DNA of 64,000 nt, taken from assembly GCA_015661395.1 (NCBI GenBank), contig JACWML010000002.1:73630-137629 (forward strand). The letters run 5' to 3'. Positions 1-64,000 of the stretch are shown piece by piece. The translations under genes and the position numbers were made by a program. This stretch comes from Methanomicrobia archaeon. Its GTDB lineage: Archaea; Halobacteriota; Bog-38; Methanoflorentales; Methanoflorentaceae. Below the pieces are notes generated by a model, which worked only from the letters and a program-made list of their open reading frames with translations, did not search any database and was not told the origin of the DNA. Each line of letters starts with the position of its first letter. Positions within the stretch are counted from its first letter, which is position 1.

Positions 1-103
1 GGAGCGCGGCTGATTACCATGCTGCGAAGCTAGCTGTGGCCCGAACTCTGGACAGCCCGTCTTGTTCTACGCGCCGAATTCGAACCGGAGGAAAGGATTA
101 AAA

Positions 104-289
104 ATGAATTGCGAAGAGATATTAGAGGATGTTATAGCCTTCTGTAAGAAGCAGATCGAAGAACTTGAGGATAAGACAAGTGTTAATGACCCAACCGGTT
201 ATGATGGTCGTAACACTCGCCGCGGGCTTCGAGACGCGTACGAGAACGTAATAGAGCGCATAGCGATAAAAAGAGCCGTGCAAAAATGA
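104..289 (+). CDS. hypothetical protein (~61 aa)
   Basis: ORF with Shine-Dalgarno-like GGAGGAAAGG just upstream of ATG104; no family recognised. Confidence 0.45.
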   Translation: MNCEEILEDVIAFCKKQIEELEDKTSVNDPTGYDGRNTRRGLRDAYENVIERIAIKRAVQK

Positions 290-572
290 TCCACGTCGGT
301 CACGTTTATCAACATTGCCGAGGTGCACAACGGTCTGTATAGCCAATAACGATGTTCTACGGCGCGTGCTCGACCGTTCTGAACGAAAGTTGCGAAGCAC
401 AAAATATGAGCGAAACGCCGGCTTTTGACGATTTTGACGAGGCACACGGCTATAAGCGCTTTGGTTTCGGGGCCTCATTGCCTTCGACTAGATTGCCCGA
501 CCGCACGTTACAAAAATCCAATTTCGATATGGGACCACGATAGCCTTAAGGAGTCCGACGCATTTTGTTCTG

Positions 573-1004
573 GTGATTAAAATAGACGAACGCGTTTTTG
601 AAAACGTCGGCGATGTTACCTTTTGCCTTGATGAGGTGCCTCATGCCGGTCGTGGTACGGTCACTTTCGCGGTCAAACAAGATGAGCTCTCGGAGTCCTT
701 TGAAGAGCCACGCGCGAGACTTTCCGGATTAGAAGACACCCACGGGGTAATTAGCCTTGAGAGTCAACGAAACCAGGAGTTGATCCACCAGCTCAGTGCG
801 TATTTCATCGCCAAAGAACCCCTCACACTGAAGGGAGAGTTCAAGGACAGGCTCACTGGCACGGTAGCGGCGTGGATGCTCGAGGTGCAGCTGTCAAAAA
901 GGAACTCTTCCGGTTCGCGTCAGGAAGGAACCACTATCTACGAATTTGATTCGGCCCTGGCATCGAAGCACCTTACGGGCGCGCATGACGTTAAGCGATG
1001 CTAG
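573..1004 (+). CDS. hypothetical protein
   Basis: 143 aa ORF with GTG start and AAGGAG upstream; no family recognised. Confidence 0.5.
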   Translation: MIKIDERVFENVGDVTFCLDEVPHAGRGTVTFAVKQDELSESFEEPRARLSGLEDTHGVISLESQRNQELIHQLSAYFIAKEPLTLKGEFKDRLTGTVAAWMLEVQLSKRNSSGSRQEGTTIYEFDSALASKHLTGAHDVKRC

Positions 1005-1180
1005 CACGATTCAAAAGATGCACTAGCGGCGTGGTCAAAGCCATATCGGGTCACTAATCCGTGCCTTAGTTCTCCTTTTCTTGACGCCTCAGCGTACATT
1101 GCAAGAGGCTGGTTTTGAGGCTTTAACGCGCTGCAAAGCTATTTAAGCGTTTGAAGTGAACCTTTCACTGGTGATCATCA

Positions 1181-1477
1181 ATGGCTGAAAAAGAACGGAT
1201 TCCGGTCGCACCAGATGCAGTTTTTTATCATGATGCGGAAACTTACACTATTGTAGTGGAACTCCCTGGCGTCCACAAGAAGGATATCGAATTTGAAGCG
1301 ATGGAAAATGGGTTTTGTGTCACGGCACCCCGAGATGATATCAAATATAGCGGCTGCTGGGTACTCACCCACAAGACCCATCCAACAGAAGCAACGGCGA
1401 CGTTCTCGAATGGACTTTTAAAGGTGACCATACCGTTAGCTGAGCGAGTTGCAGGTTTTATGGTACCCGTTAAATAG
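1181..1477 (+). CDS. Hsp20/alpha-crystallin family small heat shock protein
   Basis: ELPGVHKKDIEFEAMENG... and NGLLKVTIPL match the alpha-crystallin domain pattern. Confidence 0.85.
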   Translation: MAEKERIPVAPDAVFYHDAETYTIVVELPGVHKKDIEFEAMENGFCVTAPRDDIKYSGCWVLTHKTHPTEATATFSNGLLKVTIPLAERVAGFMVPVK

Positions 1478-1911
1478 ACTACCCTTTCGTTCACGCGCTT
1501 TTGTTACCCGACGGCGTCGTCCCTGTGTTAGACCTGGAGGGCTCGCAGGCAAAGGGCACGCAAAAGACCGGACGCGTGAATTCTAGATAGCAAGCGACAA
1601 CGGCGAGAGATAAAAACTTTTTTTTCACCAAATGGAACCGCGACAGCGCTGGTTTGCGATGATCCTAGGCGCTTTCCGGGCGAAGGTCCTGCTACACATT
1701 ACGAAAGTGAGTAACCCTTTACCATGCACTCGTAGCGGATGAAAATTCGAGTAAAAGGTACTCCATCGGGGATTGACGTGCGAGTTTCCAACGATGTCAG
1801 AAAACGTGATGAGATGTCCCTGTTGCAAGACCTGCACGCAGCGAACATCGCGATGCACGGGGTGCGTATACTAAAAAGAGGCCAGGAGGTCCCCCTCGCT
1901 ACACTCGGGCC

Positions 1912-2391
1912 TTATTCAGGCGCAAGGACGGAATCAATAACGTGAATCACGCCACTAGTGCATTCAATATCCGCCTGAATGACTATGGCATCGTCCACCG
2001 TTAGCTCTTCAAATGCCGCGATTTCATCATCTTCTACCACGGCGTCATCTTCAACGAGCACCGTGTCCTCCTCGATGACCGCTGTCTCTGTTGCAATCGT
2101 CAGCGTCGCGCCCTGAACAGTCTTTATTGTCGTCTTTTTCATAAGGTCGGTTGCCATGTGTTTGCCGGGCACTACGTGATAGGCAAGCACTGCAGTAAGC
2201 CTGTCTTTGTCTTTTAACAATTCGTCTACCGTACCGGCAGGCAACTCGGCAAACGCGTCATCGTTCGGAGCAAAGAGCGTAAAGGGCCCAGGTCCGCTCA
2301 AGGTATCGACGAGGCCGGCTGCCGCCTTCACTGCTGATACCAGCATTGTGAAGGAACTATCATCGATTGCTGTCTCTACAATGTTTTTCAT
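1912..2391 (-). CDS. fasciclin domain protein with acidic insert
   Basis: FTLFAPNDDAFAELPAGTVDELL, LAYHVVPGK and GVIHVIDSVLAP are fasciclin (FAS1) hallmarks. Confidence 0.92.
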   Translation of the reverse strand: MKNIVETAIDDSSFTMLVSAVKAAAGLVDTLSGPGPFTLFAPNDDAFAELPAGTVDELLKDKDRLTAVLAYHVVPGKHMATDLMKKTTIKTVQGATLTIATETAVIEEDTVLVEDDAVVEDDEIAAFEELTVDDAIVIQADIECTSGVIHVIDSVLAPE

Positions 2392-2419
2392 ATTTCCCTA
2401 CTTCCTTTTTCACAAGCGT

Positions 2420-2456
2420 AGCAGGTGGAATGCATCATGTGCATCCGCGTCCTGCT
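2420..2456. other. imperfect hairpin in gene-poor region upstream of fasciclin gene
   Basis: AGCAGG(2420-2425)/CCTGCT(2451-2456) enclosing GG-A-ATGCA/TGCATCC. Confidence 0.5.
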
Positions 2457-2785
2457 AAAGATCCTCTATCTCCATTTAAGCTTACGCTATTGAGAGCAAA
2501 TGGTCTTGCAATTCGAGGCCGCAAAGCGAAGCAGCAGCTGTCCATGAAGGGTCTTGAGCGATTTTTTGGGCTTCTTTGAGGCGTTTCGGATTACAAGTCT
2601 AGCGGAAGGACAGCGACAGCAGAACATTTCGGTATTCTGTTAATAGCGTTATGAATAGCGTCGTTTTTTTTACCTGAAAGTGGCCAACGAACATACTACG
2701 AGCTGAGCCGCGAGCGTGAGGCTCACAACGGAAGAAAAAGCACAATCAAACACGCGCGAATCATCAACAAAAAAGTGAGGGTAGA

Positions 2786-2963
2786 CTCTATAGGGTATGC
2801 GAATAGCGAAAGTGATCCCTCCCAATGGTGCGTTTGAGAGCCAAGGCGAATTCGCCCGATGCTTCAGAGCAGAGGTTTTTCTGCCCCGAAAGCTCTACTC
2901 CAAAAGCCATTGGGAGTTACCTTTTCCTCCACACATCCTATAGAGCGTACATTAACTGTACGC
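2786..2963 (+). ncRNA. candidate structured RNA, family unknown (strand unproven)
   Basis: Nested complementary arms: 2786-2794/2937-2945 (CTCTATAGG/CCTATAGAG), 2819-2828/2907-2916 (CTCCCAATGG/CCATTGGGAG), 2837-2841/2892-2896; internal hairpins 2845-2856 and 2869-2884; trailing hairpin 2945-2950/2958-2963. Confidence 0.5.
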
Positions 2964-3033
2964 GCCTCTTCGATTTATACCTTTCATAGAAGCGAGCGCA
3001 ATGCACGGGTGGCAAGAAAATCCATACTAGGAA

Positions 3034-3051
3034 AAAAGCGCTTTCGCTTTT
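3034..3051. terminator. hairpin AAAAGCG-CTTT-CGCTTTT, terminator-like
   Basis: 7-bp perfect inverted repeat, 4-nt loop, T-rich on either strand. Confidence 0.45.
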
Positions 3052-3479
3052 GATTGCTATAAAGACTAGCGGCCGGGGGTTCCTCACAACTAAACTCTGC
3101 AACGCCTATCTTGCATGAAAATGCAAGCTCGGTTCATTTATCAGTGCAAAGACGCCCTCATTAGGAAGGCGTACAGCCGGAAACATGAGTGCCAACCAGC
3201 TACTGTGCCGCTCAAGTGGGATTCTCCTGCGCACAATCGTAGTTTAGAGCAGTTGCTGACGTGCGTTTTGGCTCCGGCTCCGAAAACTACCCCTGCAAGC
3301 GTGCCAAATCCCTCCAGACGCGAGCAATTGCATACTGCGGAACTATTTCAGTCGATTCGCTCTAAGAGATATTTTGCGCGGTTTTGGCTGCAATCAAAGC
3401 CTTCGAAATTGGACTATTTTGGACGGAGACTAAGCGAAGAAACGCTTAAAGCGTACCCCCACGTTATAACGTGTCGAGC

Positions 3480-3632
3480 ATGGGTCTACTCAATTCAGCA
3501 ATTTTGTTGATAGCTTTTGTCTTCCTGCTATTCACATTCTGGCCGGGAGCACTCCTTGTAGTCGTGGTGTGGGTGTATTTGCAGTTTATCCGAAAACCCC
3601 GGACCGCGAGCACGCCGGAAGGAGAGCGATAG
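3480..3632 (+). CDS. small single-pass membrane protein (~50 aa)
   Basis: MGLLNSAILLIAFVFLLFTFWPGALLVVVVWVYLQFIRKPRTASTPEGER: hydrophobic helices with basic C-terminus; below the ORF-track size cutoff. Confidence 0.45.
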   Translation: MGLLNSAILLIAFVFLLFTFWPGALLVVVVWVYLQFIRKPRTASTPEGER

Positions 3633-3998
3633 CGCGCCACGACAGAAAAAGGAAACCAGGCGTTATCAGCATTTTTGTTGCTCAATGTTTTGTATCCCCT
3701 GGCTATCCCCACTGTAAAACAGCAATGTTTTTTCATATTGGTTGACGGCATAATCTCAGGCATACGCTAACGGTCGCGCGAAAAGGCAACAAATGTCAGT
3801 TTGAAAAAAATTATATATTATTGATGGAATAAAAACTAATGTTAAATATTGCTGCGGTTGCTTGTACGGGTCGAACGGACACGTTGCCGGCAAAGCAGTT
3901 TCTTAACAGTCTAATTGCTACGGCAAAGCACGCAAAAAAATCCAGAGCGTAAACCTTAAATCTAGTGTGTTCTATGTCCAGTGGCAGTGAGTGAAAAG

Positions 3999-4145
3999 AT
4001 GATCGAGATTGATACCGTAGTACAGGAAACCGCATACTGCGAGCGGTGCGGCAGTCCAATTATTATCAAGACGTGGTTTGCTAAATTGTGTCACGAGTGC
4101 TCACGTGCTGAGTTTAAGGAGCACTTCGAATCGTTCGCATCGTGA
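3999..4145 (+). CDS. small zinc-ribbon protein (48 aa)
   Basis: MIEIDTVVQETAYCERCGSPIIIKTWFAKLCHECSRAEFKEHFESFAS: two CxxC knuckles; shorter than ORF-track cutoff. Confidence 0.65.
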   Translation: MIEIDTVVQETAYCERCGSPIIIKTWFAKLCHECSRAEFKEHFESFAS

Positions 4146-4160
4146 TCGGAAGTCGCATAC

Positions 4161-4178
4161 AGCGGCTTCGCTTTTTTG
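4161..4178 (+). terminator. hairpin plus T-run downstream of zinc-ribbon ORF
   Basis: AGCG-GCTT-CGCT followed by TTTTT. Confidence 0.5.
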
Positions 4179-4303
4179 GGTGTCCGGCTTCGCTAGCCTT
4201 GGCGATAGCCGGCGCGCTACCCTTTGTGCTCCAAACGTCTTCAGTTGCGTGAAAAACGGCAACAACCCTTTTAAATCGCCGCGTCGTGCTTCACTCGGTG
4301 AAT

Positions 4304-4681
4304 ATGAAAGACACAGAACTGATCAACGAATGCAAAGCGACCGGGCGTGCGCTCAACTACGAGGTCCAGTCGGCCGTCGACATCGGAGCGGGCGAAATCG
4401 ACGTCATCTGGACTAGAAAAGACCACGCAAATCTCCCGACGTTCAAGCTCGGATTCTTCTTCTGTCCCACCGGCGAGGTCCCCACGGACTTCCTCACGCA
4501 GAGCGTCGCAAAGGCGCTGCTGTCGGTGTGTGACAAAGCGATCTTCCTCGTGCACGATGACGGCTCATTGAAGTCGGTGAAAGGCAAGATTCACGCGCTC
4601 GATTCAATCGGTGGCGTGCTGCAGCTTAAGAAATATGCCCACGCGATTACCTCAGATGAGCTGCTCGGAGGGATCAGGTAA
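4304..4681 (+). CDS. conserved hypothetical protein
   Basis: ORF MKDTELINECKATGRALNYEVQSAVDIGAGEIDVIWTRKD...; coding-like composition, adjacent to downstream bactofilin-like gene. Confidence 0.6.
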   Translation: MKDTELINECKATGRALNYEVQSAVDIGAGEIDVIWTRKDHANLPTFKLGFFFCPTGEVPTDFLTQSVAKALLSVCDKAIFLVHDDGSLKSVKGKIHALDSIGGVLQLKKYAHAITSDELLGGIR

Positions 4682-4692
4682 GAGGTGGAAAA

Positions 4693-5136
4693 ATGCGTAT
4701 AGAACGCGGCAAACAAGTAAATCTAAAGGAGCTTAACGAGGATCTGTACTTGGAAGCGAACACCCAGCTGTACCCTGTAAACAAGGATGCAACGATCAAC
4801 GTCTACGGCATTTTGACGACTGAGAACAACGTCGTAATCAACGGCTCGATTGAGTGCTCTGAAGCTAGTTTCGGCGATAACTGTCACGTCAAGGGAACGG
4901 TAATTACCGGCGGGATCAAGACAGGGAGCGGATTCAAGGCGCATCACGTTGAAGCCGGAGAACAAGCTGATATCGGCAGCGACTCACAAGTCAACAAGAT
5001 CGACGCGGTTGGCGACGTGACGATCGGCAGCAATTCGCGCGTCCGGCACGCGATCAGCGAACGTGGCCAGATTATTCTCGGAGCGGGCGCGGTCGCAGAC
5101 GTCGCAGAGGCGGCTCAAGGCACAAAAACAGCGTAG
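4693..5136 (+). CDS. bactofilin-like / polymer-forming beta-helix protein
   Basis: Repeated hydrophobic-Gly pattern VINGSIECSEASFGDNCHVKGTVITGGIKTGSGFKAHHVEAGEQADIGSDSQVNKIDAVGDVTIG. Confidence 0.65.
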   Translation: MRIERGKQVNLKELNEDLYLEANTQLYPVNKDATINVYGILTTENNVVINGSIECSEASFGDNCHVKGTVITGGIKTGSGFKAHHVEAGEQADIGSDSQVNKIDAVGDVTIGSNSRVRHAISERGQIILGAGAVADVAEAAQGTKTA

Positions 5137-5141
5137 CTCAA

Positions 5142-5903
5142 TCAGAGAAAGATCTTCATCAGGTCGTGCGCGACGTCAACCCTTCCGGGGAACCTCTCCT
5201 TGACGACGTCGACCATAGCATCCTCATACCCGCTCGCGTGCGGATAGAGATGGGTAAGCACGACGCGGTCGATGTTCTGGTCATATATGAGGTCGCGCAG
5301 CTTCGCTGGCGTCGTGTGGTTCGAGACCGACGCGTACGCATCAGGGAACGAACACTCGTGTATTAGCACGTCAACTTCGCCGTGACACAGATCCCGGACG
5401 CTCTCCGTGGGTTCGGTATCCCCTGAGTACACGAGTGTCGACGTCGGTGTTTGCATCCTGTACGCAATTGACGGAACGCTGTGCTTGGTCGCGCGAACTG
5501 AAGCCACTCCGTTTCCAACGCGAATGCTGTCGCCATCCTCTAGCTCTGTTACGTCGACATCGACCGTGAGATAGTCATAAAGCTCGAGCAACTGCGCTAC
5601 GTGGTGTTGCGTGCCTATGGGACCATACACGTTCATCGTCCCCACCTGCACGTCTGAATCGAGGGCGGTCACTTGCTGCGCCTTGAGCAGTGCCAAGAAG
5701 TCAGAGTTGTGATCGAGATGGTGGTGGGTGAAAAAAACCTTTTGTATTTTGCAGTAGTCGTAGCCGCTCTGCACGATGCGGCCCAGGATGCCCGCCCCGC
5801 AATCAAAGAGGAGCAGTTCTTCCGGGGTCTTAACGAGAATGCCTGACTGGGCCTTTTCGAGCTGTGGAATGGCGACGCCCGTCCCGAGGAGAATAATGTT
5901 CAT
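5142..5903 (-). CDS. MBL-fold metallohydrolase, RNase Z-like
   Basis: LGTGVAIP, FDCGAGI, FTHHHLDHNSD, YSGDTEPT, HECSF, LTHLYPH. Confidence 0.88.
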   Translation of the reverse strand: MNIILLGTGVAIPQLEKAQSGILVKTPEELLLFDCGAGILGRIVQSGYDYCKIQKVFFTHHHLDHNSDFLALLKAQQVTALDSDVQVGTMNVYGPIGTQHHVAQLLELYDYLTVDVDVTELEDGDSIRVGNGVASVRATKHSVPSIAYRMQTPTSTLVYSGDTEPTESVRDLCHGEVDVLIHECSFPDAYASVSNHTTPAKLRDLIYDQNIDRVVLTHLYPHASGYEDAMVDVVKERFPGRVDVAHDLMKIFL

Positions 5904-5942
5904 GCAAATCCGCTATGGAGGCTTCACGTACATAGCGTTTGC

Positions 5943-6407
5943 TTAGACCTTACCGCACAGACGGAGGGCCGTCTCAACGGCCGTCTCCGGTGAGACGGCG
6001 AGAACCGTCCCCTCTATTTTCCACTTGGAGGCTAAGGTCACCACTGGTTTTGCCATCTGGAGGGCCAGGGCAATTTCTGAGAGAGTACCAAATTCGCCGG
6101 CGATCGCGATGAGGCAATCGGCAGCTCGCGCGATAATCGCATTTCGCGCGTGACCCATGTCCGTGGGAATCTTTACGTCGATGAAGGGATTAGCTTCCGT
6201 TTTCGAGGGACCTGGAAGAATTCCTACGGTGAGCCCCCCTGCGGCATGCGCGCCGCGCGCAGCGGCTTCCATGACTCCCTCCCGTCCCCCACAAATGAGG
6301 ATCGCCTCGCGAGACGCTATGAGGCTTCCTGTGCGCTCGGCAATACTCGCGATCTTGCTCGAGCAGCTCCTGCTTCCGATAATGCCAATTTGCGGACGGC
6401 TCGTCAT
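5943..6407 (-). CDS. TIGR00725/LOG-like Rossmann-fold protein
   Basis: IGIIGSRSC, ICGGREGVMEAAARGAHAAGG, GILPG, GEFGTLSEIALAL; start probably at 6407, ORF extends to 6449. Confidence 0.8.
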   Translation of the reverse strand: MTSRPQIGIIGSRSCSSKIASIAERTGSLIASREAILICGGREGVMEAAARGAHAAGGLTVGILPGPSKTEANPFIDVKIPTDMGHARNAIIARAADCLIAIAGEFGTLSEIALALQMAKPVVTLASKWKIEGTVLAVSPETAVETALRLCGKV

Positions 6408-6600
6408 TCTGGACACCACCTTGAATGCACTAGCTTCCGATTGACGCACGAAGAACCTTTCCCCCTCTTGTGCATTCCAATCACAAGTCTTATTTTGACC
6501 CTCAAATCCATTTTTATTGAAGAATATTACCTTAAAATCGAAAAAATACCGAAAAAGTATATATATGTTGAAAATCTCAGTATAGAGCGAGGTAATTCAA

Positions 6601-6813
6601 ATGGCAGAATTACAAGCAGCAGGAGTAAGTAGGATCATCCGAAAAGCTGGAGCAGAGCGCGTGAGCGCTGAAGCGACAGAACAGTTTAGAGAATACCTAG
6701 AGATGTACGGCAAAGAACTCGCCGAAGAAGCAATCGAAATGGCAAAGCACGCAGGCCGCAAGACGGTCAAAGCCGAAGACATAAAACTCGCTTTTACCAG
6801 GCTGAACCGGTAA
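6601..6813 (+). CDS. archaeal histone
   Basis: Histone fold [56 protein letters not shown]; preceded by AT-rich TATA-like element. Confidence 0.96.
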
Positions 6814-6832
6814 TCTCAAGATCGTTTCTTTG

Positions 6833-6860
6833 ATAGCATCTCTTAGAAGCGAGATGCTAT
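6833..6860 (+). terminator. strong hairpin terminator after histone gene
   Basis: ATAGCATCTC/GAGATGCTAT 10-bp perfect stem, 8-nt loop, then T-rich tract. Confidence 0.75.
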
Positions 6861-6863
6861 TGC

Positions 6864-7013
6864 TTATTTTTTTATATTTTCTCTGATCTTAACGTCCAGT
6901 ACGAGCCATTTTCCTGCGGTATGGCAGCTCTCGCAGGTTAGCTTGTCGAGCTCGATAAAATCAGTCCAGATTTCTGCGCCACAGACGCGACATCGGTAAA
7001 GATACGCTCTCAT
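6864..7013 (-). CDS. small zinc-ribbon protein (49 aa)
   Basis: MRAYLYRCRVCGAEIWTDFIELDKLTCESCHTAGKWLVLDVKIRENIKK; two CxxC motifs; not in ORF track. Confidence 0.65.
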   Translation of the reverse strand: MRAYLYRCRVCGAEIWTDFIELDKLTCESCHTAGKWLVLDVKIRENIKK

Positions 7014-7110
7014 GTGAGTACCTCGCGTGCGATCTAAGGTTGCTCTTTGCGCTCAGGACGTATTAAACCTTCTCACGTCGAAGTACAGCCTAGATCAGTT
7101 TGCGTGTGGG

Positions 7111-7740
7111 TCATTCCACCCCGTCGCCTGCCCGTTTTGGCACCAATTCACCAGAACGCATCTCGGATCGAAGATGCCTGGCCTTGATATGCGCCAAACG
7201 AAGCGGCTCAGGTAATCTGTGGCTCACCACGCAGCGCTGAACGATTCGCAGTGCGCCCTCCAACGAGATACGGTTTCCTGGACTAATGAAGATCGGTTTT
7301 GTGCCTGCCACCGTTTTTAAGACGAACCCAAGCGGTTTTCCGTTGAATGTCAACGGGGTGGGGCGGCCGGCTTGAGCCGGTTCAACATACTCCCCGCAGA
7401 GTGCTTTTTTGGATACGCCAACCGTTGACGTATTGAGAATGACTCCGACGTGCGACGCGAGTCCCGCAAATCGGGGGTGGTTTATGCCGCACCCGCGGAC
7501 GATTAAAACGTCAGGTCGCCTGCGCAGCTTCTCTACTGTCGTTATCGCCGCGGGACCCTCACGGAAAAAGAGGAGACCGGGCACGTATGGCATGGCGATC
7601 TTTGCAATCGACGCGGACTCGTCGACGACGTTCATTAGCGTGTCGACGACTACGGCTGAAGAAAAAACGAGGCTCTCGTCAAAGCTTTGCGCTACCGCCC
7701 CTATCGACGCAACTTCACTCGCGGGGTCCTCTAGAACCAC
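7111..7740 (-). CDS. nfi: endonuclease V
   Basis: PYVPGLLFFREGP, PDVLIVRGCGINHPRFAGLASHVGV, KALCGEYVEPA; conserved reading frame continues upstream to ~7782 without a canonical start. Confidence 0.85.
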   Translation of the reverse strand: MVLEDPASEVASIGAVAQSFDESLVFSSAVVVDTLMNVVDESASIAKIAMPYVPGLLFFREGPAAITTVEKLRRRPDVLIVRGCGINHPRFAGLASHVGVILNTSTVGVSKKALCGEYVEPAQAGRPTPLTFNGKPLGFVLKTVAGTKPIFISPGNRISLEGALRIVQRCVVSHRLPEPLRLAHIKARHLRSEMRSGELVPKRAGDGVE

Positions 7741-7903
7741 CTGCTTCGCGATGTTTGTTTGAATCTGCCGAAGGTGTGAAACTCACTCACGTCTTTTACG
7801 GCCACGTCGGTTCGACCTCCTGCAGATGATGCTCAAAAAAGCGCAAGCTACGTTTGCCAGGTCAGCTCAAAAAAGGTCTCCCACAGATGCGTTGACTGCG
7901 CGA

Positions 7904-9142
7904 TCACAACGCGTCGACGTCGCCCCAGTACGTTGGAGCGTCGGTCTTGCCGTGCCCTCGCTTGACGTAGTGCGTATTGAAGAGTTCCTTGTATCTTCTC
8001 GCGACCTCTTTCCACGTGATTGAGCGCCCATACATATACGTCCGAATTTCCATCTCCCGTCTCAGACGATCGTTGCGCATCAACATGGTAATCGCTTCAG
8101 CTATCTCCGTTGATTCCCCCGACTTGAGAAGCACGCCTCTTTCGTCTGCAAGCGCATCTCGTGCGTGCACAAACGGCGTTGAGATTATAGCCTTTCCACA
8201 GCCTACTGCCTGGGACAGTACGCCACTCACGATCTGATCCCTGGCGAGATAAGGTAGGACGCAGATATCCGTGGCGAGAAAATGTAGGATCAGGTTTCGG
8301 TTGGTAAGATATCGGTCGACGAACTTGACGTTGTGCTCCAAATCGAGGTCTGTGACGATCTCCTTCAGCCTTTCGCGATAGCGCTCGCCTTCATTCTTCA
8401 CGATGTTTACATGCGTCTCTCCGACAACCAAGTAGAGAGGGTCCGTTTCAGGATTATCGGCAATCACCTGGGGCAGCGCTTCAAGGACATACTCGATACC
8501 CTTTGCGGGATGGAGCAACCCGAATGACCCTATCACGAATCTGCGAGAGAGTCCTAGCTTCTTCTTCGGCGCCACCGTGCTGATAAACGGAACGTCGGGC
8601 ACGCCGTGCGGAATGACCTCAACTTTCTCAGGGCCTATGTCAAACGCCCTTTTCAAGATATCGACGCCGACGTGCCCGGGTACAACGACGTTAGCTGAAA
8701 GACGGTACAGTTCGCGGGTAACCGCTTTGGCCTCTTCCGGGGGTCTCGGCAGCACCGTGTGCAGCGTCGTCACGATCGGTTTTTCTAGAACTTCCATGAA
8801 ATCGAGGATATATCGGCCCCACGAGCCGCCATACAGCCCATACTCGTGTTGTATGTTGACCACATCAGCGCGCGATGCGTTTATTTTTTCAGCTGCCTCA
8901 ACAAAGCTGATTTGATCGGTATCTTTGATGACGTACGCGACCCGCGATCTCGGATAGATAAGCGGACTTAGACAGCCGTAAGCGCTTGGGTCCTTGTTTC
9001 CATCAATGGCACAAACGTTAGCTCTGATATCAGGATTCTCACTGATAAGAGTGAAGAGCAGATCTTGCGTGAATGTGGCGATACCACACTCTCGAGGAGG
9101 AAACGTGCTAACGAACGTAAGGCCCAGTCGGTTGCGCAGCAT
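7904..9142 (-). CDS. glycosyltransferase family 4 (group 1)
   Basis: FPPRECGIATFT, HGVPDVPF, GSFGLLHPAKGIEYVLEALP, GVLSQAVGCGKAIISTPF. Confidence 0.9.
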   Translation of the reverse strand: MLRNRLGLTFVSTFPPRECGIATFTQDLLFTLISENPDIRANVCAIDGNKDPSAYGCLSPLIYPRSRVAYVIKDTDQISFVEAAEKINASRADVVNIQHEYGLYGGSWGRYILDFMEVLEKPIVTTLHTVLPRPPEEAKAVTRELYRLSANVVVPGHVGVDILKRAFDIGPEKVEVIPHGVPDVPFISTVAPKKKLGLSRRFVIGSFGLLHPAKGIEYVLEALPQVIADNPETDPLYLVVGETHVNIVKNEGERYRERLKEIVTDLDLEHNVKFVDRYLTNRNLILHFLATDICVLPYLARDQIVSGVLSQAVGCGKAIISTPFVHARDALADERGVLLKSGESTEIAEAITMLMRNDRLRREMEIRTYMYGRSITWKEVARRYKELFNTHYVKRGHGKTDAPTYWGDVDAL

Positions 9143-9437
9143 CAGAGGCTATATTATGGCCCGACTCACTTAAAACTATTGAACTGAGTTTACGAAAGGA
9201 CGGATAGGGGCCAGTTCCGCACTGATCAAATTGCCGGGCACGTCGCACCGAAGCTTCTGGCAGCTTCGCGCGAATCCCACCGTACGTGCACACCAACAGC
9301 ACACGGAGCAGTGGTAGCCCGTTCGGGCACTTGTTCGGGGAGCTCCGATGCTTATCGATAAACAAGTTTATGGCCACGAAACTCGCAAACTAACAATTCA
9401 GACACTACGAAACTCGATTGTGGTGTTGGAGACAGCT

Positions 9438-10556
9438 ATGTGGGCAGAACGCACAGCACACTTTTCCCTTTCAGGAATTCGAGAGATGTTTGCGCTGACG
9501 AAGCCCGGTGCGATAAACCTGGGGCTCGGGCAACCGGACTTCGACACGCCCGCACACATCAAAGAGGCGGCAAAAGAGGCACTAGACCGGGGCTACACCG
9601 GGTACACTCCTAACAAGGGATTTCCTGAACTCATCGACGCGATCGCGAGCTACTATGAACAGTACGGCGTCCAAGCTGGCCAGGAGCAGATAATATGCAC
9701 TTCGGGTGGCAGCGAGGCTCTTCATCTGGCGTTCGAAGTGTTGATCAATCCGGGCGACGAGGTCATACTCCCGGATCCAGGATTTGCCTCTTATGTGCCA
9801 CTGACACTCGTGGCGGGCGGCGTCCCCGTGAGCGCGAGAGTGAGCGCTGATGATAATTTCAGGCTACAGCCTGACGCCGTTGCGGACCGCGTCACGGACA
9901 AGACAAAAGCCTTGGTCGTCAACTCACCTGCAAACCCCACTGGTGCGGTGCAGCGGCACAACGAGATGCAAGGGTTTGTCGAGCTCGCCGACGATCACGA
10001 CTTCTACATAATTTCCGATGAGGTCTATGACAAGATACTCTACGAAGGAAAACATGTTAGCCCGGCAAGCATCGACCCAGACCGCGTGATCGTTGCTAAT
10101 TCGGTGTCAAAAACGTATGCGATGACCGGGTGGCGGCTCGGGTATACGATTGCCCCCGCTGCGATCACGGAAGAGATGCTAAAAGTGCATCAATACATTC
10201 AGGCGTGCGCTCCCTCAATTTCACAAAAAGCGGCCTACGCGGCCTTTACTGGTTCGCAAGACAGCGTTCGGGTGATGGTCGAAGAGTTTCGCGCGCGGCG
10301 CAATGTGGTGATGCGGCACCTGAAGGGAATAGCCGAATGCGCGACACCGGAAGGGACATTCTACGTATTTCCACGGTTTGCCACGTCTTACACGAGCCTC
10401 GAACTCACAAAGAAACTGGCGCAGGCCGGCGTGATCGTTGTGCCGGGTTCAGCGTTCGGGCAGTTCGGCGAGGGGCACGTCCGAATCTCGTATGCGGCGA
10501 GTAACGAGAACATTAACCGCGCGTTCCAAATAATCAAAGAACTGGTCGCGGGATAG
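9438..10556 (+). CDS. PLP-dependent class I/II aminotransferase (aspartate aminotransferase-like)
   Basis: LGLGQPDFDTPAHIKEAA, NSPANPTG, SDEVYDKI, SVSKTYAMTGWRLGY; GGAG before ATG9438. Confidence 0.92.
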   Translation: MWAERTAHFSLSGIREMFALTKPGAINLGLGQPDFDTPAHIKEAAKEALDRGYTGYTPNKGFPELIDAIASYYEQYGVQAGQEQIICTSGGSEALHLAFEVLINPGDEVILPDPGFASYVPLTLVAGGVPVSARVSADDNFRLQPDAVADRVTDKTKALVVNSPANPTGAVQRHNEMQGFVELADDHDFYIISDEVYDKILYEGKHVSPASIDPDRVIVANSVSKTYAMTGWRLGYTIAPAAITEEMLKVHQYIQACAPSISQKAAYAAFTGSQDSVRVMVEEFRARRNVVMRHLKGIAECATPEGTFYVFPRFATSYTSLELTKKLAQAGVIVVPGSAFGQFGEGHVRISYAASNENINRAFQIIKELVAG

Positions 10557-10651
10557 CCCCTGCACGACATCTACGCCCCGCCAAATCTATGACCTTTTTT
10601 GACTTGCCTTCGGGTCTGTTGTGCCGCAGCGGTCCCTCGCGTTGATCTTGC

Positions 10652-12019
10652 CTATCTTGTCCCGCTGCGCCGCTGGGCAATCAATTCTTTGAACTGGACT
10701 GCCTCGAGGCTCTGGGGGTCGATTTCGAGCGCCCGATCAAAACAGGACACTGCATCGTCGTATCGCTTAAGGCTGTACAACGCGCTGCCTTTTGACGTCC
10801 ACGCAAACTCATCGTTCTCATCGACTTCCAAGACGCGGTCAAAGGACTCAATGGCCTTTTCGTATTCCCCTAAACCATCGTAGGAGCTCCCTTTGAACGA
10901 GAGAGCGTAGGTGTCATCGGCGTTTGTGCTGAGCACCTTATCAAAAACAGCGATTGCATCTTCAAATCGATCGATGCCGAACAGAATAAACCCTTTTCTG
11001 TTCAACACCCAAAAGTTCTCAGGATCCAGTTCGAACGCCCGATCCAAGCACTGGATCGCTTCGTCGAAGCGGTTCAGACTATCGAGTGCGAGACCCTTAT
11101 TGATCCACGCGAGAATGTAGTCTGGACTTATTTCGAGAGCTTTGTCGAAGTTTTCGAGCGCCTCGTCAAACTTTTGCAGATTATAATAAACGTACCCCTT
11201 GTTGTTGAACGTGATAAAATACTCGGGATCGAGGCTCAGCGCTTTGTCAAAGCTCTCCAGTGCGTCGGGCCATTTATACTGGCTGGCGAGGGCGAGCCCA
11301 CGACCGTCCCACGCTGCAGCGCGGGCATCGTCTATCACTAGGCCCTTATCATAGTTGATGACAGCATCTTCGTAGCGCTCCAAGTTCGCTAGCGCATTCG
11401 CTCGATAAAACCACGCGTCGGCGTTGGTAGGTTCGAGCAGCAGTGCCCTCTCGAACATTCCCTCCGCTTTTTCGTTATCGTTCATCAGCGCATAGCAGAC
11501 ACCCATGTTGAACCACGGAAGATCAAACTCAGGATCAGCTTGCTGCGCCTTGTCATAGCATTTAAGCGCTTGTTCGTACGAACCCTGTTTTTGGAGCAGG
11601 TATCCCTTGGCGTTGTAGGCCACCGCATACCGCGGGTCGCTCGCAATGGCAGCGTCGAACAAACTCACAGCCGCATCTACATCTCCTCTATCGCGAAGAA
11701 TGCTTCCTTTGGCCACGAGAGCGGGAGCGTGGGTGGGATCTGCTTCTAAAGCTCGTTCATAATAGCCAAGCGCCTCGTCGCCGTTGCCCAACTCTTCTGT
11801 CAAAGAGCCAAACGTGAATAGCGCGTCCACATTTGCAGGTTCCATACTGAGGGCTTCTGTGACGCGATCGAGCGCCTCTTTCGGCTTGCCTTGCTGTCTA
11901 AACAACAGCGCCTCTTCAAGAACATCCATCGATGTCTTGGTTATTTTAGCTCCGCATTCACAGCACGCCTCTGCTTCATTTGGATTGGTCGTCCCGCATC
12001 CAGGACACAGCTTTGTCAT
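10652..12019 (-). CDS. TPR-repeat protein with N-terminal zinc ribbon
   Basis: CPGCGTTNPNEAEACCECGAKI followed by >10 TPR units (AWINKGLALDSLNRFDEAIQCLDRALELDP type). Confidence 0.93.
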   Translation of the reverse strand: MTKLCPGCGTTNPNEAEACCECGAKITKTSMDVLEEALLFRQQGKPKEALDRVTEALSMEPANVDALFTFGSLTEELGNGDEALGYYERALEADPTHAPALVAKGSILRDRGDVDAAVSLFDAAIASDPRYAVAYNAKGYLLQKQGSYEQALKCYDKAQQADPEFDLPWFNMGVCYALMNDNEKAEGMFERALLLEPTNADAWFYRANALANLERYEDAVINYDKGLVIDDARAAAWDGRGLALASQYKWPDALESFDKALSLDPEYFITFNNKGYVYYNLQKFDEALENFDKALEISPDYILAWINKGLALDSLNRFDEAIQCLDRAFELDPENFWVLNRKGFILFGIDRFEDAIAVFDKVLSTNADDTYALSFKGSSYDGLGEYEKAIESFDRVLEVDENDEFAWTSKGSALYSLKRYDDAVSCFDRALEIDPQSLEAVQFKELIAQRRSGTR

Positions 12020-12117
12020 CCTTTGTTAGATGCGGTTTCTGAGTGATATGCTTTACCCACTTGACGTAGCAGTGGTTAGCTCTCTACTTAAAACGCGAAC
12101 GTAAATAGCGACTTATG

Positions 12118-12744
12118 TTAGCGGCTCGAGGCCAACCCAGTACGTGTGGAAATCACTAAATCACCGTCGAAGATTCGCTGCCCGAGCTTGAACGCCCTGA
12201 TATTAGCGTCGAGAGCTTTTCTGGGAACGTGCTCTGCAACGACGTCTTCAAGAGCGGTCAAGGGCAGCATGCGTGAGAGCGTTCCGAGCATAACGACGTT
12301 GAGCGTTTGAGGATGGCCCGCGTCCAGTGCGAGCTGCGCTGCGTCATACGCAATTACGCGCTCGCACGTGTCCCTAAGAGCCTTCACCAGATTCTCTACG
12401 GGCGGGTAGTCTAAACTTGCGGCAGTAACTGGAGCCGTGTTGATGATGACCGTGCCCTTAGGCGACAGATAGCGTGCGAAGCGGAGGCACTCGGCGGGCT
12501 CGATTCCAACCAAGGCGTCTGCGCTTCTCAGCGGGATCAATGGCCCAAAAGATGAGCCAATGCGGACGTGAACCTCAACGGTCCCGCCTCGTTGGGCCAT
12601 GCCGTGCGTCTCGGCAGAGATCACGTCATACCCCTCTCGCACGGCCGCTTCGCCTAGCACTCGTGAGGCGAAAATAGAGCCTTGACCTCCAACGCCCACG
12701 ATAATACAGTCAAATTTGGTCGTTTTCACTATCGCGCGCCTCAA
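12118..12744 (-). CDS. iorB: indolepyruvate:ferredoxin oxidoreductase beta subunit
   Basis: IIVGVGGQGSIFASRVLGEAA, ETHGMAQRGGTVEVHVR; adjacent to IorA-like ORFs. Confidence 0.88.
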   Translation of the reverse strand: MRRAIVKTTKFDCIIVGVGGQGSIFASRVLGEAAVREGYDVISAETHGMAQRGGTVEVHVRIGSSFGPLIPLRSADALVGIEPAECLRFARYLSPKGTVIINTAPVTAASLDYPPVENLVKALRDTCERVIAYDAAQLALDAGHPQTLNVVMLGTLSRMLPLTALEDVVAEHVPRKALDANIRAFKLGQRIFDGDLVISTRTGLASSR

Positions 12745-14544
12745 GCGGTTTTGATAGCATCGAATTCGCAGATCTGTTCACAGACACCGCAGCCTACGCA
12801 GTCTTCTGCAATCAGAGCGCTCGTCTCGCTATAACTTATCGCGGGGCAAAAGAGGGTGCTGCAGAGCTTACAACTCGCGAAGTAGTTTTGGCACGTTGCG
12901 GTGACACATTTTTTCGCCTTTGCGAGCGTTCCTGCCTTTTTGGTACTGATGATGCAGGGCCGCCTCGCGATGACAACTTGGACGCCGTCGCTGTTCTTGG
13001 CCTTCGTTAGCGCGTCTTCCGTTTCGAATAGGTTGTAGGGATCGACCACGTAGAGCCCTTGGACGCCGATGGCTTTAATGAGGTCTTCCATCGGCGTCGG
13101 CACGGTACACGCTCCCGTTGCGGTCACGCCGGTGCAGGGGTGGGGTTGATGTCCCGTCATGGCGGTGGTGCCGTTATCCATAATTACGAGCGTCAATCGC
13201 GCACCGTTATACACGGCGTTTATAAGCCCAGGAACGCCCGTATGAATAAAGGTCGAATCGCCGATAACGCTCACGATCTGCTTATCACAGGCAGCACTGA
13301 ATCCGCTGCCCATGCTAATGCTTGCGCCCATGCAGAGCGTGGTGTCGATCGTGCCTTGACTTACGCCTAACGTGTAGCACCCGATGTCTCCGACATAGAT
13401 CGCCTCTTTGGCGAACACTTTCTTGAGCGCGTAGAATGTCGCTCGATGGGGACATCCCGCACACAGCACGGGCGGCCGCGGAGGCAGCGTGTGCTCCGCG
13501 GCGATCAACGCTGCCGGGACGTCCGCAATAGCGAACCGGCCAACCGTCTGGCCGATACTACTTAGCACCGTATCAACCGTGAGCTCACCCTCTCGTTGGA
13601 CGTGGCCGGTGAGCTTTCCGCACACCTCGACCGTACCCGCGAGAGCGTTAACTTGCTCTTCGATTACGGGTTCAAGCTCCTCGACGACGAGAAGCTGACG
13701 CGAATTGCTCACGAGCGTCGCGATTTGGTCATGGTTCGTAGGATACGCAGCGATGCGCAGCACGGAAGCTTCGAGTCGCAACTTCTTCAGCGCCTCCTCG
13801 ACGTATTTTGCAGCCACCCCAGCGGTGACCACGCCGAAGTGAGATCTTTTGAGCGTTAAGCTATTCAAAGAGACGAGTTCGGCGCGAAGCAATGGCTGAA
13901 TTCTGTTCAGTTCTACGTGTCTTTGGCGCGCGTGCGTCGGCACCATGACCCACCGCCTGGGGTCCTTCTCGAAGTGCGCGGATCGCTGATCGCTATAGCT
14001 TCCGCTTAACGTGACGGAGGCTCGTGCGTGCGAAACGCGGGTCGTAGGTCGGAGCATCACCGGGATTTCGAACAGTTCAGACAACGCGAACGCATACTTT
14101 GCGAAGTCATAGGCCTCTTGCGGCGTCGATGGGTCGAGACAGGGGATCTTCGCAAATTGCGCATACCTGCGTGAATCCTGTTCATTCTGCGAAGAGAAGC
14201 ACCCTGGATCGTCGGCCACGACGAGCACTAAACCGCCTTTGACACCGGTGTACGAGAGTCATCAAGGGGTCAGCAGCGACGTTTAGCCCGACGTGCTTCA
14301 TAACGGCGGCGGCGCGCACGTCGCAGTACGACGCGCCGGCGGCGACCTCAAGCGCGACCTTCTCATTAACCGACCACTCCACGTGGGGTGGCCTCTCGTA
14401 GCGTTCGACCTGCTGCGCAATGAAAGGTATAATCTCAGACGACGGCGTTCCTGGATAACCAGAGACGAGCGAGACCCCTGACTCCAATATGCCGTAGGCA
14501 ATCGCCTCATTTCCCAGAAGATACTTGCGCTCTCCGTGCTGCAT
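12741..14544 (-). pseudogene. iorA: indolepyruvate:ferredoxin oxidoreductase alpha subunit, interrupted by one frameshift at ~14253
   Basis: N-terminal ORF (LLGNEAIAYGILESGVSLVSGYPGTPSSEI) and C-terminal ORF (CAGCPHRATFYAL, GDIGCYTLG, ferredoxin domain) lie in different frames; shifting at CTC-G-TAC restores ...MTLYTGVKGGLVLVVADDPGC. Confidence 0.88.
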
Positions 14545-14645
14545 GGCTTACCTGTAGTCGCGGTCTTTTTGCGGCTATTTGCTTTTTGGGCTCCGCCTCG
14601 TACCTTTTTAGCCCGATTCTCGTTTAGAATCAGCTTCGCAAAATA

Positions 14646-15155
14646 TTAGCATTCTTCGCGCTTCGCGGAGTGCATGTGGGCCAGCGTGACGTCCTGTGCG
14701 TTTACGCGCATGAGTGCACCGAAGTCGGGCGATTCGGAGTTATCTTCAACAAACACAACCTTACCAATACCCGCGTTCTTGATGAGCCGCCAGCACATCT
14801 TGCACGGAGTGCCGTTAACGTAAAGCGTAGCGCCATTAATGGCGGCACCCCCTCGGGCGGCTTGTATGATCGCATTCGCCTCGGCGTGGACGCTCACACA
14901 GAGTTCGTAGCGTTCACCCTTTGGAATGTTCAAGCGCTCCCGCTCGCACCCGATGTTTAAACAGTGCGGTTCGTTCCGTGCGGCCCCGTTGTATCCCGTC
15001 GACAGGATGTGATCACCAGTTGAGACGATGATGGCCCCATATTGGCGCCTCGTGCACGTTGCGCGCAAAGAAACGGTCTTTGCGAGTGCCATATAGTACT
15101 GGTCTTTGGAGATTCGCTGGTCGCGACGTTCCGAGGTCTGTGAGGTTTTGCGCAC
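14646..15155 (-). CDS. cytidine/deoxycytidylate deaminase family protein
   Basis: VHAEANAI and CKMCWRLIKNAGI zinc motifs; GYNGAARNEPHC. Confidence 0.88.
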   Translation of the reverse strand: MRKTSQTSERRDQRISKDQYYMALAKTVSLRATCTRRQYGAIIVSTGDHILSTGYNGAARNEPHCLNIGCERERLNIPKGERYELCVSVHAEANAIIQAARGGAAINGATLYVNGTPCKMCWRLIKNAGIGKVVFVEDNSESPDFGALMRVNAQDVTLAHMHSAKREEC

Positions 15156-15313
15156 CGCTTTCCCGTCCCGTGATCGCTTGGTTGGCGCCGGTCAGCGCTG
15201 TCCGCTGTCAGTATATCGTTCAGTCTATTTTAATACTTGGGAGACCATAAAGCAGAGGCGCCTAATCAACGGCAGTTAATGCATCTGCTCAAGACCGCGC
15301 ACGTGGTGATACG

Positions 15314-15796
15314 GTGAAAGGCGAAAAGCACGTAATAAAGATACTCGGGGCAGGCAACTACCTCATGGCGGACGACGGTGTAGGGGTCCACATTCTCGAG
15401 AAACTCGAGCAAATGAATCGAAGCGATGTCGAACTGGTGAATGCCGGTGTCGGCGGGTTGGCGATACTTGACTACATGGAGGACGCTGATGACGTAATTA
15501 TCATCGACGCCGTGCGAGGTGGCGGAGGAGAACCAGGATCGATCTATAAGTTCACCGACAAGGAATTGCCTCCCGCAAACCTGTTTATGATGTCGTTGCA
15601 CGACCTTAATTTGGTCGATACGCTGCGCTTAGGCCGGCAGATTCAACCGGAGCTTATGCCGAACAATATCACCATCATCGGAATCGAAGTCGAACGGGTC
15701 GAAGGGATTTGCACGGATCTTTCGCCCAAGGTCCAAGCCGCGATTGACCCCGTCATGCAACTGGTTTTTGAAGAGATTGAACGATTTAAGAATTGA
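15314..15796 (+). CDS. hydrogenase maturation protease
   Basis: ILGAGNYLMADDGVGVHIL, VELVNAGVGGLAILDYM, VIIIDAVRGGGGEPGSI, SLHDLNL. Confidence 0.88.
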   Translation: MKGEKHVIKILGAGNYLMADDGVGVHILEKLEQMNRSDVELVNAGVGGLAILDYMEDADDVIIIDAVRGGGGEPGSIYKFTDKELPPANLFMMSLHDLNLVDTLRLGRQIQPELMPNNITIIGIEVERVEGICTDLSPKVQAAIDPVMQLVFEEIERFKN

Positions 15797-15873
15797 CGGG
15801 GCTAGAGCAGCTCAGTCAGGCAAAAACAATATATATGCACGTTTTCACAAGGGGAGTAGCGAGGTAAATCGTT

Positions 15874-16158
15874 ATGGCAAAACCGATACTGATGGATTTT
15901 TATGCTGACTGGTGCGGACCGTGCAAGATACAGGATCCGATACTCGAGAAGCTTGAAGAAAAGCTTAGGGACAAGATCGAATTCAAGAAAATTAATGTGG
16001 ACGATAACCTGCAACTTGCTAACAAGTATGGGATCCGCGTCGTACCGACACTTATTCTGGAATGTAATGGGAAGATCATAGAGCACTATATTGGCGTAAC
16101 ACGTCCTGAGATCCTCGAAGCGGACTTAAACAAAGCAGCTGAATCGTGTACTGAGTGA
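15874..16158 (+). CDS. thioredoxin family protein
   Basis: MDFYADWCGPCKIQDPILEKLEE; VVPTLIL. Confidence 0.93.
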   Translation: MAKPILMDFYADWCGPCKIQDPILEKLEEKLRDKIEFKKINVDDNLQLANKYGIRVVPTLILECNGKIIEHYIGVTRPEILEADLNKAAESCTE

Positions 16159-16333
16159 ATTAGACGCGACCCTCCTAACCTCCTATTTTTGCCATCAACT
16201 ATCGCGGGTCTCTATTCAAACTAACGTTTTCTTACCCGCTCAACCAGCGCCGATCAAGTTTCAATAAGTAACGCAGCTGTGCTAGACGAATCTTACACCA
16301 AAAAAGAACCACACACTTAAATGCCGATCTAGT

Positions 16334-16407
16334 AGCGGGGAGTGGATTTGAACCACTGGTCTACGGGTTATGAGCCCGTCGGGATCTCCTGACTACCCCA
16401 CCCCGCT
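16334..16407 (-). tRNA. tRNA-Met (CAT), elongator-like
   Basis: AGCGGGG/CCCCGCT acceptor, anticodon arm ACGGG-CTCATAA-CCCGT, T-arm AGTGG-TTCAAAT-CCACT; CCA not encoded. Confidence 0.93.
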
Positions 16408-16593
16408 TCGGATTGTCTTAGGTGCTATTCATTTAAATAGGTGATGATGGCGCGGCTGTGCGCGAACGGATTAGTCAGAACGCGCACGAGGACAGAGTAT
16501 TAGCCTCTGCAGGTTTTCTAGCGCGAAAGGTATAACTCAGGGCTCATGAATAACTATAGCGTCGCGACCGCAAACTGAGGGGAGCAGCAGAAC

Positions 16594-16995
16594 ATGAAGA
16601 AAGCAAGGCTAATAATTGGAATTCGTAGGGGGCTGTACGACTCTGAAACTGAAATGTACTCGGTCCCCACCTGTTTCGACAGCGAGCAATCGGCGCAAAG
16701 AGCCCTAAAAAGCATCGCTGCGGAGCTCAGTGGCCTCACCGATGTCAAGCTCATGGTGGCACGTCAGCTTATGGTGAGCTTGCGGCCCGAGACATACGAG
16801 CGATATGACGAAGCAGGAGAATTCCCACGACTGTATGAAGCGAAAAAAGATGAATTTCAGGGATATGTCATTCAAATCGACGTCCCTGATACCCAAGAAC
16901 TCAAGGAAACGACTCGAAAAATAGTCGATAAACACAGTCTACAAGTGATCGACGAAGGGCCCGCAAAAGAAAAAACGCTTATCTTCATATCGTGA
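16594..16995 (+). CDS. conserved hypothetical protein
   Basis: ORF with GGGGAG upstream; no family recognised. Confidence 0.6.
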   Translation: MKKARLIIGIRRGLYDSETEMYSVPTCFDSEQSAQRALKSIAAELSGLTDVKLMVARQLMVSLRPETYERYDEAGEFPRLYEAKKDEFQGYVIQIDVPDTQELKETTRKIVDKHSLQVIDEGPAKEKTLIFIS

Positions 16996-17093
16996 CCCGC
17001 GAACCACGCACTGTCTCGTAGTTGATCGTTAGCTTCGGGCGGCCCGTTCAGCTCCCAAAAACTTATAGCGTGCGCATTCGACCATAGCACTGT

Positions 17094-18512
17094 ATGCGTG
17101 TCGCGATTATTTGTTCTGAAGTAGACGATGCCTCGCAAAACATCGCGCGCCATCTTTTAAAACGAGTCCGGTGGACGCGAAGCTCTGAGGGCCCCGCCGA
17201 ATGGACGTACGGGAACGTTCAGCTTGTTATGGTCAAAGGCAAGCTGATTGATCAAGAAGCTCTAGACCAAGGCCTCGCTACTGACCTGCTCGTATTTGCG
17301 TCTCGTCACCAAAGTGAGACACGGAAAGGACCGGTATTCACCGCTCACTTTACCGGAGACGTTAGCGGACTTACTCGAAAGGGGTCGAATGGCGTGCTAG
17401 CGCGCGCAGCCCCCTGTGCGTTAAAACTTGTAGTGGAAACGCTCACGAACCTGTCAAATGTTGAGGTCCTCGTGGAGGCAACCCACCACGGTCCTTCGGC
17501 CATCGAAACCCCCTCGTTGTTTGTCGAAATCGGCAGCACGAAACCTGAGTGGAATGACGAAGCGCTCGGCGACACCGTGGCACGAGCGCTTCTCGAACTG
17601 GAATCGCGATCTCTCGGCATCCCTTGCCCGACGGCCGTTGGATTCGGGGGGCCGCACTATGCCGTACGACACGCCGACGTGCTTCTAAGCAGTGACATTT
17701 GCTTCGGCCACATTTTTGCTGCATATCAGCTCGAATACCTAACTCGCGAGATCATTAGAGAGGCATTTGAGAAATCACAGGCACAATTCGCCTATTTTGA
17801 TCGAAAACATATGGGCGCTGAACGAATTCGAATCGAGGCGACCGTGCACGATCTGGGGTTTGAGGTCCTTAGGCTGGCTGACATTCAGGGACGTAGAGAC
17901 GTTTCTTGGAAACCATACCTGAAAATCAAGCGCGCCTTGAGGGTGTACGGCCTGCCTGCAGAAGCGGAGAAAACAAACGTCAGCGCTTCATTGCGAGACG
18001 CACTCAACGCGCGAACGCCACTTGAGGATCGTATGGAATTGACGCCGCTTGCGCTGAACCCGTCGATCGTAAAGCGGGCACAAAATGTCGACGATGAAGC
18101 TTTGCTGAAGCTGATTGAAAGCGAAAAAATAGTATACCTTGAGCGTAAAGATGGGACTATTTCTACCATGTTGGTTCCATCGGGGCGCGACGCACAAAAG
18201 ATACGGGATGAGATGCTCAACGGGTGCGTGGAAATACTGAAAAAGCGGTACCAGATTGAGTATTCGCAGCAAAAATCAAAACTATATATATCCGAACGCA
18301 AATTTAACCCACGACTGGCACGATCGCTTGGCGTGACTGAAGGACCACTATACGCGAAGCTGGCACGCGGCGAGTCGATCAACATAGACGACAGGATAAT
18401 TAAACCCGAGGATGTATTTACGAAGGTTAGAAAGGCTATTAATGTCGCCAATGCCGACGTGCGGTCGACAGTAACGCCTTTCGCAGACCATGAAGTGGAG
18501 GATACGAAATGA
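17094..18512 (+). CDS. dtdA: D-aminoacyl-tRNA deacylase, archaeal DtdA type, with C-terminal extension
   Basis: [51 protein letters not shown]. Confidence 0.9.
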
Positions 18513-19618
18513 AGTCCATAATTGAAGACGCGCTTGCACGGGGCGCAAGCGACGAGAAAAGCGAATCGCCGCAAGGGTCCTATACCGCCGACCAAGAGCT
18601 TGAAGAGGTGCTAAAAACGCTTCAAACCAACATCATCGTCATCGGATGCGGCGGCGCGGGATCAAATACCATCACACGAATGACCGAAGAGGGAATTGAA
18701 GGGGCCGAACTTATTGCGCTCAACACAGATGCTCAGCACCTCAGGAACACGACGGCGGACCGAAAAATCCTGATTGGAAAGGAGCGAACGCGCGGACTCG
18801 GCGCTGGTTCATTGCCGCAGATAGGCGAAGAAGCAGCCCTCGAAAGCCAAGAAGAGCTGCGCGCAAGCGTTGCCGGAGCGGACATGGTGTTTATTACAGC
18901 CGGTTTAGGTGGAGGCACTGGAACTGGGGCCTCGCCGGTCGTCGCAGAGGCTGCACGCGATGCAGGGGCCCTCACCATAGCTATCGTGACCCTCCCATTC
19001 GGCGTGGAGGGCATGGTGCGCAGGGCCAATGCTGAAGCAGGACTTGAGCGGCTGCGTGACATGGCTGATACAGTCATCGTTGTGCCAAACGACCGACTGT
19101 TAGAAGTGGTTCCCCGACTGCCACTGCAAGCCGCATTCAAAGTTTCGGATGAAGTGCTGATGCGGGCCGTCAAGGGCATTACCGAACTTATCACCAAACC
19201 AGGGCTCATCAACCTCGACTTCGCAGACGTCAGAACCGTCATGCAAAAAGGCGGCGTGGCAATGATTGGGCTTGGCGAGTCGGATGCCGAAGACAAAGCC
19301 GTGGATTCGGTGAAGAAAGCTCTGAGAAGTCCCCTTCTGGACGTCGACATCTCTGGCGCTACTGCCGCTATCGTCAACGTCATCGGGGGTACAGACATGA
19401 CCGTGACTGAGGCAGAGGGCGTCGTACAGGAAGTTTACGAGCGTATCGATCCCGACGCGCGAATTATTTGGGGCGCACAGATCGACCCCGAGCTCGACCA
19501 TATGGTACGAACTCTCCTTATCGTCACTGGCGTCAAGTCGCCTCAGATCTATGGCAAGAGCGAAGCGATTAAGGCAAAAACCGGGGCTCAACGATACGGC
19601 ATAGATTTCGTCAAATAA
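18509..19618 (+). CDS. ftsZ: cell division protein FtsZ
   Basis: [51 protein letters not shown]-type tubulin/FtsZ motifs. Confidence 0.97.
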
Positions 19619-19664
19619 AGGCTTACGTGGCACATCCTCCACAAAACATTTTATACTATTGAAA

Positions 19665-19713
19665 CGCAAAGTGGTATAAAGCGCCGCCTCGGGCGCCACA
19701 TATTTACTTTGCG
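19665..19713 (+). promoter_or_regulatory. 49-nt imperfect stem-loop in ftsZ-secE spacer
   Basis: CGCAAAGT(19665-19672)/ACTTTGCG(19706-19713) enclosing GCGCC-GCCTCG-GGCGC; TATAAA element in the 5' internal loop. Confidence 0.5.
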
Positions 19714-19747
19714 CATTTTTGCTGCACTATAGGTTGGTGAATGTACG

Positions 19748-20209
19748 ATGGCTAAAAAGCAGGGGACTCCTTCGTCAAAGCCTAAAAAGCAACGAGAGGC
19801 CCCTAAAGAAGACAAAAAGCAAGCGAGCGCTTCGTCGAAGGCTTCTAGGCTGCAAGAGGCGACTGCATCAGAGGGCCGTTATTCTCGCAAGACGATCGAG
19901 CGCAAGCTCGGTGAGTACCGGAGAATCTTGACGCTTACGAGAAGGCCAACGCGTGAAGAATTCTCGACGATAGCGAAAGTCGCCGCGATAGGAATCGTCA
20001 TAATCGGTGTGGGCGGGTTTCTGATATATTTGGTCATGGTGCAAGCGCCGCAGTACTTCGGTGCCACCAACTCGACGAACACAACAGCGACGGCCACAAG
20101 TAACGTAGTGAACGCCTCGGAACCGGCTATTAACGCAACGCAAAATAGTTCTATTACCTCGGCCGCGAATACAACGGGGAACGTGACGACCCAGTCAGCG
20201 GCGAGTTAG
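19748..20209 (+). CDS. secE: SecE/Sec61-gamma preprotein translocase subunit with charged N-terminus and sequon-rich C-terminal tail
   Basis: RKLGEYRRILTLTRRPTREEFSTIAKVAAIGIVIIGVGGFLIYLVM; directly upstream of spt5 and rpl11. Confidence 0.88.
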   Translation: MAKKQGTPSSKPKKQREAPKEDKKQASASSKASRLQEATASEGRYSRKTIERKLGEYRRILTLTRRPTREEFSTIAKVAAIGIVIIGVGGFLIYLVMVQAPQYFGATNSTNTTATATSNVVNASEPAINATQNSSITSAANTTGNVTTQSAAS

Positions 20210-20231
20210 AGAGTTATAAGTGAGGGGAATC

Positions 20232-20711
20232 ATGTCCAGTCAGGAGCAAAATGAGCTCGAATCTTCAATTTACGCCGTAAAAACCACGGCAAATCAAGAA
20301 CGGGCCGTGGCCAACTTGCTCGCACTCGCTGCCAAAAAGGAGAACTATGACATCCGCGCGATACTTGTGCCGAAAGAGCTCAAGGGATATGTGCTCGTGG
20401 AGACCACCAAGTTTGAAATAGTAGAACAGGCGATTCAAGGCATACCGCACGCTCGTGGCGTCGTGAAGGGAAACACGAAGTTCGCAGAGATCGAGCATTT
20501 CTTGACGCCAAAACCAGCCGTGGCCGGCATTGAAGACGGCGATATCATTGAACTTATTGCAGGCCCATTCAAAGGAGAACGGGCCCGCGTCAAACGCATT
20601 GATGAGCGCCGCGAGGAGATTACGGTCGAACTCTTCGAGGCTATGGTGCCGATACCAATTACGGTGCGCGGCGATCACGTGCGAGTCTTGAGCAAGGAGG
20701 AGCGCGAATAA
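20232..20711 (+). CDS. spt5: transcription elongation factor Spt5 (NusG-like)
   Basis: NGN domain ...[15 protein letters not shown]... and [24 protein letters not shown]. Confidence 0.95.
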
Positions 20712-20712
20712 C

Positions 20713-21186
20713 ATGGCTGACGTAATCGAAGTGTTGGTGCCAGGGGGGAAGGCGAGCCCCGGTCCGCCGATAGGACCCGCCCTAGGACCACTCGGGATCA
20801 ACATCAAAGCAATTGTTGACGACATCAACGCAAAAACTGCGTCATATAACGGGATGCAGGTGCCTGTCAAAGTCATTGTCGACGACAAGAAGAATGTGAC
20901 GCTTGAGATAGGTATACCCCCTGTATCGGCGCTTGTTCTGATAGAGGCGGGAATAGAGAAAGGATCGTCTGGCGAGGGGCCTGTTGCCAATATCAGCATC
21001 GCTCAAGCGATCAAGATAGCAAAAATGAAACGACAGAGCTCCCTTTCGTACGAGCTGAAAAACACCGTCAAAGAAGTTTTGGGCACCTGTCTATCGATGG
21101 GCGTTACCGTCGGCGAAAAACCAGCCAGAGATGTTCAAAAGGCGATAGACGCCGGAGAATACGCAGATCTGTTTATCGACGCATGA
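20713..21186 (+). CDS. rpl11: 50S ribosomal protein L11
   Basis: VPGGKASPGPPIGPALGPLGINI. Confidence 0.98.
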   Translation: MADVIEVLVPGGKASPGPPIGPALGPLGINIKAIVDDINAKTASYNGMQVPVKVIVDDKKNVTLEIGIPPVSALVLIEAGIEKGSSGEGPVANISIAQAIKIAKMKRQSSLSYELKNTVKEVLGTCLSMGVTVGEKPARDVQKAIDAGEYADLFIDA

Positions 21187-21233
21187 ACTCTGGCGAAAGA
21201 TTGAAGTAAGGTTTACTCCATCTGATGATTGCA

Positions 21234-21270
21234 CCGTAGGAGATCACAGCGGTGGTCGACGATACTACGG
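21234..21270 (+). promoter_or_regulatory. putative L1-binding autoregulatory operator in mRNA leader
   Basis: CCGTAG-GA-GATCAC-AGCG-GTGGTC-GACGATA-CTACGG: two helices flanking an asymmetric GA / GACGATA internal loop, overlapping the GGAGGG RBS of rpl1. Confidence 0.72.
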
Positions 21271-21277
21271 AGGGAAT

Positions 21278-21919
21278 ATGGTAAACGAAAACACCCTTAA
21301 AGCCGTCAATGAAGCGATTGAGTCGGCGCCTAAGAGGAAGTTCACAGAAAGCGTTGATTTGATTGTCAATCTCAAGAATGTTGACTTAAGCCAGCCAAAA
21401 AACAGGATAACTGAATCCATCGTGCTGCCGAACGGGCGCGGAAAAGCAACGAAAATCGGGGTTTTTGCGAAAGGGGATCTCGCTATTAAGTCGCAAAGCG
21501 ACGGCGCTGACCTGATCATCTCTCCTGAAGATATTGACAAGATGAGCGGCGACAAGAAACTCATCCGATCAACGACGCGAGAAATTGACTTTTTTATCGC
21601 GGAAGCGCCGTTGATGCCTTCTATAGGCAAGAGTTTTGGTCCTATTCTAGGCCCCAAGGGCAAGATGCCCGATCCTGTGCCGTCAAGCGCCGATCCCGGC
21701 CCGCTCATCAATCGACTGAGACGAACAGTCAAGGTGCGCTCCAAGGATAAGCCGACGTTCCACGCGTTGATCGGCAATCTGAGCATGAGTGTCGAAGACA
21801 TCGCAGCCAACGTCGAAGCGCTCCTAAATACCGTAGAATCACGACTCGAGAACGGCAAGCAGAACATTGCGTCAGTCTACGTCAAGACCACGATGGGGCC
21901 CGCAGTGAGGTTGATGTGA
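21278..21919 (+). CDS. rpl1: 50S ribosomal protein L1
   Basis: KSFGPILGPKGKMPDPV. Confidence 0.98.
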   Translation: MVNENTLKAVNEAIESAPKRKFTESVDLIVNLKNVDLSQPKNRITESIVLPNGRGKATKIGVFAKGDLAIKSQSDGADLIISPEDIDKMSGDKKLIRSTTREIDFFIAEAPLMPSIGKSFGPILGPKGKMPDPVPSSADPGPLINRLRRTVKVRSKDKPTFHALIGNLSMSVEDIAANVEALLNTVESRLENGKQNIASVYVKTTMGPAVRLM

Positions 21920-21920
21920 A

Positions 21921-22946
21921 ATGGCAGCAATCGACAACGTTCACCGACCGGTTTGGAAAGACGACGAAGTCATGAGCATCAAAGCCGAGGCCGAGACGCA
22001 CAAAGTCATTGCGGTCGTGAGCATCCATGGTATCCCTGCCCGTCAATTTCAGAGCATCAGGGCCGAGCTCCGAGATATCGCGAGAATAAAAGTCGCGCGA
22101 AATACACTCATCCACCGTGCGCTTGAAGAGGCTGGCGAGATGACGCTCAAGTTGTTTGAAAGCGTTGAGGGGCAGACGGCACTCGTATTCACCGATCTGA
22201 ATCCATTTAAGCTGTTTAAACTGCTCGAAAACAGCAGAACTCCCGCGCCAGCGAAAGCAGGCGATAGAGCGCCTACGGATATCATTGTAGAGAAAGGGGC
22301 TACGTCGTTTAGACCCGGGCCTATCGTCGGGGATCTTCAAAACGCTGGGATACCAGCCGCGATCGAAAAGGGCAAAATCGTGATACGCGAAACAAAAACG
22401 GTCGCTAAAGCCGGCGAAGCGATCAGCGTGCGGCTTGCTGGCGTGCTTCAGCGCCTCGAAATCTACCCGATGGAAGTTGGCTTGTACCTTCGAGCAGCAT
22501 ACGACGGCGACGTGCTTTACGTCCCAGAAAACCTGCGCATCGATGAGAAAGCGTACTTTGGTCAATTTGTGTTGGCCGTGTCAAACGGCCTTAATTTATC
22601 AATTAACACGGCTTATCCAACGTCCTTCACCGCTGCACCGCTGCTTCAAAAAGCCTCATTTGAAGCAATGAACCTCGCGGTCAACGCCGAGATCTTTGAG
22701 CCTGAAGTGCTCAAAACTCTGCTCTCGAGAGCACAAGCCGTAGCATTAACGCTCGTTAACAAGCTTCCGAACGAAGCGTTGGACGATGAGCTCATCGCCC
22801 TGAAAGACGCCCACGCACGTGCACCCGAGTCCGTTGAAGAAGAGCCAGCGCAAAAAAAGGAAGATGAAGAATCAAAAGAGAAAGAAGAGGACGAGGCGAA
22901 GGAATCTGAATCTGGCATGGAAGGTCTAGGAGCGTTATTTGGATAA
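21921..22946 (+). CDS. rpl10: 50S ribosomal protein L10 (P0)
   Basis: P0 architecture with acidic C-terminus ...[12 protein letters not shown]. Confidence 0.97.
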   Translation: MAAIDNVHRPVWKDDEVMSIKAEAETHKVIAVVSIHGIPARQFQSIRAELRDIARIKVARNTLIHRALEEAGEMTLKLFESVEGQTALVFTDLNPFKLFKLLENSRTPAPAKAGDRAPTDIIVEKGATSFRPGPIVGDLQNAGIPAAIEKGKIVIRETKTVAKAGEAISVRLAGVLQRLEIYPMEVGLYLRAAYDGDVLYVPENLRIDEKAYFGQFVLAVSNGLNLSINTAYPTSFTAAPLLQKASFEAMNLAVNAEIFEPEVLKTLLSRAQAVALTLVNKLPNEALDDELIALKDAHARAPESVEEEPAQKKEDEESKEKEEDEAKESESGMEGLGALFG

Positions 22947-22984
22947 TCTAAAGATCCACAATACAGAGCAAAGGTGATATCGAA

Positions 22985-23311
22985 ATGGAATACGTATATG
23001 CAGCACTAATTTTGCACGAGACAGGCAAGGAAGTAAGTGAAGAGGGCGTTACCAGCGTCCTCAACGCAGCAGGCGCGACGGTCAACGAGGCCAGGGCAAA
23101 GGCACTAATTGCAGCGCTCGAAGGCATCGATATCGACGAGGCTATATCCACAGCGGCGTTTGTAGGAGCTCCCGCAGCATCTGCACCGGTCGCCCCAGCG
23201 CCTGCCGAGAAGAAGGAAGAGGTAAAGGCCGAAGAGGAAAAAGAGACTGAGAAGGATAAGGAAGAGGAAGAAGAAACAGGAATGGAGGGATTAGGGGCCC
23301 TATTCGGTTAG
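22985..23311 (+). CDS. rpl12: 50S ribosomal protein L12 (P1)
   Basis: [26 protein letters not shown]..., tail [13 protein letters not shown] shared with L10. Confidence 0.98.
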
Positions 23312-23510
23312 CGCCCTCCTTTTGCCCGTTATTGACGACAACGCGTCGGAGTCAGGCACCTGACTTAATCTCTCGTCGTTTGTGCAAAGGCGGAAGAGCT
23401 CGACGTGTGAAGCCTAGCTGCCCAAGCCGTGCGGGACCCAAGAGGCACCATACAGTGCCAAGCACGCGAAGTCAAGCAGGCAGTACTCTCGGCGTTGTCG
23501 ATGCATGTTC

Positions 23511-24247
23511 TCAAAGTGAGGCTAACTTTCGCATCAGCTGCAGACAATTCTGCGGCGCATATCCGTGGGCATCGTTGTTCCAGTAACCAAAGACATCCGC
23601 TCTTTGTGAAATCTCGCGGATTTGACGCGCCCAGTAGTCTATCTCGCTAGCCGAGTAGCCGTCTCCGTTCCTGCCGCGAGCGTGCCATCTTATGTAGGCA
23701 AAATCCGTAAAGCATTCTACATTGCTGTCGAATTGTGCACCTAGCATCGCCAATGTCAACTCTCGTTGTCCTCGAAAACGTTCAAAAACCTCGTCGTCAA
23801 ACCACGAACTGTGGCGAAACTCAAACGCAAACCGGTGTTTCGGGAGAATGGAAAGAAACTCGTCAAAACGTTCCAGATCTTTTTTAAAGGCTGGGGGGAG
23901 CCCTATGAGAAATGGGCCCAACTTGTCCCCAGCACAGAACAAGTCTCCAAAAAGTCATCGAGCGGTCTGCGCGCATCGTGCAGCCGTCTTGTATGCGTAA
24001 TATTCCGGTTCATTTTTATGGAGAACGTGAAGTCATCGGGAGTCGTGGCGTACCAGTTCTTCAACTGGGACTCCGTCGGAAACTGATAGAACGTCGAATT
24101 TACTTCGACAGAGTTGAAAAACCTGACATATTGTTCCAGGTAGTTGTAACGTGTGTCGTAAAAGACCCCTCGCCAGTGATCGTAGTGCCATCCACTACAC
24201 CCCAAGCGGATCCTGGTCGTCTCCCCACCCCCGGCTCGCGTTAGCAC
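23511..24247 (-). pseudogene. DUF72 family (YecE-like TIM barrel) protein, single -1 frameshift at 23927-23930
   Basis: ORF 23903-24247 (GCSGWHYDHWRGVFY...ETCSVLG) and ORF 23511-23942 (GDKLGPFLIGLPPAFK...FRHSSWF) join if one C is added to the CCCC run (GGGG on the coding strand). Confidence 0.88.
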
Positions 24248-24331
24248 GTGATGCGACTACAAAGAGATCTTATTGCACGCATAAAAGAATAACTAAAGTT
24301 TAACTAATGAAGATACTATAGGAGTGCAAAG

Positions 24332-26470
24332 ATGGTGTTGAAAGAAGCAGATGAAAGAGTCATTTCAGCAGCACTCGGCCGCCGGCCCAATGACGTCGAA
24401 AGTGCAATATTCGAAAATCTATGGTCAGAGCACTGCGCCTATCGAACGAGTAAGCCACTCCTGGAGACAATGCCCACGCGCGGCGACATCGTTATTGTGG
24501 GCCCCGGAGATGACGCAGCCATCATAAAGCTGAGCGATCACCTCACTCTCGCGATAGCGATGGAAAGTCACAATCACCCTTCATACGTCGATCCGTACGA
24601 CGGCGCCGCGACCGGCGTCGGCGGAATCGTGCGCGACATAATCTCAATGGGCGCCAAGCCGATCGCTCTGATGGATTGCCTGTATTTTGGCAGCTTAAAA
24701 AATGAGAAAAACCGTTATCTATTCGAGCACGTTGTTCAAGGAATCGGCGATTACGGCAACTGCATAGGGGTGCCCGTTGTCAATGGTGAGGTCCTGTTTC
24801 ATCCGAGTTACGATGGAAACCCTCTCGTCAACGTGGTCTGCATTGGACTAGGCCAGCCTGATACGCTCGTCACCGGGCGCGTAAAAAAACCTGGCAGCAA
24901 AATCATCCTTATAGGGTCTGCCACCGGCCGAGACGGTCTCGGCGGCGCATCCTTTGCCTCGAGAGATCTTAGTGAGGAATCTGAAGCGTCTGACAGGCCT
25001 TCCGTGCAGATTGGCGACCCGTACACTGAAAAACTAGTCATCGATGCAACGCTCGAAGCAGTCGCTACAGGCTATGTTTTCGCGTGTCGCGATTTAGGGG
25101 CCGCAGGGTTGTCAGGGGCCTCGGCCGAAATGTGTTCAACGTTTGGAGGGCGAATTGTGCTCGATGCCGTTCCTTTGCGCGAAGCCGGCATGACACCGAG
25201 CGAAATAATGGTCTCTGAGTCGCAGGAGCGGATGGTCCTCGAGGTCCCGCCGGAGCACGTTCAGGAAATATTAGCTGTTGCCCGCAAGTATGACTTGAAT
25301 AGCGCCGTAATCGGTGAGGTAATCGACGAGCCTAGATACGTCGTAGAGTTCCGCGGAACGGTAGTCGCCGACATACCAATTAAGCTACTCACCGAAGGGG
25401 CACCATTATGCACACCTGAACGCGCAAAAACGCAGCCGCATCTTGAACAGTCGCTAACTCGAGACCTAACGCTCAAAGAGAAGGCGCTGCGCGTGCTTTC
25501 GTCTCCAAACGTCGCGACGAAAGAGTGGGTGTATCGACAATACGACCACGAAGTGCAAACGCGGACTGTAGTCAAGCCAGGCAACGGGGCGGCAGTCCTC
25601 TCGATTGACGGCCGACGGGGCATAGCGCTGTCCTCTGGCTGCAATCCTACACACGTCGCCAAGGATCAATTCCAAGGGGCAGCGGGCACGGTTTTTGAAA
25701 ATGCAATGAATTTAGCGGTGAAAGGGGCAACGCCAGTCGCATTTGTCAATTGCCTCAACTTCGGCAACCCAGAAAATGCGGACGTCTTTTTCCAGCTTGA
25801 ACGAGCGGTGGCAGGGCTCTCTCACGCTGCTCGCATCCTCGACACACCAATCGTCGGCGGGAATGTTTCACTCTACAACGAAAGCGAAGAGTTCCACACG
25901 GCGATTATCCCCACTCCGTCAATCGGAATGGTAGGAATTCTCGAGGATATCTCCGCGGTCCCACCGGCAGTTTTCCAAGAAAAGGGAAATATCGTAATGA
26001 TGATCGGCGAAACGTATCCGGAATACGGTGGGTCGGAGTATGCTGAAATCTTTGAGATCGGAGGTGCTGTCCCGCAACCCCGCGCAACGATTAAAACAAC
26101 TATCGACGCATTGGTGAAAGTTGTCGAGACCGGAAAGATCACGGCCACCTCTGACATTTCGCGCGGGGGCCTTATAGCTGCGCTCGGAAAAATGTGCAAA
26201 CACGTCGGCGCCGAAGTGAACTTATCTAGTTGTTTAGACGATGAGAACGAACTATTTTCTGAGAGCTCCGGCAGAGCGATTTTTACGGTGACCCCTGAAA
26301 GCCTCAACTTCGTTTCAGCCGTTCTCGAAGCTCACGACGTCCCATATGCAGCGATTGGAACCGTCGGCGGAGGAGCACTCTCTATCACAGTCGGCGACAG
26401 CCAACTGACACTGTCACTGGAGATCATCGCTAGAAGCCTCAATACCCTTAACGAATGTATGATCGCTTAA
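24332..26470 (+). CDS. purL: phosphoribosylformylglycinamidine synthase subunit PurL
   Basis: [54 protein letters not shown]. Confidence 0.97.
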
Positions 26471-26494
26471 ACGAATGGCGCAGCGTAAAAGCAC

Positions 26495-27499
26495 ATGTTG
26501 AGCGTGAACCTGGTATACGGGACGTACGGCGAGAGCGGCATCCTTACGAGCATCAACAACACGAAAAAAATGTTGAGACTACTCGAATCGGAGGGCGTGC
26601 GCTTCTACCAAAACTCGATAAGGATATGCGACGTCATGCACGCCCACACATTTGGGCCCATCGCTCTTCTGTTAGCGCTGTTACATAAAGCGCGTCACAA
26701 GACAGTGATAATACACGCCCATACGACGCCACAGGATGTCGCCAATAGTTACTTCGGCGCCACCTTCATCAGCGCGTGTCTAAAAGGATACCTGGGCTTC
26801 TTCTACAATCTTGCTGATGTTTGCATCGCGCCTTCCGCGTACACAAAGGAGGTCTTAAAAAGCACGCTCAACATCAAGCGGAGAATCACGGTTCTCAGCA
26901 ATGGGATTGATTTAAGCTTGTACGAGTGCGATGAAAAACGCGCAATGAAGTTTAGAACGCAGCATGCTTTGAATGACCGCCCACTGGTTCTCTCAATTGG
27001 TCTGGTTTTCTTGCGAAAAGGCATCATTGATTTCGTGGACGCCGCCAAGAAGCTGCCGCGGTTCCGGTTCGTATGGGTGGGGAGGATCCTAGCGCGGCCA
27101 TTCTTGCCCAAAGCGGCTAAAAATGTGCTCGAAGCGGCCCCCGAAAACGTGCTCTTCACGGGCCGAGTGGACAGTATTTGCGAGGCCCTGAGTGCAGCGG
27201 ACGTGTTCGTTTTTCCCAGCTACGAAGAGAATCAAGGGATTGCCGCTCTTGAAGCAGCTGCTTGCGGAGTGCCTCTTATCTTACGAGACCTGCCCGCGTA
27301 CAGCACTTTTGTAGACGGACGCAACTGCATCAAGTTCACGACTGCCGAAGAATTCAGGAGCGCCATCAACGATGTTATCGCAGATCAGGCGAGCGCAAAG
27401 AGGCTCGGAGAGAACGCACGGAAAACCGTTCAGAACCACGACGTCCATGTCGTGAGCAAAAAGTTACTTCAGGTCTACCTCACCGCAAAGCAGGACTAA
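26495..27499 (+). CDS. glycosyltransferase family 4
   Basis: VLSNGIDLSLYE, VLSIGLVFLRKGIIDFVDAAKKLP, FPSYEENQGIAALEAAACGVPLI. Confidence 0.9.
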   Translation: MLSVNLVYGTYGESGILTSINNTKKMLRLLESEGVRFYQNSIRICDVMHAHTFGPIALLLALLHKARHKTVIIHAHTTPQDVANSYFGATFISACLKGYLGFFYNLADVCIAPSAYTKEVLKSTLNIKRRITVLSNGIDLSLYECDEKRAMKFRTQHALNDRPLVLSIGLVFLRKGIIDFVDAAKKLPRFRFVWVGRILARPFLPKAAKNVLEAAPENVLFTGRVDSICEALSAADVFVFPSYEENQGIAALEAAACGVPLILRDLPAYSTFVDGRNCIKFTTAEEFRSAINDVIADQASAKRLGENARKTVQNHDVHVVSKKLLQVYLTAKQD

Positions 27500-27591
27500 T
27501 TCTGCATACTTTTGGGGTGCAGCGCCAAAAGGAAAGCTATATAGACCAAATACCTACTACTAATTGTGTTAAAAAAGCAGAGGAATCCGAA

Positions 27592-28761
27592 TTGCACGTA
27601 GGCGAAGCTTTGATCGGCACCGATCCTGAACTGGCCCATATTGACCTCTTGGTAGGGGATAAGAATGGCCCAGTGGGACAAGCATTTGCGAGTGGATTGT
27701 CGCATCTCTCTAAGGGGCATACCCCCCTTCTAGCTGTAATTAGACCCAATTTGCTTACTAAGCCTGCTACACTCATCGTCCCCAAGGTAACGATACAAGA
27801 CTTAGAACAGGCAGCGCGGGTCTTCGGCCCCGCTCAAGCCGCGGTTGCGAAAGCAGTCGCAGACGCCGTCGAAGACGGGGTCATTGCAAAGGAAGCGTGT
27901 GAGCAGTGCGTACTAGTCATATCCGTGTACGTTCACCCCGACGCAAGAGATTACGAGAAGATCTACCGCTACAACTATGGTGCTACGAAACTGGCGCTGA
28001 GAAGAGCGTTGAGCAACTTTCCATCTGTGGACAAGGTTCTCTATGAAAAAGATCGATCGCTCCACCCCGTTATGGGCTTCAAAGTTACTCGGCTCTGGGA
28101 TCCGCCGTACCTTCAGGTGGCAATCGACTTAACTGAACTGAGTTCTGTGCTCACTGTTTTGGACCAGCTTCCAACGAGCGACCACATCATCCTTGAAGCA
28201 GGCACACCTCTTATCAAACGCTATGGCTTAGGAGTCATTCGAGAGATGCGAAAGGCGCGCCCCAGCGCCTTCATTGTAGCCGACCTCAAAACTCTCGATA
28301 CCGGAAACCTCGAAGCGCGCTTAGCTGCAGACGAGGCGGCTGACGCCGTTGTGGTCTCTGGACTAGCCTCCGCCTCAACCATAGACAAAGCAATAGAAGA
28401 GGCAAATAAGACCGGGATCTACGTTATTGTGGACATGTTAAACGTTGATAAGCCAGAAAGCGTTCTAAAGGCGCTCAAGAATAAGCCAGATATCGTAGAA
28501 CTCCACAGGGCAATCGACACCGAGGACTTAGCACACGCGTGGGGGAACATCTCTCACGTGAAGAAGTACGCCAAGCTCGTTGCAGTGGCGGGAGGGATAC
28601 GACAAGATAACATCGAAGAGGCTCTAAAGTCGGGTGCCAACATCCTAGTCGTAGGACGCGCTATTACAGCCGCGCGAGATGTGGAAGGCGCTGCGCGTGT
28701 GTTTCTCGAAGGGTTGAAACAGAGCGATATCGATCAGTACCGGGTAAAGACTGACTTCTAG
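27592..28761 (+). CDS. fae-hps: bifunctional formaldehyde-activating enzyme / hexulose-6-phosphate synthase
   Basis: HVGEALIGTDPELAHIDLLVGDKNGPVGQAF (Fae) fused to LQVAIDLTELSSVLTVLDQL...LEAGTPLIKRYGLGVI...VADLKTLDTGNLEAR (Hps); TTG start preceded by GAGG. Confidence 0.95.
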   Translation: MHVGEALIGTDPELAHIDLLVGDKNGPVGQAFASGLSHLSKGHTPLLAVIRPNLLTKPATLIVPKVTIQDLEQAARVFGPAQAAVAKAVADAVEDGVIAKEACEQCVLVISVYVHPDARDYEKIYRYNYGATKLALRRALSNFPSVDKVLYEKDRSLHPVMGFKVTRLWDPPYLQVAIDLTELSSVLTVLDQLPTSDHIILEAGTPLIKRYGLGVIREMRKARPSAFIVADLKTLDTGNLEARLAADEAADAVVVSGLASASTIDKAIEEANKTGIYVIVDMLNVDKPESVLKALKNKPDIVELHRAIDTEDLAHAWGNISHVKKYAKLVAVAGGIRQDNIEEALKSGANILVVGRAITAARDVEGAARVFLEGLKQSDIDQYRVKTDF

Positions 28762-28807
28762 GCTAAGCAACGCCGCCTTTGTCACGCGGCCCAGGTTTGA
28801 ACGTCAC

Positions 28808-28827
28808 GGCCCGATACGGGCCTTTTT
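28808..28827 (+). terminator. intrinsic-like terminator after fae-hps
   Basis: GGCCCG-ATA-CGGGCC followed by TTTTT. Confidence 0.75.
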
Positions 28828-28935
28828 GGATCATTCAGACGTAATGTAACTGTCAAATATGCGCCCTCTAAGAATGTTGCTCGCCCGACATCCATTTGCA
28901 TGGAGCCCCGCGATGTTCCACCATGAACATGTTGA

Positions 28936-30304
<1,369 letters not shown>

Positions 30305-30341
30305 CACGGCTTTATATAGCATTAGCCCCCAAAAAAAAGCA

Positions 30342-30911
30342 ATGGTCGCGAATGAGCTTGCTGGCGTCTTCTTACACAAAATGCCTTCGTCACTGCTGCT
30401 CACGATCCGAACGTACGATCGAACGTACGTATCGGTCCTGGCTAAGGAATGCAACTGCACGTACCCGCACGCAGTAAAAACGCTTTGGGGCATGGAGAAG
30501 CTTGGCTTGCTACGATCAGAGAAAGTCGGCAGGGTCAAGTACGTGGAACTCACCGATCACGGCAGAGTTGTCGCCGATTCACTTAATGATCTGGTGCTTA
30601 GCTTCGGCGTTAATGAAGCGCCGATGAAGACCGACGCTGGGCACATAAATCAAAAGATCAACAACGTAATCCGCAAGGTCGAAGCGATCCAGAAAGATCT
30701 TGAAGCAGGAAACGATATTAGCCGAGATGAGGCTATTCACTTTAATAGGAAGCTCGGCCCTTACTATCGCGAACTCAACTCGATCCGGCTTCTTTTGGAA
30801 ACACAACCAAACAGCCCTCTTCGCACGAAAGTTGAGGCGCTGGGAAGAACGCTTAGCAAGGTAAAAAGAGACATCGAAACGAAACGGATGCCGCAATCGA
30901 CCGTTACCTAA
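30342..30911 (+). CDS. winged helix-turn-helix transcriptional regulator
   Basis: YVSVLAKECNCTYPHAVKTLWGMEKLGLLRSEKVGRVKYVELTDHGRVVA. Confidence 0.8.
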   Translation: MVANELAGVFLHKMPSSLLLTIRTYDRTYVSVLAKECNCTYPHAVKTLWGMEKLGLLRSEKVGRVKYVELTDHGRVVADSLNDLVLSFGVNEAPMKTDAGHINQKINNVIRKVEAIQKDLEAGNDISRDEAIHFNRKLGPYYRELNSIRLLLETQPNSPLRTKVEALGRTLSKVKRDIETKRMPQSTVT

Positions 30912-31866
30912 TGGGATAAAAGTCTTTCACGCGTGTCGTATCTTCTAGAAATGGCGTGGAAGCTTCATACAGAATTGTGTCCGTGCTTGCGACGATGGTG
31001 TGCTTTTCGTAAGGCTTGATGTGGATTGTGTCTCCCACTTCGAAGTACTCTCTACGATCGTCAAATTCAATATAGCCCGTGCCCCGCACGATGAGCATAG
31101 TCTCATCTTTGTTTTTATGGTAGTGGTACGACGATTGGTAGCCTTCGCGAATATATAGCTCTTTGAGCAAGTAGAGCTCAGTAATTATCTGAACCTTCTC
31201 ATATCCCCACGGCTTTGCCGTTTTATTGTGAAACTCTGTGAGAATCCTTTTTTTCCCGTCTTCAGTGTAAAAAGTGCCGCAGAAGTTGGCCTCTTCGTAC
31301 ACGTCAAGCTGCCCGAGATCCGCCAGCAGAGGAAGCACCTTTTCTAGTTCGTCTCCGAGCAAAAATTGGCCGAGCTCACACCCTTTTCGAACACAGAACA
31401 TACCGCCATAAACCGCACGTGACTCCCAGTCAAACAAAGCTCCAGACACGCGGTCAGTGGAGCCGCGCGACTCTACGCCGGTAGCAACATAGATCAATAC
31501 AGGTGCCGCCGCGTGGGTGAACTTCATGATCATCTTTTTTAAGTTGACGTCAGCAACAATGCCGCAATCCATAACGAGGACATCGTCATCCATCTTGGCG
31601 AGTACGGATACAATGTTTTTGAACGTTCTGGTTGCCTGCTCGTAACTGAGTTTGACACCTTTACGCTCGCTTCCTAGTGCATCCTGCACCGAGGAAAAAG
31701 AAACACGGGTCAGAAGCACTGCTTCGCGTAGTCCAACGGTGGCGAGATCGAGCACGAGCTTGTCGATTACCGTAAATCCCTCGGTCAAAGAAATTAGCGC
31801 GTTTGAGTTACCCTCGTAGATACTTTGCTCTTTTCCGTAACCGTCACATAAGATCAGTGCTTTCAT
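30904..31866 (-). CDS. NTP-transferase-like domain fused to cupin (mannose-6-phosphate isomerase-like)
   Basis: N-terminal MKALILCDGYGKE...TVIDKLVLDLATVGLREAVLL; C-terminal cupin YQSSYHYHKNKDETMLIVRGTGYIEF...YFEVGDTIHIKPYEKHTIVA. Confidence 0.82.
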   Translation of the reverse strand: MKALILCDGYGKEQSIYEGNSNALISLTEGFTVIDKLVLDLATVGLREAVLLTRVSFSSVQDALGSERKGVKLSYEQATRTFKNIVSVLAKMDDDVLVMDCGIVADVNLKKMIMKFTHAAAPVLIYVATGVESRGSTDRVSGALFDWESRAVYGGMFCVRKGCELGQFLLGDELEKVLPLLADLGQLDVYEEANFCGTFYTEDGKKRILTEFHNKTAKPWGYEKVQIITELYLLKELYIREGYQSSYHYHKNKDETMLIVRGTGYIEFDDRREYFEVGDTIHIKPYEKHTIVASTDTILYEASTPFLEDTTRVKDFYPIR

Positions 31867-32046
31867 AACAACTCCATTGAAGTGATAGGCAACGATGTAT
31901 ATGGTTTTTTTTGATGGCGTGAGGCTTTTTGAGCGCCGCGCATCTTTTAGCTTCGAACCGAACTTTTATTAAGTAGCTGCCGAAATACGCACTATGCACG
32001 TCAAAATGGGGTCTGCGCTCAGTCATTTGTCACGGAGAGACGATAA

Positions 32047-33222
32047 ATGAACATAGTGATGGTAACAAGCTGGTCGCCGCGACACTGCGGCATCGCTACC
32101 TACAGCTCGGAACTCGTCGGCGCCTTGCGAAAGAATGGTCATCATGTAGATATTATTTGTCACACGGACGAGGAATATGGCGGACATCGCGAAGAGGGCG
32201 TTTATCCCGTCATCGACACTAACGACCCTGGATGGGACGAAAAAGTTTATACCACCGTGCAGCAAATCAAGCCCGATGTGGTCCATATTCAGCACGAGTA
32301 TGGGCTCTATTTAACGCACGGCGACTATGGAGGCCGAATCATCCCGCTCCTTTTTCGATTCAAGTTGGAGAAGATCCCATCCGTTATGACCTATCACTCT
32401 ATTTATACGTCTCTTGATCGCCCTGAGGCAATATTTACGGACGTTAGTCTGCGACTGCTAGATTCGGCAATCGTCCACGCTGAAGTTCAAAAGCTATTTC
32501 TACCCTACAACCTTGACTGGATCCCGCACAACGTACACGTCATATCGCATGGCGCCAAAGAGGTCGTCCCAGATCCTCTGGCAAAAGAGCGCTTCGGCCT
32601 TGCTGGCAAGAAGGTCGCACTTTGTATAGGGTGGTTTGAACCAAACAAACGGTTCGAGGACGTAATCGAAATCTGGCCGGAAGCCATTCGTGAAGCAGGC
32701 AAGACGGCAATATTGCTAATCGCCGGCGACGCTCGACCAGGTTCGAGCACGGGAATCAAGTACAAAGAACAATTACTGCGCAAAATTGAAGAGTCCCCCG
32801 CAAAAGACAACATCAAAACGATACTAGGCGCTTTTGACCCTGATACCTACGATAGCATTATTTCGGCATCAGATTTCGTCGTCCTTCCCTACAAGCACGC
32901 ATCACAGAGCGGCAACCTCGCACACTCTTTTGCACTCAACAAACCCGCTATCGTCTCGTCACTTGAGGGCCTGAAGGCAGAAATTGAGGCGAGTGGCGCG
33001 GGAATAGCAGTCCCAGTCGACGATCTTGACGAACTGCGAAAAGCCATCACAATACTGCTAACAAGCGACTTAATGCTCGAAACGTACAGCGAGCACGCAC
33101 AAGGCTATGTGGCAAACCATATAATCTGGGAGAACGTCGCTCGGAAGCACACCCTCGTTTACGAAAACGCCATAGACCGCGTGACGTACGGGACAAAGGT
33201 GCGAGTCAATCAGACTATCTAA
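32047..33222 (+). CDS. glycosyltransferase family 4
   Basis: SWSPRHCGIATYSSELVGAL, HVISHGAKEVVPD, VVLPYKHASQSGNLAHSFALNKPAI. Confidence 0.9.
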   Translation: MNIVMVTSWSPRHCGIATYSSELVGALRKNGHHVDIICHTDEEYGGHREEGVYPVIDTNDPGWDEKVYTTVQQIKPDVVHIQHEYGLYLTHGDYGGRIIPLLFRFKLEKIPSVMTYHSIYTSLDRPEAIFTDVSLRLLDSAIVHAEVQKLFLPYNLDWIPHNVHVISHGAKEVVPDPLAKERFGLAGKKVALCIGWFEPNKRFEDVIEIWPEAIREAGKTAILLIAGDARPGSSTGIKYKEQLLRKIEESPAKDNIKTILGAFDPDTYDSIISASDFVVLPYKHASQSGNLAHSFALNKPAIVSSLEGLKAEIEASGAGIAVPVDDLDELRKAITILLTSDLMLETYSEHAQGYVANHIIWENVARKHTLVYENAIDRVTYGTKVRVNQTI

Positions 33223-33290
33223 AGTCAGGCGACGGCGCATAAGAAAGGCTGGAAGACCCAACTTGCAAGTTTTGGGGGGCACCAATCGAA

Positions 33291-34007
33291 TTGGTCAGCG
33301 TCAAAGAGTACATTTCTGCTCCAGTTATCCCTTTACAACCAAATGCCACGGTTGCTGAAGCGTTGGCTCTCATTGCAAAAACCGGCCACCAAGGTTTTCC
33401 CGTCGTCTCGGATGGGAAAATGGTAGGCATGATCACTAGCGCGGATCTCATTCTGGCGAAGCACCACCAGAAAATTGCGGCGCTTATGACAACGAACCTC
33501 GTGTCCGCAAAACCGGATGATGATATTGTCAGCGTAGCCGGCGTGATGGCTTATAACCACATTCACCATCTCCCCATCTTGGAGGGCGAACGCGTCATCG
33601 GAATCGTCACGGCTACCGATATGCTGCGCGCGAGCATCGAAAATATCATTTCTGAGAATGTTGAGCGTATTTTCACGTTTTTTCAAACGCTGCACCCGGG
33701 TGTCAGAATAGGACATACGCGAGTGGGGGTTGAATCTCTGATCCCGACTCAAAAACTCTTAGATCCCGGAGAGCTGCTGCTGCGGGAACAGCAGTTCGAA
33801 CGCGGCGTAGTATACCCCATCGTGGTAGCAAGAAAGGGTCGCTGCTACCATATTGTGGACGGGCATCACCGGGCATTTCTCGCTTACAAGCGTGGAATGA
33901 AAGAGATCCCAGCTTTCTACATAGAAGGGGAGCTAGGGATCGTGAAATCGTCTGAGAAGCTCGGATTAAGATCCTTAGACGACATGATTGTCATTGCTGA
34001 GGAGTAA
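33291..34007 (+). CDS. CBS-domain pair fused to ParB/sulfiredoxin-like nuclease domain
   Basis: Two CBS units (GFPVVSDGKMVGMITSADLI; HLPILEGERVIGIVTATDML) then YPIVVARKGRCYHIVDGHHRAFLAYKRGMKEIPAFY. Confidence 0.85.
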   Translation: MVSVKEYISAPVIPLQPNATVAEALALIAKTGHQGFPVVSDGKMVGMITSADLILAKHHQKIAALMTTNLVSAKPDDDIVSVAGVMAYNHIHHLPILEGERVIGIVTATDMLRASIENIISENVERIFTFFQTLHPGVRIGHTRVGVESLIPTQKLLDPGELLLREQQFERGVVYPIVVARKGRCYHIVDGHHRAFLAYKRGMKEIPAFYIEGELGIVKSSEKLGLRSLDDMIVIAEE

Positions 34008-34008
34008 A

Positions 34009-35223
34009 CTAGCCGAAGTACTCTTTCAAGTCCGACGCCACTTTTTCGGGCATAGACTCGACGATTACTTCTTCGTGAAGCCGTTCCATATAGCCTGCGT
34101 CATTGTTATAGTAGCTTTGGGGGTATGGTCGTGCAATGATCCTGACGATAAGCCTGAAGCTCTCGTCTTCACTTGACGCCGAGAATGTGCTCAGATTGAA
34201 GCTGTGAACGCCGTACAAGGTGTAGGCTGTAAAAACCCGTTTGAGTCCCTTGCTCAAGTCTGAGATGCTCGTGTCGTCAAGGCCGTACAGGGATGAGACA
34301 TCGTGGAATACCCCACATATTTCATCATTGCCGAGGGGCACATAGCTAGTTATCCAGGAAACGCCTCCAATCTCTCCCAGAAATCGCTCACCTTCTTGTT
34401 TTTCAATTTCAAGCAGGTGCATCCAATAATTCTCTTTGTGTTTTGCATAATATCTTTTACAGGCTGATAGGTACAACCAGGCGAGGTTAGTCGGCTGCTC
34501 GTCTACAGTAAGTTGGACGTGAGGATGAATCACGCTCGCACCGGCAGGCGGCAAGAAATTCCAACTAAAAATTGGGTACACGGCTTTCTGGTCTTTTGAT
34601 CTGACGCAGTGGAAGTACTTGAGGCTTGCTTTGACCGTATCCTGTATCTGCCTTAAGGTGAACTCATCAATCCCCAGGAAATGCTGCCGTGAGACCGTCG
34701 CGACCGCGTGATACTTCGCAAAAGGGAATAGGTTAGGGAATACGGTCGTCTCTCCGAGTTTGATTCTGCCTTCGGGCACTAAACTCGACGGGAACATCGG
34801 AGTCGCCGTCTTAATGTTCGTGGGACAGAAGTAGCAGTTCTTCGCAGAGAGCTCAATTAACTCGGAGTATCCCATGCCGGTTTGTGCTTGTTTCTTTCTC
34901 TCAGACCGCTTAACGTTAATCCGACACGCGCGGCCGGTGAGAAGCTCTTTTCGGTACTCAATTTCTTGCGTCTCTAAGTTAAAGTCATCGGTAGGATTCC
35001 GCAGCTCTGACTCGATCGACCGCTTAGAGAATAGATCTCGCAGATTGATGACCTCCAGCAAGTTCTGATAATTATGCCTAGGCTTATTAACAATTAACGC
35101 TTGTAAGCTTGACAAGCATATATACCTTTTTAAGCGATTGCCAGTCACGACATTCTTGGAGGCTTGTTCCATCCGTCTCCGACGCCCCGATTGCTTTGCA
35201 GTGTTGCGTTCGAATGAAGTCAC
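34009..35223 (-). CDS. galactose-1-phosphate uridylyltransferase-like (HIT superfamily) protein; true start probably near 35060 or downstream
   Basis: NCYFCPTN, NLFPFAKYHAVAT, GASVIHPHVQLTVDE. Confidence 0.75.
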   Translation of the reverse strand: MTSFERNTAKQSGRRRRMEQASKNVVTGNRLKRYICLSSLQALIVNKPRHNYQNLLEVINLRDLFSKRSIESELRNPTDDFNLETQEIEYRKELLTGRACRINVKRSERKKQAQTGMGYSELIELSAKNCYFCPTNIKTATPMFPSSLVPEGRIKLGETTVFPNLFPFAKYHAVATVSRQHFLGIDEFTLRQIQDTVKASLKYFHCVRSKDQKAVYPIFSWNFLPPAGASVIHPHVQLTVDEQPTNLAWLYLSACKRYYAKHKENYWMHLLEIEKQEGERFLGEIGGVSWITSYVPLGNDEICGVFHDVSSLYGLDDTSISDLSKGLKRVFTAYTLYGVHSFNLSTFSASSEDESFRLIVRIIARPYPQSYYNNDAGYMERLHEEVIVESMPEKVASDLKEYFG

Positions 35224-35336
35224 CCTCAGCGGTCGTATCTTGCGTTTTCAAAGCCTTTCACTCCGCACCACGACGGTCAGCAGAGCGCTGCGTCTAAGCT
35301 TCACAGCTGCAGAGCGCTGTTGCCAAGCATCGGCTT

Positions 35337-35388
35337 TGTTCAAAAAACTACCCTCTGTTTAAAAAGTCTGAGTTGTGTTTAAAAAGTC
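35337..35388. repeat. three phased copies of TGTTTAAAAAGTC-like motif
   Basis: TGTTCAAAAAACT (35337), TGTTTAAAAAGTC (35356), TGTTTAAAAAGTC (35376); 19-20 bp spacing. Confidence 0.75.
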
Positions 35389-35589
35389 CCGTCATTTTAT
35401 CACTTAACAAACAAAGCCCCAAGCATCGTAATGACGATAAAGCATTACAGTTAAGAACCTGGCCCTTCATATTCGGGCGGCGCCCGATTGCTGTAGCTAG
35501 TCACGTTCGGAGAACAAAGACTGCGGGACGGAAGCAAGTCAGCAACGGTACGCACGCGGCTTTGGCAGAAAGAATTGTAGAGGCGCAAC

Positions 35590-37104
35590 ATGGAGTTTGA
35601 TTTGACAGCTCACCTTAAGTTCAGCAACGATCTCCCGTTAGAAGCAGATTCCGAACTGCAGAAAGCGGTTGACGATGCTAACGACGCCCTTTTCATTAAA
35701 GGCGTGCCACGTGACTCGATCAAGGAAGCAGCGAGGATAATCGAATGGCATGCGCACGCCAATGAGCTGTGCGTTCGAATCGTCAGCGGCAGGTACACAC
35801 GTGCGCACGATGCGCTCTTACGCTTCAAAAAAGCCGTGGGAACAACTATGGGCACGAAATATCGGATCGGAGTCAGAGGATATGAGATCGATGAGTTTAC
35901 CATAAAGATCGAGGTTGAAACGCCTGTGCGTATTGAACTGCCATTTGTGAAACAGGCATCATACGAAGACAAACTGCTAACGCTGCAGCTCTCGGTCGGC
36001 GAACAAGAGATTGAGAAAAAAATCCCGGACCGCATAGTGAATCTCATCGAGGAGAAGATAGAGCACCAACTCTACGGGACGAAGGTAGAGAACTGGGATC
36101 TGATCTGGGAAAGCCCACAAAAAGAGAGTCACTTTCGGCGCGACCCGACTCAAGAACTGCAGGAGCGCCAGTGGATCAAGCACGGCGTGAGCCGAGGGCA
36201 ATGGATATTCGGGCCCCAAGTGACAAAAGTCTTCAACACGTTTGAGGAAATCATCGAAAAGGAAATACTGGCGCGGCTCGGTTATTCTGAGATGATATTT
36301 CCAAAGATGGTTCCTTGGGAGGTCTGGAAACGTTCAGGACACGCACGCGGCATCTATCCGGAGATTTACTACGTCTCTCCTCCTAAAACACGCGACCCGG
36401 AATACTGGGAAGATGTGATAGACTATTACAAAGTTACGAATGAGATTCCATTGGAGCTTATCAGACAGAAGATTGACGATCCCATCGGGGGCATGTGCTA
36501 CGCCCAATGTCCTTCATTTTGGCCGTTTATGCAAGGCGAAACGATTTCCCTGGAGTCGCTTCCGATTAAGGTGTTTGATCGATCTGGCACGTCACATCGC
36601 TACGAAAGCGGTGGCATCCACGGTATAGAACGGGTCGATGAGTTTCACCGAATTGAGATCGTCTGGATCGGCAGCCCCGAACAAGTCAATAAGGAAGCAC
36701 ATAAACTTGAGAAGCGGTACGCGCGCATTTTTAACGATATACTGGATCTCGAATGGAGAATGGCGCGCGTTACGCCATGGTTTATGGCGCAAGAAGGACT
36801 CATTGAAGCCGCTGGTGACCGTTCGGCAGGCACGATCGACTACGAAGCGTACTTACCGTATCGGGGTGAGCGAACGGACAGCCAATGGCTTGAGTTTCAA
36901 AATGTAAGCGTAAACGGAGACAAATATCCCCGCGGTTTCAACGTAAAAACCCAAAAAGGGGATCTGTGGTCGGGGTGCTCAGGCATCGGCCTAGAAAGAT
37001 GGGCAGCCGCATTTTTTGCACAAAAAGGACTAGATATCGAATTATGGCCACAGAAATTCGCAAAGCGTATTAAGAAGCTGCCCGAAGGGATCAAGTTCCT
37101 GTGA
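35590..37104 (+). CDS. serS: seryl-tRNA synthetase, rare archaeal (methanogenic) type
   Basis: MEFDLTAHLKFSNDLP..., RRDPTQELQERQWIKHGVSRGQWIFGPQ, PWFMAQEGLIEAAGDRSAGTIDYEAYLPYRG. Confidence 0.95.
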   Translation: MEFDLTAHLKFSNDLPLEADSELQKAVDDANDALFIKGVPRDSIKEAARIIEWHAHANELCVRIVSGRYTRAHDALLRFKKAVGTTMGTKYRIGVRGYEIDEFTIKIEVETPVRIELPFVKQASYEDKLLTLQLSVGEQEIEKKIPDRIVNLIEEKIEHQLYGTKVENWDLIWESPQKESHFRRDPTQELQERQWIKHGVSRGQWIFGPQVTKVFNTFEEIIEKEILARLGYSEMIFPKMVPWEVWKRSGHARGIYPEIYYVSPPKTRDPEYWEDVIDYYKVTNEIPLELIRQKIDDPIGGMCYAQCPSFWPFMQGETISLESLPIKVFDRSGTSHRYESGGIHGIERVDEFHRIEIVWIGSPEQVNKEAHKLEKRYARIFNDILDLEWRMARVTPWFMAQEGLIEAAGDRSAGTIDYEAYLPYRGERTDSQWLEFQNVSVNGDKYPRGFNVKTQKGDLWSGCSGIGLERWAAAFFAQKGLDIELWPQKFAKRIKKLPEGIKFL

Positions 37105-37227
37105 AAAAGTGTTATATGGTACAACCATTTATATACGTGTAAGCTTTAGAGCTAAAATCGCAGCGTAATGACTATAAGCGCTGTTGAAGTTATTGAGCGC
37201 CCTGCAGGTTGTACAAGGAGTTTTTGG

Positions 37228-37812
37228 ATGGCGAGAAGACAGACGAGGAAGAAAGCTGAAGGCTGGAAAGCAAAGAAATGGTACGACGTTGTGACGCCTG
37301 AGATCTTTGGCAAAATGAGCATCGGGACCACCCCTGCCGACGATTCTTTGAAACTGGTTGGAAGAGTCGTGGATACCACCCTTGGCGAACTGACGAATGA
37401 CATGGGAAAGCAAAACGTAAAGATGCACTTCAAGATCGATGAAGTGAGTGGTGAGTCTGCATATACTAAGTTCACTGGGCACGAACTAACGCGTGATTAC
37501 CTCCGAAGCTTGGTGAAAAGGCGCACAAGTCTCGTCGAGTCAAATATCGTTGTAACGACAAAAGACGGCTATAAGATCCACCTTAAGCCAATGTCGTTTA
37601 CGATAAAACGAGCAGGATCTTCTCAAATCAAAGCGATCCGTGAGATCATGAACGGTATCCTGCGGCAACGCGGAAAAGACCTTACTTATGAACCGTTCAT
37701 CCATGAAGTCGTTCTCGGAAAGCTCGCGAGCGATATCTATAAACAAGCGAAGATTATCTACCCGTTACGGCGCGTAGAAATCGGCAAAACAAAGATATTA
37801 GCCGAACCATAA
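37228..37812 (+). CDS. rps3ae: 30S ribosomal protein S3Ae
   Basis: MARRQTRKKAEGWKAKKWYDVVTPEIFGK. Confidence 0.96.
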   Translation: MARRQTRKKAEGWKAKKWYDVVTPEIFGKMSIGTTPADDSLKLVGRVVDTTLGELTNDMGKQNVKMHFKIDEVSGESAYTKFTGHELTRDYLRSLVKRRTSLVESNIVVTTKDGYKIHLKPMSFTIKRAGSSQIKAIREIMNGILRQRGKDLTYEPFIHEVVLGKLASDIYKQAKIIYPLRRVEIGKTKILAEP

Positions 37813-37850
37813 GCACAGTGTGTTTAGGGTCGGCTGCAAGTTTTTGCGAC

Positions 37851-39068
37851 ATGGACGTTGCTACGAAAATTTTGCTCGTCGTGCTCGACGGTGCGGCCGA
37901 CCGTCCCACGGTCGATACGAAGACGCCTTTAATGGCCGCGAATGTTCCGTTCTTCGATCGATTAGCGCGCGAAGGGATCCTAGGAATCATGGACGTTATA
38001 GCACCCGGCACGCCTCCTGGTTCTGACACAGCGCATCTCTCATTGCTTGGTTACTCGCCGAAAGAAGTGTACACGGGACGCGGGCCGTTCGAGGCAGCAG
38101 GAGTCGGAATTGACGTCAAACCCGGCGACATTGCCTTCCGCGGCAATTTCGCCACGGTCAAAGATGGCACAGTCATCGACCGACGAGCGGGTCGTATCAG
38201 CGATACCCACCGGCTGGCAGAAGCGATCAGAGAGCACGTGCACCTCGATTGCGAGTTCATTTTCAAAGAGTCAGCAGGACATAGAGCAGCCCTTGTTCTG
38301 CGAGGGGAAGACCTCAGTCCGAGCATTACGCCCACCGACCCGCATCACATCGGGGCGCTGTTGCCATCACAACCTACGACGACCGGCCTTTCGCCACAGA
38401 AAACAGCGAAGCTCGTTAATGATTTCACTCGCCAGGTGTGCGCGATCCTAAGTGATCATCCGGTGAACAAAAAACGGACCGAAGCGGGCGAACTTCCAGC
38501 GAACGCAATACTACTTCGCGGGGCAGGCGCAGTTCCGCACCTGATCCCATTCAAAGAACGCACAGGTCTTGATGCCGCTGTGATCGCGGCGACCGCATTG
38601 GTGATCGGGATTGGCAAACTTACTGGCATGGAATACGTGCCGACTACAGGCGCAACAGGGCACATTGACTCAAATATCGACGGAAAAGTGAAGAACGTCA
38701 ACAGAGCATTGAAGACACACGCGTTTGTGCTCCTTAACATAAAAGGCGCAGATGAAGCCGGCCATGATGGTGATTTCGATACCAAAGCGAACTTCTTGAC
38801 TCGGGTCGATGCCGCGCTGTCGGAGCTTGCAATCGACGAATCTACACTTGTCGTTATTACTGCAGATCATACAACGCCAGTGAGCCTCAGAGAACACTCC
38901 GGTGACCCAGTTCCGTTCCTAATACACGGAAAAGGCGTTCGAACTGACGAGATTAACGTATTTAACGAGTGTTCTGCGGCTCTGGGGGGCATGAATCGTG
39001 TCCGCGGGGTTGATTTAGTTCCAGTTCTCACGGATCTCGTAGGCAAAGGCCAGAAATTCGGTGCGTGA
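37851..39068 (+). CDS. apgM: 2,3-bisphosphoglycerate-independent phosphoglycerate mutase, archaeal type
   Basis: LLVVLDGAADRP, PGTPPGSDTAHLSLLGY, ADHTTPVSLREHSGDPVPFL. Confidence 0.96.
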   Translation: MDVATKILLVVLDGAADRPTVDTKTPLMAANVPFFDRLAREGILGIMDVIAPGTPPGSDTAHLSLLGYSPKEVYTGRGPFEAAGVGIDVKPGDIAFRGNFATVKDGTVIDRRAGRISDTHRLAEAIREHVHLDCEFIFKESAGHRAALVLRGEDLSPSITPTDPHHIGALLPSQPTTTGLSPQKTAKLVNDFTRQVCAILSDHPVNKKRTEAGELPANAILLRGAGAVPHLIPFKERTGLDAAVIAATALVIGIGKLTGMEYVPTTGATGHIDSNIDGKVKNVNRALKTHAFVLLNIKGADEAGHDGDFDTKANFLTRVDAALSELAIDESTLVVITADHTTPVSLREHSGDPVPFLIHGKGVRTDEINVFNECSAALGGMNRVRGVDLVPVLTDLVGKGQKFGA

Positions 39069-39241
39069 CTTCCATCAAAAAACACGGAGTTGCGTTTCGC
39101 TCGCATGCCGCTTGGCGAATTAGTCGGTTATCAGTCTGCGTTAGTGGCATCGCGAGCGCTTTCAATAGAATGTGATAGTCGGCGACAAAAAATTAAAGCA
39201 AGAGCGCCAAAAGTCGATTGTCGAAAACTGTGGAGCGAAAA

Positions 39242-40585
39242 ATGTCAGTTCATCCGATTGAATTCCGTTATGGCACCAATGAGATGAAGGCGATATGGAG
39301 CCAAGAGCGTAAGCTCAATTATTTGCTCCGCGTGGAAGTGGCGCTTTCAAAAGCGGAAGCCGAGCTCGGAGTTATACCAAAAGAGGCGGCGGACCAAATC
39401 GAAGAGGCTGCAGGACAAATCACGCTAACCCGCGTGGCAGAAATTGAAGAAGAAATCCATCACGACATCATGGCCGTCGTCGAGGCCATTGCCGAGAAAA
39501 TTTACGCGCAAGCCGATTATGTACACTACGGGGCGACGTCCAGTGATATCATCGACACAGCTCTGGCGTTACAGCTGCGCGATTCGTGTAAAATCCTCAA
39601 GTCGAAACTCATTCGACTCAGAAACGTTTTGGCAAATCTCGCTGACGAAAACAAGGATAGAGTGTGCGCCGCCAGAACTCACGGACAAATCGCTGTACCG
39701 ACAACCTACGGTCTGCGGTTTGCCGTCTGGGCGATGGAAATACATCGGCATCTGCAACGGCTTTCAGAAACGCGCGGTCGGATCGAAGTCGGTCAGATGA
39801 CGGGAGCGGTGGGCACCCAAGCAGCCTTTGGCAAGCAGGCTGTCGAGATTCAAGCGCGGACGTTGAAATTGTTAGGATTGGAGTCCGTTGACGTATCGAC
39901 ACAAGTCATACAACGGGATCGTCATGCCGAATACGTGATGCTGCTCGCCAACATCGCCACGTCCCTCGAGAAGATATTCACAGAAATCAGAACACTGCAA
40001 CGAAGCGAAATAGCCGAAGTCTCTGAAGGGTTCGGCAAAGCACAAGTTGGATCCTCAACCATGCCGCACAAGCGAAATCCTATCAAGTCAGAACAAATCT
40101 GCGGCCTAGCCCGCGTCGTCCGATCGTTCGTTATGCCGGCACTAGAAAACAACACGCTCTGGGACGAGAGAGACCTCACAAATTCTTCCTGTGAGCGCAT
40201 CATCTTTCCTGAAGCAACTATTCTGAGTGATCACATTGTGACGCTCTCCATCAACGTTTTAGGGAATCTGACGTTCAACGAGCAGAACATCAGACGCAAT
40301 CTAAGTCTCATGAGGGGCCTGAACATGAGCGAAGCCGTGATGATGCACCTCGCAAAGAAGATCGGAAGACAACGCGCGCACGAAATCATACGATCAGCAG
40401 CAATGAACGCCTATGAGAGCGGCGATACCATTTCAGAGGCACTGCTCAAAGAGCCACTGCTTGCCGAACATCTCACGAAAGAGCAACTCGAGTGGATGGT
40501 GCGTCCCGAGAACTATGTTGGGACGGCTCCTCAACAAGTAGAGCGCGTGGTGACGCTTCTGAGGCAGGACGAGTGTCTGGAATAG
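39242..40585 (+). CDS. purB: adenylosuccinate lyase
   Basis: VHYGATSSDIIDTA, ARTHGQIAVPTTYG, GSSTMPHKRNPIKSEQI. Confidence 0.97.
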   Translation: MSVHPIEFRYGTNEMKAIWSQERKLNYLLRVEVALSKAEAELGVIPKEAADQIEEAAGQITLTRVAEIEEEIHHDIMAVVEAIAEKIYAQADYVHYGATSSDIIDTALALQLRDSCKILKSKLIRLRNVLANLADENKDRVCAARTHGQIAVPTTYGLRFAVWAMEIHRHLQRLSETRGRIEVGQMTGAVGTQAAFGKQAVEIQARTLKLLGLESVDVSTQVIQRDRHAEYVMLLANIATSLEKIFTEIRTLQRSEIAEVSEGFGKAQVGSSTMPHKRNPIKSEQICGLARVVRSFVMPALENNTLWDERDLTNSSCERIIFPEATILSDHIVTLSINVLGNLTFNEQNIRRNLSLMRGLNMSEAVMMHLAKKIGRQRAHEIIRSAAMNAYESGDTISEALLKEPLLAEHLTKEQLEWMVRPENYVGTAPQQVERVVTLLRQDECLE

Positions 40586-41892
40586 TCGGAGCTGTTGGGC
40601 CGAGAGCCTTCTGGGCTGTGCGGTCGATGCACCAAGTCCTCAAGCACCGGGGAGACGTGCGCCGCTGTTCCCAGGGAAAATTAGCGAATGACACAGAATA
40701 TGCCGTGAGTGCTTTGGGCGATGCGCAATTCAGTGCGATTTCTGGCAGTAGTGGTTTGTCAATAACAGTTTCAGACAGGTACCACTCAAGTTACGCCCAA
40801 GCGCGCATTGTTGATTCGCAGGTTCTGCTGCTAGACAGGGACTGCATAGGCTCGCGACCATTATTCTACGGATCAAACCTGAAGGGTTCGCTATGCGCAT
40901 TCGCGTCTGAACGCAAAGCTCTGTGGTCCGTCGGAATCAATCGCGCCGAACGGGTCGACCCAGGAACCACAGTGGCGATTCACGGGCCGCGGAGCATTAC
41001 GTTTGGCACGAAAAAAACCCTTCAGCAGTCAAGCAGGAACTGCCCAGCCAATGACGAATCACGTGTGGTAAGCGACCTTCGCGAACTTCTTAAGTCCGTG
41101 ATGAATGAACTCGCTGATGAACAAATGGGCGTCGCGTTCTCGGGCGGAGTCGACAGCTCCTTGCTCTGTGCTATCATGGCGAATAACGCGAACAACCGAT
41201 ACTTCGCGGCAGGATTGCCTGAATCGCACGATCTGAAAAGCGCACAGCAGGCGGCCCGTCTGATGCGAATAGACCTCCAGGTCATTCACCTTGACGCCTG
41301 CCACGTCGAAATGCTTATTCCTCGCGTTATTGAAACTGTCGAGAGTTGCAATCCGCTCGATCTCGCGATCGCTCTCCCGATGTACGTTCTTTGTGAGCAA
41401 ACAAAAGCAGCGGGCTTGAAATCTATTCTGACCGGGCAAGGAGCAGATGAACTCTTTGCAGGCTATTCGAGATACGCAAAGCTCCCCGCTGCAAATCCCC
41501 AAGGGCTCCGCGACGCGCTCGAAATTGACGTGCTTAACATCGCGAGGGACAACCTCGAACGAGACAACTTGGCGGCTGCATCACACTCGATAGATATCAT
41601 TTTGCCGTATCTAGATCCGCGGGTAGTAAAGTTTGGATTGACGATTGACAGCACACTGAAACTCAACCGCGGAATCAACAAGTATATCTTGCGTAAAGTG
41701 GCTGAGCAGCTGATGCCTCACGAATTAGCGTACAGACGGAAAAAAGCGCTCCAGTACGGGACAGGGGTAAGTGCAGTGTTGCGGAAACTCGCACGTAAAA
41801 ACCTTCCTTACGACAAGCGCAACAGTAAAGGCGCTGTAGGGATTTATTTGCAATCAGTAGCTGAAAAACGCGGTATCGCGGTGGCAGAATGA
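40573..41892 (+). CDS. asparagine synthase-related protein with Ser in place of N-terminal catalytic Cys
   Basis: GTG start gives M-SGIVGAVG; PP-loop VAFSGGVDSSLL; LTGQGADELFAGYSRY. Confidence 0.88.
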   Translation: MSGIVGAVGPRAFWAVRSMHQVLKHRGDVRRCSQGKLANDTEYAVSALGDAQFSAISGSSGLSITVSDRYHSSYAQARIVDSQVLLLDRDCIGSRPLFYGSNLKGSLCAFASERKALWSVGINRAERVDPGTTVAIHGPRSITFGTKKTLQQSSRNCPANDESRVVSDLRELLKSVMNELADEQMGVAFSGGVDSSLLCAIMANNANNRYFAAGLPESHDLKSAQQAARLMRIDLQVIHLDACHVEMLIPRVIETVESCNPLDLAIALPMYVLCEQTKAAGLKSILTGQGADELFAGYSRYAKLPAANPQGLRDALEIDVLNIARDNLERDNLAAASHSIDIILPYLDPRVVKFGLTIDSTLKLNRGINKYILRKVAEQLMPHELAYRRKKALQYGTGVSAVLRKLARKNLPYDKRNSKGAVGIYLQSVAEKRGIAVAE

Positions 41893-42155
41893 TAACTAAG
41901 ACAGATGTTGAACAAATAGCGCGGCTCGCGTGTATCGACCTTGACGAAGAAGATATGCAAGCGTTCACGGTGCAATTCAATGCTATACTGGAGTACTTTG
42001 AAGAGCTCGAAGACATTGAAGCGGAACTGACTGAGCAAGAGGAGCACAACGTGCTGCGTGCAGACGAGGTTACGCCGAGCCTAACACAACAAGACGCTCT
42101 TGCGAACGCACCAAGAGTCGAAAATGGCTATTTCAGGGGCCCACGGATACTATGA
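41889..42155 (+). CDS. gatC: Asp/Glu-tRNA amidotransferase subunit C
   Basis: EQIARLACIDLDEEDMQAFTVQFNAILEYFEELEDI; ATGA overlap with upstream gene. Confidence 0.93.
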   Translation: MITKTDVEQIARLACIDLDEEDMQAFTVQFNAILEYFEELEDIEAELTEQEEHNVLRADEVTPSLTQQDALANAPRVENGYFRGPRIL

Positions 42156-43525
42156 GCCACCGAGAACACGTTGAAGAATTGCTTGACGCCATCAGACGAA
42201 GCAAACTCAACGCATTTATCACGGTCGATTACGAAGGTGCGCGACAACAAGCTGAAGAAGCTGATGCGGGTGAACTTGATGGGCGGCTGGCTGGCATCCC
42301 CATCGCGATTAAAGACGCCATTTCAACCAAAGGGCTGCGAACCACGTGCGCCTCAAAGATGTTGGAACATTACGTTCCCCCATACGACGCTTTCGTTGTC
42401 AAGAAATTGCGCGAAGAAGGTGCCGTCATAATTGGCAAAACGAACATGGACGAATTTTCGATGGGCACCTCAACAGAAACAAGCTTCTTCGGACCGTGCA
42501 AGAATCCTTGGGACCTCGAGCGCGTGCCAGGCGGCTCTTCTGGGGGCAGTGCCGCCGCAGTGGCGGCACAGGAGGCGGATCTTGCGTTAGGTTCTGACAC
42601 GGGGGGCTCGATTCGGTGCCCTGCGTCCTTTTGCGGAGTGGTCGGCCTGAAGCCTACCTACGGCAGAGTGTCACGCAACGGTCTCGTTTCGTACGGCAAT
42701 TCAATGGAACAGATAGGACCTATCGCGCGAACCGTGGAAGCCTGCGCAGGGCTCTTTGAGGTCATCGCTGGCTACGATCCTTGGGACAACACTTCTCGCG
42801 ACGCCCCAGTGTCGCACTACGTCGCCAAGCTCCGGGACGAAATAGCTGGCTTAGAGGTTGGCGTGCCACAGGATTTTTTTGGCGAAGGCGTTGATCCTGT
42901 CGTGGAAAACGCAACGTGGGAAGCTATAGCGGTGCTTGAAAGCCTTGGCGTGCACGCTAAGGAGACGTCGATGCCGAATCTCAAGTATGCGCTTTCAGCC
43001 TACTACATCCAAGCGATGTCGGAAGCATCGTCTAACCTTGCTCGGTACTCTGGAATCATCTATGGACATCGGGTCCAAAAAGACCACGATTGGCACACGA
43101 CGTTCTCGGAGAACCGCGCGTCAGGATTTGGCAAAGAGGTCAAACGACGCATACTGCTCGGTACATATGCGCTCTCGGCCGGATACTACGACAAGTACTA
43201 CCTGAAAGCGCGCAAAGCGAGGGCATTAATAAGCCGAGATTTTCAGAGGGTTTTCAAGCAATTCGACGCGCTCATCGCACCAACGATGCCGTACGCTGCG
43301 TTTAAGATCGGCGAAAAAATCGAAGATCCTCTGTCGCTATACAAGGTCGATATTAACACTGTTCCAATTAATCTGGCGAACGTGCCATCTCTATCCGTTC
43401 CGTGCGGGCGAAAAGGGCGCTTGCCCATTGGGATGCAAATTATCGGTGATCAATTCAACGAACAACTGCTGTTCAACATCGCGTTTCAATTCGAGCAAAA
43501 CACGAACAATAAGCACGCTGTGTGA
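42152..43525 (+). CDS. gatA: Asp/Glu-tRNA amidotransferase subunit A
   Basis: GIPIAIKDAISTKGLRTTCASKML, VPGGSSGGSAAAVAA, SDTGGSIRCPASFCG. Confidence 0.97.
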   Translation: MSHREHVEELLDAIRRSKLNAFITVDYEGARQQAEEADAGELDGRLAGIPIAIKDAISTKGLRTTCASKMLEHYVPPYDAFVVKKLREEGAVIIGKTNMDEFSMGTSTETSFFGPCKNPWDLERVPGGSSGGSAAAVAAQEADLALGSDTGGSIRCPASFCGVVGLKPTYGRVSRNGLVSYGNSMEQIGPIARTVEACAGLFEVIAGYDPWDNTSRDAPVSHYVAKLRDEIAGLEVGVPQDFFGEGVDPVVENATWEAIAVLESLGVHAKETSMPNLKYALSAYYIQAMSEASSNLARYSGIIYGHRVQKDHDWHTTFSENRASGFGKEVKRRILLGTYALSAGYYDKYYLKARKARALISRDFQRVFKQFDALIAPTMPYAAFKIGEKIEDPLSLYKVDINTVPINLANVPSLSVPCGRKGRLPIGMQIIGDQFNEQLLFNIAFQFEQNTNNKHAV

Positions 43526-43736
43526 CAACGCCGATAATCGCTCTGAGTTTCTTTACCCTGAGGCTTACGCGCCGTGTGTTCGTCGTGGCGCCGGACCTCG
43601 CCGCAGCGTCTCCGTGATGGATCGTGCGGCTATCGGGGCAGTCAGGCTAGCACCGAAATCCTGTCAAAAGCGTCAATAAGCCTCTGGGTCACGTTTTTTG
43701 AATCAATTATATCTAGGCCAAACCCCATATTAGTTC

Positions 43737-44111
43737 GTGGTGCGACGCATGGCTGAACCAAAAGACTTAATTCGCAAATTTGAATACGCAGAGAAATTGA
43801 AGTCTGAAGTATCAATCGCAAATCAACTGCTTGAAAAGCTTATTGGACTCAAAGATGATGAATTAGTTGGCGGTCAGAAGGTTGTTGAGGCCTATTTGAA
43901 TTCACTTATGATGGAGATTAAGCTCGCCCAGAACGTGCTCGGTTCAAGAGTGATCTTCTCAAGAACCACGCGTAAACTCACAGAAGCGATAGGACGAATC
44001 AATCTTAGAGAGTATGACGAAGCACGACTGTGTTTCAGCGAAGCGCTTACGGACGTTACCACAAGCTGCGCTGAATCGTTTGAAGCGCTGGCCAAACTTA
44101 AGCTGATGTAA
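43737..44111 (+). CDS. hypothetical alpha-helical protein
   Basis: 124 aa ORF with helix-rich composition; no family recognised. Confidence 0.6.
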   Translation: MVRRMAEPKDLIRKFEYAEKLKSEVSIANQLLEKLIGLKDDELVGGQKVVEAYLNSLMMEIKLAQNVLGSRVIFSRTTRKLTEAIGRINLREYDEARLCFSEALTDVTTSCAESFEALAKLKLM

Positions 44112-44204
44112 AACGGCAGAGCTATAAAACAGGGCCGCGATTAAAAAATGAAATAGACGCCAACGTAGCGTTTTCCCTATCCTCAAACCTTGGCGTAAGA
44201 TTTT

Positions 44205-45479
44205 TCAGATCTTGCTGCGTCGCAGCGCGCGATCGATCGGCTGCGAGAAGCGCTGCTGCAAAGGAATTGACGGCAACTGCACTTGAGGCTCTCGCACTTG
44301 CGCGAAGACGTTGAAGTACCTGCGGGCAATTTGATCCCACGTTAGGGCCCGTCCGTATGCGTGCACTCGATGGCTTAAGGTCTTCCGAAGCTCCGCGTCA
44401 GCGACGAGGAGGTTGATTTTTTCAGCGATGTCCTCAGGGTCGCCAAATTCAACAAACAAGCCTCTGCCGTTTGACAGGGCTTCAGTGGCGTGTGCAAACT
44501 TCGTTGCGACGATACTCCTCCCGCACCCTATCGCCTGGGACAAGACTCCACTCGATATCTGATCCGGATTCATGTTTGTTACGGCACAGACGTCGGTGGC
44601 CAAAAAGTGTCTAATCATATCTTTATTAGAGAGGTAGCGCTCGACGAATCGCACGTTGCGCGATAGGCCAAGCTCCTTCACAAGACCGTCGATTTTTTCC
44701 TTGTGTAGCTCACGCACCTTTCGGTCGAGCGCAGGATGATGCTCTCCAACCACCATGTAGGTGATGTCCTCACGCGGATTCGCCTCAATAATTGACGGCA
44801 GCGCTTGGATAACATATTCAATTCCCTTATCGGGATTAATTAAGCCGTAGCTCGCTATTACGAACTTTCCGGCCAATCCCAGACCCCGTTTCGCGAACTC
44901 TGTGTCAACAAGTTTAGGCACTTGGGGCACGCCGTGCGGCACCATCGTGAGCTGGGCCTTATCCAATCCAAACTTGTTCTGTAACAGGTCAATACCTGCG
45001 TTTGCAGAAACAATGACTCTGTCTGAAAGCGCGTATATGTCCTTGACGACTTCTCTCATGCGGGATGGGGGGTTCGGTAAAACGGTATGAAAAGTCGTGA
45101 CAATCGGCTTTCTAACCCTCCGCATGAATTCCAGAATGTAGCAGCCGAAATCGCCTTTATATAGCCCAAACTCGTGCTGAATATTGATGACGTCAATTTT
45201 AGAGTCGTTTATGCGTTTCGCAGCGGCAATGTAGCTTTCAACATTACAGTCTTTGATGACGTTGAACGTTTTGGACGCAAAGCGTTTGCTGCGAACAAAC
45301 TCCTTTTTGCCCAGTTGCGCCGCCTGAGCCCTGAGTGACACGTTACTTAAAAAGAGCTTCCTGCACTCTTGGATGACACTCACATTCCATACTGCATTAT
45401 CAGAGATGTTCGATAAACTGGTTGCTAGGTCGTGGGTAAACGTAGCGATTCCGCATTCCCGTGGGGGAAATGAACTCAC
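44205..45479 (-). CDS. glycosyltransferase family 4, paralogue of 7904-9142
   Basis: SFPPRECGIATFTHDLATSL, VTTFHTVLPNPP, HGVPQVPKLV; similarity starts upstream of the GTG at 45479. Confidence 0.9.
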   Translation of the reverse strand: MSSFPPRECGIATFTHDLATSLSNISDNAVWNVSVIQECRKLFLSNVSLRAQAAQLGKKEFVRSKRFASKTFNVIKDCNVESYIAAAKRINDSKIDVINIQHEFGLYKGDFGCYILEFMRRVRKPIVTTFHTVLPNPPSRMREVVKDIYALSDRVIVSANAGIDLLQNKFGLDKAQLTMVPHGVPQVPKLVDTEFAKRGLGLAGKFVIASYGLINPDKGIEYVIQALPSIIEANPREDITYMVVGEHHPALDRKVRELHKEKIDGLVKELGLSRNVRFVERYLSNKDMIRHFLATDVCAVTNMNPDQISSGVLSQAIGCGRSIVATKFAHATEALSNGRGLFVEFGDPEDIAEKINLLVADAELRKTLSHRVHAYGRALTWDQIARRYFNVFAQVREPQVQLPSIPLQQRFSQPIDRALRRSKI

Positions 45480-45635
45480 AAAGTTTACATTCAGTGGTTT
45501 GGGACTTAATATTCAATCATCTCCTATAACATATACGCCTAGCACACACAAAAACTTATGCGTCGCTGATTCAAAACGCGACTTTCTTTGTCATTAATCG
45601 CGTAATGCACGGTAAGGGACGTGTTGATTGGATTG

Positions 45636-45705
45636 TGTCTAGCGGGGTTTCAAAGGCGAACTTTGAGTTATGTCTAACGGGGTTTCAAAGGCGAACTTCG
45701 AGCTG
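45636..45705. repeat. tandem duplication of a 35-bp unit
   Basis: TGTCTAGCGGGGTTTCAAAGGCGAACTTTGAGTTA then TGTCTAACGGGGTTTCAAAGGCGAACTTCGAGCTG (31/35 identical). Confidence 0.92.
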
Positions 45706-45794
45706 TTTGTCAAACTAAGTGCTGTCTATTGAGTCAGCGGCTTAACCGATACTAATTAATAGAATCCGCACAAATGTACGGGCGGTGATACCCG

Positions 45795-46028
45795 ATGGCC
45801 GACGAGAAAAAGGAAGGATACAAGTTTAAAAAGGACATGAAGACGGGAACTCTGAACGCCCCCGACACCGATGGCTACAACGCGAACTACGAGCACGAAC
45901 AAGACATGGACAAGGTCAAAAAGCTTGAAGTGTGTGACCTTAGCCCTGATACAGAAGGCATCTGCGAGCCAGAAGAGAAAAAACCCGAACACGTCTTCGT
46001 TTCTGAAGACAAAAAGAAGAAAGAATAG
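45795..46028 (+). CDS. small highly charged hypothetical protein
   Basis: MADEKKEGYKFKKDMKTGTLNAPDTDGYNANYEHEQD...; low-complexity Lys/Glu/Asp-rich. Confidence 0.6.
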   Translation: MADEKKEGYKFKKDMKTGTLNAPDTDGYNANYEHEQDMDKVKKLEVCDLSPDTEGICEPEEKKPEHVFVSEDKKKKE

Positions 46029-46223
46029 CACCGTTGCCGCGGCTGGCGCTTTCCGCGGGCTTGTCGTCTCACCCGTCATCTCTTTTTGGACAGTGCGCGT
46101 CAACCGCAATTATGATGCGCGTCGTCGCGACACACGACGTAAAAAGCGCAAGAATATTGCAATTGATTCGCCTAACGTAGTTGTTAAAAGATTTTTTATA
46201 GATTGAAGGCAGATTCGATTGAG

Positions 46224-47378
46224 ATGAAGGTTTGGTTCATCGGAATCAAAGGCGCTGTCGCCACGACGACCCTTGTAGGGGTTCTCGCTATAAAGCGCGG
46301 CTTAAGTGCATCAAACGGCATATTGTCCGAGGAGAGACGTTTTTCCAGGCTGAATCTTGAGCGACTCGAGGACTTTCAATTTGGCGGTCACGATATTAGG
46401 AGCGTCGCATTGTACGACGCCGCTTATCAAAACGTCAGCGACAATAACACGTTTGACACTATGCAGCTTGCGGAGTTGAAAGAAGAGATAGACTCCATTC
46501 CGGTGAAGTGCGGCATTATCAATAACTGTGGGGACGCAATATCCTCCCTTTGCGACAACACGGGCCTAACGCTAAGCGAAGCAGCAAATCAAGTATCACA
46601 AGAACTTCGCGAGTTCGCTGGAGACGAACGCTGTGTAGTGGTTAACTTGGCCTCAACTGAACCGCACTTTGCGCCTCAACCAGAATATGCGACACTCGAC
46701 AGTTTTGAGGCCGCAATCAAAGCGAATTCAAAAAAGATCCCTGCGAGCGCAATTTATGCGTATTGCGCCATCAAAAACGGGTTGCCATACGTCAACTTCA
46801 CGCCATCAATGGGCAACGATATTCCCGCCATAAAAGAGTTGGCTAACACCCTGGGCGTCCCGCACTGCGGAAAAGACGGGAAGACCGGGGAGACTCTCGT
46901 CAAAACTGCTCTCGTACCTATGTTCAAGTGCCGGCATCTGACAATTGATGGCTGGTACGGAAGCAACATACTTGGAAACCTAGACGGACAGATACTGAGG
47001 CATCCGGACAACAAGCAGTCAAAGCTCATCACAAAGACGAGTGTGGTGCCGAAGATGCTAGGTTACGAGCTGCATCTAGGAAGCCGCATTGACTATTTTC
47101 CCCCTCTTTCGGACCACAAGGTCGCTTGGGACTTCATCTCGTTTAAAGGGTTTTTGGGGCATCGCATGAACATGCAGTTCACGTGGCAAGGGTGCGACAG
47201 CATACTGGCGGCGCCCCTTGTGATCGACCTCATCCGCTTCATGGAACTCGCACAACGGAAAGGTGCACGCGGATTGGTCGATGAGCTCGCGTTCTACTTT
47301 AAGGACCCTCTTGATACCGACGTCCTTGACCTGTGCTCGCAATACACCATGCTCAACGAATGGGTCGAACAATTTTAA
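46224..47378 (+). CDS. myo-inositol-1-phosphate synthase
   Basis: GIKGAVATTTLVG, INLASTEP-like VVNLASTEP, FTPSMGNDIPAIKELA, GKTGETLVKTALVPMFKCR. Confidence 0.93.
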   Translation: MKVWFIGIKGAVATTTLVGVLAIKRGLSASNGILSEERRFSRLNLERLEDFQFGGHDIRSVALYDAAYQNVSDNNTFDTMQLAELKEEIDSIPVKCGIINNCGDAISSLCDNTGLTLSEAANQVSQELREFAGDERCVVVNLASTEPHFAPQPEYATLDSFEAAIKANSKKIPASAIYAYCAIKNGLPYVNFTPSMGNDIPAIKELANTLGVPHCGKDGKTGETLVKTALVPMFKCRHLTIDGWYGSNILGNLDGQILRHPDNKQSKLITKTSVVPKMLGYELHLGSRIDYFPPLSDHKVAWDFISFKGFLGHRMNMQFTWQGCDSILAAPLVIDLIRFMELAQRKGARGLVDELAFYFKDPLDTDVLDLCSQYTMLNEWVEQF

Positions 47379-47527
47379 GCGCTTCGATCACCCGTCAGCC
47401 GAATTTTTCCGCCCCCTTAACCAAGCCGCATTGTCACAAGCCTTTTCTGCGACAAGAGGAGGAATTGTCCGACCAAATGCTTGCAACTGTTTATTAACTT
47501 TGAAGTAAACCTCCTGTTGGGATTAGC

Positions 47528-47995
47528 ATGCCACCCGAAAATATCGACAATCAGCCTTCAGACCAGGACGACGAACGATTTGATTCCTTCGTCGATGAAA
47601 AAGACGACGTCAAACGCGTCAAGCCGAAAGATCAAGGAGTTGTGGAAGCGGACGATCAAAAGGAGAACAGAGAAATCTATGACGGCTCCCTGGAGCTCAA
47701 GATCGATGAGGCTGCTACTGAAGAACACGACGGCGAAGTCGTCGAAGAGGTGGGTCACGACCCGTGGGGCAAAGAACCCGACTATGGTCATCAGTATAAT
47801 GAAGAGGTCGTGGACAAAGAGGTCGCTGCGGGCGAGGGAGTCTATACGCCTGAAGGACGCGAGGAACTCGTCGAAGATGACGAGATCACCAGCGAAGAGG
47901 CTTTCTATATGGAGGGCCGCGATAAGGTCTTGAAGCGAAAGGCGAAGGATTTCACCGACAACCCCGAAATCCAACAGCAGTGGGAGGAGGATTAG
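47528..47995 (+). CDS. acidic, probably disordered hypothetical protein
   Basis: 155 aa very Asp/Glu-rich ORF; no family recognised. Confidence 0.6.
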   Translation: MPPENIDNQPSDQDDERFDSFVDEKDDVKRVKPKDQGVVEADDQKENREIYDGSLELKIDEAATEEHDGEVVEEVGHDPWGKEPDYGHQYNEEVVDKEVAAGEGVYTPEGREELVEDDEITSEEAFYMEGRDKVLKRKAKDFTDNPEIQQQWEED

Positions 47996-48113
47996 TACTG
48001 GCAGCTAGCTCAGCCATTGAAATGTCAGCCGCCACCGCTCTGGTGAGCCCTTTTAACCTCTTACCGAGAAGCGGGGGGTTCCGGAACTCGGCGTGAATCG
48101 ACATACGATCGGC

Positions 48114-49442
48114 CTAAGAGCTATTCCCGTTTCCGTTCAGCTCATTGTCTAAGAATTTTTCATACCCAGCGAGATCCAAAAGTCCGTGGCCGCTGAGGTT
48201 GAACACGATTACTTTAGCCTCGCCGGTCTGTTTGCATTTGATGGCTTCGTCTATTGCTGCCTTGATAGCATGACTCGATTCAGGAGCTGGACAAATGCCT
48301 TCAGTCTGGGTGAAAAGTGCACCTGCCTCAAACGTTGCAAGCTGCTTATAGGACACGGCGTCGACGTAGCCGAGGTTCTTTAAGAGACTTAGGCTTTGTG
48401 CGTCGCCGTGATAACGAAGCCCGCCGGCGTGTATAGGCGATGGAACGAAATCATGTCCCAACGTATACATTTTGATCATCGGCGCGAAACCAGCCACGTC
48501 ACCGAGGTCGTACTTGTACTCGCCCTTTGTAAGCGTCGGGCAACTCGTCGGCTCCACGCCTATGAACTGCGTGCCATTTCCATTTCTGATGTGCTCACCA
48601 AGAAGCGGATATGCAAACCCGGAAAAGTTCGAACCCCCGCCAACGCACCCGATCATGATGTCCGGATTTTCTTCTGCCTTCTTGAGCTGAGCAACCGTCT
48701 CTTCTCCAATAATGGTCTGATGAAGCAGAACGTGTTCCAGTACCGACCCCAGCGAGTACTTGGTCTGTGCAGAGGCCAAACTCGTTTCGGCTGCCTCGCT
48801 TATAGCAAGCCCAAGAGAACCGGGATGATCAGGAGATTTGGCGAGTGCTTGTCGTCCGCTTTCCGTCAAATTCGAAGGGGAAGGGATGACCTCGGCCCCG
48901 TAGAGTCGCATGAGCGTTTTTCTTCCAGGCTTTTGATCGTAGCTTACCCTGACCATAAACACCTTGCACGACAGGTCAAACATTGAACACCCGAGCGCCA
49001 GAGCGGTGCCCCACTGCCCGGCACCGGTCTCCGTCACGAGGCCCTCGCTGCCATCAATCTTATTGTAGTACGCCTGGGCAATAGCCGTGTTGGGCTTGTG
49101 AGATCCTGCAAACGAAACGTCTTCCCTCTTGTAATAGATTCGGGCAGGCGTTTTTAGGTAGTCCTCAAGCCTCTTCGCCCGGTAAAGCGGCGTGGGCCGT
49201 CCGACTCTCAAATACGCTTCAAAAACCTCGTCGGGGATATCGATGTACCGGCTGGTCGACACTTCCTGTTTGACTAACGAGCTCGAAAACAGCGCAAGCA
49301 TATCGTCGAGTGTCGCGGGCTCTTGCGTACGCGGGTTTAACGGAGGGGGCAGCTTTGCCGGCAGATCAGACTGAATATTGTACCAGCTTCTAGGCATCTC
49401 GTCTTCGTCTAACAGAATCTTTAACTCGCTCATGTTTATCAC
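48114..49442 (-). CDS. trpB: tryptophan synthase beta chain, TrpB2 type
   Basis: [72 protein letters not shown]. Confidence 0.96.
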
Positions 49443-49454
49443 AATGTAATTTAT

Positions 49455-49507
49455 TATACTTTAAAGATATTATTTATACTCTAATGTATATTCATATCAT
49501 ATATACT
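49455..49507. promoter_or_regulatory. repeated TATACT elements in trpB2/phosphoribosyltransferase divergent spacer
   Basis: TATACTTTAAAGATA (49455), TATACTCTAATGTATA (49475), TATACTTTG (49502). Confidence 0.5.
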
Positions 49508-49601
49508 TTGCGCGGTACCCCTGAGCTTAAGGCGCATACCGCGTTACGAGCAGCGCAGCTTCCATATTCCAGTATATAACTATAAAAACGTACAATGCGC
49601 A

Positions 49602-50261
49602 GTGACCAGCGTGTTTAAGGACCGCATACAAGCAGGACATGTACTGGCTGACTTGTTGGCACGATACGAAGGTCAAAGCGCAGTGGTCTTAGCGATTCCG
49701 CGCGGCGGCGTTCAAGTCGCATTTCCTGTCGCTGTGCGTCTGCGCGCTCTACTTGATTTAGTCATACCGCGCAAACTCCCGGTTCCATCTAATGCCGAAG
49801 CGGGGTTTGGGGCGATCACCGCTGATGGATCTAGAGCTCTAAACGACGACCTTATCACCTATCTAGGATTGACAGACTCAGAAGTCGATGAGATTGCGAC
49901 ACAGGTGCTGGCGGAGGTAAAGCGGCGCGAAACCAGATATCGAGGCGGGAGGCCTTTCCCCGAGTTGACGGATCATGTAGCGATAGTCGTCGACGATGGA
50001 CTAGCTACCGGATATACGGCACTTGCAGCGATAAATTACGTGAAAAAAAGAAAACCCAAACAGGTGATTTTGGCGGTGCCGGTTGCTTCGAAAGGCGCTG
50101 AAATGCTCGTCAGATCTCAGGTCGACGAGTACATTTGTCCGTTAACGAGCGATAGGCCGTGGTTTGCCGTGGCAAGCTTTTATGAACGATTCTACGATTT
50201 GACTGACGAAGAGGTGCTAACGTGCATCAAAAAGTACGAACTTGTCGCCGAAGGGTGGTGA
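49602..50261 (+). CDS. phosphoribosyltransferase family protein
   Basis: FKDRIQAGHVLADLL, LAIPRGGVQVAFPVA, VDDGLATGYTALAAI. Confidence 0.9.
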   Translation: MTSVFKDRIQAGHVLADLLARYEGQSAVVLAIPRGGVQVAFPVAVRLRALLDLVIPRKLPVPSNAEAGFGAITADGSRALNDDLITYLGLTDSEVDEIATQVLAEVKRRETRYRGGRPFPELTDHVAIVVDDGLATGYTALAAINYVKKRKPKQVILAVPVASKGAEMLVRSQVDEYICPLTSDRPWFAVASFYERFYDLTDEEVLTCIKKYELVAEGW

Positions 50262-50267
50262 GGGCTC

Positions 50268-52937
50268 CTACTTGTGCTTGATGATGATTGTCGCCTCGCG
50301 CAGTTCGATCACGTCGGCCGCGACACCTTCTATGGCGCGCTCCTTTTTGATAACGAAATCTTCCGGCTCGAGTTGGATCCCACCAATTGTCACTGATCCC
50401 TTCTCGATTTGATCTGCGATCTCCTGAGCGGGTGTTTCGCTTATGAGCTGCACGATGTATTTCGCTTCCGACTTAAAACGTGGGCCCAGTGAGCCGAGAT
50501 TGGGCCTGATTTCAGTGACCATTTCGTGGATATCTGGTTCTCCTCGTTTGTAGGTTATGCCGGCGTTGAGCGCATTGTCGATATCTGGTGCCCCATCCGT
50601 AATATCACAGTCCGTGTAGACGTAAACGCCCTCAATTCGGGCGTTCAGTGCGATGCGCTGTTCAGATTTCCACCGCCTGACGCTGCTAATTATTTCTTTG
50701 ATCAGCTCGCCGGTGTGCCGCGCCTCTTTTACCGCTGCGGCGGATGCCGCAATAACGACGCTCGCCGAAGCGCCGCTGAAAGTGACTTCCGGTTCCGCTC
50801 CGATACGTTCCTGCAATTTTATGTTAAACTCGGGCCACGCCTGCAAGTGAACGCTTTGCTCGCCCGGGTTGATGTGCGAAAACAACTCTTCTGCAAAGAA
50901 GGGGCAAAAGGGCGCCAGCAGCTTCGCTATAGTATCAAGGGCGAGATGCAAAGCGGCAACGCTGTAACGGTCTCGTTCATATAGTCTACCTTTGGCGGCC
51001 TCTACGTAATGGTCCGCCAACGTGTTCCACACGAACGATCGGATATCCTTAAGAGCCTCGTCAAAGCTAAAATGATCCATGCTCGAGGTGACTGATCTTA
51101 CCAGACTGGCAAGCTCATAGATTAGCCAGATTTCAGTCGAATTCTTGGGCCCATAAACGACTGGCTCCACGCCTTGGCTTAGGTGTATCATCGCGAACCT
51201 GAAGACGTTCCACAGCTTCGTCAAAAACCGTGAAGAAGCCGTGAGATCTTTTGTGTTGTACGGAACGTCGGATCCGACTGAGCCGCCGATTGCCGCCCAT
51301 TGTCGAACAGCGTCGGTTCCATACTGCTCTATTACGCTCTCCGGAGCGATGATATTGCCGAGCGACTTGCTCATTTTTTGGCCGTCTTCACCGAGTACCA
51401 TTCCGTTGACGACGACGCACTCCCAGGGTTTACTCCCCACCAGGGCGTCAGATCGCAGTATGGAATAAAACGCCCAGGTCCTAATGATATCGTGACCCTG
51501 GGGGCGTAATTGAGTGGGAAAATGCTCTTTATACGCGGCGTCGGGCCAGCCGGCGACGTTTAAAGCCGAGATCGACGAGTCCATCCACGTGTCGAGGACG
51601 TCATATTCAGGCGTAAAGCTTGAAGAGCCACAAGCACACTCGTTTCTTGGTGCTTCTTCAGTGGGGTCCAACGGTAGCCAGCGTTCGTCAGCAACCAGAA
51701 CGCGTCCGCACTGGTCACAGTACCATGCCGGGATAGGCGTGGCGAAAACGCGCTGACGCGAGATGCACCAGTCCCATTCGACGCTTTCTGTCCAATTCTT
51801 CAGCCGGTAAAATGCGTACGGCGGAACCCACTGAATTTCAGCTGCGCGCTGGAGAACGACGTCCTTATCGATCTTGACAAACCACTGGTTCTCTGAAAGA
51901 ATCTCGATTGGAGTTTCGCATCTGTCGTGAATCCCGACGTTCTGCTCGATTCGTTCCTGTTTCGTCACGAGCTTGTTTTCTAGCAGATCTCCAATGATGC
52001 GCTCTTTCGCTTCACTGATGCTTGCGCCGTTGTACTTAGCGTCGGTGACGCGGCCATCCTTGCCAATGACTTTTTTCAGCGGTAGGTTGTGCTTCTTCCA
52101 CCATCGTACGTCCTGCTTGTCACCAAACGTACAGATCATTACGGCTCCCGTGCCAAAAGCAGGATCGACCGCTTCGTCCCCTATAACCGGTACCTCTTCG
52201 CCATAGAGCGGCGTTCGAATACTCTTGCCGATCAGACGCTCGTGCCGTTCATCGTGCGGGTTTACTGCGATAGCGACGCAGGCACCCAAGAGCTCGGGAC
52301 GCGTAGTTGCGATCTGTACCGATTCTGTGTCGCACCCTTTGAAAACGATATAATAGAGAACCGTTGACCTCGAATCATAATTTACTTCGGCAAACGCGAT
52401 GGCCGTCTCACATCGAGGACACCAGTTCACAGGGTGGTCGCTTTTGTAAATGCGGTCGTCGCGGTACATTCGCACGAACGATTTCTGCGTCTTCTCAAAG
52501 TATGTCGGGTCCATAGTAACGAACTCTTGCGACCAGTCTATTGAAAACGCGAGCCGCTGCATCGTCCCTTTCATCAAAGCAATGTTCTCTCGCGTCAAGC
52601 TTTCACAAAGTCCTCTAAACTCGTGGCGGGGGATCTGGTTTTTTGTTACGTTGTAGGTAGTCTCGACCTTCACCTCCGTCGGCAGTCCGTGACAGTCCCA
52701 TCCCTGGGGAAACATCACGTCGAAGCCCTTCATGCGCTTGTATCGTGCGATAAAATCGATATAGCACCAGTTGAGGGCGTTTCCTAGATGAAAATTACCA
52801 GTAGGATACGGCGGAGGCGTGTCGATTATGAAACGGTATGCGCGCGGTTCTCCGCGAAACCGATACATGTCCGCGTTCCATGCTGTAAGCCATTTCGACT
52901 CGATATACTCGTGCTCGTAGTTCTTCGGTATGGCCAT
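50268..52937 (-). CDS. valS: valyl-tRNA synthetase
   Basis: PPPYPTGNFHLGNALNWCYIDFIARYKRMKGFDVMFPQGWDCHGLPTEVKVE, KMSKSLGN. Confidence 0.97.
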   Translation of the reverse strand: MAIPKNYEHEYIESKWLTAWNADMYRFRGEPRAYRFIIDTPPPYPTGNFHLGNALNWCYIDFIARYKRMKGFDVMFPQGWDCHGLPTEVKVETTYNVTKNQIPRHEFRGLCESLTRENIALMKGTMQRLAFSIDWSQEFVTMDPTYFEKTQKSFVRMYRDDRIYKSDHPVNWCPRCETAIAFAEVNYDSRSTVLYYIVFKGCDTESVQIATTRPELLGACVAIAVNPHDERHERLIGKSIRTPLYGEEVPVIGDEAVDPAFGTGAVMICTFGDKQDVRWWKKHNLPLKKVIGKDGRVTDAKYNGASISEAKERIIGDLLENKLVTKQERIEQNVGIHDRCETPIEILSENQWFVKIDKDVVLQRAAEIQWVPPYAFYRLKNWTESVEWDWCISRQRVFATPIPAWYCDQCGRVLVADERWLPLDPTEEAPRNECACGSSSFTPEYDVLDTWMDSSISALNVAGWPDAAYKEHFPTQLRPQGHDIIRTWAFYSILRSDALVGSKPWECVVVNGMVLGEDGQKMSKSLGNIIAPESVIEQYGTDAVRQWAAIGGSVGSDVPYNTKDLTASSRFLTKLWNVFRFAMIHLSQGVEPVVYGPKNSTEIWLIYELASLVRSVTSSMDHFSFDEALKDIRSFVWNTLADHYVEAAKGRLYERDRYSVAALHLALDTIAKLLAPFCPFFAEELFSHINPGEQSVHLQAWPEFNIKLQERIGAEPEVTFSGASASVVIAASAAAVKEARHTGELIKEIISSVRRWKSEQRIALNARIEGVYVYTDCDITDGAPDIDNALNAGITYKRGEPDIHEMVTEIRPNLGSLGPRFKSEAKYIVQLISETPAQEIADQIEKGSVTIGGIQLEPEDFVIKKERAIEGVAADVIELREATIIIKHK

Positions 52938-52943
52938 ACTCTC

Positions 52944-53705
52944 TCACACGTGTGGCTTCAGGCGGTTCATAGCTGATAACTTCTCGCCTTGCTCACTAAT
53001 AACGTTGTTTGAAAGGGTTCCTATGCCGCTAATATCCACATCGACGGTATCGCCTGGTCTGAGTTGTCCCACGCCTGAGGGCGTGCCAGTAGCGATCACA
53101 TCCCCCCCTTCGAGGGTCATGATGCGTGATATAAATCTGACTAGATAGTCTACGTCAAAAACGAGGTCTCTTGTGTTTGAGCTCTGCCGCTGGCGGCCGT
53201 TGACACGCGTCACGATGTGAGCATTTCGAGAATCTAGTTCGGTTGCGATAAACGGTCCGAGGGGCGCAAATGTGTCAAAGCTTTTCGAGCGCGTCCACTG
53301 ACCGTCCTGAATCTGAAGGTCTCTAGCGGTCACGTCATTAAGGCACGTATAGCCAAGTACGACGCGCTTCGAATCATCAACGTTTACGCATCTCTGGCCA
53401 ATAACGACAGCCAGCTCTCCCTCGAAGTCCACCCGAGAACTAATGGAGGGATGCACGATGCTTTCTCCTGGGCCAATCACACTCGTGGAGGGTTTGAGAA
53501 ATATAGTAGGCCGTTCCGGGACTTGGGTTCCAAGTTCTCGCGCGTGGTCGGTGTAGTTCAAACCGACACCCACAATCTTGCTAGGGCAAGCGGGCGCGAG
53601 CACTTGTAATTCAGACAACTCGTAGGTTCTCCCGTTGCCATGTACGCGCGTTCCTTCCACCGTCCCCAAAAACATCTCATTGTGGAGCTTGAATCGACCG
53701 ATCAC
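52944..53705 (-). CDS. fumarylacetoacetate hydrolase family protein
   Basis: GVGLNYTDHARELG, PTIFLKPSTSVIGPG, VDFEGELAVVIG; GTG start overlaps pyrK stop. Confidence 0.92.
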   Translation of the reverse strand: MIGRFKLHNEMFLGTVEGTRVHGNGRTYELSELQVLAPACPSKIVGVGLNYTDHARELGTQVPERPTIFLKPSTSVIGPGESIVHPSISSRVDFEGELAVVIGQRCVNVDDSKRVVLGYTCLNDVTARDLQIQDGQWTRSKSFDTFAPLGPFIATELDSRNAHIVTRVNGRQRQSSNTRDLVFDVDYLVRFISRIMTLEGGDVIATGTPSGVGQLRPGDTVDVDISGIGTLSNNVISEQGEKLSAMNRLKPHV

Positions 53706-54451
53706 AAATTCACCTTTCTGCCCGTCGCATCGCGCATATATACCCCAAAATCGCCCTCTTGTAGCTGCGCTCCTGCAAAAACGGGACCGTCCGAGCAGAC
53801 GCGCAGGCCTGATGGATCGATGCAGCAAGAACCACACAACCCGACGCCGCACTTGATGTATCGGTCCAAGCTGAACTGACTCGGCACCCCGGCAACCGTT
53901 GCGTGGTCTAACACTTTGCGCATCATCTTTTCAGGGCCGCACGACACTATTTCGTTGTAGCCTCGAATCCTATCAAGCAAATCGATGGTCGGGCCTTTGT
54001 GGCCAGCAGAGCCATCATCGGTGGTTATCCAGAGCGATCCAGCACTCTTGAATCGCTCAGTGAATAGCAGCTCGTCCTCTGTTTTGGCGCCGAGAATAGT
54101 TATGACATTGTTTTTTAGCGCCTCAGCAAGTGGCGCCAGTGGGGCAGCGCCCACCCCTCCGGCCACAAGCAGCACAGGCGGCTTGATCACGCGGAACCCA
54201 TTTCCGAAAGGGCCTCTGATACCGAGTGTGCCACCGACGCCCAGAGCGCACATCGCCGCCGTGGCATCACCAACTTGTTTAACGGTGATGCCATTTGCGT
54301 ACGACAGACTCATCGGTATCTCGTCGACGCCTCTAATCCACACCATGACGTACTGCCCAGGAATGAAACGAAAAGAGTGATCGAAAAAGAAGGTCTTAAC
54401 GTCTCTCGATTCAGTTTTGATGTCTGTAATTTCCACATTTCTGACATACAT
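53702..54451 (-). CDS. pyrK: dihydroorotate dehydrogenase electron transfer subunit
   Basis: FIPGQYVMVW, GIRGPFGNGF, GGVGAAPLAPLAE, CGVGLCGSCCIDPSGLRVC. Confidence 0.93.
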   Translation of the reverse strand: MYVRNVEITDIKTESRDVKTFFFDHSFRFIPGQYVMVWIRGVDEIPMSLSYANGITVKQVGDATAAMCALGVGGTLGIRGPFGNGFRVIKPPVLLVAGGVGAAPLAPLAEALKNNVITILGAKTEDELLFTERFKSAGSLWITTDDGSAGHKGPTIDLLDRIRGYNEIVSCGPEKMMRKVLDHATVAGVPSQFSLDRYIKCGVGLCGSCCIDPSGLRVCSDGPVFAGAQLQEGDFGVYMRDATGRKVNL

Positions 54452-54767
54452 CGTCCTTAAAAAGGACGTAAGCCATATTTTAAGTTTCTGCCGACTCGTC
54501 CCGCCGCCGCTTTTCCGCTGCTCGGCGTCCTCAGCACGTTCGGGTCGCCCGCAAGTAACAATAACGCCCTATCAATCAACAGAGAGAGGAGGACAATATC
54601 CCAAAAAACGCGCGCACGCCCCTGCTTGGGGATGATGTAGCAAGAAGTCTCGTAGCGGGAAACGGTGGCCGTCCGCAAGCAAGATGCAGCGCTCATTCGA
54701 TTGAATAACGCGTAGCAATACAATTAAATCTCTAAAAGCCATCGATCATGCGAATAGGAGCTGCGAC

Positions 54768-55673
54768 ATGGAGCACAAGGTTAAGGTCATCGGTTTCGGG
54801 GCGCTGAACTGCGACAGAATTTGCCGGGTGGATGATTTGGCACTCCCCGGGCGCGAGATCGGCGTGGTTTCGGCCACCAGGCAGCCAGGAGGCTCTGCAG
54901 CGAATACCATCGTCGGACTCGCCCGCTTAGGCGTCAGAACTGGATTTCTAGGAACGGTAGGCGATGACAGGGAAGGATCACAGTTGGTGGACGATTTGCG
55001 GCGTGAAGGCGTTGATGTGGACGGCATCACGATATCAGAGGGGGATACTGGCTCAGCGTTGATATTCATCGATTCGCGCGGAGAGAGAGCTATCTATGTC
55101 CTCCCAAGCGTAAACGATTCATTCTTCACCGAAAATCACGATTATGCCAAGCAGGCCGAAATACTGCACGTCAGCTCTTTTATGGGCATTGATCAATTCC
55201 AAATGCAAATCTCGTACGTTCGCCACCTACGCAGGTCGCGAACAAAGATATCGTTTAGCCCGGGTAGCATTTACGCGAAGCTCGGATTAGACCAATTGAA
55301 ACCACTAATTGAACGTACTTTCACGCTTTTTCTCAACAAAGAAGAAGCGCAACACTTAACCGGATCAGCACGCGTGGAAGATGCAGCGACTCTCTTGGAC
55401 TTGGGAGCAAACACCGTCGCCGTCACACTCGGCGACGCGGGTTCTTATGTGGCAACGCGAAGCGAGAGACTCTATATCGCTCCTTACGAATCGCAGATAA
55501 CCGACACCGTCGGGGCGGGAGACGCATTCGCAGCAGGGTTCCTGTACGGACAGCTGGCCGGCAAGGACCTGCACGAATCGGGTCTTTATGGCAACTTTAT
55601 GGCGTCAAAATCTGTCGCGCAGCTTGGCGGGAGAAGGGGCCTTCTGCGTGATCTTAGAGAGTTATCCGACTGA
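54768..55673 (+). CDS. PfkB family carbohydrate kinase
   Basis: PGGSAANTIVGLARLG, FLGTVGDDREG, DTVGAGDAFAAGFLYG. Confidence 0.93.
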   Translation: MEHKVKVIGFGALNCDRICRVDDLALPGREIGVVSATRQPGGSAANTIVGLARLGVRTGFLGTVGDDREGSQLVDDLRREGVDVDGITISEGDTGSALIFIDSRGERAIYVLPSVNDSFFTENHDYAKQAEILHVSSFMGIDQFQMQISYVRHLRRSRTKISFSPGSIYAKLGLDQLKPLIERTFTLFLNKEEAQHLTGSARVEDAATLLDLGANTVAVTLGDAGSYVATRSERLYIAPYESQITDTVGAGDAFAAGFLYGQLAGKDLHESGLYGNFMASKSVAQLGGRRGLLRDLRELSD

Positions 55674-55814
55674 CCACGTGCATGAAACACACGGTGCTGG
55701 GTCGCGCCGGTGATGCGATTGTGGCAGCGAGACGTGGTTGAAAGCTCGCTCGACAAGCGTGCAGAGCGCCTTTTTAACTTCGCATTCTTAAGGAGACCTA
55801 ATGCTAGTCCTTAA

Positions 55815-56084
55815 CTATTTTCCTACGGTTATTTCGATCGCCGAGACGTTTGTGTTACCGGTCTCGGTGCTAAGACTCTCAGTCGAGGTCTCTATTTTTT
55901 TCGTCGTGACGTCTGAGAGGAACCGGTTTATAGAAATCTGTTCCACATCAACTGCCCGCGAAATAGCTCTCCCCCGAGCTTTAATCAAGACCTCGTCGGC
56001 TCCGTTGTTAAACTGCGTTACCACGGCTAGCACGTAATTCATTACAGGTTTGTTGCCTACGTAGATTATGTTGTCGTCTGTCAT
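55815..56084 (-). CDS. albA: DNA/RNA-binding protein Alba
   Basis: [46 protein letters not shown]. Confidence 0.95.
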
Positions 56085-56188
56085 ACTGTGCCTCCCTTGA
56101 GGATCTAACAGACACAAAAGCATTATGATAGATAAAACTTTCTAACCAAATTCGGTGCGCTTCAACCAAAAAATGCTCAGATTGGCCA

Positions 56189-56992
56189 CTATTCGACAAA
56201 CGGCTTCATCTTTACGGCGTCTTGTTCGAGCAGTGGTGATTCGCAGATTATGGTGGCGTCACAAGCGTTTTCTTTAAGCGCGCTGACAAGTAGCCTAAAC
56301 TGGACGAGGTCGACGGGCAGATGCCTGCGCTCGTTTCCCTTCGAAAACTCAATCCCGGAGAAGTGGCTGTGCAGGTGACTGTGGTCACTAAACAGAGCCC
56401 GAAGGGGGCGCGCGTAGTCCTCAACGGTGTGCAAGCACCCATTGCACCGTGCGTGCAAATGTGCGAAATCAATAACGGGGCGTATGTCTGGCAGCTCCTG
56501 ATGCAGTCTCTGCAACTCGTCAACCGTTCCGAACTGACTTTGCCGACCTAGTAGTTCGACACCGAGCTGCGTCCGCTCAATGCCGCGGTCCCGCATATAA
56601 TCCAGCAAACCCGCGCACGCGTCTGTGACTAACTCGTACGTCTCGTCTTTGGTATACTTCTTGGTATAATATGCTGAATGAAAAACGACGATCCGTGCTC
56701 CAAGCGCGTGACCCCTGTCAAGGGACAGCCTTATGCGATTCTTGCTGTCTTCGATGATCTGCGGATCTTCTGAAGCAAGGTTTATCATGTACGGAGCGTG
56801 GACAGAGAGATCGATCTTAGCCTCGCGCGCTACGTGGCCCACCTGTACCGCTGTTTCCTCTTTCATTGAAACCTGCCTGACAAACTGAACTTCAAGCGCA
56901 TCAAGTCCAATACGAGCTAAATACTCGACGCCCTCTGCCGTACTCTTGCCTTTGAGCGCTAACGGCACGCCTGCGATTCCGATCTTGATCAT
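56189..56992 (-). CDS. TIM-barrel sugar phosphate isomerase/endonuclease IV-like protein
   Basis: MIKIGIAGVPLALKGKSTAEGVEYLARIGLDALEVQFVR, LSVHAPYMINLAS, PVIDFAHLHAR. Confidence 0.88.
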   Translation of the reverse strand: MIKIGIAGVPLALKGKSTAEGVEYLARIGLDALEVQFVRQVSMKEETAVQVGHVAREAKIDLSVHAPYMINLASEDPQIIEDSKNRIRLSLDRGHALGARIVVFHSAYYTKKYTKDETYELVTDACAGLLDYMRDRGIERTQLGVELLGRQSQFGTVDELQRLHQELPDIRPVIDFAHLHARCNGCLHTVEDYARPLRALFSDHSHLHSHFSGIEFSKGNERRHLPVDLVQFRLLVSALKENACDATIICESPLLEQDAVKMKPFVE

Positions 56993-57121
56993 CGACGTAT
57001 ACACGCGGTGATCGTCTATAACGCTGACGATATCTCCAAGCACCAGTGCTTTGAGGGCTGCCGAACTACTCTCCAAACGAAAGTTAGAAGTTTGAAGAGC
57101 CCAAGTGTGTTGCTAGATACC

Positions 57122-57310
57122 ATGGACGAAATTGACACGGCGGTAGAGAAACCCTTGCAGTTTAAAAAAATAAACGAGGTTTCAATGAGCTTTGGGACGA
57201 TAATAATCAGCGTGCGAAGCACTGACGAGTCTCTCGATAAAGTGCGAGACACCACGTTCGAAATCTTGGGAAAGGTGCAAGGAAAAAGCCCAGTAGAACA
57301 CAATTACTAG
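57122..57310 (+). CDS. small hypothetical protein
   Basis: 62 aa ORF MDEIDTAVEKPLQFKKINEVSMSFGTIIISVRSTDESLDKVRDTTFEILGK... Confidence 0.5.
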   Translation: MDEIDTAVEKPLQFKKINEVSMSFGTIIISVRSTDESLDKVRDTTFEILGKVQGKSPVEHNY

Positions 57311-57383
57311 ACGGACGCAACACCCGTGTTTGTGGCCGCGGACGCTTATTTTGCAGCGAACCTAGTCAAGGGGCTTCACGCCG

Positions 57384-57713
57384 ATGGAACCGAGAACGAA
57401 AGCGGAGCTTGAAAAAACGCTGCTCGGAGTTAATGAGTTGTATGCGTCGCTCGATGGCACCTTAGACCGATCGCTGACTGAACCCTATATCGATGCCAAT
57501 CAGTACGTGAAACAATACAACCACTATCGCAACGAGTTGTTTTCGCTGCTTCCAAATGAAGACGTTGCGGACATTCTGACTGAGATGTCTTTTTATGTAT
57601 ATACCGGCGATGACAGGACGGACGTCACAAACGTGAAACAGCTACTAGTTGAAGTATACCTCAAAACCTCGCAGCTGATGGCGTATCTTCAAAATCAGCT
57701 CGAACTCGGTTGA
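57384..57713 (+). CDS. hypothetical protein
   Basis: 109 aa ORF, helix-rich. Confidence 0.6.
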   Translation: MEPRTKAELEKTLLGVNELYASLDGTLDRSLTEPYIDANQYVKQYNHYRNELFSLLPNEDVADILTEMSFYVYTGDDRTDVTNVKQLLVEVYLKTSQLMAYLQNQLELG

Positions 57714-57756
57714 TGCCCCACGGGCTAGCAGCGAACGGCCTTTCCGTGATATCGAC

Positions 57757-57814
57757 GCCGGGGTTGGGATTTGAACCCAAGCGATGCGTCCTCTACAAAA
57801 GCCCAGCAGGCTTC
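57757..57814 (-). other. tRNA 3'-half-like module (Ser-GCT-like); no matching 5' acceptor found
   Basis: Acceptor 3' strand CCCCGGC, perfect T-arm TTGGG-TTCAAAT-CCCAA, long variable loop, GAAGC-CTGCTGG-GCTTT anticodon-like arm; no GCCGGGG partner located. Confidence 0.4.
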
Positions 57815-57851
57815 TTTATGCAAGGCATCAACAGGTCTCGAGCCTGCCGCG

Positions 57852-58052
57852 TTGGGACTCGTAACCGATTGTCTAAACGGGCGGGAAAACGTGGTCAACA
57901 TTCCCGCTGGGGCAAACTATGAGCAACTGTTGCTTGAGCTCAAGCTGAATCCTGAAGAAGTCTTGATTTTTGTAGACAATGAGCCCGTGCCGTTCGATGC
58001 GCCGGTGCGACCCGGAACCGTCCGCGTGCTAAAAGTAGTGTCTGGTGGTTGA
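57852..58052 (+). CDS. ThiS/MoaD/SAMP-like ubiquitin-fold protein (start uncertain)
   Basis: VTDCLNGRENVVNIPAGANYEQLLLELKLNPEEVLIFVDNEPVPFDAPVRPGTVRVLKVVSGG, C-terminal Gly-Gly. Confidence 0.82.
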   Translation: MGLVTDCLNGRENVVNIPAGANYEQLLLELKLNPEEVLIFVDNEPVPFDAPVRPGTVRVLKVVSGG

Positions 58053-58173
58053 TCGGTGCAGTTACCGCTCTCACGCCAGTTTCTATTTGTCCCTAGGGGC
58101 TGGGCGGATGCTATCGCGGAGTGCCACGGGAGACGGGCTCGCACACGAAGAGGCTACGTCCTGCAGTTGTGTC

Positions 58174-59088
58174 TCACACGATCTCTGAGCGGGGGATCTG
58201 ATCAAGCTTGACAGATTCATCACATTGTGAGAAAAACGGTAGAGCGGCAATCGCGCCGATAATGCCGCGCCCTTGCAAACGAACTTCCACGCCGACCGCA
58301 TCGGCTGCTTCCATAGCCGCTGAGAGCGATACCTCACCCGAGCGAGCGGCGTCGCCGTAACTTGAGAGGCTTTTCGCGCCAAATGAGTTCAAAACAGCCA
58401 TGCCTGTTTGATCTGAAAGCGTGTAATCCTCTAAAAGTTCTTGAAACTTTCTGATGGGCTTGTTGGCGTTCAAGCTAGCAAACTCCACGACTGTGGCCAC
58501 GCAATTTTTCGTCTTCGCCTTTACAGGGTAGAGCTGCACGATGGCGTGGGACACATATCGAAGTGTCTTATTGTCGACCATTGCGGCTATATTGTTTACA
58601 AGCGACCACGTCGCACCTTCTTCTTTAGTGTCAGTATCGTCTACCCCAACGATGACGCGCGACCGTTTCGGCAATGTGAGCGTCCCACGACTCATTTTAC
58701 TACCTCCTGCGGGCGTCAAATCATAGTCGATGACGTCGCGGGCTAGCGCCCGGCACATCGTAGCGCCCACGCCACCCCCTCCAAGACCCGCGTACGTCAC
58801 CTTCACGGCATCGTCGGACAGTTCGACCGATTCAATTCCCCCTGCGGAGACGGAAGGCCTGAGTTTTAGATTGGATGTACCCACCCTCAATAGATAACGC
58901 GTCGTGCTTCCTACGGTACGGCTTGAGATGATCAGCGGACTCGTTTGGGTATAGTGGTAGCGCGCCCACGCGGCGCCTCCGTAGCAGTTGGTTACTTCCA
59001 GCAGCTCGACACAGTCTGTTCCTGCGATCGCGAGTATGTCTTGATAGGGCACTATCCAGGGCAGCTGACTAAAATCTGGGGCAGCCAT
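58174..59088 (-). CDS. methanogenesis marker protein 11
   Basis: DFSQLPWIVPYQDILAIAGTDCVELLEVTNCYGGAAWARYHYTQTSPLIISSRTVG; VGVDDTDTKEEGATWSL. Confidence 0.85.
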   Translation of the reverse strand: MAAPDFSQLPWIVPYQDILAIAGTDCVELLEVTNCYGGAAWARYHYTQTSPLIISSRTVGSTTRYLLRVGTSNLKLRPSVSAGGIESVELSDDAVKVTYAGLGGGGVGATMCRALARDVIDYDLTPAGGSKMSRGTLTLPKRSRVIVGVDDTDTKEEGATWSLVNNIAAMVDNKTLRYVSHAIVQLYPVKAKTKNCVATVVEFASLNANKPIRKFQELLEDYTLSDQTGMAVLNSFGAKSLSSYGDAARSGEVSLSAAMEAADAVGVEVRLQGRGIIGAIAALPFFSQCDESVKLDQIPRSEIV

Positions 59089-59098
59089 CAAGAGGACC

Positions 59099-59611
59099 TC
59101 AATCCTTCTTTGCGCCAAAACGATTTAAAGCTGTTCTTAACGCTTCCGCAACAATAATGCTGGCTCCGCGTGCGGCCGGGCTCAGGCCTTCTCCAAATTC
59201 TCGGTCTGCAGGCTGAATCCCGATTACAAAAATGCTAGCGCTAGTTTCTGACTGAAGGTATTCCCCCAGCACAGCGAGCGAAGGCCGATGTGTTGTAACT
59301 TCGATACTCTCAACTTCGCTCAGCTCAAAGACGCGAGCTTCGCCGGGAGCACCGCCGAAATCGGCTGCGTCTATGAGTATCACGCAAGCTGGTTTGAAGC
59401 GCTTGACGTGACCTGTGAAGTTCTCTGGGACTTCGTGACATTTCACCAGAGAGATCGAAGGGTGATCAATGAGCGCGCTTAACCTGTCTATAACAGTAAG
59501 TCCGACGGCATCATCGCGTCGAAGTTCGTTTCCAATGCCCAATAAAGCGATCTTCGTGCCGGCGCACCTCTGCAGCCGGTGGCTAACGTCAGACTCGAAT
59601 CGATCTATCAC
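59099..59611 (-). CDS. hydrogenase maturation protease-like
   Basis: ALLGIGNELRRDDAVGLTVIDRL, CVILIDAADFGGAPGEARV, GIQPADREFGEGLSPA. Confidence 0.88.
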   Translation of the reverse strand: MIDRFESDVSHRLQRCAGTKIALLGIGNELRRDDAVGLTVIDRLSALIDHPSISLVKCHEVPENFTGHVKRFKPACVILIDAADFGGAPGEARVFELSEVESIEVTTHRPSLAVLGEYLQSETSASIFVIGIQPADREFGEGLSPAARGASIIVAEALRTALNRFGAKKD

Positions 59612-59619
59612 GGTCGCAC

Positions 59620-60288
59620 CTAACGCAGCTGATCATCAGGTTTAATGACTGCTTGGACCACGAGCTTCGCATCTCGTTTTTTCAGGTCATAGTCGTGGTC
59701 CGCGAGGAACGTCTCGATCGCGATGCGTCCCTGCTTGGTTACAAGTGTGCGTTGTTCTGCAACGCTCAAAAGCAAAGGAAAGCTTCGTTCCATATAGAAG
59801 ATGCTGCGTGCTAAACCCAAGAGCGCGTCACTCGTGCCGGCATCGACGACGCCAGTCTGAACAAGCAAGTGCAAGGCGAAGCGAATATTTACGAGCGGAT
59901 CTGATACCGGCGCGAAAGTAACTGGGTTGTACGCTACGGCAACTTCATCATCCGCTTCGATACGGCCCTGCCTAAAGCAGGCGTAGATCTTCCCAACTCC
60001 GATCATCCCAAAGCCGTCAAGTTCCGAAGCCCGCAACGCTCCCATGCTGGATCCACCAACGACGGTCACGCCTGACCGTACAGCATCGATGATTTCCCGA
60101 TGCGAAACTGCTGCGCGATCATAAAAAACCCCGTCAATCAAGCCGATGCGCCTTGCCCCCGCTTCAACTGCGCTAGAGACACCTCCTCGCACGACAGGAG
60201 CGCAACAGCGCGGCCGCTTGTCTATAGACGCCACTTCGGACCACGATAAGCTCGGGCCCGTGAATATTATGCAGTCGTGCTCCGCCAT
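59620..60288 (-). CDS. tfuA: TfuA-like protein
   Basis: CIIFTGPSLSW, RIGLIDGVFYDRAAVSHREIIDAVRSGVTVVGGSSMGALRASEL. Confidence 0.93.
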   Translation of the reverse strand: MAEHDCIIFTGPSLSWSEVASIDKRPRCCAPVVRGGVSSAVEAGARRIGLIDGVFYDRAAVSHREIIDAVRSGVTVVGGSSMGALRASELDGFGMIGVGKIYACFRQGRIEADDEVAVAYNPVTFAPVSDPLVNIRFALHLLVQTGVVDAGTSDALLGLARSIFYMERSFPLLLSVAEQRTLVTKQGRIAIETFLADHDYDLKKRDAKLVVQAVIKPDDQLR

Positions 60289-61484
60289 CCTCTTGCGCGC
60301 TTTCCTTTTCGTTCTCGATCCAAAAAGAAGACCTCAAACCCGGGAATGATAACACGAACCGCCGGAACGCCGATGGCGCTCACGGTAATATCAGAGACGA
60401 TAACGCGGTCTGCCACGTCGCTCAGCCGCCCAAGTGTCAGCCTGATGTCTCCGTCAATGGAGTCGGTAGCTGACGTTTCGATTGCGTCAAGCTCAAGAGT
60501 CTCACCTGGTTCTGCCAGCCAGTGCTTGTTGAGCCTTTTCATCCTCTCATACCCGATCGACCGAGCCACAGACTCTCGATCAGTGTCTTCGCGAGCACCG
60601 TGTATCTGTGTAGCTCTCGACTGAGCTACTTCGGTCAGCGCTCTGAGAGCTGCGATTTGCGGATCAGTGTGACTTCCGGCTCCCATGACCAACAGAGCCG
60701 CATCACGCATCTTTTCATCATCAGAGGCAGCAACAATCGAGGGAGTGCCCGTGTCGGTGGGCACCCACCAGAGCTGGACGCGGATCCCTTGTGCTTCGAA
60801 CTTCTTGATGATATCGCCGACCTGACCGGCACCCACATTAAGACCGATGCCTGGATCTCGGTTGATCTCGGCGATGCTCACCGCATCTCTTTCGACGACT
60901 TCCATTAGGCCGTGAAAGATCGCCTCTTCAATGACGTTGCCGGAGGCGAGACCATTGGTGTTGCTGCGGAATAGCTGCCATCTGCCCTGGTGCGGCCTGT
61001 ATGGGTGAAAAACGGCGTTTGCCGGGACGAGTACCTCCTCGTCGTTAAGAAGGTCCCAACTCGGATACCACTCGATTTTGGTGTCTGAGGAAAGATGGCC
61101 TGGTAGTATAAGGTCGGCCGGGTTAAGGGTGCTGTGGTCACCTGAGAGGTTTTCATAGGAGTCGAACAACAGTTGCTGCTTGAAATTCTCGACTTCGGCA
61201 GAAAATCGTTCCACAGCCTCCATGATCACTGAAACGCGCGCCTCCAATTCGGTAACGCCCTTGCCTGCATAGACTGATATCGCGCCGTCTGCCGCTGAGG
61301 GCCTGATCGCAGAAAAAACGGGTAGACCAACGCGATCAAGTCCTGAAATATCGGCTACGCGCGTTATTCCGACCTCAGGTATTACCGACTTTATCCGCTC
61401 AAGGGTTTCTGCGGGCGGCATCACCCTATGAGTGTCGACGCAATAGGTCTTCGGTGCAGAGTGCAGTTCGATCTTGCCTTTCAT
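60267..61484 (-). CDS. ycaO: YcaO-related ATP-dependent cyclodehydratase/thioamidation protein
   Basis: GLPVFSAIRPSAADGAISVYAGKGVTELEARVSVIMEAVERFSAE, GLMEVVERDAVS, ALRALTEVAQSRATQIHGAREDT. Confidence 0.95.
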   Translation of the reverse strand: MKGKIELHSAPKTYCVDTHRVMPPAETLERIKSVIPEVGITRVADISGLDRVGLPVFSAIRPSAADGAISVYAGKGVTELEARVSVIMEAVERFSAEVENFKQQLLFDSYENLSGDHSTLNPADLILPGHLSSDTKIEWYPSWDLLNDEEVLVPANAVFHPYRPHQGRWQLFRSNTNGLASGNVIEEAIFHGLMEVVERDAVSIAEINRDPGIGLNVGAGQVGDIIKKFEAQGIRVQLWWVPTDTGTPSIVAASDDEKMRDAALLVMGAGSHTDPQIAALRALTEVAQSRATQIHGAREDTDRESVARSIGYERMKRLNKHWLAEPGETLELDAIETSATDSIDGDIRLTLGRLSDVADRVIVSDITVSAIGVPAVRVIIPGFEVFFLDRERKGKRARGWRSTTA

Positions 61485-61691
61485 AGTGCCTCGAATACGT
61501 GCCGCGATTCGCTATTTGTTTGCCGTGGAGAGTCTGAGAGCGTGAAGCCTCCCCTGTATGACATGCATTACCGCCTAATAAATAGATCGATGGCTAGCAT
61601 TGCCGCGTCCTGCGATAAAATGGGATACATTGACGCACCCGTGTGCTGCCGAGGATCCACACACTGGAGGCTCGAAAACAAGCACGAGACG

Positions 61692-62045
61692 TTAGAGGTT
61701 CTCAGCCTCTTCATCTAGGTTTCCTTTGAAGGTTCCGATGTTTTGCAGTATGTTGTACCAGCGACGAGAGACCGAGTACGTGAAATCCTCAAACACGATG
61801 TAGTTGATCTCCTTAAGACTGGCGCCCTCAGCGATCGTAACAAACGCGTAATCAAAATCAGAAGAATAGATCTTGAAAATGTCTCCCAAAGATCCCGTTA
61901 TTTCGTGTGTCCCCCCCTCATTGTCTTTCGTCACTCGCGCCCAGCTAGGACCGAAACGCGGATGAATCCCTAGCAGTTTCCAGATACTCTTTGGACCTTC
62001 GATGATGAAACTAAGTTCCTCCTTCGAAATAATCGGCGTGTCCAT
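61692..62045 (-). CDS. hypothetical protein
   Basis: 117 aa ORF, coding-like composition. Confidence 0.6.
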   Translation of the reverse strand: MDTPIISKEELSFIIEGPKSIWKLLGIHPRFGPSWARVTKDNEGGTHEITGSLGDIFKIYSSDFDYAFVTIAEGASLKEINYIVFEDFTYSVSRRWYNILQNIGTFKGNLDEEAENL

Positions 62046-62230
62046 CGCATTCCCTCTCGTTCGGCGTCAGCCGAGACGCTGACTTTGGTTGTAGGTACCT
62101 TACGATTCGACTTTGAAAAACTTTGGGGTGCAATTCGTCAACACCAGAAGAGGCATTTGTTCAGCGCGCCTCGTGCCCCAAGCTAGCCATTGTCGATAGA
62201 TAGAAGTAGCAAGAGGTAGAACTATGTTCG

Positions 62231-62494
62231 ATGCCTTCAGAAGCAGAAAAGGACACTAGCGAACAAAATGAGGACGTTTACGAGCTTGTATTACCACCAG
62301 GCATTCCAAGCAAGGTCATAATAGCGGCGTGCAAGGAGTTCAACACAGACGTTGTTTCAGCCTATGCCGATGTGGAAACTGGACTTGCTGACGTGACGTC
62401 TCGTGACCTTCTCGCTTTCAGAGCGGACAAGGAGACCATAGAAAAGATCCGCAAATTCGTCGTTGAAGAGACAAGAAAGTTTATCAACGAGTAA
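62231..62494 (+). CDS. hypothetical protein
   Basis: 87 aa ORF ELVLPPGIPSKVIIAACKEFNTDVVSAYADVETGLADVTSRDLLAFRADKETIEKIRKFV. Confidence 0.6.
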   Translation: MPSEAEKDTSEQNEDVYELVLPPGIPSKVIIAACKEFNTDVVSAYADVETGLADVTSRDLLAFRADKETIEKIRKFVVEETRKFINE

Positions 62495-62536
62495 CCGTAA
62501 CGAACGCGAGTCCCTTTTCAGCACTTGAGGTAGGAA

Positions 62537-62839
62537 TCAACCGCCTGGCTCATCAAAGCCTTCCATAGTCGCGTGAAGCAACTCTCTTTTCTGATCAAGG
62601 CGTCTGCGGAACTCTTCGAGTGATTGCGCTTCTTTGTCTGCGGTTTCCATTTCTTTGCTCACGAGCTCTAGGTGCTCAGGATCATAATACAGATTCGTCG
62701 AGTCAATAAGGACCCAGGTTGAATCGCCACCGACGCGGATCTCTTTCACTTTTCCGCGCGTGTGTGTTCCCGCGTACTTGACGTACGCGCCAACACTAAT
62801 GGCCTGATTCTTCATATCGTAAGCAATTGCATCGCTCAT
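62537..62839 (-). CDS. DUF2098 family protein
   Basis: ISVGAYVKYAGTHTRGKVKEIRVGGDSTWVLIDSTNLYYDPEHLELV. Confidence 0.8.
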   Translation of the reverse strand: MSDAIAYDMKNQAISVGAYVKYAGTHTRGKVKEIRVGGDSTWVLIDSTNLYYDPEHLELVSKEMETADKEAQSLEEFRRRLDQKRELLHATMEGFDEPGG

Positions 62840-63479
62840 TCCGTTTTTCCTCTCTACTTCTTAGTTCGTTTTTATCGTATTAATGCTTATGGAGGTGCGT
62901 CAGCGATATTCGCACAAGCTTCGCGGCGAGCTAGCTGCGTCCGGCTAAAGGAAGGCGAATACGCGTATAGGAGAAGCGTCAGCCCGCTTCAATCTCAACG
63001 GCGCACCAAAAAATGGCACTCGACTGTCCCGTCAAGAACCGAAGATTGTCTGACACCTTTTCTAAAATGACAATTCCATTCTGGAGCAGCTTTTTGTGCA
63101 CGTCGCTTTAGTTGAGTGCAGCAGATCGAGAGATGCGCTGTCGATTCAGAAGCTCTTGCTTGCTTCTCTATCAGCCAATCAGCCATGTTACTATCGAGGC
63201 AGGTGTAGGGGCGACTCGCCAAACTGCTTGTCAGCGGAGCGTTCGATCCTGTAGAAGAAGACCTCTCACCGCTTTTTAGCGGGATCCCATTTTTCAAATC
63301 GCTGGGACTAGGGTCTCCGGGATAGGTCGGCATATCGGCCGAAATAGACAGGACAGGTCCACAATTGTGTGAGCATTTAGGAACTTAGTTTGAGAGACTG
63401 CGATGATTTCGGACAAGGCTAGGAGTTCACTCGCGTACGCTCGGGCACTCAAGAAACACAAGAATGCAAAAAAAGAGAG

Positions 63480-63498
63480 AGCTGGCGTTAAACCAGCT
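63480..63498 (-). terminator. hairpin overlapping the mtrH stop codon, followed by pyrimidine/T tract
   Basis: AGCTGG-TTTAACG-CCAGCT then CTCTCTTTTTTTG on minus strand. Confidence 0.6.
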
Positions 63499-64000
63499 TA
63501 CTCAGCGCTGTGTCTTCCGTCTGCGGTTCGACTCCTAGCTCTGCGGTGCTCTCCTGAACCATGATGTCGATCATCGCCGTAGCGGGGAAGATTATCGTTG
63601 CCAAGTCGACCGGACCATACAAGAGATAGTCGGCGCCGACAATACCACAGATCATGTTTGCGCCGATACTGCACGGTTCCCACACCTCTGGGTGGCCGTT
63701 CTTCCTGTATCTGCGCAACCACGTCCACGCATCTGGGATGTTGTGTGGTCCACCTCCGGTCGGCAACCCAAGCACGCCCTTGAATCCGACCATCGATCGG
63801 ATTGACTGTCCCGCGCCTGCGCCGAGTGAGAGCGAAGCGACATCGAGCAGCGGTCTGGTAATGCCGGCCTCTTCACTGGACGTTAGGAGTCCCTTTTCCT
63901 GCCCCGTGCCGCCGATGGTGAGCATCTCGATTCGGCCTTTAACGCTCACGTCCGTCGGATTGAACGCTAAAACGATGGCTGAGTCGACATCTGTTTCCTT
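63488..64000 (-). CDS. mtrH: tetrahydromethanopterin S-methyltransferase subunit H, 5' end beyond window
   Basis: GLLTSSEEAGITRPLLDVASLSLGAGAGQSIRSMVGFKGVLGLPTGGGPHNIPDAW...; frame stays open to the window edge (KETDVDSAIVLAFNPTDVSVKGRIE). Confidence 0.92.
   Translation of the reverse strand, partial: KETDVDSAIVLAFNPTDVSVKGRIEMLTIGGTGQEKGLLTSSEEAGITRPLLDVASLSLGAGAGQSIRSMVGFKGVLGLPTGGGPHNIPDAWTWLRRYRKNGHPEVWEPCSIGANMICGIVGADYLLYGPVDLATIIFPATAMIDIMVQESTAELGVEPQTEDTALSKLV

Follow-up and report, generated by a model that had tools for sequence, protein, structure and literature searches.

A predicted stand-alone structured RNA gene present in two related copies in genomes of a methanogen genus, probably Candidatus Methanoflorens

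Sequence comparison indicates that the minus strand at positions 2769-2949 of the analysed window (the whole 64,000-nucleotide stretch of archaeal DNA studied here) encodes a previously undescribed folded RNA of ~160-170 letters, which exists in two related copies, each with a putative promoter and stop signal. The best explanation for the locus, to which we assign a probability of roughly 0.8, is a minus-strand RNA gene whose product would be a trans-acting scaffold or decoy. The two parts of this reading differ in strength: we are highly confident that an independent RNA gene exists, whereas the scaffold or decoy role is a guess that falls somewhat short of even odds.

The RNA gene was found in all seven genomes of the genus that were searched, in exactly two copies per genome, namely, copy a, located in the window, and a diverged paralogue, copy b, located elsewhere. 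The window belongs to a 2.16-Mb archaeal assembly that is 88% complete (61-90% across the seven genomes). Based on the MAG names of its relatives (bog_38, fen_3, fen_53, SPRUCE and OWC), we judge the genus to be GTDB 'Bog-38', Candidatus Methanoflorens. A published study equates GTDB genus 'Bog-38' with Methanoflorens stordalenmirensis and describes it as dominant among the hydrogenotrophic methanogens of Stordalen Mire, where permafrost is thawing (PMC10805028).

Searches with blastn using a 361-base query recovered one copy a in each of five congeners, with 81-89% identity over most of the query, and the a copies of five genomes could be aligned through their flanks as well. With R1, a covariance model derived from copy a, each of six genomes yielded copy a and a second, weak match of full length, and G005 yielded a single match. 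Oriented by sequence, the six further matches represent the diverged paralogue b (CCUCUAUGGGUGAUGUGG...CCACAUACCCCAUAGAGC). A second model (R2), based on the six b sequences together with the divergent copy of G005, now read as a, recovers the window copy a at E = 4.2e-7 and copy b of G005 at E = 6e-11. Neither model matched any of 387 further genomes from the phylum (strict filters were applied in the R2 search), and 34 other genomes likewise contained no match. Among 295 sampled genomes of the phylum, the sole blastn match outside the genus is a 21-nt stretch within an open reading frame of genome G178, which appears fortuitous. The main features of copy a and its surroundings are as follows.

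1181-1477, plus strand: Hsp20-like gene (Pfam HSP20), neighbour of copy a, with a relative beside copy b; genomic context only
1912-2391, minus strand: Fasciclin (FAS1) gene (Pfam Fasciclin), downstream of the RNA; context only
2769-2949, minus strand: predicted transcript of copy a, with the start placed at ~2945-2949 from the TATA spacing and the end in the T-run at 2774-2769
2980-2985, minus strand: putative BRE (GAAAGG), present in all six aligned a copies
2973-2979, minus strand: TATA box (TATAAAT), its first T lying 34 nt ahead of the closing helix, a spacing shared by 13 of 14 a and b copies
2786-2945, minus strand: closing rod P1 with all that it encloses; outer 9-10 bp formed by 2945-2936 with 2786-2795; P1 counted over 14 copies
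2819-2916, minus strand: helix P3 (2916-2907 with 2828-2819) with the enclosed head; two pairs with compensatory changes in copy a
2861-2893, minus strand: hairpin P4 in the head of copy a, part of the consensus fold, with 98.6% paired cells
2844-2857, minus strand: head hairpin P5 of copy a, GGGCGAAUUCGCCU, consensus fold; its pairs are invariant in the six close copies and thus speak neither for nor against it
2769-2774, minus strand: T6 run, putative terminator, 11 nt beyond the closing helix

The consensus fold consists of a closing rod (P1 and P2), helix P3 and a two-hairpin head, with only small internal loops, and the closing helix is formed by an 18-19-bp inverted repeat that bounds a unit of 140-160 bp. 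The head differs between copies a and b, and in copy b of G005, the OWC genome (L087, 2238-2454), it is expanded by ~70 nt, with the extra bases folding into an extended hairpin. The original prediction described nested complementary arms at this locus, and both pairs are indeed present: the 9-bp pair joins CTCTATAGG (2786-2794) to CCTATAGAG (2937-2945), and the 10-bp pair joins CTCCCAATGG (2819-2828) to CCATTGGGAG (2907-2916). The two inner hairpins it named are also found in the sequence, but the GCGTAC/GTACGC hairpin (~2946-2964) lies outside the RNA: on the transcribed strand, it follows the TATA box and precedes the closing helix, and it belongs to the promoter region. The expectation that such a fold would be hard to obtain by chance was borne out, with energies well below those of dinucleotide shuffles on both strands of 2775-2975 (-70.9 kcal/mol, z -4.3, on the plus strand; -87.1 kcal/mol, z -7.5, on the minus strand). 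When the sequence was cut to the closing helix, the z-scores were -5.4 and -7.2 for the plus and minus strands, respectively, and folding of single copy a sequences from four genomes gave z = -7.2 to -9.4.

As anticipated, no protein-coding gene covers the RNA: the longest frame in copy a spans only ~40-49 aa, the frames are not common to copy b, and comparison with G006 shows eight nonsynonymous versus two synonymous codon changes.

The signals expected of an independent transcription unit flank the fold in both copies. Archaeal promoters carry a TATA box centred ~27 nt upstream of the start (PMC5316973), a distance that puts the predicted start close to the base of the closing helix. The distance from the TATA box to this helix is 34 nt in 13 of the 14 copies, the exception being G005a, with a weak box at 33 nt. 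Stretches of T serve as terminators in archaea (PMC7237163), and a run of at least four T is found 5-13 nt past the closing helix in all 14 copies. In oriented alignments, the conserved minus-strand block of the a copies comprises GAAAGGTATAAATCGAAG, the closing helix and then TCACTTTTTT (T4 in G001). The locus combines what is expected of a stand-alone archaeal ncRNA gene, that is, its own promoter at the canonical distance, a T-rich terminator and a conserved structure with compensatory changes, the latter observed in a modest number of independent sequences. Separately, the ~90 bases downstream of the T-run (window 2680-2768) are also conserved in the a copies and contain a TGAGCC...GGCTCA hairpin in the window; this stretch is possibly a second terminator or another element.

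Compensatory substitutions were detected in both copies, as the original prediction would require of homologues, in few and related sequences. In copy b, 9 of 42 pairs stay paired through changes on both sides, and in copy a, 2 of 62 pairs are compensated, one of which occurs as G-C, U-A, C-G and U-G. Furthermore, at one position of P1, every a copy has an A-U pair and every b copy a G-C pair. When the copy a alignment was compared with 500 shuffles, only 6 of them attained its level on three of five measures, but 113 did so for the number of compensated pairs. Overall, covariation among these few, closely related sequences from seven genomes offers support for the structure rather than proof.

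Comparison with known RNA families suggests that the RNA is new. In searches against Rfam 15, the window matched only tRNA at the gathering level, the RNA region matched no family at E <= 10, and the copy b loci matched only tRNA at E <= 5. Archaeal SRP RNA (RF01857) and RNase P RNA (RF00373) are likewise structured stand-alone RNAs, but the new RNA matches neither model, in agreement with the original reading of the sequence, and in five of the six genomes searched, both score above the gathering threshold at loci of their own, the sixth being G006, which is ~70% complete. Bacterial 6S RNA (RF00013) offers a closer parallel in form, being likewise a rod of ~160-180 nt closed by its own ends and encoded by a stand-alone gene, and some bacteria carry two 6S RNA paralogues. 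However, the new RNA has no Rfam match to this family and lacks the large central bubble; moreover, 6S RNA binds the sigma-70 holoenzyme, and archaea have no such holoenzyme. Y RNAs of the Ro RNP also share a stem closed by both ends, a 3' T-run and a variable head, but the new RNA has no Rfam match to them, and the TROVE (Ro) protein (PF05731) was not detected at E <= 0.01 in any of the seven genus genomes (61-90% complete), so that identity as a Ro/Y RNP was rejected. Among related methanogens, Methanosarcina possesses the stand-alone sRNA genes sRNA154 and sRNA162; the 387 phylum genomes, which may or may not include Methanosarcina, gave no match with R1 or R2.

The following scheme may account for these features. 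TBP and TFB would bind the BRE/TATA box, and transcription would run from the base of the closing helix into the T-run, where it would end, producing an RNA of ~170-180 nt. Comparison of the copies supports a fold in which the 5' and 3' ends of this RNA pair to close a long rod with interruptions, and a branched, two-hairpin head sits on top. The sequence-conserved rod could then provide a docking site for a protein, with the RNA being a trans-acting scaffold or decoy within an RNP and the size-variable head lending each copy a specificity of its own. The stable folding, scarcity of single-stranded sequence, conserved rod and variable head favour a candidate role in protein binding over antisense action. 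A bolder version, in which the RNA would define a new class of abundant RNP RNAs in archaea, with two specialized paralogues globally regulating a core machine (e.g. RNA polymerase, the ribosome or a chaperone) in the dominant hydrogenotrophic methanogens of thawing peat as an archaeal functional counterpart of 6S-type regulation, appears distinctly unlikely.

The alternative that retains most credit, albeit still unlikely, is a base-pairing regulatory sRNA, which would bind mRNAs through its head loops or a released strand, with transcripts of the neighbouring Hsp20-like genes as possible targets. A short Hsp20-like gene is indeed found near both RNA copies in six of the seven genomes, facing the RNA in opposite orientations at a and b, and one of four duplex tests gave a low value, with 9 of 200 shuffles at or below it. 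However, the remaining three tests were ordinary, the RNA is almost wholly self-paired, and in G005 the Hsp20-like gene lies on the contig stretch of neither RNA copy. Antisense pairing to the hsp20 starts was set aside, as no convincing signal was obtained. The proximity of the Hsp20-like gene to both copies may reflect a shared history or a functional link. The Hsp20-like proteins in question form a short, weak-scoring subfamily (~98-111 aa), with three members in the window genome, all near the two RNA loci (window 1181-1477, G000:C93:73366-73587 and G000:C86:8549-8767), and five other Hsp20 matches are located elsewhere. Farther along the window, an ORF at 6601-6813 reads, by eye, like an archaeal histone.

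The original prediction drew the functional RNA on the plus strand. Its proposal of a new structured RNA, distinct from SRP and RNase P RNA and free of a CDS, withstood the checks it named against shuffled controls, Rfam and covariation in homologues, but its strand did not hold. That the plus strand of the window locus also beats the shuffles and that copy b folds more stably on its opposite strand would fit the plus-strand reading, but we consider it very unlikely. In copy a, the TATA box and T-run are both found on the minus side, and copy b has them on the equivalent side; the minus strand of a is also the one that matches b when the latter is read from its own TATA box (R2 scores 42.3 bits on the minus strand versus 25.9 on the plus). 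Moreover, in copy a read on the minus strand, G-U cells outnumber A-C cells 56 to 7, although the structure counted was itself derived on that strand. Read on the plus strand, copy a fares worse with respect to promoter, terminator, fold and G-U evidence alike. For copy b, the reverse strand folds more stably and the G-U/A-C counts favour neither strand; its strand therefore rests on the promoter, terminator and homology to copy a and is the main loose end of the strand assignment.

The inverted repeat of 18-19 bp around a unit of 140-160 bp could also be that of a MITE-like mobile element, that is, a DNA element with terminal inverted repeats, but the chances of this are slight, given that the copy number is exactly two per genome, that the a copies of five genomes align across their flanks, that the promoter spacing common to a and b lies outside the repeat, that the compensatory changes fall inside the unit, and that phage and plasmid collections contain no match to the RNA. 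Ten pattern matches in viral contigs were discarded, none being matched by the model.

In the window and in three relatives, the FAS1 gene follows the RNA with the same orientation, but a riboswitch-like leader acting on it in cis is hardly credible, because the RNA persists in G002 and G003, where FAS1 is missing, the RNA is followed by a T-run, and copy b is followed not by FAS1 but by an ORF on the opposite strand. FAS1 separates the Hsp20-like gene from the RNA in these four genomes and is absent from the other two, which represents a gain or loss within the genus.

To our knowledge, few families of archaeal structured ncRNAs are known beyond housekeeping and guide RNAs, and the literature collection searched contained no paper on non-coding RNA of Methanoflorens. 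Metatranscriptomes from Stordalen Mire exist, making expression of the predicted minus-strand RNA gene testable without new sampling, and the alignments and coordinates obtained here enable annotation of the gene in further genomes. The candidate RNA is kept in duplicate in all seven searched genomes of a genus described as the dominant hydrogenotrophic methanogen at that site (PMC10805028).
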